DNA from: an uncultured Nitrospira sp.
Lineage (GTDB): Bacteria > Nitrospirota > Nitrospiria > Nitrospirales > Nitrospiraceae
Direction: 5' to 3'
Assembly: GCA_902500755.1 (NCBI GenBank)
Contig: CABVRV010000037.1
Location: 1 to 34,097 of the forward strand
Length of the DNA: 34,097 bases
The translations under genes and the position numbers were made by a program. The notes under the pieces were generated by a model. That model saw only the letters and a list, made by a program, of their open reading frames with translations. It was not told the origin of the DNA and searched no databases. Below, piece by piece: positions 1 through 34,097 of this stretch (the first letter of the stretch is position 1; each line of letters starts with the position of its first letter).

Positions 1-101
1 ATTGCAGATTCCGCAGGACCGGATACTGCGTGGGATCCTTGGCGACACCAGACGTCATAGCGGAACACATTGTAGGGGATGGACTGGAGCGGCTGCAACC
101 T
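1..101. other. Window edge, no assignable gene
   Basis: These bases precede the first repeat. On the minus strand a frame opens with a possible ATG near base 56 and runs off the left edge, but it has no Shine-Dalgarno sequence and only about 19 codons are visible. The plus strand also stays open in more than one frame. Nothing here can be named; the neighbouring sequence would be required to decide whether a minus-strand gene starts here. Confidence 0.3.
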
Positions 102-224
102 GAGGATGCCGCAAAACCACGCCAGCTTCGTTCTCGCATCGCTCAAGGCCTCAACGTACCAACCACGTACGCCTCAGCCTTTCGCTCGCTGCGGCCTCGC
201 TGGACGAGCTTTTCCAGCATCCTC
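102..224 (-). repeat. Structured palindromic repeat, copy A
   Basis: A 123 bp imperfect palindrome. Read on the minus strand it begins GAGGATGC and ends GCATCCTC; further in, CCAGC pairs with GCTGG and the centre is CGTAC-GTGGTTG-GTACG. Copy B at 14027-14150 has the same layout in the opposite orientation. Two blocks of about 19-20 bases flanking the middle (CCAGCGAGGCCGCAGCGAG and CGATGCGAGAACGAAGCTGG) are identical in both copies although they do not pair well with each other. It lies 37 bases past the stop of the last gene of the 7303-262 series, so it may end or protect that transcript. No transposase is nearby. A REP/MITE-like dispersed element is the likeliest class. Confidence 0.85.
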
Positions 225-261
225 TGAACTCTCAATAGCTCCCATGTGCGCCGTACGATCT

Positions 262-1023
262 CTAGTGAGTATCCGGAGGGTGCTCTTGGCCTCGCCAAGC
301 GAGCACACACAACGCTCCCACGACGACAACCACCAGCCAGATGGTCGGCCGACCATAGGAGGCATCGGAAAATTCGATCAAGTCCGTCAAGCGGCCGATC
401 AACAAGGACATGCGGGCCATGACCGTATAGCCGAAGGCGGCGCCGAATGAAATCATGAGGAACAGCACGCCGGCGCGAGCTACAACCTTTCCTGCCCCGC
501 TATGTTCAATGGAGAAAAAGAAGTAAAAGAGGACCGACCCAACCCCCAGCAAAATGATGATCGCATTGAGGTCGCTGGCTGGATTGAGCAGATTCATCGA
601 AAAGGTGAGGCCGTCCTGTCCCGCAAGCGACAAGAGTGGTCGAATGGTGTCCTCGACTTGCTTGAGGATAAAGGATGAAATCGTTCGTGGAATCGCTAAT
701 CCGGCCCCCATCCCGACAATGAAGGCGAAGGCATATCGAGACATCCAGGCTGCTTTCGGCACATACCGAGTCAGCATCAGCATCCCAATCGCGACGGGAA
801 TCAGCAGGGCGATCTCACCGTTCTCCACGATCGGTTTGACGACCAAGTGGACGATGACCGTATCGTAGGTCTTCACGATCACATAGCCCACCGAGACACC
901 TACATAGAGATGTTCCGCGAGCTTGAAAAGCGGGTTATCTTTATAGAGAAAGGAAAAGATGAGTAGCGTCAACCCGGTCGCGACCCAAGCCCCTACGATC
1001 AATTCAAACGGCATGGCATTCAC
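262..1023 (-). CDS. Multi-pass membrane protein of MutL-like cluster
   Basis: A 253-residue protein that I do not recognise by name. It has about seven hydrophobic segments: near residues 7-25, 38-58, 70-88, 95-115, 150-172, 180-205 and 228-245, with a short polar C-terminus. No enzymatic motif is visible. The start is a GTG at 1023 preceded by GAGGG about ten bases upstream; an ATG three codons in (1014) is the alternative. It follows the 274-residue gene by seven bases, so the two are surely cotranscribed, and it is the last gene of the series. As a membrane partner of the other cluster proteins it could form part of a complex, but that is inference. Confidence 0.8.
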   Translation of the reverse strand: MNAMPFELIVGAWVATGLTLLIFSFLYKDNPLFKLAEHLYVGVSVGYVIVKTYDTVIVHLVVKPIVENGEIALLIPVAIGMLMLTRYVPKAAWMSRYAFAFIVGMGAGLAIPRTISSFILKQVEDTIRPLLSLAGQDGLTFSMNLLNPASDLNAIIILLGVGSVLFYFFFSIEHSGAGKVVARAGVLFLMISFGAAFGYTVMARMSLLIGRLTDLIEFSDASYGRPTIWLVVVVVGALCVLAWRGQEHPPDTH

Positions 1024-1030
1024 AAATACG

Positions 1031-1855
1031 TTACCCTCTCTGCCGGCGAAGCGAAAAATAGAACAAGTTGCACATGATCACCAACACAATGATGGCGAGA
1101 TGCGTGGCCGACTGGGCATCCATTCCCGCTACGGCCTTGCCCTTTTGGCCGATGAGGCTTTCATACTCCGCTGCGCCCCGGAGCCCACCGATGAGCCCGT
1201 TAATCTGCCCACTCCGGAGCAAGGGATATAATCCCGGGGCCATCACTCCTGTGCAACCGCCGCCAAGTTCGAACTTATATTTGTCCTTCCCGAAGACATA
1301 CCATTCTTCCACTCCCGGCCGTCCGGCGCCCAAGCTGACCATGTAGCCGACATCTTTCAGGTTGCGGACTCCGTCCAAGATCGGCAACTCCTTGGTGGGT
1401 CTTCCACCATAGTCGCTTGGAAATGCCGAATAGAGATTCTGTCCCATGTTGATGATCACGGCCTGCCCGCCAGGGCTCCATCCGAGAAAGGCATAGTCTT
1501 TTCCGTATTCCTTCCCCATCTCTTTGGCTACCTGCGTTACGAGCTGGTCTGCCATACCGGTCCCGGACACCCAGAGCGTCATGGTGATCACGCGAAGATT
1601 TTTCTTGAAGGCATGGCGCAAGAGCGCGATGGCTTGCGGATAGAGTTCCGGTTTGGACGCGGGATCAAAATCAATCGACAAGAGAAAGACCGACCGCTCC
1701 GGCAAGGATTCGATGTGATCATACACACCGCGTACTTCCGTTGAAATCTTGATCGGCAAACCGACCGGATAGAGCAACGGCAAGAGCGTGCAGAGGCCGA
1801 TCACCAGAAAGATAATCCGCCGATCAATTTTGAGCATGCGCTCTGATAAGGTCAC
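1031..1855 (-). CDS. Conserved membrane-anchored protein, unknown function
   Basis: A 274-residue protein with one hydrophobic segment near each end (about residues 13-31 and 250-267) and a soluble middle of some 220 residues, rich in glycine loops (GGGCTGVMAPGLYP, GLIGGLRGAAEYE). The middle has alternating strand/helix character like an alpha/beta fold and by topology probably faces the periplasm. No catalytic motif could be assigned. Translation likely starts at GTG 1855, which has GAGG six bases upstream; ATG at 1837 is an alternative. The gene sits between two multi-pass membrane protein genes in the MutL-like cluster and is separated from the upstream one by a word-repeat gap. Confidence 0.8.
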   Translation of the reverse strand: MTLSERMLKIDRRIIFLVIGLCTLLPLLYPVGLPIKISTEVRGVYDHIESLPERSVFLLSIDFDPASKPELYPQAIALLRHAFKKNLRVITMTLWVSGTGMADQLVTQVAKEMGKEYGKDYAFLGWSPGGQAVIINMGQNLYSAFPSDYGGRPTKELPILDGVRNLKDVGYMVSLGAGRPGVEEWYVFGKDKYKFELGGGCTGVMAPGLYPLLRSGQINGLIGGLRGAAEYESLIGQKGKAVAGMDAQSATHLAIIVLVIMCNLFYFSLRRQRG

Positions 1856-1863
1856 TCCGAACC

Positions 1864-1958
1864 TCGCGAAACGTAAAACGTGAGATGTGAAATGTCTCCG
1901 GCCTCACACTCAAGTCTTGTCCGATTACGTTTCACGTTTAACCTTTCACATTTCACGT
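1864..1958. repeat. Intergenic array of TTTCAC/ACGTGAAA words, inverted arms
   Basis: On the minus strand the gap reads ACGTGAAATGTGAAAGG, then TTAAACGTGAAACGTAA, and after about 25 bases the inverse words ACATTTCACATCTCACG and TTTTACGTTTCGCG. The arms (about 1866-1896 and 1921-1958) can pair into a long imperfect hairpin, and each arm is itself made of near-repeats of RACGTGAAA. It fills most of the space between two cotranscribed genes. It could act as a transcript stabiliser or attenuator, or be a neutral repeat expansion. Confidence 0.7.
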
Positions 1959-1960
1959 CC

Positions 1961-2611
1961 TTACTCCTTACCTCCCCCCAGATACGACCGTTCTACGCCG
2001 AAAATGATCTTGAACGATAAGGCCACGGCCCCAAGGCTGACTCCGATCAAAATGGCTCGACGCACCGACGCGTTGAGCACATTCAAAATCCAGGAAGACA
2101 CATCCCCGCTCAGCGGTATCAAATACTCACCCAACGGCACCCGCCCCATCATGACGATCACAGCCGCCACCAAGAGCACTGCCGCTTCACGACTTCTGGC
2201 TCTGAACGAGCGATAGGCGGCGGACGCGATGAAGAAGGCCAGGATGGCAAACATGGTTCCTTGCAAGGGCACCATCATAAAGTTGTAGACCCAGCCGAAC
2301 GCCGTCATGGCCCCTTCGACGCTTTCCTTGCCGTCGGCCCATAACCCAACCGTGATCGTGCCCAACATTCCGGCATACAACACGAGGCTATAGCCCCACC
2401 CCGCTTCTTGACGCCTGATCTTGGCCGCATGCTGATGAAAGAGACTGGTCACACCCAAAATCAGCGCAAACCCCCCGATGATCTGGAGCCACTTCGTCGC
2501 CGACGTGAGCATGTGCTCCGAAGCCGGATGCGGCACGTAGTACTGACCGGCAAACAGGAGACCGGTGATAAGCGTGATCAAGAGCGGGAGTTGTCGTCGT
2601 AGAAAAATCAT
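1961..2611 (-). CDS. Six-pass membrane protein of MutL-like cluster
   Basis: A 216-residue hydrophobic protein with about six membrane segments (roughly residues 8-26, 40-58, 75-92, 108-135, 145-162 and 183-203). The loops are short and I see no catalytic motif or known signature. Its ATG overlaps the stop of the preceding 423-residue gene in an ATGA junction (2608-2611), a sign of translational coupling. The protein ends in GGGKE. It belongs to the membrane half of the cluster, and I know no function for the family. Confidence 0.82.
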   Translation of the reverse strand: MIFLRRQLPLLITLITGLLFAGQYYVPHPASEHMLTSATKWLQIIGGFALILGVTSLFHQHAAKIRRQEAGWGYSLVLYAGMLGTITVGLWADGKESVEGAMTAFGWVYNFMMVPLQGTMFAILAFFIASAAYRSFRARSREAAVLLVAAVIVMMGRVPLGEYLIPLSGDVSSWILNVLNASVRRAILIGVSLGAVALSFKIIFGVERSYLGGGKE

Positions 2612-3879
2612 TTCAGATCCCTAAACAGATCGAGCACGAGTTCCGGCCACTGCGCGCCGGTCACGACTCCGACCGTCGCCAATACCGTTCCGACGGCAAT
2701 CGCACCAAGAATCACCGCTTTCCCGATATCTTGACCCAGGAGTGTCCCGATCTGCACCGGCTCCTTGGAAAGATACGCGCTGGCCGCGTAGAGCTCTTCA
2801 CCGATCAACGTATAGTCGCAGGTCGTGACGAAGAACGGCAGCTGGTGGTCCGAGTCGGTGCCGGCGATCTGAATGGCGCCGGTACTCGCGCCGGTTTCCG
2901 TCAGCAACAACGATTCGGCGAAATAGGAGCCCATAAAAAAATTGGCGGCCGGCTTTTTTCGCAGCATAATACCGTCCACCGCCGCCGTGTAACTGAACTG
3001 ATCCGACGTAATAAAAAAGTTTGCGTCTTCCTTGAAGAGATCAGGCTTACCTGCTTCTAAATAGGCCTGCTTTGTAATTTCCTGACACACCGCCATCGTC
3101 ATCGGTTCTCGGTGCGGAACCATCAGTTCCGTTTCATACAGCGCAGCACGTTTCGCAACCTTGCCTAAGATGACGGCGGCGGCGATCGTTGAGGGATCAT
3201 GCAGGTCGTGCGCCCCGGTGAGATACAGAATCGGCTTACCCAATTCGGTGGCGCGTCCGATCGCTTCATCGACTGCATCAAGACCAGGAATACGCCGGAG
3301 GAAGATGTCGTTTCGCTTCGCATGACTGATCGAGTAGAAGACCAGGCCGCCGAATGAGACTGCAATGATGAGATTGTTGAGTTGGTTCCAGTTGAACCAG
3401 TTCGGCGATGGAGCGGCGACCACAACCGGACTAAACATCCGTTGATCGTCTTGCACCGTGGCCACGGCCACGGCATAGGACATGCCATCGATTATTTCTA
3501 TCCCCTTCCCGCTTCTGATCACGACGTGATGCCAGGTCTTGTCGACTTTTCTTGTCCACCAAGCGGTTTTTGAGTCTTTGATGTAATGGGTATTCGATGG
3601 AAACTCCGTGATGATGATGAATGCCGATGGATCGCTCGCCGAAGCTTCTCCGACCAAGACCTGATAACGAATGTCGGGCCCATCGCTGGGTGCGGGAGCC
3701 CACTGCACCGTGAGGCTTCCTCCTCCATCGCTTGACGTATCGAAGACCTGCACGCCTTGCGGCTCAGTCAAGGCGGTTTGTGCCAGCGTGTCCAGTGGCA
3801 CGAGGTTTGAGGCACACACAATCAACTGCAAGGAGAACCAGCCGAAACCGATGTAGAATCGTCTCAACCTGCTCCTCAC
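2608..3879 (-). CDS. DUF6754-like membrane protein with FN3-like N-terminus
   Basis: A 423-residue protein. An N-terminal signal or anchor (about residues 8-30) is followed by a beta-rich, fibronectin type III-like region (about 38-160, with GGSLTVQWAPAPSDGPDIRY). A membrane segment lies near 168-185, a conserved cytoplasmic domain near 190-385 (motifs FLRRIPGLDAVDEAIGRATE, ILYLTGAHDLHD, KKPAANFFMGSYFAES, FVTTCDYTLIGEELYAASAY), and a last membrane helix near 390-412. From memory the conserved domain matches the family labelled DUF6754, whose function is unknown. The start is taken as GTG 3879 behind a purine-rich GGGGTGAGGG stretch; a TTG four codons in is also possible. It overlaps the next gene by four bases. 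Confidence 0.85.
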   Translation of the reverse strand: MRSRLRRFYIGFGWFSLQLIVCASNLVPLDTLAQTALTEPQGVQVFDTSSDGGGSLTVQWAPAPSDGPDIRYQVLVGEASASDPSAFIIITEFPSNTHYIKDSKTAWWTRKVDKTWHHVVIRSGKGIEIIDGMSYAVAVATVQDDQRMFSPVVVAAPSPNWFNWNQLNNLIIAVSFGGLVFYSISHAKRNDIFLRRIPGLDAVDEAIGRATELGKPILYLTGAHDLHDPSTIAAAVILGKVAKRAALYETELMVPHREPMTMAVCQEITKQAYLEAGKPDLFKEDANFFITSDQFSYTAAVDGIMLRKKPAANFFMGSYFAESLLLTETGASTGAIQIAGTDSDHQLPFFVTTCDYTLIGEELYAASAYLSKEPVQIGTLLGQDIGKAVILGAIAVGTVLATVGVVTGAQWPELVLDLFRDLK

Positions 3880-3903
3880 CCCTCACCCCTTACCATTTAG
3901 CCC

Positions 3904-5037
3904 TCACGTTGCCCATGCCCCTTCAATCACCTCGATATTCGTCCGTGGAACCACGACTGTGCTTCCGTCGGACAAGGTCACTTCCAACACTCGCACCTCG
4001 CTCTCCGTGGGGATCTTCATCAGTTCCGGCGGAAGCGCCGACACTTCGCCGATGCGCCCGAACATGGGATCACGGATGATACGGACCGGATCGCCACGAC
4101 GAATGCCCTCGCGTTGTGGCTGAGCCGCTCTCCGTGCCTGTCCATCTCCCTGCGGGATGATAATTTCAGGACGAATCACCCCGGCTCGGATCTGAGTGGC
4201 ACCGGAGATCGAGGCTTTCCGACCGGCGTGAGCTGAAAGCAGCTTAAACGTTTTCGCCGCCATTGGAATGGTCCCAAAACCCTCGGTCAAGATCAAAGTA
4301 AACCCCACCTGCTCTGTCCCCGTGATTGCCACGCCAAGGTCATAGCCCAACAAGGCGCGCAGATCTTCATCGTGAATCCCGCCGACGACCAGACCGGCCA
4401 CACCAACCGCTTTGGCCTGCGTCATCGCATCGGCTGAAAGGAACGACCCTCCGATCACAACTTTGCCCTTCATGGCAGGAGTGAGGTGCCCAGGAGTCAA
4501 CGGTTCATCAGGCGCCTTCACCACCATCACAATCTCACCCGACGTCTCCCCTCCGATTCCGAAGATGCCTTGCACCAGGCTGCAAGTCGTTTCCACCACA
4601 ACATCCTGCTGTGGAATCGTTTCGATAATGGTTCCATCGAGATAGGCCAGCAGCTGCAATAGGCGAGGCGGTTCGCGCAAGAGCACTTGCCCTGTCACGC
4701 TCGACACTGATTCGATCGTCCCCGCGACCGGTGATCGAATCTCGGTCTTGAACCATTTAATCAGCGGCTTATTCTCGGCAAGAATCTCATCTATCGCGAC
4801 CGCATCACCGGCCTTCTTGATAAGATAGTCGTTGATCTCACTCGGGGCCACACTCAGCTGATTTGCGAGATTGATCGGAAACACTTTCCCCGGCAATGCT
4901 GCCTGAGCAACCACCTGATCGGAACGGACTCGATCACCGACTTGCACGAGCAACGTCCCGGGCAAAGGTAACATGCGCCGACGATGGACGACCGTATGGT
5001 CGGTGACGGTTAAGCCGGGTGTATAGGAATGAGCCAT
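3904..5037 (-). CDS. Barrel-sandwich/KOW-like protein of MutL-like cluster
   Basis: A soluble 377-residue protein. Residues about 1-140 resemble the barrel-sandwich (biotinyl/lipoyl-like) folds of RnfC and NqrA N-termini: two hammerhead-like stretches, PLPGTLLVQVGDRVRSDQVV and EIRSPVAGTIESVSSVTGQV. There is no lysine in an MKM-type motif, so lipoylation or biotinylation is unlikely. A glycine-rich middle (about 160-290) includes GIFGIGGE and GVAGLVVGGIHDEDL. The C-terminus (about 310-375) contains a KOW-like motif, GDPVRIIRDPMFGRIGEV. The gene lies directly downstream of the MutL-like ATPase gene across a word-repeat gap, so a shared complex is plausible. The upstream ribosome-binding sequence is weak (AAGAAA). 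No known function. Confidence 0.83.
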   Translation of the reverse strand: MAHSYTPGLTVTDHTVVHRRRMLPLPGTLLVQVGDRVRSDQVVAQAALPGKVFPINLANQLSVAPSEINDYLIKKAGDAVAIDEILAENKPLIKWFKTEIRSPVAGTIESVSSVTGQVLLREPPRLLQLLAYLDGTIIETIPQQDVVVETTCSLVQGIFGIGGETSGEIVMVVKAPDEPLTPGHLTPAMKGKVVIGGSFLSADAMTQAKAVGVAGLVVGGIHDEDLRALLGYDLGVAITGTEQVGFTLILTEGFGTIPMAAKTFKLLSAHAGRKASISGATQIRAGVIRPEIIIPQGDGQARRAAQPQREGIRRGDPVRIIRDPMFGRIGEVSALPPELMKIPTESEVRVLEVTLSDGSTVVVPRTNIEVIEGAWAT

Positions 5038-5055
5038 CTTGTTTCTTGTTCACCA

Positions 5056-5127
5056 GTACTGAGTGACGAGGACTGTGGACTGAGAGAACGCGTCTGCTCA
5101 ATACCTCAGTCCTCAGCCCTCAGTCCT
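5056..5127. repeat. Intergenic GGACTGAG word array with inverted arms
   Basis: On the minus strand, right after the MutL-like stop, the sequence reads AGTGAGGACTGAGGGCTGAG then GACTGAGG, that is three direct copies of a GGACTGAG-type word. About 20 bases later comes the inverse, CTCAGTCCACAGTCCTCGTC then ACTCAG. The arms can form a long imperfect stem within the transcript. There is no U-tract, so it is not a classical intrinsic terminator. It lies between two genes that appear to belong to one operon. Confidence 0.72.
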
Positions 5128-5129
5128 CA

Positions 5130-6962
5130 CTACTTAACAGTCGGGTACAACCTTACAGCGTCAAACCATTTTGTGAGTGCCGCGACACGGCCTGGTTGAT
5201 CAGCTGGAAGTAGGAGCGGTCTCCCTCGGCCATCGAGCAAGAGTCCGACAACTCCGCCCTGGACCTCTCGGGTCACGGCGACACCAGCCCCCGCCCCCAT
5301 GTTGACCCCTTTTGCAGGCTGAAACTTGATCGTGGCTTGTGCACCTGATTCCAGCGGAAATAGCCGCAGCTCGCCAAACTTCAGTTGCTCTTTCATAGTC
5401 TTCCCATCAGGCCACGTCATTTCATAGTCTGCACAGAGCTCTCCGTCTTTTCCCTGTCCGATCGGCGCGACGCAGGTGCCGAGATAGATCATGCAGTCTC
5501 GCACAAAAACATCCGTTGCAGCCTGTTCATTGATCGTGGACAGTACTCCCAGATGCGGCATCATAAAAATGCTGTCAACCGACAACCTCGTACAACCCGT
5601 CGGCTCATAGGCATCGACCATCATGAGCATCGATTGGATTCGCCGTGGAGCATGGGACAGGATTCCCCCGCTTCCGACGATGAGATCCAGCTTCAGCATG
5701 TCGATCAACGTCTTGCCGGAGGTCTGTTGTTCGAAGACATCCGAAATCGTCCGCTCTTGCTGAACACCTTTGAGTCCCGTCGCCAGCGACTTGTGATGGA
5801 TCAGGGCCAGCCGCAAGGCTTCGCGTGCTATCGCCTGCTCGATTTGGAGTTCATCCAGTGTTTGCGGAATAGTCGTCGGCCGGATCATCTTGTTCTTGAT
5901 CCGGTTGCGCAGGGTCTGCTCGTCGATCGTCAACGGCACCCAACGCATAATGTTGGCCAATCCTGCTTCAGCCAGCACATTGGACACACTGTAGGACATG
6001 CCGAGATTGGCGCTGACCGTCCGGTTAAACACCCCATCGAACACGGAGAACACGTCGGTCGTCGCGCCTCCGATATCCACGCCGATCAGGTTCAAATGTT
6101 CTCGCTTGGCGATCGCCTCCATGATGAGGCCGACGGCAGCGGGAGTCGGCATGATCGGCGCTCCGGTCATGTCGATCAGCTTCTTATACCCGGGCGCCTG
6201 CTGCATGACATGCTCAAGAAAGAGATCATGGATCTTGTTACGCGCCGGCGCCAAGTTCTCTCGCTCCAGGACCGGTCGGATGTTCTCCGTAACCACCAGC
6301 GCCGACTTGTTCTCCAGAATCGTTCTCACTTGCGGCTGGGCTTCCTTATTGCCTGCGTAGATCAACGGTAACTTGTACGTCACGCCGAATCGTGGTCGGG
6401 GTTCCGCCGCGGCGATATATTCCGCCATCTCTACTACGTGCGTGACCGCCCCACCATCGGTTCCACCCGACATCAGAATCATATCCGGCCTCATGGAACG
6501 GATGCGCTCGATCTTTTCATGCGGCAACCGACCATCGTTGGCGGCCAACACATCGATCACGATGGCGCCGGCCCCCAGCGCGGCACGTTGCGCGCTCTCG
6601 CCCGTCATATTCTGCACGACTCCCGTCACCATCATCTGCAACCCGCCACCGGCACTGCTGGTCGAGATATAGATGTCGACTCCCGTCTTGTCGTCTCGAC
6701 AGGGTGTGATGATCTTGTCGCCATCCAAAATCTTGCGACCGGAGAGCTCCTCGATTTCAGCAATAGCATTCAGCACACCACGCGTCACGTCTTCGAACGG
6801 CGCCTCTACTGTCGTCGGCGCTTCTCCGCGATAGGTCTGCCGATACTCGTCGCCGACCTTTTCGATGAGAATAGCTTTCGTCGTCGTGCTGCCACAATCG
6901 GTGGCGACAATCACATTGAGAGGACGATCGATCTTGGGAGGGGTAGAGGCGGAAACCGTCAT
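5130..6962 (-). CDS. MutL-like (glutamate mutase L family) ASKHA ATPase
   Basis: A 610-residue protein of the MutL family, named for a gene found beside coenzyme B12-dependent glutamate mutase and belonging to the actin/Hsp70/sugar kinase (ASKHA) fold. Visible motifs are phosphate 1 loop VATDCGSTTTKAILIEK (residues about 18-35), SAGGGLQMMVTGVVQNMTGE (about 105-124), MSGGTDGGA (about 165) and phosphate 2 loop LIGVDIGGATTDVFSVFDG (about 290-308). A glycine-rich region, DLIVGSGGILSHAPRR, follows near 425. At about 610 residues it is longer than the MutL members I recall from glutamate mutase operons. No mutE or mutS gene is in the window, so a role in B12 enzyme reactivation cannot be assumed. 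The start ATG 6962 overlaps the upstream stop (ATGA, 6959-6962). Confidence 0.9.
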   Translation of the reverse strand: MTVSASTPPKIDRPLNVIVATDCGSTTTKAILIEKVGDEYRQTYRGEAPTTVEAPFEDVTRGVLNAIAEIEELSGRKILDGDKIITPCRDDKTGVDIYISTSSAGGGLQMMVTGVVQNMTGESAQRAALGAGAIVIDVLAANDGRLPHEKIERIRSMRPDMILMSGGTDGGAVTHVVEMAEYIAAAEPRPRFGVTYKLPLIYAGNKEAQPQVRTILENKSALVVTENIRPVLERENLAPARNKIHDLFLEHVMQQAPGYKKLIDMTGAPIMPTPAAVGLIMEAIAKREHLNLIGVDIGGATTDVFSVFDGVFNRTVSANLGMSYSVSNVLAEAGLANIMRWVPLTIDEQTLRNRIKNKMIRPTTIPQTLDELQIEQAIAREALRLALIHHKSLATGLKGVQQERTISDVFEQQTSGKTLIDMLKLDLIVGSGGILSHAPRRIQSMLMMVDAYEPTGCTRLSVDSIFMMPHLGVLSTINEQAATDVFVRDCMIYLGTCVAPIGQGKDGELCADYEMTWPDGKTMKEQLKFGELRLFPLESGAQATIKFQPAKGVNMGAGAGVAVTREVQGGVVGLLLDGRGRPLLLPADQPGRVAALTKWFDAVRLYPTVK

Positions 6963-7303
6963 TGAGCCGTTGCTCCCTTTGGAGCAGACTTGGCTTCAAT
7001 GATGGCAATGAGACGAGTGACGGTATCCCGGCGTTCGAGCAGGCGGGCAATTTGCTCGACTTCTTTGACGTTGAACGCGCAATCGATGATCGGCGTCATA
7101 AAGTGGAGGGCCTGACTGCCCAGAAAGTTCATCGGCCCCATGGACTCCAAAAACATCGTCGCCGGCGCCGCCATACCGCGTTTGACGATCGTCTCGGCGA
7201 TCCGTTCCAGCAACTGAACATCCTCGATGGAAAGAGGCTGATCCTCAGGCCGTACGGCGAAGGCATGGCGCAGTCCGGCTCGAACTTTGGCCAGCTTTTC
7301 CAT
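6959..7303 (-). CDS. Small conserved protein, first gene of MutL-like cluster
   Basis: A 114-residue, mostly helical soluble protein with no family name that I recognise. Conserved-looking stretches are EDVQLLERIAETIVKRGMAA and the patch around MGPMNFLGSQALHFMTPI. I place the start at ATG 7303 because AAGGGA lies at proper spacing in front of it; the ATG nine codons upstream (7330) has no ribosome-binding sequence. The gene follows the TTGACT/TATAAT promoter at 7369-7397 and overlaps the MutL-like start by four bases, so it is translationally coupled to the ATPase and may regulate or bind it. Confidence 0.8.
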   Translation of the reverse strand: MEKLAKVRAGLRHAFAVRPEDQPLSIEDVQLLERIAETIVKRGMAAPATMFLESMGPMNFLGSQALHFMTPIIDCAFNVKEVEQIARLLERRDTVTRLIAIIEAKSAPKGATAQ

Positions 7304-7368
7304 TGCACTTCCCTTGAAGAGTGGTCGCATAAGTGTAGGTCGGATAAGGCAAACCTCAAACGGGTCGC

Positions 7369-7397
7369 ATTATATGAAGGGGGTGGAAGAGAGTCAA
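7369..7397 (-). promoter_or_regulatory. Sigma-70-type promoter of the MutL-like cluster
   Basis: On the minus strand the -35 box TTGACT (7392-7397), a 17-base spacer and a perfect -10 box TATAAT (7369-7374) are seen. The predicted start of transcription is near 7362, giving a leader of about 60 bases before ATG 7303. No other strong promoter is apparent within the cluster, so it likely drives all the genes down to 262. Confidence 0.8.
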
Positions 7398-7471
7398 TTC
7401 GATGAGAGTCTGCGAAATCGATACACTCCCATCTCCTTGCGACTTTGACATATTCATGATACTTCAAAAGT

Positions 7472-7887
7472 ATGGAACGACAGAATCCGCCCCATACCCA
7501 TGATCTCGATCGAACGATCGAGTCCGTGATGTCCCGCTATCCCTCCGTAGTCTTGTCCATACTCTTCGGATCGATGGCCAAAGATCGCCCGCACAACGAC
7601 AGTGACCTCGACATCGCAGTCGCGTCTTCCACGCCGATGACTGCTCAACCTTACATCGCCATTGTTGAAGACCTGGCGCTGGCCCTCGGCCATCCTGTAG
7701 ACCTCATCGACCTTGACCGGACTCACCATTGCTTCGGCAGATCCTGACCACGGGACGCAGAGTGCTGTGTCACGATCGAACGCTCTGCGCCGAACTCATT
7801 CTACGTATGGTCTATGAAGAGGCGGACGTCATGCCTTACTACCGCCGCATTTTGTCGGAGAGACGACAAGCATGGATCGGGACTTAG
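7472..7887 (+). pseudogene. MntA-type nucleotidyltransferase antitoxin, frameshifted
   Basis: The first 84 codons encode a minimal nucleotidyltransferase domain, with the core GSMAKDRPHNDSDLDIAV (GSx-D-x-D pattern) near residues 33-50 and the usual PVDLIDLDRT end. The frame is then lost at about 7723. The missing C-terminal part continues in another frame as LLRQILTTGRRVLCHDRTLC, on to a TAG at 7885-7887; a one-base deletion near 7721-7726 explains it. In intact MntA/HepT modules this protein adenylylates the HEPN toxin and neutralises it. Here the partner is also broken (7872-8105), so the whole module is dead. No good promoter or ribosome-binding site precedes it. Confidence 0.8.
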
Positions 7888-8105
7888 TCGAAACGAAATT
7901 GGAATCGCTCCGGCGTTGCGTCGACCGGATCGCCGAGAAGACTCCTTCCTCCGTGGATCACCTCCTTCGAGACCCTGATATTTAGGACATCATCAGCTAT
8001 CAAACGATCAACTGGAAAGTCGTCTATCAAATCTGCACACATCATCTGGACGAATTTCGTCAGTTCACAAAAGCAGTCGTCCATCATCTTCAGCGACGGT
8101 CCTGA
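7872..8105 (+). pseudogene. HepT-type HEPN toxin, stop codon and internal deletion
   Basis: Reading from ATG 7872 gives MDRDLVETKLESLRRCVDRI and a typical HepT N-terminus, then an in-frame TAG at 7983-7985 just before DII; HepT proteins usually have LQDII here, so CAG to TAG is likely. Immediately afterwards the frame jumps to the C-terminal YQTINWKVVYQICTHHLDEF, ending in TGA at 8103-8105. Roughly half of the usual length, about 60-70 codons including the central helices and the RxxxxH catalytic motif, is missing. It overlaps the tail of the frameshifted MntA-like gene, as in intact modules. It encodes no working toxin. Confidence 0.8.
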
Positions 8106-8219
8106 CCACTCTCGCCATCTTACGCAAAAATTTCTCTTCTCAGCGTTTACGCAGCGGAGCATCGCGCGTCTAAAGACTATGGCTGTAGACAAGGCCGTGA
8201 TCTTACACGGAGGCGTGAC

Positions 8220-8819
8220 ATGATGATGCGTGTGCGGAACCTACCGGTCGTCCTGGCGACGATGACCATTGCTTTGGGTGGACTGTTCTATGAAGGGAGT
8301 ACCAGCCCGGCGGCGGCGGAAGGACTCTTCGACGACGTGAATATTGGGCTGCTTTCCATTGGCGGTCGTGCAACCTATGTTGATCCTAAAGATGGCGACG
8401 CGAACTGGTTCGGCGGTGGGCAACTTCGTATCCACCCGTTCCACTTTCTGGCCATCGAAGGGTCTGTCGACTATCGCAAAACAGACATCAATTCCACCAA
8501 CGTCCGAACTTTTCCCGTACAAGGCTCAGTGTTGCTCTATCCATTCGGCACAAAGCGGCTCTCTCCTTTTATTCTCGGCGGAGCCGGCTGGTACTTTACC
8601 CATGTCGAAGGCCCCGGCGACTTCGACAAGACGCAACATCGTTTCGGCGCGCATGCGGGGGGAGGCCTACAGCTCTTTCTCACTGACTATCTCTCGCTCG
8701 ACGGTACCTATCGTCATATCTGGCTTGAGAAAATTGAGTCGAAGGATGCGTCGCTGCAGGATAAGCAATTCCAGGATAACGGACACATGGTGACCTTTGG
8801 TCTAAACTTGCACTTCTAG
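8220..8819 (+). CDS. Outer-membrane beta-barrel protein
   Basis: A 199-residue exported protein. Residues 1-34 form a signal peptide (basic start, hydrophobic core, AAA-E cleavage site). The rest alternates polar and nonpolar residues in about eight strands typical of small OmpA-like barrels, with glycine/aromatic girdles (FILGGAGWYFTHVEG; FGAHAGGGLQLFLTDYLSLD), and ends in LNLHF with a terminal phenylalanine, the usual outer-membrane assembly signal. GGAGG sits six bases ahead of ATG 8220, which decides the start among three ATGs in a row. It stands alone between a dead toxin-antitoxin pair and a gene-free stretch. Family-level call: porin-like outer-membrane beta-barrel domain protein; ligand unknown. 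Confidence 0.88.
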   Translation: MMMRVRNLPVVLATMTIALGGLFYEGSTSPAAAEGLFDDVNIGLLSIGGRATYVDPKDGDANWFGGGQLRIHPFHFLAIEGSVDYRKTDINSTNVRTFPVQGSVLLYPFGTKRLSPFILGGAGWYFTHVEGPGDFDKTQHRFGAHAGGGLQLFLTDYLSLDGTYRHIWLEKIESKDASLQDKQFQDNGHMVTFGLNLHF

Positions 8820-9310
8820 TCTTCCTCACGTCGAGGCGATAATCGGATTTGACTGGCAAAGAGTTCTAACCAGCTCATTCTCCGACCATTCGCTCGGACG
8901 TGATCAAGATGGGAGTCGCCAATTTCCGCCCTTCGGATTGACTTGGGAAGACTGCGAGCAACTCCTCACGAAAAATGGTTGCTCTGCACAAGTCAGCATC
9001 ATATCTCGCTAAATTCCACTGATTTTGACAACTATAGGAGAACTATACTGGCGAACATAGTGCGCACCACTCGGCGGTATGGAGAGCATAGGCGTATCAC
9101 GGATTTGGCCAGTGCTTTCAACAAGTACATGGGCGATGAGAACACCAGGTTGGGCTACGGTACAGCTTCAAGCTGGCAAGTGTTACCTTGCATGGCGCAA
9201 AACTTGCGGGCGCGGTCAACTTGGGGCCAGCCTTTTGCCTCACGCAAATGCCGTACGCACATCTGAAGTGCATTCATCGCATAACTATCGTTATAGCGAA
9301 GCAAATAGCT
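8820..9310. other. Gene-free stretch, no supported feature
   Basis: About 490 bases between the barrel protein gene and the 640-residue gene. Open frames exist (for example 8943-9266, plus) but they lack ribosome-binding sites and recognisable motifs, and several overlap in different frames. A short CCTC-ACGTC-GAGG hairpin at 8824-8836 follows the barrel gene, but with no T-run. The region may hold a gene eroded beyond recognition; I could not identify it. Confidence 0.5.
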
Positions 9311-11233
9311 CTACACATCATCGAACTTGTCATGATGGTAGATGATGCGCCACGGAGGCAAACCGCCACTTACCACGGTCACCTGAAAACGCACAGGGGC
9401 TTCTTCTGCTCGATCAACTGGTGGAATCTCTGTCAGAGTCATCAAATCGGGTAGCAGACGTTGAATGCGGTACGCTGTCAGTTCTTCTACGAAGCACAAT
9501 ACCCGGTCGAGCATGAAAGAAACAAACTCGGTGACGGGTTGTCCGGAGATCAGTGGAGGCACAGCCTCGATCTTATTGCCCTGGCGTACATATGTTGTCC
9601 TCGGCAAAGTCCATCCCCTATGCTCAATGTCATTGCGGCATTCCTGCAACGGTTCAGACCATGCTCTGGTTAGGCGAAGATAATCGGCCAATGCAGAATC
9701 CATTTGGGCAATAGTCAAAAGGCCTGTTTCAAATTTTGCTTGTTTCTGGAAAAGGAAACCGATATCCGCATGCGAACCTATAAATTTCTGCATCCCTTCC
9801 TTAATCGTGCGTCCGGCAGCAGTGACAAAGCTTACCACTTCTTTCCCAAGTGCATCGTCAATGCTTTCATCGATGCGAAGGATCTGACGTTCAAGTCGTG
9901 CTACCTCACCAGATGTCACCTTGCTTGAGTGTTGCTGCCAAAGACGAGCGATCTCCTCAGCCGCTTTCCTAGCGGACCGAAGTGACGTGAGAACCACTTC
10001 GTATAAGGAATCGAACTTATCCCTCTCATCTGGGTTCGAAACGATGAGATCGCGCAGCTTCCCGACTCCAAGAAAAAGACGAGCGATAAATGCGGTCTGT
10101 GTCCCTTCATCAGACACCTTTTGGATCGTCCATTTTGGCTGTTCGACCCGCACCACCATGTTGGATTGGCTCTGAATCCTGTCTAACATTCTTGCGAAGT
10201 CAGTTTCGGTCATCGGGAGGACATAGCTGATCTCTGAATCCTCACGCTTAACGATGTTAGCATGCTGCATGTCCACACCAATAAGGAATGGCAATATTTT
10301 CGCCAAGGCCAACTTTCCGTGAGACAGAATTGTCGCGCCATCCTGCCATGGCAACAAACGCAGCGTGCATAAGCGCTTTCCATTCTTATCCTCGATCTGT
10401 ACAGGCTGAGGTCCCCAATAACGATCGTTACAGAGCTCACGCGGAACCGGGACTAGCTCTCCCTTTAGGTTGTACTGAAAGCTAGATACGATGATGACTC
10501 GTTTTGGCACATGCTCAACGACCTCTGTGCGATCCGGAAGTTGTACTCCTGGAGAGAATAAAAAGAGCTGCCCCAGCAAGAACCCCAAGAGTCGATTGAA
10601 CGTGTAAGGCCCCGTCGGCATCATGGCAACGACGACATACATGGGCGGTGTATAAGTCAGTGTGCGCATTGGGGGAGGCAGCAAATCACCGCTTGGTGGT
10701 TCGCCAGGGAATTGCACGAAATAGTTGATCGTGCCCGATGTGGCCACAACGAGCATATCCGGCCATTCTGAACTTGGCATTGTGGTATTCCATGCCACAA
10801 GCTCATGGGCGAGTCGGTCCAGTGAAACTGTCGTGCTGATAGCAAACACAATTCCCAGGGTTGTGGTCTGAACAGGTACATCACCTTCTAATCGAGGTGG
10901 TGGAGACTTCTTGAGCCGTTTGGCCTTCGCAATACGAGAACAGGCATCGAGAAACATCTCTACAGTAAGACTTTCGCAGGCATCGATCACCACTGCAGCG
11001 TTATCGGACGGGATTTCTGGAGGATCTCCGGCTTCGCCTACGGTGGCGGCATAGATCACCGATGCAAAGAGGTCTGATTTGTTTTTGTCTCTGTCGACTA
11101 AATATCCCGAACGGACCTTTAGGGGCCAACCGATATATCGGCCGAGGACATGGTTGAGAGTGACAGACAGAGTGGCTTCGACGGAAGAAATGATCTCCTT
11201 ACCGGCCTCGCACACTTCTTGAGTGAGGGTCAT
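9311..11233 (-). CDS. Unknown 640-residue protein, degenerate nuclease-like N-terminus
   Basis: I do not recognise a named family. The start is set at ATG 11233, with GGAG eight bases upstream; a longer frame from TTG 11305 lacks such support. Residues about 15-105 resemble the layout of DUF6602-like PD-(D/E)XK nuclease folds: RSGYLVDRDKNKSD (41-54), then VVIDACESLT (81-90), where active relatives would have an E-x-K. The acid-x-lysine is replaced by D-A-C, so it is probably not catalytic. The middle (about 200-330) is mixed. A helical segment with coiled-coil character spans about 400-480 (SLRSARKAAEEIARLWQQHS). The C-terminal helical domain contains ECRNDIEHRGW (R533, H538), an RxxxxH pattern as in HEPN domains. 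It stands alone in the accessory zone; a defence-type role is only a guess. Confidence 0.8.
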   Translation of the reverse strand: MTLTQEVCEAGKEIISSVEATLSVTLNHVLGRYIGWPLKVRSGYLVDRDKNKSDLFASVIYAATVGEAGDPPEIPSDNAAVVIDACESLTVEMFLDACSRIAKAKRLKKSPPPRLEGDVPVQTTTLGIVFAISTTVSLDRLAHELVAWNTTMPSSEWPDMLVVATSGTINYFVQFPGEPPSGDLLPPPMRTLTYTPPMYVVVAMMPTGPYTFNRLLGFLLGQLFLFSPGVQLPDRTEVVEHVPKRVIIVSSFQYNLKGELVPVPRELCNDRYWGPQPVQIEDKNGKRLCTLRLLPWQDGATILSHGKLALAKILPFLIGVDMQHANIVKREDSEISYVLPMTETDFARMLDRIQSQSNMVVRVEQPKWTIQKVSDEGTQTAFIARLFLGVGKLRDLIVSNPDERDKFDSLYEVVLTSLRSARKAAEEIARLWQQHSSKVTSGEVARLERQILRIDESIDDALGKEVVSFVTAAGRTIKEGMQKFIGSHADIGFLFQKQAKFETGLLTIAQMDSALADYLRLTRAWSEPLQECRNDIEHRGWTLPRTTYVRQGNKIEAVPPLISGQPVTEFVSFMLDRVLCFVEELTAYRIQRLLPDLMTLTEIPPVDRAEEAPVRFQVTVVSGGLPPWRIIYHHDKFDDV

Positions 11234-11338
11234 GCTATTCACTCCGGTGCAAATACCACGACAGAAGTGTAACATGGCAGAGTATTTCCCCGACTTCCAT
11301 TTCAATACAGCTGGTTGCTTTCCACCTCAGCATCTGAA

Positions 11339-11530
11339 TTAACCGGGCTGCCTTTGCTCCATCTTACCCACCGTCCCATTCCGCAACCATTCAGTATTTC
11401 CCTTATGTTTGATTGCAATCAGCCCACTCACAGTGAGTGAGAAAAGCATGAATGCAATTGATAGATGGCTCAGAGCAGCGATGATGGGAAAGAGTCTAAC
11501 GGTCGTCAGTGCACTGCCCGAGGAGTAGCG
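11339..11530 (-). pseudogene. Diverged 3' fragment of plsY
   Basis: The minus strand reads RYSSGSALTTVRLFPIIAAL, later GLIAIKHKGNTEWLRNGT, and ends with TAA at 11339-11341. It matches the last 62 residues of the complete PlsY at 12423-13028 (RYSSGGALTAFGLFPIIAAL; GLIVVKHKGNIERLWKGT) with 34 of 62 identities counted by eye. Similarity stops abruptly at 11530, twelve bases from the HigA-like stop codon. There is no start codon or upstream part. The fragment and the intact plsY 3' end bracket the toxin-antitoxin pair, suggesting insertion or recombination at the end of plsY. The divergence argues against a recent duplication within this genome. Confidence 0.85.
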
Positions 11531-11542
11531 GTTGTGTTGCGT

Positions 11543-11902
11543 TCACGCAGCGCGCGGCTTGGGTGCGCGTGCACGGGTACGTGTAATCGATCGGCGCAAG
11601 CCAGGCTTCTGCGGAGCTTGGGCATGGAGCTTCAAACCCAGCGCTCCTACCACTCTCAGAATCGTGTCGAATCCAGGGCTCCGCTCACCTGAGAGCGCCT
11701 TATACAAGCTTTCACGAGAAAGCCCGGCGTCACGAGCCACCTGCGCCATCCCTTTGGCCCTGGCGATATCGCCTAAGGCTTTGGTGATAAATGTCGCATC
11801 ACCTTGTGCCTCCTCGAAACATGCTTCTAAGTACGCCGCCATTTCCTCCGGTGTTCGAAGATGCTCAGCAATATCGAAGCGAGTTGTAGTCGTTCGTCCC
11901 AT
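11543..11902 (-). CDS. HigA-type antitoxin (addiction module antidote protein)
   Basis: A 119-residue DNA-binding antitoxin. An N-terminal FDIAEHLRTPEEMAAYLEAC is the hallmark opening of the family of short antidote proteins paired with RelE/HigB-like toxins. A Cro/C1-type helix-turn-helix occupies about residues 52-90 (MAQVARDAGLSRESLYKALS, then GERSPGFDTILRVVGALGL). The C-terminal 25 residues are an arginine-rich tail (RRSITRTRARAPKPRAA). The gene follows the toxin gene by nine bases, with TAGGAG as ribosome-binding site overlapping the toxin stop. It should neutralise the toxin and autorepress the promoter at 12208-12236. Confidence 0.9.
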   Translation of the reverse strand: MGRTTTTRFDIAEHLRTPEEMAAYLEACFEEAQGDATFITKALGDIARAKGMAQVARDAGLSRESLYKALSGERSPGFDTILRVVGALGLKLHAQAPQKPGLRRSITRTRARAPKPRAA

Positions 11903-11911
11903 ATTGTGCTC

Positions 11912-12202
11912 CTATAGATTACGCGCAAGTCGCAAAGCTGTCTTAATATCGAAAGGCTGAGTGCGCTTATCACCGCCAGCCAGCAGGACGATGACCTGAC
12001 GTCCCTGTTTTACAAAATAGACTCGATACCCTGGACCGTAATGGATTCTCATTTCAGAGACGCCTTCACCCACCGGCTTGATATCTCCGGGATTCCCTTC
12101 CTCAAGCCGTTTGATTCGCGCTAAAACGCGAACTCTTGCCTGTATGTCCGGCAACCGGTCTAACCACTGAACGAATGTTTGAGTCTTGCGGATCTCGTAC
12201 AT
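11912..12202 (-). CDS. HigB/RelE-family toxin (addiction module killer protein)
   Basis: A 96-residue RelE/ParE-superfamily toxin, expected to be a ribosome-dependent mRNA interferase. It has the typical order of helices followed by a beta sheet: FVQWLDRLPDIQARVRVLAR, then GDIKPVGEGVSEMRIHYGPG, YRVYFVKQGRQVIVLLAGGD, and KRTQPFDIKTALRLARNL. The conserved R of MRIHYGPGYRVYF and the late GGDKRTQ are present, and no lesion is visible, so the toxin is probably active. It precedes the antitoxin gene (HigBA order). ATG 12202 lies only five bases after a consensus-like -10 box, so the mRNA may be leaderless. Confidence 0.9.
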   Translation of the reverse strand: MYEIRKTQTFVQWLDRLPDIQARVRVLARIKRLEEGNPGDIKPVGEGVSEMRIHYGPGYRVYFVKQGRQVIVLLAGGDKRTQPFDIKTALRLARNL

Positions 12203-12207
12203 GCCCG

Positions 12208-12236
12208 AGTGTATCCATATGGCTACAGTCTGTCAA
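12208..12236 (-). promoter_or_regulatory. higBA-type promoter with internal dyad operator
   Basis: On the minus strand, TTGACA (12231-12236), a 17-base spacer and TACACT (12208-12213). The toxin ATG starts five bases beyond the -10 box, so transcription should begin at or next to its A. Within the spacer lies the dyad TAtCCATATGGcTA (12212-12225, as read on the plus strand; 12 of 14 positions symmetric), a natural place for the HTH antitoxin to bind and block RNA polymerase. Confidence 0.7.
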
Positions 12237-12422
12237 TGCCGCCCCTATGGGGAAGTAGTCGGTGAGATTGACGCTCTACTGATCCTGGCACAGATCTCAT
12301 GGAGGATAAGACGCATAACACGAGAAGCACCGAGCGCTATGTTTGTGCGCGTCGGCGAGTTGGGGAGTCGGTCTGGTCTTTGGTGAGCACGATGGGGCTG
12401 TTCGCCGTAACAGGCCCGCGAT

Positions 12423-13028
12423 CTACGCCTTCTTCTCCCCTATCTTACTCTCCGTCCCCTTCCACAACCGCTCAATGTTCCCCTTGTGCTTCACAACAAT
12501 AAGTCCCGTCACTACCACAGCAAATGAGACAAATGCAGCACTCGGTCGAAGCAGCGCAGCGATGATCGGAAAGAGTCCGAACGCCGTGAGTGCCCCGCCA
12601 GAGGAATAACGCCAGAGGGCGACGGCGACGATCCAGGCCAGCAGGAGTACCAGCCCAATCGATGGCGAGACACCCAGGACAGAGCCGAGCGCCGTCGCGA
12701 CCCCCTTCCCACCTTTGAATCCAAGAAACGGCGAAAAGAGATGGCCCAGAAACGGAGCGAGCGCGACGGTGAGAATCGCCCATTCGTCTTGCAGCAGCTG
12801 CATCGCCGCAAAGCCCATCACCCATCCTTTGCCCATATCCCCGATCAAGGTCAGAATGCCAGGCACCTTGCCCGACACGCGGAGGACATTTGTAAAGCCA
12901 ACATTCTTGCTGCCGACCATACGAGGATCGGGTAGGCCCATCGCCCTTGAGATGACCACCCCAAAGGGCACCGCGCCCAACAGATACCCAACGATCATGA
13001 GTCCGGCGATGAGTGCTTGTTGGTCCAT
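12423..13028 (-). CDS. plsY: Glycerol-3-phosphate acyltransferase PlsY
   Basis: A 201-residue inner-membrane enzyme that transfers an acyl group from acyl-phosphate to glycerol-3-phosphate, giving lysophosphatidic acid, the first step of phospholipid synthesis. Family motifs are all present: a start like GYLLGAVPFGVVISR (residues 14-28), GSKNVGFTNVLRVSGK (about 39-54, the serine/glycine/asparagine motif), GHLFSPFLGFKGGKGVATAL (about 95-114), and the C-terminal LFPIIAAL and VKHKGNIERL. Five or so membrane segments are visible and the length is normal. The ribosome-binding site is weak. A diverged copy of its last 62 codons lies 0.9 kb downstream at 11339-11530. Confidence 0.96.
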   Translation of the reverse strand: MDQQALIAGLMIVGYLLGAVPFGVVISRAMGLPDPRMVGSKNVGFTNVLRVSGKVPGILTLIGDMGKGWVMGFAAMQLLQDEWAILTVALAPFLGHLFSPFLGFKGGKGVATALGSVLGVSPSIGLVLLLAWIVAVALWRYSSGGALTAFGLFPIIAALLRPSAAFVSFAVVVTGLIVVKHKGNIERLWKGTESKIGEKKA

Positions 13029-13050
13029 CTCAACAGAGTCCGAGAGCGAC

Positions 13051-13063
13051 GCTTACGGTAAGC
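13051..13063. promoter_or_regulatory. 13-base palindrome upstream of plsY
   Basis: GCTTAC-G-GTAAGC, a perfect inverted repeat with a one-base centre, 22 bases ahead of the plsY ATG. It may be an operator or a small leader hairpin. No promoter with good boxes could be fixed in this gap. Confidence 0.35.
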
Positions 13064-13065
13064 AT

Positions 13066-13090
13066 TTCAGACAAGCTCAGGGCGAAGGGA
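13066..13090. repeat. Possible short REP-like element
   Basis: The sequence CAGACAAGCTCAGGGCGAAG resembles, by recall, the widespread intergenic element CCTTCGACAAGCTCAGGGCG found in many bacterial genomes, though with one altered flank here. It is in the gap between the esterase and plsY genes. A single copy in this window cannot establish it as a repeat. Confidence 0.35.
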
Positions 13091-13119
13091 TTATCATAGG
13101 AAGGGAAGAGACACAACCA

Positions 13120-13977
13120 TCATTGATATGTTTCAGGATGCGTGAAAAAGTCCAGTATGATTCGATTGAGGTTCGGCCAGTCGCGATGACTACCCGTCCC
13201 TTCGCAGTAGAGCGTCGCCCCACCGGAAGCACAACCTTGATACGCACGACAGCCTCCCTCCAATACTTTCGTTTTTGTGACATCACAGTGATTGCAGCCA
13301 GCCCACCAAGCTGAGGTTTGAGCACCCCAGCCGGGGAAGAGCTTATCGTTCTTGCCATGCATGATCATGACTGGGATGGGGTCTCGGCATTGAAATTCCT
13401 CAAGATCCTTGCCGGTCCATCCTGCCGCGCTCGGAGCGATCGCCGCTGGAATCTTGTTCGTCTTGTCGAGGACGGCCAACGCCATCGATGCCGTGCCACC
13501 GTCCGAGTGTCCGGTCACAAACACTCGTCGCTCATCGATGCACCACTCCTTCGTCACCTCGGAAGGAATCATTCCAAGCTGTTCAATGGTCGGAATATTC
13601 AATTGCTTATGATCGGGGTAGACCACGACAAACCCGGCTCCAGTGGCCTCGGTTGTGATCCCGATGAAGCGCTCGGACTCCCAGCGACTGTGACCGGCCG
13701 GGGCATAGACCATCAGGAGAGGGTGAGCGTATGTCGCATCATAGTTGGACGGCGTGCGAACCATATACCGAATGCCGTCAGCGGACACCTTTCCATCGGT
13801 CGCCCCGGATGGACCAGATCGAGATCCTGCCGGACAGTAGCCGCTTCCACTCGGGTAGGCGAATGCTTCGAGCATCGGAGGCGTCGTATTTTCCGTACAG
13901 GCTGTGACGATGAAGAAGAGACCGGTACAAATAACGAAGAATAGCACGCGAAAGAGGGTCTGCCATTCTACACCCAT
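13120..13977 (-). CDS. PHB depolymerase/feruloyl esterase-like lipoprotein
   Basis: A protein of about 285 residues from ATG 13977. An upstream TTG (14019) would add 14 residues in front of the signal peptide and is less likely. The N-terminus is a lipoprotein signal ending in the lipobox VTAC, so it should be anchored to a membrane after export. The rest is an alpha/beta hydrolase of the extracellular polyhydroxybutyrate depolymerase/LpqC type: nucleophile elbow TGHSDGG, acid in MIMHGKNDKLFPG, and a late GSHRDWPNLN supplying the histidine. Several cysteines near the C-terminus (GCNHCDVTKTKVLEGGC) suggest disulfides. The substrate is unknown: these folds also hydrolyse feruloyl and acetyl xylan esters. 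Neither start has a clear Shine-Dalgarno sequence. Confidence 0.85.
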   Translation of the reverse strand: MGVEWQTLFRVLFFVICTGLFFIVTACTENTTPPMLEAFAYPSGSGYCPAGSRSGPSGATDGKVSADGIRYMVRTPSNYDATYAHPLLMVYAPAGHSRWESERFIGITTEATGAGFVVVYPDHKQLNIPTIEQLGMIPSEVTKEWCIDERRVFVTGHSDGGTASMALAVLDKTNKIPAAIAPSAAGWTGKDLEEFQCRDPIPVMIMHGKNDKLFPGWGAQTSAWWAGCNHCDVTKTKVLEGGCRAYQGCASGGATLYCEGTGSHRDWPNLNRIILDFFTHPETYQ

Positions 13978-14026
13978 GTCAGGCTGGGCTTGTTGAGTTA
14001 ATGGAGAAATCCAATCCAACGTACTA

Positions 14027-14150
14027 CAGGATGTTCAAACTAGACATCCAGCGAGGCCGCAGCGAGTGAAGGGCCGAGGCATACCCTCTAGGGTATGTTG
14101 AGGGTCTGAACGATGCGAGAACGAAGCTGGGGTCTCGTTTCAACATCCTG
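14027..14150 (+). repeat. Structured palindromic repeat, copy B
   Basis: A 124 bp imperfect palindrome of the same family as 102-224. It begins CAGGATGTT-C-AAAC-T-AGAC and ends with the inverse GTCT-C-GTTT-C-AACATCCTG. CCAGC and GCTGG follow inside, and the centre is a perfect CATACCC-TCTA-GGGTATG hairpin. It lies two bases after the pgsA stop codon and just upstream of the esterase gene. Where the outer and inner stems differ from copy A, both sides have changed together, which keeps the pairing. Confidence 0.88.
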
Positions 14151-14151
14151 G

Positions 14152-14748
14152 CTACAGTCCTTTGGCGACGACCTGCTTCCAAAAACTCCAGACATACTGA
14201 CCGCCGGAGACATAGCCAAGCACGAGCGAAAGGTACAAGGTGAAGATACCCGCCAGGTGCATATTTCCAAGCTCAGCGAGCCCTGTCCCTTCTAGGATCA
14301 GCAAGATGATCGCTACGACTTGTAAAGCCATCTTGTATTTGCCGGTCGTCTCTGCCGCGATAATCATGCCTTCCCCTGCCGCAATGGCACGAATGCCCGT
14401 CACCGCCACTTCCCGCGCGATGATCAGCAGCACCACCAGCGCACTGACGCGATCCACGTTCATGAGGAGAATCAATGCAGACAGGACCAACAGTTTGTCT
14501 GCGATGGGATCGAGCAGTTTGCCGAGCTTCGTGACCTGGCCGGTCCGCCGGGCGATATAGCCATCCAATCCGTCCGTAGCCGCCGCAACGGCAAAGATCA
14601 CGGCGGCGATCAACGACTGATCAGGAGTCGGAGTCGCAAAGAGAATGATGAAGACCGGAATGAGGAGAATGCGGACGAGCGTCAGGAGATTGGGCAGATT
14701 GAGCGACTCGGCTCCTATTTCTCGCCACGCTTCTAGGACACGATTCAT
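14152..14748 (-). CDS. pgsA: CDP-diacylglycerol-glycerol-3-phosphate phosphatidyltransferase
   Basis: A 198-residue inner-membrane enzyme that makes phosphatidylglycerophosphate, the committed step to phosphatidylglycerol and cardiolipin. It carries the complete CDP-alcohol phosphotransferase signature D-x2-DG-x2-AR-x8-G-x3-D-x3-D (DGLDGYIARRTGQVTKLGKL then LDPIAD, residues about 62-87). The N-terminus SLNLPNLLTLVRILLIPVFI is typical of PgsA. Membrane segments follow to the end. Its start is 15 bases from the kdsD stop, so it closes the lepA-to-pgsA operon, and a structured repeat follows two bases after its stop. Confidence 0.96.
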   Translation of the reverse strand: MNRVLEAWREIGAESLNLPNLLTLVRILLIPVFIILFATPTPDQSLIAAVIFAVAAATDGLDGYIARRTGQVTKLGKLLDPIADKLLVLSALILLMNVDRVSALVVLLIIAREVAVTGIRAIAAGEGMIIAAETTGKYKMALQVVAIILLILEGTGLAELGNMHLAGIFTLYLSLVLGYVSGGQYVWSFWKQVVAKGL

Positions 14749-14763
14749 GACGATCGATCTCTC

Positions 14764-15789
14764 CTACACAATCCCATTCTTGAGCAAGTCATGAAGATGG
14801 ACGACGCCGCGGATGGTCCGCTCATTTTCTACGACCACCAACGTCGTAATGGAAAACCGTTCCATCATCTCGACCGCCTTGGCCGCCAGCTCGTCTGGTC
14901 CGATGGTCTTGGGATTTTGCGTGGCCAACTCCCGCGCCGTGGTGTTGACTAAATTCGTCCCTCGTTGGATAAATCGTCGCAAGTCTCCATCGGTAATCAC
15001 GCCGACCAACAACCCTTCCTGGTCCACGACGGTCGTCATGCCGAGCTTTTTTGCCGTCATCTCCAGCATGGCGGCCATGCCGCCGACGGAGACTTCAACC
15101 ATGGGAACTTCCGATTCGGCGTGCATGAGGTCCTTTACATTCACGAGCAATCGCCGACCCAAGGTCCCACCGGGATGGAATCGAGCAAAGTCTTCTTCTT
15201 TGAATTCGCGTTTCTGCAGCAACGCCACGGCGAGCGCATCGCCGAGCGCCAGTGTCGCAGTCGTGCTGGCGGTCGGCGCTAATCCCATAGGGCAGGCCTC
15301 TTCGGCCACCGAGACGTCAAGCACCACATCGGAATTTTTCGCCAAGGTGGAGTTCATTCGCCCTGTGAATGCAATGACCGGAATGCCCAGGCGCTTCACG
15401 AAGGGCAGCAACTGGAGGAGTTCCTGCGTTTCACCGCTGTTGGAGATCGTCACCAAGACATCCCGACGAGCCAACATGCCGAGATCCCCATGGACACCTT
15501 CGGCCGGATGCAAGAAGAAGGAGGAGGTCCCGGTGCTGGCAAGGGTCGCAGCGATTTTTTGTCCGATCAGACCGGACTTACCCATCCCGGATACGACCAC
15601 TTTTCCCTTACAGCGAGCCAACACGTCCACGGCCTTGACGAACCGATCATCCAGCCGTTCGATCAACGCTTCGACCGCCCGCGCCTCAATTTCCAGTACG
15701 CGCCGACCCTCGGCGAGACTGCCGCTCCCTTTCTCGGCTTTCGAGGCTCGAGCCGTCGGTGTCGGTTTTACGGTTTTGTCGCGTTCCAT
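14764..15789 (-). CDS. kdsD: Arabinose-5-phosphate isomerase KdsD/KpsF
   Basis: A 341-residue cytoplasmic enzyme that converts ribulose-5-phosphate to arabinose-5-phosphate, the first step of Kdo synthesis. An SIS domain (about 45-200) contains [40 protein letters not shown] and [12 protein letters not shown]; two CBS domains follow (about 218-270 and 285-341; [16 protein letters not shown]). A basic, probably disordered N-terminal extension of about 25 residues exceeds the E. coli protein. The start ATG lies within the 3' end of kdsA, an overlap of 22 bases, implying translational coupling. No ATG closer to the conserved region was seen. Confidence 0.95.
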
Positions 15790-16589
15790 ATCCGAAGAAC
15801 TCGTTCCAATAACGGTTTCAAGTGATGCAATGGGACCATATTCGGCCCATCAGACAGCGCTTCGTCCGGATTCGGATGGACTTCCATGAAAAATCCGTCG
15901 ACACCGGCTCCGGCGGCAGCGCAGGCCAAAGGCTCGACGAATTCACGTTGGCCGCTTGATTTCGTTCCTCCACCACCCGGCAACTGCACGCTATGCGTCG
16001 CATCAAAGACTACAGGATAGCCGAAACCCCGCATGATAGGGAAGGACCGCATATCGACGACCAAATTATTGTAGCCGAATGATGACCCACGCTCGGTGAG
16101 GATAAGACGGCGACTCCCACATTCCTCGATCTTTTTGACGGCATTGCCCATTTCCAAGGGCGAGAGAAACTGCCCCTTCTTCACGTTCACGACGGCGCCC
16201 GTCTTGGCGGCGGCAATCAAGAGATCCGTCTGCCGACAGAGAAAGGCGGGAATCTGGAGCACGTCCACCACCTTCCCGGCTTCCGTCGCTTGTTCTTCCG
16301 TATGCACATCGGTCAAGACAGGCAGTGCAAGCTGGGTTTTCACCTGTTTGAGTATCGCAAGCCCTTTCTCAAGACCAGGGCCACGAAACGATGTGATGGA
16401 TGTTCGATTCGCCTTATCAAATGACGACTTAAAGATGTACGGGATTCCTAACACTTGTGCAATCTCGGCGATCCGGCCGGCCGTCTCCATGACAACCTGC
16501 TCGCTCTCGATCACACAGGGACCGGCAATCAGAAACGGAGGCTGCCCTTGTCCGACCTTAAACGTTCCAATGTCGACGAGCTGTACCAT
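15768..16589 (-). CDS. kdsA: 3-deoxy-8-phosphooctulonate synthase
   Basis: A 273-residue cytoplasmic enzyme that condenses phosphoenolpyruvate with arabinose-5-phosphate to Kdo-8-phosphate. Motifs are [11 protein letters not shown] (19-29), [75 protein letters not shown] and [15 protein letters not shown]. The cysteine of AGPC (Cys25), with the later DATHS histidine, ME glutamate and ALSD aspartate, matches the ligand set of the metal-dependent class known from Aquifex; the metal-independent E. coli type has Asn at that place. It follows pyrG by nine bases and overlaps kdsD. Confidence 0.97.
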
Positions 16590-16598
16590 AGTTGAACG

Positions 16599-18200
16599 CT
16601 AGTGCCCTAGCTTCTTGCGTAACGCCGCTCCCACAAATCCGCTGAACAAAGGATGAGGTCGATGCGGCCGAGAACTATACTCAGGATGGAACTGGGTGCC
16701 TAAAAACCAGGGGTGATCCCTCAACTCGATGATCTCGACAAGGCGACCATCGGGAGACACTCCACTCAAGACCAGCCCCTTCACGGTTAGCTGCTCACGA
16801 TAGGCATTATTGAATTCATAGCGATGCCGATGGCGCTCACGGACTTCGCTCACTCCATACATCTTCTGTGCGAGTGTACCTTCTCCCAACTTACAGAGAT
16901 ACGAACCAAGACGCATCGTGCCACCTTTATTACTCACCGCATGCTGATCGGGCATAAGATGGATGACGGGATGAGGCGACCGCTCGTCGAACTCAGCACT
17001 ATTGGCATCGGTAAGCCCGGCCACATTCCGCGCAAACTCGATTGCGGCGCATTGCATCCCCAAGCACAGACCAAGAAACGGCACCTGGCGTTCACGCGCA
17101 TACTTGATGGTGGCGACTTTGCCCTCGATCCCTCTGGTCCCGAACCCACCGGGAATCAAGATGCCGTCAGCCTCTCGCAAGATGCGCTCGGTCCCTTGCC
17201 GTTCGATGTCTTCGGATTCGATCCAATGGATATGGACTTTCGTTTCATGATCAATCCCGCCGTGGACCAGCGCCTCCCCCAAGCTCTTGTAGCACTCTTT
17301 CAAGCCCACATACTTTCCGACCAGCGCGACAGAGATTTCGTGCTTCGGCCGCTTGATCTTCTGCACCATCGCATCCCACTCACGAAGATTGGGTTGGCCG
17401 GTCTCCAGATGAAGCTGACGCACGATCAGTTCATCCAATCCTTCTTTTCGAAACACGATCGGCACTTCGTAGATCGTCTCGACGTCTTTGGCGGTGATGA
17501 CGGCATCTTTATCCACGTTGCAGAACATCGCGATCTTGCCCTTGAGCTCCGGAGGAATATAGCGGTCGGTTCGGCACAACAGAATGTTGGGCTGGATACC
17601 GATCTCGCGAAGCTTGTTGACCGAATGTTGTGTCGGCTTGGTCTTCAGCTCGCCGGCCGTTCCGATGTAGGGCACTAAGGTCAGGTGAACGTACAAGACG
17701 TTATCGCGCCCGACGTCATACGGCATCTGCCGGATCGCTTCCAGAAACGGCAAGCTTTCAATGTCGCCGACCGTGCCCCCGATCTCAACGATCGTGACAT
17801 CGATCCCTTTTGAGATGCGCATGATCGCCTGCTTGATCTCATCCGTCACATGGGGCACGACCTGAACCGTTCCACCGAGATAATCTCCTCGCCGCTCTTT
17901 CGTGATGACGGAGTGATAAATCCGACCGGTCGTATAATTGCTCTCTCTGGTGAGTGAGAGGGTCGTGAACCGTTCATAATGTCCGAGGTCGAGATCCGTT
18001 TCGGCTCCATCGTCCGTGACATAGACCTCGCCATGTTGGTAGGGGTTCATCGTGCCTGGATCGACGTTAATATACGGATCCAGTTTCAGAAAGGTGATCT
18101 TCAATCCCCGGCTCTCCAGCAGGTTTCCGATGGAGGCCGAAGCCAGTCCTTTCCCCAGGGATGAGACCACTCCTCCCGTCACGAAAATGAATTTATTCAT
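16599..18200 (-). CDS. pyrG: CTP synthase
   Basis: A 533-residue enzyme that aminates UTP to CTP with glutamine and ATP. The synthase domain begins [20 protein letters not shown] (3-22) and includes [20 protein letters not shown] and [20 protein letters not shown]. The glutamine amidotransferase domain (about 290-533) has [11 protein letters not shown], the nucleophile in FLGLCLGMQ (Cys about 379) and the His-Glu pair in [12 protein letters not shown]. Length is normal. Its place between kdsB and kdsA makes sense, as KdsB consumes CTP to activate Kdo. The gap to kdsB is 44 bases. Confidence 0.98.
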
Positions 18201-18244
18201 GACTGCCCTCTTTCATGAACATCAGACCGATCCGAATATGGCGC

Positions 18245-19045
18245 TCATGACTTGAAAAATACTCCACTGGTCTTCAACTCCAGCCTGATTGCGTCATACT
18301 GCTGCAGTCGCTCGGCCACGTCAGTGACGTCTTCCGGTCGATCGACTCGCAGCGATGCATACTTGGTTTCCCACACGCGGATGCGAATCCCGTGGTCCAA
18401 TGCACGGAGCTGTTCAAGCTTTTCGGCGTCTTCCAATCGACTGGTCGGCAGGGCCGCCAATCGAAGCAAGGTCTCTTTTGTGTAGATGTACAACCCCAGA
18501 TGGATATAATGGAGCCCTCCGACCACTTGCCTGCCCGGGTCGTCACGCACGAACGGGATCGGGGCTCGTGAAAAATACAGCGCATCCCCTCGGGCATCGG
18601 TCACCACTTTGACCACTGAAGAATTACGAAGGTCCTCTGTCGGATCCATCACCCGCTTGAGCGTTCCCATACTCGCTCCGCTTTCGAGAAACGGCTCAAT
18701 CAGATCAGTCAATAGTCCGGGGTTTAAGGGGATCTCGTCGCCCTGTAAATCCAAGAAGTACTCTCCCGCAAACATACGAGCGACGGCAGCCACACGGTCC
18801 GTGCCGGTTCGGTACTCACCTGTGACAAGCAGTGCCCGACCGCCGAACCGCTCAACCGCCTGCTTGATTCGCTCATCATCCGTCGCGACCAACACTTCTG
18901 AAACCGCACGGCACGCGACCGCCCGTTCATATACATGCTGAATCATCGGCTTGCCGTTCAGCTGGACCAGCGGCTTCCCTGGAAAACGGGAGGACCCATA
19001 TCTGGCAGGAATCACAACCGTGACCGATCGTGAACTCTTATTCAT
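18245..19045 (-). CDS. kdsB: 3-deoxy-manno-octulosonate cytidylyltransferase
   Basis: A 266-residue enzyme forming CMP-Kdo from CTP and Kdo. It is a GT-A-like nucleotidyltransferase with VTVVIPARYGSSRFPGKPLV near its start, GKPMIQHVYERA, VATDDERI, LDLQGDEIPLNP (about 98-109), YFSRAPIPFVRD, and HLGLYIYTKETLLR. The start is set at ATG 19045 because the family begins just before VIPARYGSSR; a longer frame from 19120 would extend into the kinase gene. The ATG overlaps the upstream stop by eight bases. The late KLEQLRALDHGIRIRVWET is the usual C-terminal element. Confidence 0.96.
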   Translation of the reverse strand: MNKSSRSVTVVIPARYGSSRFPGKPLVQLNGKPMIQHVYERAVACRAVSEVLVATDDERIKQAVERFGGRALLVTGEYRTGTDRVAAVARMFAGEYFLDLQGDEIPLNPGLLTDLIEPFLESGASMGTLKRVMDPTEDLRNSSVVKVVTDARGDALYFSRAPIPFVRDDPGRQVVGGLHYIHLGLYIYTKETLLRLAALPTSRLEDAEKLEQLRALDHGIRIRVWETKYASLRVDRPEDVTDVAERLQQYDAIRLELKTSGVFFKS

Positions 19046-20111
19046 CTCCAAACGCCTCGGAGAGCTGTTTGGGCGACACCGTAGCCGTGCCGACCATTCC
19101 CACGACGATCCCGGCTGCATAATTGGCCATCATCGCGCCCATCTTGATGTCCGCGCCGGCTCCCAACGCCAATGCGAGGGTCCCGATGACCGTATCGCCG
19201 GCGCCGGTGACGTCGTAGACCTGTCGAGCCTTGGTGGGCAAATGCCATGAGACTCCATCACGTTCGTACAGACTCATGCCTTTTTCACCACGCGTGATCA
19301 GAACGGACTGGCATCCGAGTCGCTGACGGATCATGGCTCCCGCTTCGTTGATCGTTTGATTGTCATCCCCGTGCATGCCCGATGCCTGCGTCGCTTCGAG
19401 GTGGTTTGGAGTGATGACGGTGACCCCTTTATAGAAATTGAAATGCTCGACTTTCGGATCGACAATCACCGGAACCCTGCGCAACGCAGCAAGCCGGGTA
19501 ATCTCAGACATCAGTACGGCAGACACGACTCCCTTGGCGTAGTCTGACACCACGATACAGGATAGTTCACGCAGTTTTGATTCGATATACCGAAGAATCT
19601 TTTGCCGAAGCACCGCTTTCAATTCGCTGCGCCCTTCGATGTCATACCGGACAATCTGCTGGTTATGCGCGATCACCCGACTCTTTTTGGTTGTAGGACG
19701 TTCACGATCGACGACAATCCCTCCAAGCGCGCCTCGCGTGTGCCCCAATTCTTTGACCAGCTGCTTCCCACTTTGATCCGCTCCGATCACACCGCAAAGA
19801 TGGGCTTTCCCTCCCAATGCTAAGATGTTGCTGTAGACATTGGCGGCTCCACCGAGTCGAATCGACTCGGACTCGACATGGACGACGGGGACCGGCGCTT
19901 CCGGAGAGATCCGGCTCACCCTTCCCATCACATAATGATCAAGGATCAGGTCCCCGATGACCAGAACGGATGCCTGTGGGAATCGTTGAAGATACTGTCG
20001 AAGCTCTCTAGGCGATGGAATCTCACCGCCCCCTTTCGGCCCCTCGTTCGGGCGCGAAGCGTCGTTACTTTTTCGTTTCTTTATTGGATTGCCTTGCCGA
20101 ATCGTTCCCAT
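19038..20111 (-). CDS. D-glycero-beta-D-manno-heptose-7-phosphate kinase
   Basis: A PfkB/ribokinase-fold sugar kinase of about 357 residues, acting in ADP-heptose synthesis for the LPS core. Motifs are VLVIGDLILDHYVMGRVSRI, SPEAPVPVVHVE, RLGGAANVYSNILALGGKAH, VIVDPKVEHFNFYKGVTVIT and the anion-hole motif YDVTGAGDTVIGTLALAL with the catalytic aspartate. It corresponds to the N-terminal half of HldE (RfaE). The nucleotidyltransferase half is absent and must be elsewhere if the pathway is complete. I prefer ATG 20111, which has GGAG eight bases upstream and overlaps lepB by 31 bases; the frame is open to 20153. The N-terminal 30 or so residues are lysine/glycine-rich and not conserved. Confidence 0.93.
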   Translation of the reverse strand: MGTIRQGNPIKKRKSNDASRPNEGPKGGGEIPSPRELRQYLQRFPQASVLVIGDLILDHYVMGRVSRISPEAPVPVVHVESESIRLGGAANVYSNILALGGKAHLCGVIGADQSGKQLVKELGHTRGALGGIVVDRERPTTKKSRVIAHNQQIVRYDIEGRSELKAVLRQKILRYIESKLRELSCIVVSDYAKGVVSAVLMSEITRLAALRRVPVIVDPKVEHFNFYKGVTVITPNHLEATQASGMHGDDNQTINEAGAMIRQRLGCQSVLITRGEKGMSLYERDGVSWHLPTKARQVYDVTGAGDTVIGTLALALGAGADIKMGAMMANYAAGIVVGMVGTATVSPKQLSEAFGDE

Positions 20112-20851
20112 CGAACCCACTCCGTCCAGTTCCCCTGCCCATTCCAGGACCAATAGATCCGAAACGCCTTGCCGCGGATCTTCTCTTCTCGCACATACCC
20201 CCAGAATCGGCTGTCCAGACTCTGGTCGCGATTATCACCCATCACGAAATACGATCCTTCCGGGACCGTCACCGGTCCGAAATTATCACGTGGGTTGATG
20301 CTGCTATCGATCACTCCTGGATCGATTCGTTGGGTAAAGGCTTTGTCGTCGAGCGGGTGGCCATTCACGAGCACGACTTTGTTCCGAAGCTGGATGGTAT
20401 CCCCAGGCAATCCCACGATTCGTTTTATGAAGTCTTTTTCTTCATCTTCAGGGAACCGAAACACGACGATGTCTCCACGTTCCGGTTTGCCGAAGGTAAC
20501 CACGGTGGTGGAGGTGTAGCAATTGACCGGCGGAAAGCTCCAGAGCATTTTGCAGTCCGTCGGCCACTGCAGGCCATAGGACAACTTGCTGACCAAGATG
20601 TGATCGCCGATCTGCAAGGTGGGAATCATCGATCCCGATGGAATCTTAAACGCCTGCACGACGAAGACACGAATCGCGAAGGCCAACAGCATGGCCACGA
20701 TGATCGCTTCCGCATACTCCCGGACAATGGACTTACGTCCGACGTGATCCGCCTGGCCTCCAAGCTTGGCGTTGGAAAGCGCTGCCGGTTCTCCCGACCC
20801 CGACGAGCCGGACAGCTTCTCTACATTTCGCTGATTTGGATCGAGACTCAT
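20081..20851 (-). CDS. lepB: Signal peptidase I
   Basis: A 256-residue membrane serine protease that removes signal peptides from exported proteins. One membrane anchor lies near residues 45-63 ([20 protein letters not shown]). Catalytic Ser is in [20 protein letters not shown] (about residue 73), and the Lys general base is in [14 protein letters not shown] (about residue 141). Box E is [14 protein letters not shown] near 210. A low-complexity N-terminus precedes the anchor. The ATG overlaps the lepA stop (ATGA, 20848-20851), so lepA and lepB are coupled as in many bacteria. Confidence 0.97.
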
Positions 20852-22647
20852 TCTTCCCCGACTCTCAAGATTGCGAGGAACGCTTCCTGCGGAACCTCAA
20901 CACTGCCGACTGCTTTCATGCGCTTCTTTCCTTCCTTCTGCTTCTCTAGCAACTTCCGTTTTCGCGTAATATCGCCGCCATAGCATTTCGCCAGCACGTT
21001 CTTCTTCATCGCGCCGATGGTCTCACGCGCAACGATCTTACTGCCGATCGCGGCCTGAATGGCGATCTCGTACATCTGCCGTGGAATCAACTCCTTCATT
21101 TTCTCGGCAAGCTGACGCCCACGCTGGACGGAACGGTCTTTATGCGTGATAAACGACAAGGCATCGACCGCTTCCCCGTTCAAGAGAATATCGAGCCTGA
21201 CAAGATCGGACTCACGGTAGCCGAGCACCTCGTAGTCGAGCGAGGCATAGCCCTGGGTGCGCGACTTGAGTTTATCGTAAAAATCAAGGATGACTTCGTT
21301 GAGCGGCAGTTCATAACTGATCACGACCCTGGTCGGATCGAGGAAATGCAGCCCCTTCTGGATGCCTCGACGCTCCTGACAGAGCTGGAGAATGGCCCCC
21401 ATGTACCGCTCAGGCGTAATGATGGAGGCCAAAATAAACGGCTCTTCGAATGACTCAATGCTGCTCGGCGGCGGAAGCTGCGACGGGTTATTGACTTCTA
21501 ACACTTCGCCCTTCGTAGTGAGGACACGATAGACGACGGTCGGAGCGGTCGTGAGGAGGGTCAGATTGTATTCACGCTCGAGCCGTTCCTGAATGATTTC
21601 CATGTGCAGCAGGCCCAAAAAACCGCAGCGAAAACCGAACCCCAACGCGAGCGATGTCTCAGGTTCATAGGCAAACGAGGAGTCGTTCAATCGCAATTTG
21701 ATCAACGCATCGCGTAAATCTTCATACCGACCGGTGTCGGTGGGATAGAGCCCGCAGAAGACCAGCGGCTTGACCTCCTTGTATCCGGGAAACGGCGCAG
21801 CGGTAGGCGCAACGGCGTCCGTCAGCGTATCACCAATTTTGACATCGGCGACTTCTCTCATGTTGGCACAGAGGTACCCCACCTCGCCGGTCAGCAGCTC
21901 CGACTTCTTCGTTCGCTTGGGCGTGAACTGGCCGACTTCCATGACCTCAAACGTCCGGTTGTTCGACATGACTTTGATCTTCATGCCGGGCCGGATGGAT
22001 CCATCCACCAGCCGCGCAAGAACGATCACTCCCTGATAATTATCGAACCAGGAGTCAAAAATAAGCGCCTTCAGCGGGGCTTGTGGATCACCGGAGGGAG
22101 AAGGAACCCTGGCAATGATCGCTTCCAACACTTCCGGCACACCTTTGCCTTCCTTCGCGCTGATGGGGAGCGCATCGTCGGCGTCGAGCTGGAGCACTTC
22201 AGAGATCGAGTGCTTCGTTCCTTCAATATCTGAACTCGCCAGATCAATCTTATTGATGACCGGGATAATGGTGAGGTTGTTGGCCATGGCCAAATTCACG
22301 TTGGCAATGGTCTGCGCCTGCACCCCTTGCGTCGCGTCGACGAGCAACAGCGCCCCCTCACAGGCCGCGAGGCTCCGTGAGACTTCATAGGTAAAATCGA
22401 CATGCCCGGGCGTATCGATCAAATGCAAGGCATACGTCTTCCCATCCTGTGCTCGGTACCTGATGGCCACTGCGTGGGCTTTGATCGTAATGCCACGTTC
22501 CCGCTCGAGATCCATGGCATCGAGGATCTGTTCTTTGGCCTCTCGAGCAGTGACTGCGCCAGTAGCTTCTAAGAACCGGTCAGCGAGGGTTGATTTGCCG
22601 TGATCGATATGAGCGATTATGGAAAAATTGCGTATAAGGCTTTGCAA
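20848..22647 (-). CDS. lepA: Elongation factor 4 (LepA)
   Basis: A 599-residue translational GTPase that acts on stalled or mistranslocated ribosomes. G1 is [13 protein letters not shown] (12-24), G3 [20 protein letters not shown] (about 78-97), G4 NKIDLASSD, and the EF-4-specific C-terminal domain ends in [20 protein letters not shown], then [12 protein letters not shown]. The length is normal for the family. The start is a TTG at 22647 (TTG CAA AGC), which fits the usual short N-terminus; no ATG exists in frame nearby. It is the first gene of the envelope operon, with its promoter at 22676-22704. Confidence 0.97.
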
Positions 22648-22675
22648 ATCCTAGCTCATTCGTGAAAATCGGTTC

Positions 22676-22704
22676 ATTATAGTAACTGCCTCAGAGGTTG
22701 TCAA
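22676..22704 (-). promoter_or_regulatory. Consensus sigma-70 promoter of lepA operon
   Basis: On the minus strand, perfect TTGACA (22699-22704), a 17-base spacer and perfect TATAAT (22676-22681). Transcription should start near 22669, leaving a leader of about 22 bases before the TTG start of lepA. Its -35 box overlaps by five bases the -35 box of the oppositely oriented bioA promoter. Confidence 0.85.
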
Positions 22705-22726
22705 AGAGATCGCCCACCCTTATAAT
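22698..22726 (+). promoter_or_regulatory. Sigma-70 promoter of bioA, overlapping lepA promoter
   Basis: TTGTCA (22698-22703), a 17-base spacer and perfect TATAAT (22721-22726). Predicted transcription start near 22733, giving a leader of about 119 bases before the bioA ATG. The leader holds an imperfect pair, ATGGCGTGT and ACACACCAT, about 45 bases apart; no clear BirA operator was found. Confidence 0.75.
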
Positions 22727-22851
22727 CACGCCCCGCGACGCTGAGAAAAGCCTATGGCGTGTACCTTATTGCCCAAGCACAAATGACAAGCCGGTGCCTT
22801 CGTTTCTCCCACACACCATAAGCCATACGCTTCCCGACAATTTGTTTCCAC

Positions 22852-24219
22852 ATGGCACGCAAGCCTACCACTCAACAACTCGCAAACTGGGATCGCAAGT
22901 ACCTCTGGCATCCGTTTACCCAGATGCAGGAGTGGGAGCAGGAGAATCCCCTTATCATCGAACGTGGCAAAGGTTCTTATCTCATTGATACAGAGGGGAA
23001 GAAATATCTCGACGGAACCTCATCGATTTGGGTGAACCTCCATGGACATCGACACCCGGTTCTTGACCGCGCGATCAAGAAGCAACTCGACAAGATTGCC
23101 CACTCGACGTTCCTGGGTCTCACCAATCCACCGGCCATCGAGCTCGCGCGCGAGTTGGTTCGCATTGCTCCGCAAGGTCTCACGCGGGTCTTCTATTCCG
23201 ACAACGGCTCGACGGCGGTTGAAATCGCGCTGAAGATGGCCGTCCAGTATTGGCAGCAGCGGCATCCGAAGGCAGGCCCCAAGAACACGTTTCTGCACCT
23301 GAAACTCGCTTATCACGGAGATACGATCGGCGCGGTGAGCGTCGGCAACATAACGTTGTTCCATTCACGGTTCAAACCGCTGTTGTTTCCAACTCTGGAG
23401 GCAGAACCGCCCTACTGTTATCGGTGCCCGCTCAACCTGACCTACCCTTCATGCAAGATGGCCTGCATCGATCCGATCGAACAGATACTGAAGAGTCGTC
23501 ATCGTGACCTCGCCGGATTCATTATCGAACCGATGATGCAGGCAGCCGCCGGCATGATCCCCCAGCCGGCCGGATATCTGAAACGCATTCGAGAGCTCTG
23601 CACGAAATATCACGTGCTCTTGATTGCCGACGAAGTCGCAACCGGTTTTGGACGAACCGGAAAGATGTTTGCCTGCGAACACGAAACCATTACGCCTGAT
23701 CTCATGGCCGTCAGCAAGGGACTGACCGGGGGATACATGCCATTGGCGGTCACGTTGACGACCGATGACATTTACCAAGGTTTTCTCGGGACCTACGACG
23801 AGTTCAAGACCTTCTTCCATGGCCATAGTTTTACCGGCAATCCACTGGGCTGTTCCGTGGCTCTCGCAAATCTACAGGTTTTTCGACAAGAGAAAACATT
23901 GTCCCGGCTTCCCTCAAAGATCAAGATGCTGAATCGATGGCTGAAGCCACTGGGGACAATCTCCAATGTAGGAGACATTCGCCAGAGTGGATTCATGGCA
24001 GGCATCGAATTAGTCCAAGATAAGGTCACGAAAGAACCCTATCCACTCAGTGTCAAAGCTGGTCATCGCGTGGCAGCTATCGCCAGATCCAAGAGGCTGA
24101 TCCTGAGGCCAATTGGCAACGTGCTCGTGCTCATGCCGCCCCTCTCGACAACTGCCGAGGAATTGAAGAAAATGGTAAAAATCCTCGCCGAATCCATAGA
24201 GACGTTGCGCTTCGACTGA
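22852..24219 (+). CDS. bioA: Adenosylmethionine-8-amino-7-oxononanoate aminotransferase
   Basis: A 455-residue PLP enzyme of biotin synthesis that converts KAPA to DAPA using S-adenosylmethionine as amino donor. Motifs are YLWHPFTQMQEW (17-28), YLDGTSSIWVNLHGHRHP, FYSDNGSTAVEIALKMAVQY, KLAYHGDTIGAVSVG, LLIADEVATGFGRTGKMFAC, the PLP lysine in AVSKGLTGGYMPLAV (about residue 289), and FFHGHSFTGNPLGCSVALAN. No other bio gene is in the window, so the pathway is scattered. No Shine-Dalgarno sequence precedes ATG 22852, though the N-terminus fits the family. It is the only gene on the plus strand in the right half of the window. Confidence 0.95.
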   Translation: MARKPTTQQLANWDRKYLWHPFTQMQEWEQENPLIIERGKGSYLIDTEGKKYLDGTSSIWVNLHGHRHPVLDRAIKKQLDKIAHSTFLGLTNPPAIELARELVRIAPQGLTRVFYSDNGSTAVEIALKMAVQYWQQRHPKAGPKNTFLHLKLAYHGDTIGAVSVGNITLFHSRFKPLLFPTLEAEPPYCYRCPLNLTYPSCKMACIDPIEQILKSRHRDLAGFIIEPMMQAAAGMIPQPAGYLKRIRELCTKYHVLLIADEVATGFGRTGKMFACEHETITPDLMAVSKGLTGGYMPLAVTLTTDDIYQGFLGTYDEFKTFFHGHSFTGNPLGCSVALANLQVFRQEKTLSRLPSKIKMLNRWLKPLGTISNVGDIRQSGFMAGIELVQDKVTKEPYPLSVKAGHRVAAIARSKRLILRPIGNVLVLMPPLSTTAEELKKMVKILAESIETLRFD

Positions 24220-24298
24220 GTGTCGTCCACTTTACCTGCTCACTTCCGTTTGCCGGTCATGTCCGCGATCACATCGACAGCGCAATTAGGATAAGCTC

Positions 24299-25099
24299 TC
24301 AGCAGAGTCGCACTTCTTCGCCCACGTCGACTTTCAAACATCGAGCCGCACTCTCTTCCTGCAAAAAGATCTCCAAGTACCCACCACTATTGATCAGCGC
24401 GGCGGGACTCCGGCAGTCCCCTTGACTGTAGTTCCCCACCAACTTGGTCACGATATGTGTTCCAATATGGATCTCGATCTTTGCCAGACCGATGGTGGCC
24501 TGAAATTCTCGCACCTGCTTCGCCGTGACATTCGAGATGAGATTGCCGAATCGATCAATGTACTCAATCCTTCCGATCAGTATTTGATCTTGCTGCTGAG
24601 GCGCCCATACCAGGCTTTTCATCGGATCATTGATCACCTGCCCAAAAAATGAAGGCGGCTCCCCGCTGGCAAGCAAGGCGGCGACCGGAGCGAACAGATC
24701 ACGCCCATCAAACGTCCCCCCTTCCGAAGGCAGTCGGTATCGTGCCTCCTCGATCTGTCGAATTGTGACGTCTTGCTCGTGTTCCAGGACGTGGCTGAGC
24801 AAGCCGTTATCCGGCGCTAAAAAACTGTAGCGTGACGTGGTCGCAAGAATCGCGCGCCTGGCGCTTCCGACGCCGGGATCCACGACACACACGTAGATCG
24901 TGCCGTTCGGGAAATGGCGGTAGCAGGCGCCGAGCACGTAACTCGCTTCATCAATCTGATGCGAAGGAATTTGGTGGGAGATATCGACGACTCTGGCATT
25001 GGGGTTGAGGGTCAGGATCACACCCTTCATGCTCGCGACGAACCAGTCGCGCTCACCAAAATCTGTCAGAAGGGCAATGAGAGGGCGTGACGCCGGCAC
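24299..25099 (-). CDS. SAM hydroxide adenosyltransferase (DUF62 family)
   Basis: A 266-residue cytoplasmic enzyme of the SAM-dependent chlorinase/fluorinase superfamily. Most bacterial members split S-adenosylmethionine with water into adenosine and methionine. Motifs are IALLTDFGERDWFVASMKGV (about 9-28), DISHQIPSH, VVDPGVGSARR (about 73-83), APDNGLLSHVLE, the C-terminal IEYIDRFGNLISNV and GGYLEIF. The start is a GTG at 25099, one base past the greA stop. It is the last gene of the pyr/gre series and converges on bioA; no intrinsic terminator was seen in the 79-base gap. The biological purpose of these enzymes is uncertain. Confidence 0.93.
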   Translation of the reverse strand: MPASRPLIALLTDFGERDWFVASMKGVILTLNPNARVVDISHQIPSHQIDEASYVLGACYRHFPNGTIYVCVVDPGVGSARRAILATTSRYSFLAPDNGLLSHVLEHEQDVTIRQIEEARYRLPSEGGTFDGRDLFAPVAALLASGEPPSFFGQVINDPMKSLVWAPQQQDQILIGRIEYIDRFGNLISNVTAKQVREFQATIGLAKIEIHIGTHIVTKLVGNYSQGDCRSPAALINSGGYLEIFLQEESAARCLKVDVGEEVRLC

Positions 25100-25100
25100 G

Positions 25101-25577
25101 TCAGCATTCCTCGAATTTGATCTCCACGACCTCGTATTCGACCATCTTCACGGGAGTTTTGACTTCGACAAAGTCCCCGACTCGCTTGCCGATAAGTGCC
25201 CGCCCGACAGGGGATTGTACGGAAATCTTGTTGAACTTCATATCGGCTTCATCTTGCCCGACCAGCGTGTACTGTTTCTTGTCTTGCGACTCTTGTTCCA
25301 CGACCAACACCGTCGCGCCGAAGACAATGGTATCGCTCGTGCGTCCCGCGATTTCAACGATGCGGGCCTCCGCCAGTTTCGTCTCAAGTTCCGAGATCCG
25401 TGACTCGATGAATCCTTGGCGTTCTTTGGCCGCGTCATACTCGGCGTTCTCGCTAAGATCTCCATGCGCTCTCGCCTCCGCGATCGCCTCAATGACCCTC
25501 GGTCGCTCGATTTTTCGCAGGCGATCCAACTCCGCCTTGAGTGCGTCATAGCCTTTCTTCGTAATTGGTGTGGGCAT
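25101..25577 (-). CDS. greA: Transcription elongation factor GreA
   Basis: A 158-residue factor that enters the RNA polymerase secondary channel and stimulates cleavage of backtracked transcripts. The N-terminal coiled coil (about 1-76) has ITKKGYDALKAELDRLRKIE, and the tip motif GDLSENAEYDAAKERQGFIE holds the acidic residues needed for cleavage. The C-terminal FKBP-like domain includes TLVGQDEADMKFNKISVQSP, then VGRALIGKRVGDFVEVKTP. The length and order are standard. It lies 22 bases downstream of carB and one base upstream of the SAM hydrolase-type gene, so it is in the pyrimidine operon. Confidence 0.97.
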   Translation of the reverse strand: MPTPITKKGYDALKAELDRLRKIERPRVIEAIAEARAHGDLSENAEYDAAKERQGFIESRISELETKLAEARIVEIAGRTSDTIVFGATVLVVEQESQDKKQYTLVGQDEADMKFNKISVQSPVGRALIGKRVGDFVEVKTPVKMVEYEVVEIKFEEC

Positions 25578-25599
25578 GCTCCGCTCGCTCCTGGACGAT

Positions 25600-28500
25600 T
25601 TATGCTTGATGATACTCTTGCAGTGAACGGATCGATAGAGTTTTTTTCAAGACGGCTTCAATCCCCATGGCCGCCGCATGGGCGCCGCGCATCGTTGTAA
25701 AATACGGAATGCCTCGCTGCAAGGCCTCTCTCCTGATCGACAATGAGTCCGCATGAGCCGAGGCGGTTCGCACGGTATTGACCACGAGCGCTACTGAGCC
25801 ATTTTTAATGTGATCGACGATGTGAGGCCTCCCTTCGGCCACCTTATTGACCACTTCTACGGAAAGCCCGTGCTCGCGCAAGTATCCCGCTGTTCCACTC
25901 GTTCCTTGAATGCGCATCCCTAGCCTGTTCAATAGTCTACCGACCTCAAGAGCCGCCGGACGATCGGACTCTTTCACGCTGATAAACGCTGTCCCCATCG
26001 TGGGAAGGCCTGCACCGGCTCCCGCTTGCGATTTGGCAAACGCCCATCCAAAATCGCCGTCGATCCCCATCACTTCGCCGGTCGACTTCATCTCCGGCCC
26101 CAACAACACGTCAACACCGGGGAATTTATTAAACGGGAAGACGGCTTCTTTCACCGAGAAGTGCTCAGGCAGAGGGGCGCCGGTAAAGCCGAGTTCCTTG
26201 AGAGTCTTTCCCATCATGACTTTCATGGCTAACTTTGCGAGCGGCACGCCGATCGCTTTGCTGACGAAGGGCACGGTTCGAGACCCACGAGGATTTACCT
26301 CAAGGACATAGATCGTCCGACCTTTCACGGCAAACTGCGCATTCATCAGACCGATGACTCCAAGCTCCAAGGCCAGCATGCGCATTTGACGCTCGATCTC
26401 GCTAACAATGACTTTATCCAAGGTGTATGGAGGGAGCGAGCAGGCGGAATCGCCGGAATGCACGCCCGCTTCCTCGATATGTTCCATGATACCCGCCACC
26501 ACCACGGTGTCTCCGTCGGAAATGGCATCCGCATCGACCTCGATCGCATCGGCCAGATACTTATCAATCAACACCGGATGCTTCGGCGACGCCTTCACTG
26601 CTGATTGCATGTACTCCAACAAGCCGGATTCGTCATAGACGATCTGCATCGAACGCCCGCCCAAGACGTACGACGGTCTGACCATGACCGGATAACTGAC
26701 CCTTCCAGCGATCTGTGCGGCCTCTTTCATCGACCGAGCCGTTCCGCTTTCCGCCTGCCGCAATCCCAACCTCGTCAGAAGCTCGCGAAACCGTTCCCGG
26801 TCTTCGGCTAAATCGATGGCATCCGGGCTTGTCCCAAGAATCTTCACACCCGCCTTCGACAACGGAAGAGCGAGTTTCAAGGGTGTCTGGCCGCCGAACT
26901 GCAAGACGACTCCGATCGGCTGCTCGCGATGGATCAGATTCAGCACGTCTTCCTCCGTGAGTGGCTCGAAATAGAGTCGATCAGATGTGTCGTAATCCGT
27001 ACTCACGGTTTCTGGATTGCAGTTCACCATGATCGTATCGATCCCATCTTCTCGGAGTGCCATCGCGGCATGGACACAACAATAGTCGAACTCGATTCCC
27101 TGTCCGATGCGATTCGGCCCGCCACCGAGAATCACCACTTTTTTCCGGTCAGATGGTCGAGCTTCACACTCTCTCCCATACGTCGAATACAAGTATGGGG
27201 TTTGCGCCTCGAATTCCGCCGCGCAGGTATCCACTCGCTTATAGGTGACCCCTCGCGTCGGATGTTGCATGCGCGCTCTGGTGACCTCGGACGCCTCGCA
27301 TCCCAGCAAGTACGCGATGCGATCATCGGAAAATCCAAGCTCTTTCGCTTCCCAGAGTGTCGGACCGTGCAACACTGCGCCTGGATCGGCGGCATGATCG
27401 ACCAGCGCGTGTTCAAAAACAATCAACTGCCTTACCTGCGCCAGGAACCAGGGATCGACCATGGTTGTGGCAAACAGCTCTTCGTCCGTCAGCCCGAGTC
27501 GCATGGCATCAGCGAGGTACCACAGCCGTTCCGGTAGCGGGCTGCGAAGCATACGTTCAAGTTTTTCTTTCGCCGCCTGTCGATCAAACTCGGCCGGTAT
27601 GCCCCGATCAATCCCAAACCGGGAAACCAAGCCGTTCAGTTCTAATTCGAGCGACCGAATGGCCTTCTGCAAGGATTCCTTGAACGTCCGTCCAATCGCC
27701 ATCACTTCGCCGACCGACTTCATTTGCGTGGTCAAGGTCGGATCGGCCCCCTTGAACTTTTGGAATGCAAACCGAGGAATTTTGACCACCACATAGTCGA
27801 TCGCCGGTTCAAAAGACGCCTTGGTGACGCCGGTAATGTCATTGGTGATTTCATCCAATGTGTATCCGACGGCAAGCTTGGCGGCAATTTTTGCGATCGG
27901 GAATCCGGTCGCCTTGGACGCCAGCGCCGAACTCCTCGACACCCGAGGGTTCATTTCAATGACGACCATCTCCCCGTTCGCCGGATTGACGCCGAACTGA
28001 ATGTTCGATCCACCCGTATCGACGCCGATCTCCCGGATCACACGAAGCGCTGCGTCACGCATGCGTTGATATTCTTTGTCCGTCAACGTCATCGCGGGCG
28101 CCACGGTGATACTGTCTCCGGTATGCACGCCCATCGGATCGAAATTTTCAATCGGACAGACGATGACGACATTGTCTTTCAGATCCCGCATGACCTCGAG
28201 TTCATACTCTTTCCATCCGATGACCGACTCCTCGATCAGTACTTGACTGACCGGGCTCATCGCAAGCGCCCAATCGATCAGCTTCTCGAATTCTTCTCGG
28301 TTATACGCAATGTTCCCGCCGGTGCCTCCCATCGTAAAGGATGGTCGAATGATCGCCGGAAATCCCACCGTCTCCAGAATGGCCACGGCCTCCTGCCGAT
28401 TGTGTGCCGTGCCGCTCTTCGGTACACGAAGGCCGATTCGTTGCATCGCCTGTTTGAACGCTTCTCTATCCTCCGCTTTATGAATCGCTTCTGCCGAGGC

Positions 28501-28851
28501 GCCGATGAGCTTCACGTCATATTTCTCAAGGACTCCTTGCTTCACCAAGCCCATCGTGGTGTTCAGAGCCGTTTGGCCACCCATAGTCGGAAGCAAGGCC
28601 TCAGGTCGCTCACGAGCGATCACGCGCTCAACCACCTCGACGGTGATCGGCTCCACATAGGTCCGATCAGCCATCTCCGGATCCGTCATGATCGTAGCCG
28701 GGTTGCTGTTGATCAGAATGATTCGGTAGCCTTCCGCCTTGAGCGCTTTACACGCCTGGGTCCCGGAATAATCGAACTCGCAGGCTTGACCGATGACGAT
28801 CGGACCAGACCCGATCATGAGGATTGACTGAATGTCCGTTCGTTTTGGCAT
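25600..28851 (-). CDS. carB: Carbamoyl-phosphate synthase large subunit
   Basis: A 1083-residue subunit that makes carbamoyl phosphate from bicarbonate, two ATP and ammonia passed from CarA. It shows two homologous ATP-grasp halves: [20 protein letters not shown] (12-31) with [14 protein letters not shown] in the first, and [20 protein letters not shown] (near 570) with [14 protein letters not shown] in the second. A C-terminal MGS-like allosteric domain (about 940-1083) follows. Full length. It is preceded at 18 bases by the M48 protease gene. Separation of carA from carB by sppA and the protease gene is unusual compared with adjacent carAB. Confidence 0.98.
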
Positions 28852-28869
28852 CGTGTCGTGATCGTTGGC

Positions 28870-29829
28870 TCAGCTGGATGGAGGCATAGGCCCAATCAGC
28901 GGCTGGTAGGGGGCCGGCACAGGTCGCACACCACCCTGCGCCGCATCGTAGTACTTCAGCGCTTCAGGAATCCAGGCTTCAATTTGGTTGATGCGCGCGA
29001 TGTCGGAGGGGTGGGTGGAAAGAAACTCCGGGATATTATGCTGTGACCGGAAACAGACTTTATTGATCATTTGCCTTGGACATCCGCTCATCCGCTCCCA
29101 AAATGGGACCGCTTCTCGAGGATCATAGCCGGCCTGCGCCATCAGCTTGAGCCCGATGTAGTCCGCTTCAGACTCCTGTTTTCGCCCGAACGGCAACGAC
29201 ACCCCCACCCCATAGGCACTCATCGCCGCCATCGCGGCGTCCGGGCGACCGACGGCGGCGCCGGCTGCAAGTGCGCCGACTTGTCCGATCATTTCGAGGA
29301 TGCTCCGGCTGTACCGTTCGGCTCCATGGCGCTGAAGCGCATGCGCCACCTCATGCCCGATCACGGTTGCCAAACCATCCTCATTCTTGGTTATCTTCAA
29401 GATCCCCGTAAAGATCGCCACCTTCCCACCCGGCAGCGCGAACGCGTTGATGGTGCGATCGTCCCTGATGATGGCAAATTCCCATTGATATTCCGGTTTA
29501 TTCGCCACTGCTGCGATGCGTCTCCCGACCCGATTGACCATCTCATTCAACGCCAAATCGTCACTGACAGGTGCTTTGCGCAATAACTCACGGTACGCGC
29601 CGATCCCCATTGCAATTTCTTTCTCCTCGGAGATGTAGATAAATTGATCCCGCGCCGTGCCCGGCGCTCGCACGCATCCCGTGAGAGTTGAGAGCAGTCC
29701 ACCAACAGTGGCCATACTGAAGAGCCAGCTCAAGCCAGCCAGCCCTCGGGCCCCGCCTTGCAACAAGGCTCGACGCCCGATGAGGGTTGAGAACAACGTG
29801 TCGATCTTCTGATCTGTCTCCTGTCCCAT
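28870..29829 (-). CDS. M48-family metalloprotease, Tat-like lipoprotein
   Basis: A protein of about 319 residues. The active site VIGHEVAHALQRHGAERY (near 155-172) carries the zinc HExxH; the third ligand is the first Glu of ESEADYIGLKLMAQAGYDP. These and THPSDIARI near the end match the BepA/LoiP/YcaL-type periplasmic proteases that handle outer-membrane proteins. The N-terminus has a twin arginine (GRRALLQGG), a hydrophobic run and a lipobox-like LTGC at about residue 50, so export through Tat and lipidation are suggested. I use ATG 29829 rather than GTG 29847 because of the better-spaced AGAG. It follows sppA by 77 bases. Confidence 0.9.
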   Translation of the reverse strand: MGQETDQKIDTLFSTLIGRRALLQGGARGLAGLSWLFSMATVGGLLSTLTGCVRAPGTARDQFIYISEEKEIAMGIGAYRELLRKAPVSDDLALNEMVNRVGRRIAAVANKPEYQWEFAIIRDDRTINAFALPGGKVAIFTGILKITKNEDGLATVIGHEVAHALQRHGAERYSRSILEMIGQVGALAAGAAVGRPDAAMAAMSAYGVGVSLPFGRKQESEADYIGLKLMAQAGYDPREAVPFWERMSGCPRQMINKVCFRSQHNIPEFLSTHPSDIARINQIEAWIPEALKYYDAAQGGVRPVPAPYQPLIGPMPPSS

Positions 29830-29906
29830 TTCGATTCTCTGGATCACAGCCGATCATCATTATAGTACCATTCATAGGGATCATAGGGATCGGCGCCTTG
29901 CCTTCA

Positions 29907-30857
29907 CTATGGCATCCATAGATACATGAACTGTGGCGTCCCTCCTCTGACAAGTGATGCCAGATCGAAGTCGGCAAGGCCTGCCAAGGCACCAGGCGTC
30001 AGAATCCTGGAGTAAACGTTGTTGGAATATTCTCCGGGACGCTGGTAGGTCACAACACGGGCTTCGGTGAGCCCCGCTTTCTTCTTGGCCAACTCAACCG
30101 CATCTTCCAGATAGCCGATCTCATCGACTAAGCCGGCCGTTTTGGCTTGCTCACCCGTGTAGATTCGTCCATCGGCCAATCGTTTGATCTGCTCAATCTG
30201 TAAGTTGGAACGGCCTTCCTGCACGATGGTCACGAATCGTTGATAAAATGAATCGATGAGTCCTTGGAAGATGGCTCGTTCTTCCACCGTCATGGTGCGA
30301 AAGGGCGAGCCCATGTCCTTGCGAGGGCCTGATGTGACCGCCGTCGCCTCAACGCCGATTTTTTCCAACAACCCTTTGGCGTTGACCGTGAGCATGATGA
30401 CACCGATGCTGCCGGTGACGGATGATGGATGAGCAAGAACGGTATCCGCTGCGGCGGCAATATAGTATCCCCCGGATGTCCCGATATCCATGATCGACGC
30501 GATGATGGGGATTTTTCGCGTGGCTTTGAACCTCTTGAGTTCATGATAAATGATATCCGATGCCGTGACCGTGCCACCGGGCGTGTTGATACGAAGCACG
30601 ATCGCTTTGACCTGCTCATCCTTTGAGGCCCGTGTCAGTTGTTCCTTCACGCTCGCGATCATACTGGCCGAAGGCCGGAATCCTTCCTTCTCTTGAGAGC
30701 TGATCACTCCGGAAATTTCGATCAGCAAGACCTTTGCCTTTCCGGTCCCATCCACCTGCGCTTCTTGCAGAGGTCCCGGTCCAGGGAACAGCGGAAAGTT
30801 AAACGTGCAGCCGGATACCAGCAGTCCGATAACGGCCGTGACGACGCAATTACGCAT
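29907..30857 (-). CDS. sppA: Signal peptide peptidase SppA
   Basis: A short, single-domain (36K-type) SppA of about 316 residues, a serine protease that degrades cleaved signal peptides. The catalytic Ser lies in [20 protein letters not shown] (about residue 127) and the Lys in [15 protein letters not shown] (about residue 179); [15 protein letters not shown] and [20 protein letters not shown] are also typical. The N-terminus is a lipoprotein signal, GLLVSGC, not a plain membrane anchor. The open frame extends to 30992, but ATG 30857 has GGAG eight bases upstream and directly precedes the signal peptide. It overlaps the carA end by eight bases. Confidence 0.94.
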
Positions 30858-32028
30858 GTTGTTTCTCCATAAGTCGCACGAATTCTTCAAACAAATACGC
30901 AGCATCATGGGGCCCCGGTGCCGCCTCCGGGTGGTACTGCACGGAGAACACCGGGTGGTCCATGCACGCCATCCCTTCGATCGAGTAATCATTCAGGCTG
31001 ACATGGGTGAGCGATAGTTTCCCATAGCGTGTCTCGATTACCGGCGGTACCTTCGGCACTTCGCGAAGAGGCGCAGGACCCTGCACGGCGAAGTTATGAT
31101 TCTGCGAAGTAATTTCAACTGTTCTCGAACGGAGATCCATCACAGGATGGTTGGCCCCATGATGACCGAATTTCAGCTTGTAGGTTTTGAGGCCAAGGGC
31201 TAAGCACAGAATCTGATGGCCCAAACAAATACCGAAGATTGGATACCGGCCGATCAGCTCCTCCATGGCCTTCACCGCATAGGGAACTCCTTCCGGATCA
31301 CCAGGGCCGTTGGAGAGGAAGATACCATCCGGCTGCAGTGCCTCGACCGCTGCGGCAGATGTTCCGGCAGGCACAACCGTCACTTGACAACCGACATCCA
31401 CCAATCGCCTCAGAATGTTGTGTTTGATCCCAAAGTCGTAGGCCACGACTCGCCAGCGTGTCGATCTTCCGTAGTCTCGCCCATCCGTCGACGCCTCTGG
31501 TATCCACTCGCCTGATCCTGTCGTCCATTCGTATGGACGCGCGCAGGTGACCTCGGTGGCCAAGTCTCGCCCAATGATGCTGGGTGCTTGCTTGGCCCGA
31601 CCGATGGCCCGGTCACGATCCAAATCGACATGCGTAATGAGTCCCTGTTGCGACCCGTGCTCACGTAAATGCCGCGTCAAGGCTCTCGTATCGATTCCTT
31701 CGATCGCGACGACCTTGGCCTCCGTCAGCATTTCCTGAATCGTCTGTTGACTTCGCCAGTTACTGAACAGACGACTCGCCTCCAATACGACGAAACCCTC
31801 CGCCCATGATCGATGAGACTCTATATCCTCCGGCGTCACACCGTAATTGCCGATGTGAGGACATGTCATGGTGATGATCTGCCCCTTGTACGAGGGATCA
31901 GTCAATACCTCTTGATAGCCGGTCATGGCCGTGTTAAAGACGACTTCGCCGACCGTCTCCCCCTCATACCCAAGCGCACGGCCTTCCAATACCGTCCCGT
32001 CTGCCAGTGCCAACAACGCCTTTTTCAT
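30850..32028 (-). CDS. carA: Carbamoyl-phosphate synthase small subunit
   Basis: A 392-residue glutaminase subunit that supplies ammonia to CarB. The N-terminal CarA-specific domain has [20 protein letters not shown] and [20 protein letters not shown]. The class I amidotransferase domain contains [11 protein letters not shown], nucleophile GICLGHQIL (Cys about 267) and the His-Glu of [14 protein letters not shown]. Its ATG overlaps the stop of the upstream DUF4149-like gene (ATGA, 32025-32028), and its own 3' end overlaps sppA. Normal length. Confidence 0.97.
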
Positions 32029-32543
32029 ACCCCTTGTCCACCCTGATCGAGCGACCGTGTCGCCTTGATACCGATAAGAATCAGTCCTAAGACAAGGTTG
32101 AGCATATACAGCGACCTGATCGGCATCAGAACACGAAAGAAGCTCTCCAGCGCCGCTTTCTTTGCCGTCTCATCCTTTGTCGCGAACGCCTGCGCTTGAA
32201 GCTCCGCAGCATGTGGATGCAACACCATAATGATGAGCCCCGCGATCATCATCACAACCAGCACAATGATTTCACCGCGTCCAACCGCGACCATTGGATC
32301 CCCGCTCCACCATCGCAACCACGCTGCGACACAGAGGATCACACTCGCACCTATCACAAACCGTTGGTACCCTTCGAACGCTCGAGTCAGAAACATCCCT
32401 CCGGAATCCTGTCCGCCGAATGTGTTGAACACGGCCGGAATCACCGCCCCGCTCAGCACAATCATGCCTCCCACCCATACGGCAAGCGCCACCCATTCCA
32501 GCGTCAGACAACCGACCTTTCCCCAACGGGATATAGACCGCAC
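32025..32543 (-). CDS. DUF4149-like four-pass membrane protein
   Basis: A small inner-membrane protein of about 172 residues from GTG 32543. The frame is open up to ATG 32603, but the extra 20 residues would lie entirely within the pyrC 3' end and look uncharacteristic. Four hydrophobic segments are visible: [57 protein letters not shown] and [23 protein letters not shown] near the start is common in the family I recall as DUF4149 (TMEM205-like), whose function is unknown. It lies between pyrC and carA and is translationally coupled to carA. Confidence 0.78.
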
Positions 32544-32547
32544 GGCA

Positions 32548-33834
32548 CTATCGCTCCGCGACACCAGTCTCAAACACGACCCGGCCGCCGACGATGGTGA
32601 CATTCACCCGTCCCTTGACCTTCCACCCAGCGAACGGTGTATTGCGGCTCTTGGACCGAAACTTCGTCGGATCGACTTCCCATTGTTCCTGTTGGTCCAC
32701 GATCACTACATCGGCAGTTGCCCCGACTGCGAGTGTGCCCTTGTTCAGTCCGAACGCCGCCGCCGGTGCCGATGTCAGTTTCTGCACCGCTTGTTCCAGT
32801 GACAGCACGCCCTCTTCCACCAAACCCAACGTCAACGGAAGCGCCGTCTCAAGCCCGACGATTCCGAATGGGGCCTCGGTAAAGTCTTGCTGCTTTTCCT
32901 GCGTCGCATGGGGCGCATGATCCGTCGCGATCACATCGATCGTACCGTCTCGCAATCCTTCCTTGATCGCTCGGACATCCGCCCACGTGCGCAACGGAGG
33001 GTTCATCTTGGCGTGCGTATTGTATCCGCGCACCAACTCTTCCGTGAGCATGAAGTGATGCGGACAGGCTTCGGCGGTCACGTGAATCCCACGACCTTTG
33101 GCTTCACGGACCATCCGAACAGACCCCGCCGTGCTGATATGTGCGAGATGGAGCCGGGCTCCGGTCAGCTCGGAGAGCGAGAGATTGCGCGCAACCATGA
33201 CATCCTCCGCGGCCGCGGGGATACCCGGCAATCCAAGCTCAGTCGAGATCAACCCTTCGTTCATGCAGCCGCCTTCAGCCAGATGCAGATCTTCACAATG
33301 ATCGACGACTGCAAGATCGAATGCCAACGCGTATTCCATCGCGCGCCGCATGACCAGACTGTTCATGACGGGCTTCCCATCGTCGGAAATCGCGACGCAG
33401 CCGGACCGTCGTAAGTCACCGATCTCCGCTAACTCCTTCCCCTCCGACCCCTTCGTGATGGCGCCGATCGGTAAGACGTTCGCAAGGCCGGCCAATCGAG
33501 AACGTTCCAACATGAATTCAGTGACCGCTTGATTGTCATTCACTGGATTGGTGTTCGGCATGCAACAGACCGTCGTAAAGCCACCTGCAACGGCTGCGGC
33601 ACTGCCGCTCTGAATCGTCTCCTTGTACTCGAATCCCGGTTCACGAAAATGGACATGCAAATCGACAAACCCCGGCATGACGAGTTTCCCACTCGCGTGA
33701 ATGGTCCTGCTATTGGCCGGAGCGGAAAGGTTCTGACCTACGGCGGTAATCTTGCCGTTGTCGATCAACACATCCGCTACTCCGACAAATCGCCCTGGGT
33801 CAATGACACGACCACCCTTAATCAGGATCGACAC
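32548..33834 (-). CDS. pyrC: Dihydroorotase, class I
   Basis: A 428-residue amidohydrolase that closes carbamoyl aspartate to dihydroorotate. The metal site DLHVHFREPG (58-67), KETIQSGSAAAVAGGFTTVC, MPNTNPVND, DHCED, LHLAHISTAG, EACPHHFMLT and DVIATDHAPH (near 300-310) are all present, so it should be catalytically active rather than an inactive PyrC' form. ATG 33834 is preceded by GAGGG. The gene is 117 bases from the pyrB stop, the gap holding interleaved inverted repeats. The motif set fits class I. Confidence 0.96.
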   Translation of the reverse strand: MSILIKGGRVIDPGRFVGVADVLIDNGKITAVGQNLSAPANSRTIHASGKLVMPGFVDLHVHFREPGFEYKETIQSGSAAAVAGGFTTVCCMPNTNPVNDNQAVTEFMLERSRLAGLANVLPIGAITKGSEGKELAEIGDLRRSGCVAISDDGKPVMNSLVMRRAMEYALAFDLAVVDHCEDLHLAEGGCMNEGLISTELGLPGIPAAAEDVMVARNLSLSELTGARLHLAHISTAGSVRMVREAKGRGIHVTAEACPHHFMLTEELVRGYNTHAKMNPPLRTWADVRAIKEGLRDGTIDVIATDHAPHATQEKQQDFTEAPFGIVGLETALPLTLGLVEEGVLSLEQAVQKLTSAPAAAFGLNKGTLAVGATADVVIVDQQEQWEVDPTKFRSKSRNTPFAGWKVKGRVNVTIVGGRVVFETGVAER

Positions 33835-33861
33835 GATACGCCCTCTCTAGAATTTGGCAGA

Positions 33862-33951
33862 ATTTGTTGATCTGATGATCTGTTGAGCAACTCACTGCAT
33901 TCACGCTCGGCCAATAATTCAGTCACTCGACAAATCGTCAGGTCATCAGAT
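33862..33951. repeat. Interleaved inverted repeats in the pyrB-pyrC gap
   Basis: Two pairs of complementary words cross each other. ATTTGT (33862-33867) pairs with ACAAAT (33930-33935), and ATCTGATGA (33870-33878) pairs with TCATCAGAT (33943-33951). The order is b', a', b, a, so both pairs together would make a pseudoknot and otherwise they exclude one another. The second pair ends exactly at the pyrB stop codon. No T-run follows. Confidence 0.6.
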
Positions 33952-34097
33952 TCACGAATTGGCCCCTGACATAAGATATAAAATTCCCATCCGTACCGCG
34001 ACGCCATTTGCCACTTGGTCAAGGATCACCGAAGACAAACTGTCGGCAACATCCGGCGCGATTTCCACTCCTCGATTGATCGGCCCCGGATGCATGA
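33952..34097 (-). CDS. pyrB: Aspartate carbamoyltransferase, C-terminal end only
   Basis: The last 47 codons of a gene that enters from the right edge. The frame reads [20 protein letters not shown], then [20 protein letters not shown], and LMSGANS before TGA at 33952-33954. [11 protein letters not shown] is the highly conserved C-terminal motif of the catalytic chain, which joins carbamoyl phosphate with aspartate, and the VxNGVAVRM end is typical. The gene is cut by the window, not broken. It would be the first visible gene of the pyrimidine operon. Confidence 0.93.

Follow-up and report, generated by a model that had tools for sequence, protein, structure and literature searches.

A conserved seven-gene set combines a MutL-family ATPase with a DUF6754 membrane module and may encode an ATP-driven inner-membrane machine

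The window, by which we mean the whole 34,097-nt stretch of DNA analysed, carries at positions 262–7330 seven packed ORFs on the minus strand, designated genes A to G. Gene A (6959–7330) encodes a soluble protein of 123 aa, gene B (5130–6962) a MutL-family ASKHA ATPase of 610 aa, and gene C (3904–5037) a soluble protein of 377 aa with a possible barrel-sandwich N-terminal part and a KOW-like C-terminal part. Gene D (2608–3879) encodes a DUF6754 protein of 423 aa, gene E (1961–2611) a predicted membrane protein of 216 aa with about six transmembrane (TM) segments, gene F (1031–1855) a protein of 274 aa in which N- and C-terminal TM helices are predicted to flank an α/β domain, and gene G (262–1023) a protein of 253 aa with about six to seven predicted TM segments; D, F and G start with GTG. 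The TM segments of E and G were assigned from hydropathy and the layout of F from a structure model, and with three membrane proteins following D the gene content agrees with the preliminary description of this DNA. That description had also reported several 4-base overlaps, of which A/B and D/E (two of the six junctions) are present in the window, whereas the other four junctions are gaps of 92 (B/C), 24 (C/D), 105 (E/F) and 7 (F/G) bases; a 4-base overlap of C and D is seen in some relatives, L022, L026 and L027 among them.

Upstream of gene A, on the minus strand at 7369–7397, lies a σ70-type promoter, TTGACT-17 bp-TATAAT, with 11 of 12 consensus bases. It is the best scoring of four promoter-like sites in positions 1–8300, where shuffled sequences lead one to expect 4.6, so that the number of sites is that of chance. 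Both hexamers are identical in all ten aligned loci (the window and nine others of the same genus) and the sequence farther upstream diverges, as would suit the single strong promoter proposed earlier. Downstream of G, the first codons of a further minus-strand gene are present (1–58), assigned by eye to the Memo family. In 35 of 40 Nitrospirales loci a Memo gene (PF01875, by Pfam on locus L079) follows G within 2.5 kb and runs in the same direction. The Memo-like gene possibly belongs to the same transcript as A–G.

The protein encoded by gene A has no match in Pfam or NCBIfam, and a PDB sequence search with it gave chance-level matches and no relative. Its homologues directly precede B in loci holding both, and because A is short it is missed more often in locus searches. 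The A alignment contains no hydrophobic TM segment, in accordance with the small soluble protein previously placed first in the set. C is likewise free of TM segments in its alignment, and 27 other sequences share 47–76% identity with the window copy. The barrel-sandwich/KOW character ascribed to C holds in part: weak matches of both kinds are found, to RnfC_N (20.2 bits, cut-off 25.6), Biotin_lipoyl (15 bits, cut-off 22.1) and KOW (12.4 bits, cut-off 22.3), but all of them lie below the Pfam cut-off. Among PDB sequences, SPT5/NusG regions recur weakly as matches to C, with a best E-value of 0.037.

Gene B matches the Pfam family MutL (PF13941) with 437 bits against a cut-off of 27. The match spans residues 18–489 and leaves a C-terminal extension of about 120 aa. 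The phosphate-binding motifs are kept, DxGSTTTK in 39 of 40 B sequences and GGATTD in 40 of 40, confirming the 610-residue protein as a MutL-family ASKHA ATPase, and B presumably hydrolyses ATP, to judge from its sequence. The MutL of DNA mismatch repair was considered and set aside; it is a different family that shares the name only. A PDB sequence search with B revealed no relative.

At the sequence level, B is a subfamily distinct from GlmL. Thirty-eight B proteins of ordinary length share 54–98% identity (703 pairs, median 65%), two long homologues (L188 and L189) share 34–46% with B, and B and true GlmL share 25–31% (152 pairs). A tree splits B from GlmL with support of 100/100, at a place where, as the program warned, long branches meet. 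In the alignment, the motifs SAGGGL, SANLGMSYS and DSIFMMPHLG are fixed and specific to B. Moreover, B reaches 242.3 bits with the GlmL equivalog model NF040745, for which 475 are needed, and 174 of 204 bits with the glmL_fam subfamily model TIGR01319. A tblastn search of plasmids with B returned ten records, all below 60% identity, the annotated ones being glmL/glmS or 'glutamate mutase L'.

Gene D is a clear member of DUF6754 (PF20539, 384 bits, cut-off 27). In the structure model (pLDDT 88.9) it consists of a signal or TM segment, an FN3-like domain, a TM segment, a six-stranded α/β domain predicted to be cytosolic and a final TM segment. The FN3-like part, which had been proposed together with the DUF6754 assignment, is backed by a weak profile match of the N-terminus to the PDB entry of titin A77-A78 (E-value 0.012), which we take to be FN3 domains, and by Foldseek matches to Ig and receptor domains over about 120–134 columns. 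Three Foldseek matches of D have E ≤ 0.001, with query TM-scores of 0.14–0.21, and are not counted as the same fold.

The model of F shows one six-stranded α/β domain between two TM helices (pLDDT 96.0, pTM 0.90), for which Foldseek found no fold match in the PDB at E ≤ 0.001. Sequence searches of the PDB with D and F gave no relative beyond the weak FN3 echo for D; as no solved structure resembles either protein, no substrate site was identified. The positive-inside pattern predicts that the domain of F lies outside and the DUF6754 domain of D inside. The two models share the same order of elements, namely a helix, six strand-helix units and a TM helix. Sequence homology of D and F was not supported, their profiles showing no match in hhalign, and the shared strand and helix order in the models may represent convergence. 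E and G have no Pfam match above cut-off, which is also true of A, C and F and hence of five of the seven proteins. Plasmid tblastn searches with D and F found nothing, viral contigs scanned with single and four aligned queries contained no relative of the set, and a PHROGs search gave nothing useful.

The seven genes are complete and in order in 92 of 200 loci examined, all of which were picked through DUF6754 or, for L172–L191, through MutL, so that co-occurrence is conditional on one gene. By group, the order is found in 37 of 40 loci of the window's own order, 14 of 25 in the Latescibacterota sample, 4 of 15 in Elusimicrobiota, 9 of 20 in Planctomycetota, and 28 of 100 among scan loci and MutL-chosen stretches. 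The lineages with full A–G include Nitrospirales, Latescibacterota, Planctomycetota (including anammox bacteria), Elusimicrobiota, Methylomirabilota and others. In the own order the gene string is exactly ABCDEFG in 32 of the 40 loci, the others showing small variants or cuts. Over all 200 loci, departures from the order occur in L222, L226 and L230. Among the remaining 108 loci, 41 are cut near the end of the stretch, and the 67 with room on both sides mostly carry D-E-F-G without A-B-C, or the reverse.

Distribution was followed at the level of genomes as well. Of the 59 own-order genomes, counting the window's own, 44 carry B. Of 396 genomes sampled from the own phylum, 114 carry DUF6754, every match falling in three families of one order. 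The window's own family is represented in the sample table by 111 genomes and has DUF6754 in 108 of them; a further 262 phylum genomes, outside this table, have no match. Family f3 of the own order and 14 control genomes gave no DUF6754 match. A scan of species genomes with a D motif missing from the window's own family yielded at least 588 stretches, 586 of them confirmed. The best 80 of these scan loci come from Methylomirabilota, Latescibacterota, Planctomycetota (Brocadia, Scalindua, Kuenenia), Elusimicrobia, WOR-3, Zixibacteria, BRC1 and others, and contain D in 80 (by selection), E in 78, F in 77, G in 75, C in 41, B in 32 and A in 27. Phylum samples drawn around a Brocadia, a Latescibacterota and an Elusimicrobia genome contain DUF6754 in 50 of 199, 54 of 64 and 16 of 149 genomes, respectively. 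A possible Gemmatimonadota affiliation of L118 was dropped, since sampling the phylum of its genome gave the same 64 genomes as sampling around a Latescibacterota genome. The genes are thus not randomly scattered in other genomes, the outcome that would have spoken against the cluster first described: the A–G order is held across phyla, with A-B-C and D-E-F-G often apart. We are far surer of a functional link among A–G than of any role in transport.

The genomic context of B differs from that of GlmL. Control GlmL genes sit between glmS and the E-subunit gene in four of four annotated records (a fifth record is unannotated), and the window has no glmS or glmE beside B. Glutamate mutase E (PF06368) is above cut-off in none of the 59 own-order genomes, the window's own included (one sub-threshold match), and in none of 50 other genomes carrying D, taken from the 80 scan loci (two sub-threshold matches). 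Methylmalonyl-CoA mutase is present in 21 of the 59 own-order genomes, 20 of which also carry B; the window's own genome has it, on another contig. A link of the set to B12 mutases was rejected on the grounds that 24 of the 59 genomes carry B and lack methylmalonyl-CoA mutase and that glutamate mutase E is absent. Inspection of the recurrent neighbours (by eye, and by Pfam on chosen representatives) likewise brought no B12 mutase to notice, which leaves the cluster without a mutase as a regular member, as first described. The caution that 'glutamate mutase' would mislead is also borne out, B being below the GlmL cut-off and lacking a GlmS or GlmE partner, and 'glutamate mutase L' is an incorrect label for this set.

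The soluble genes A-B-C and the membrane genes D-E-F-G are separable. Twenty stretches centred on MutL, mostly apart from D, comprise 14 with A-B, B-C or A-B-C and no D, two with the whole set and four in which MutL stands by itself or almost so, its length being unusual in three of them. D-E-F-G behaves as a block that may stand alone or be present as two or three copies in tandem, and L231 and L256 carry A with D-E-F-G, B and C missing between them. Fifty genomes carrying D were chosen by hand from the 80 scan loci; MutL is matched in 48 of them and in two it is not. At least two near-full-length D copies, tallied by hand as matches over roughly 200 of 257 positions, occur in 21 of the 50, with up to six in one genome. 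MutL matches in these 21 genomes number one in 15, none in two and more than one in four, one of the four having MutL as two fragments. Five of the 20 Planctomycetota loci (L239, L242, L245, L246 and L250) contain C-D or B-C-D; E, F and G are not recognised there and the 3.2 kb following D are free of membrane-like ORFs, so D can occur without the rest of the module nearby.

On these grounds we tentatively favour, with more doubt than conviction, a reading in which A–G encode a machine of the inner membrane that is modular and driven by ATP, and most probably acts as a transporter; complex formation, ATP hydrolysis, the sides of the membrane, transport and the substrate are what we infer in it. 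A-B-C would be a soluble cytosolic unit with B as the ATPase, C as a carrier- or adaptor-like protein and A as a small partner. D-E-F-G would be the membrane module, with E and G as a multi-spanning pore or path, D showing its α/β domain to the cytosol and its FN3-like domain to the outside, and F placing its α/β domain outside. A small molecule or peptide might then cross the inner membrane, passed from one to the other by the domains of F and D while B uses ATP. A single A-B-C unit would serve several D-E-F-G modules; this idea of a shared energy unit stems mainly from genomes in which several membrane modules accompany a single soluble unit. The Opp genes found on the same strand near the set, or within it, speak for this reading. 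Weighing against it are the small share of loci that have such genes and the lack of them in Nitrospirales, the two loci with A and D-E-F-G but no B and C between, the two D-bearing genomes with no MutL match, and the lack of a solved structure resembling D or F or of a profile match between the two. The recount of the five planctomycete loci without E-F-G lowered our confidence in the transporter machine slightly.

The neighbouring genes, for which references were picked after the loci had been inspected, bear on what the machine might handle. Within 2.5 kb of the core genes we counted 38 OppD/F matches (18 loci), 14 SBP5 (13 loci), 8 OppC, 5 OppB, 13 LipA, 9 LplA, 6 GcvPB and 35 Memo matches. 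All matches of the Opp, lipoate-linked and Memo families in this range lie on the strand of the core genes (65 of 65 for SBP5, OppB, OppC and OppD/F together), and threonine synthase is on the opposite strand in four of four matches. At 2.5–5 kb the counts are 5 OppD/F, 2 SBP5, 0 OppC, 2 OppB, 0 LipA, 1 LplA, 2 GcvPB and 0 Memo, and at 5–10 kb, a bin covering 0.57 times as much sequence as the first, 8 OppD/F (3 same-strand), 0 SBP5, 1 OppC, 2 OppB, 0 LipA, 1 LplA, 0 GcvPB and 0 Memo. Flanking genes differ from lineage to lineage, and the neighbours suggest a tie to the metabolism of peptides, amino acids and lipoate but fix no substrate. As a separate observation, FAD/Fe-S oxidoreductases stand beside D-E-F-G in L126 and L138 (Pfam), two loci that look like close kin and are counted as one case.

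The lipoate-linked neighbours bear on an unlikely alternative, in which A-B-C would be a chaperone that reactivates or loads cofactor into a lipoate- or amino-acid-linked enzyme, or the membrane module, and not a B12 mutase. GlmL, with which B shares the MutL family, is presumed to be a reactivase or cofactor-loading chaperone. In separate lineages lipA, lplA and gcvPB flank the set on the same strand: lipA precedes A by at most 2.5 kb in 13 Nitrospirales loci, and at the same distance from the set lplA is found in nine loci and gcvPB in six, with gcvPB overlapping A by a few bases in L179 and L185 and gcvT-H-PA-PB upstream of A in L186. The weak barrel-sandwich match of C would also fit. However, inspection by eye of a 28-row alignment of C disclosed no conserved ETDKA-like lipoyl-lysine site, the lipoate-linked neighbours vary by lineage and are missing from most loci, four membrane proteins would be superfluous for a soluble reactivase, and glutamate mutase is absent.

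The Opp genes raise another possibility, which we consider quite unlikely: the set could be an accessory or regulator of oligopeptide import by SBP5-OppBCDF, for example in gating or sensing at the inner membrane. Opp genes are interleaved with or adjacent to the set, on the same strand, in loci of Latescibacterota, Elusimicrobiota, Sumerlaeota and Anammoxibacter. In L134 (Elusimicrobia) the order is B-C-SBP5-OppB-OppC-OppD-OppF-D-E-F-G, with all five Opp genes confirmed by Pfam; L115 likewise has the Opp operon between C and D, L118 reads SBP5-OppB-OppC-C-D-E-F-G-OppD-OppF, and in L110 the full set A to G is followed by SBP5-OppD-OppF. Against such a role, OppD/F is matched within 2.5 kb in just 18 of the 200 loci, and some of these matches may be other ABC ATPases (L188, 28% identity). 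In addition, the Nitrospirales loci examined have no peptide-transport neighbour though they keep the set almost without exception, and L160 and L161 multiply D-E-F-G with no Opp match.

It is distinctly improbable that B is an actin-like scaffold organising a membrane structure such as the envelope, a division site or a compartment, with D–G as its membrane anchors. The ASKHA proteins FtsA, MreB and PilM organise membrane structures and offer a precedent, and B is very strongly conserved; yet no division or wall gene was noticed by eye among the recurrent neighbours, and one B with multiplied D-E-F-G better matches exchangeable modules. That A–G are ordinary housekeeping neighbours with no joint function is very improbable indeed: flanks that change by lineage and parts of the set found alone in some genomes speak for it, but the seven-gene order persists over phylum distances, D-E-F-G is duplicated in tandem as a block, and B and D are co-present even when apart.

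If the preferred reading of A–G as a transporter is right, the set would represent a new way of coupling ATP to transport, and we know of no ASKHA ATPase that drives a transporter. It is doubtful, though conceivable, that A–G define a new transporter class in which a GlmL-like ASKHA ATPase, and not an ABC, P-type or rotary one, supplies the energy from ATP and one energy unit serves exchangeable membrane modules. Seven genes kept in order, together with an ATPase that retains 54% identity or more from phylum to phylum, show a degree of conservation that one would expect of core machinery, and the two proteins with Pfam matches carry a misleading name (B) or the words 'unknown function' (D). 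The set is common to several largely uncultured phyla. Its presence in Nitrospirales of the window's own family and in anammox bacteria, both organisms of the nitrogen cycle, gives it a bearing on nitrogen-cycle organisms.

A search of the open literature, with preprints and most subscription papers lying outside it, returned nothing for DUF6754, PF20539, PF13941 or TIGR01319, nor, as far as titles and the opening parts of abstracts tell, for the A–G set. We found no known multi-protein system holding these families, and by this measure A–G appear to be a new kind of system. DUF6754 is a family of unknown function and names one of the seven. GlmL, like B, belongs to PF13941 and has the DxGSTxTK and GGATTD motifs (four GlmL controls), but it is 461–467 aa long and has a GlmS/GlmE partner, whereas B is about 600 aa long, has motifs of its own and is without either partner. 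The GlmL-related ornithine degradation protein Or-4 (NF040744) is of the same superfamily, B scoring 217 bits against a cut-off of 600. The SBP5-OppBCDF importer shares a gene string with the set in several lineages, but is made of separate families and is not beside it in most loci. ECF transporters use ABC ATPases, and none of A–G matches the ABC or ECF families by Pfam, ABC genes appearing only as neighbours; in gene counts, however, the set resembles ECF importers in having one energy unit together with several membrane modules.

In Nitrospirales, 35 of 40 loci carry a same-strand Memo-family gene 3′ of G, the last gene of the seven-gene set (A-G). The window holds the start of what, judged by eye, is such a gene downstream of G (1-58, minus strand), and the corresponding gene in L079, one of the stretches from other genomes (L handles), is assigned to PF01875 by Pfam (3787-5040, minus strand). 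On the other side of the set, 13 Nitrospirales loci have the lipoyl synthase gene lipA upstream of A, on the same strand and at most 2.5 kb away; among them are L036, L037, L038, L076, L078, L080, L082, L086 and L090. In the window, lipA is absent before A.

Two ORFs of the window lie near the set, on its upstream side. The first, of 91 residues (7472-7747, plus strand), has a nucleotidyltransferase domain (PF18765) and is probably truncated, because over 86 residues it is 71% identical to a longer, 144-residue protein of L025 (10409-10840). The second, of 664 residues (9311-11305, minus strand), has no Pfam match, and tblastn found no match to it among the 40 Nitrospirales stretches searched. 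Within the set, the E/F gap (1865-1959) and the B/C gap (5055-5134) each contain imperfect inverted repeats, with arms of 12-30 nt that are 77-92% complementary, together with short direct repeats.

In family f2, a family of Nitrospirales, one or two secreted-looking proteins separate C and D (L038:5066-6623 and L086:6138-6887, both minus strand); the one tested is Tll0287-like (PF11845, Pfam). Seven loci (L155, L110, L120, L121, L154, L157 and L186) encode an additional protein of about 146 residues, whose reading frame shares 4 to 46 bases with the start of A (L155:6375-6812, plus strand); this protein contains a hydrophobic segment, judged by eye, and has no Pfam match. At four loci (L149, L106, L118 and L121), the oligopeptide importer (Opp) genes 3′ of G are followed by a protein of about 1190 residues, with PD40 repeats and a below-threshold Peptidase_MA_2 match (L149:15515-19087, plus strand). 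Planctomycetota loci L239, L242, L245, L246 and L250 have C-D or B-C-D, with no E-F-G nearby.

The MutL-family ATPase B also has homologues of unusual length. The long homologues of L188 (5200-7884) and L189 (6806-9682), both on the minus strand, are 895 and 959 residues in the tree, with open frames of up to about 990, and are 34-46% identical to ordinary B; no gene A lies beside them within the stretches examined. By eye, neither glmS nor glmE was noticed near the 499-residue MutL protein of L190 (8532-10028, minus strand). The genome of L190 also encodes an ordinary B, and the 499-residue protein itself is nearer (38-45%) to GlmL, the MutL-family accessory protein of glutamate mutase.
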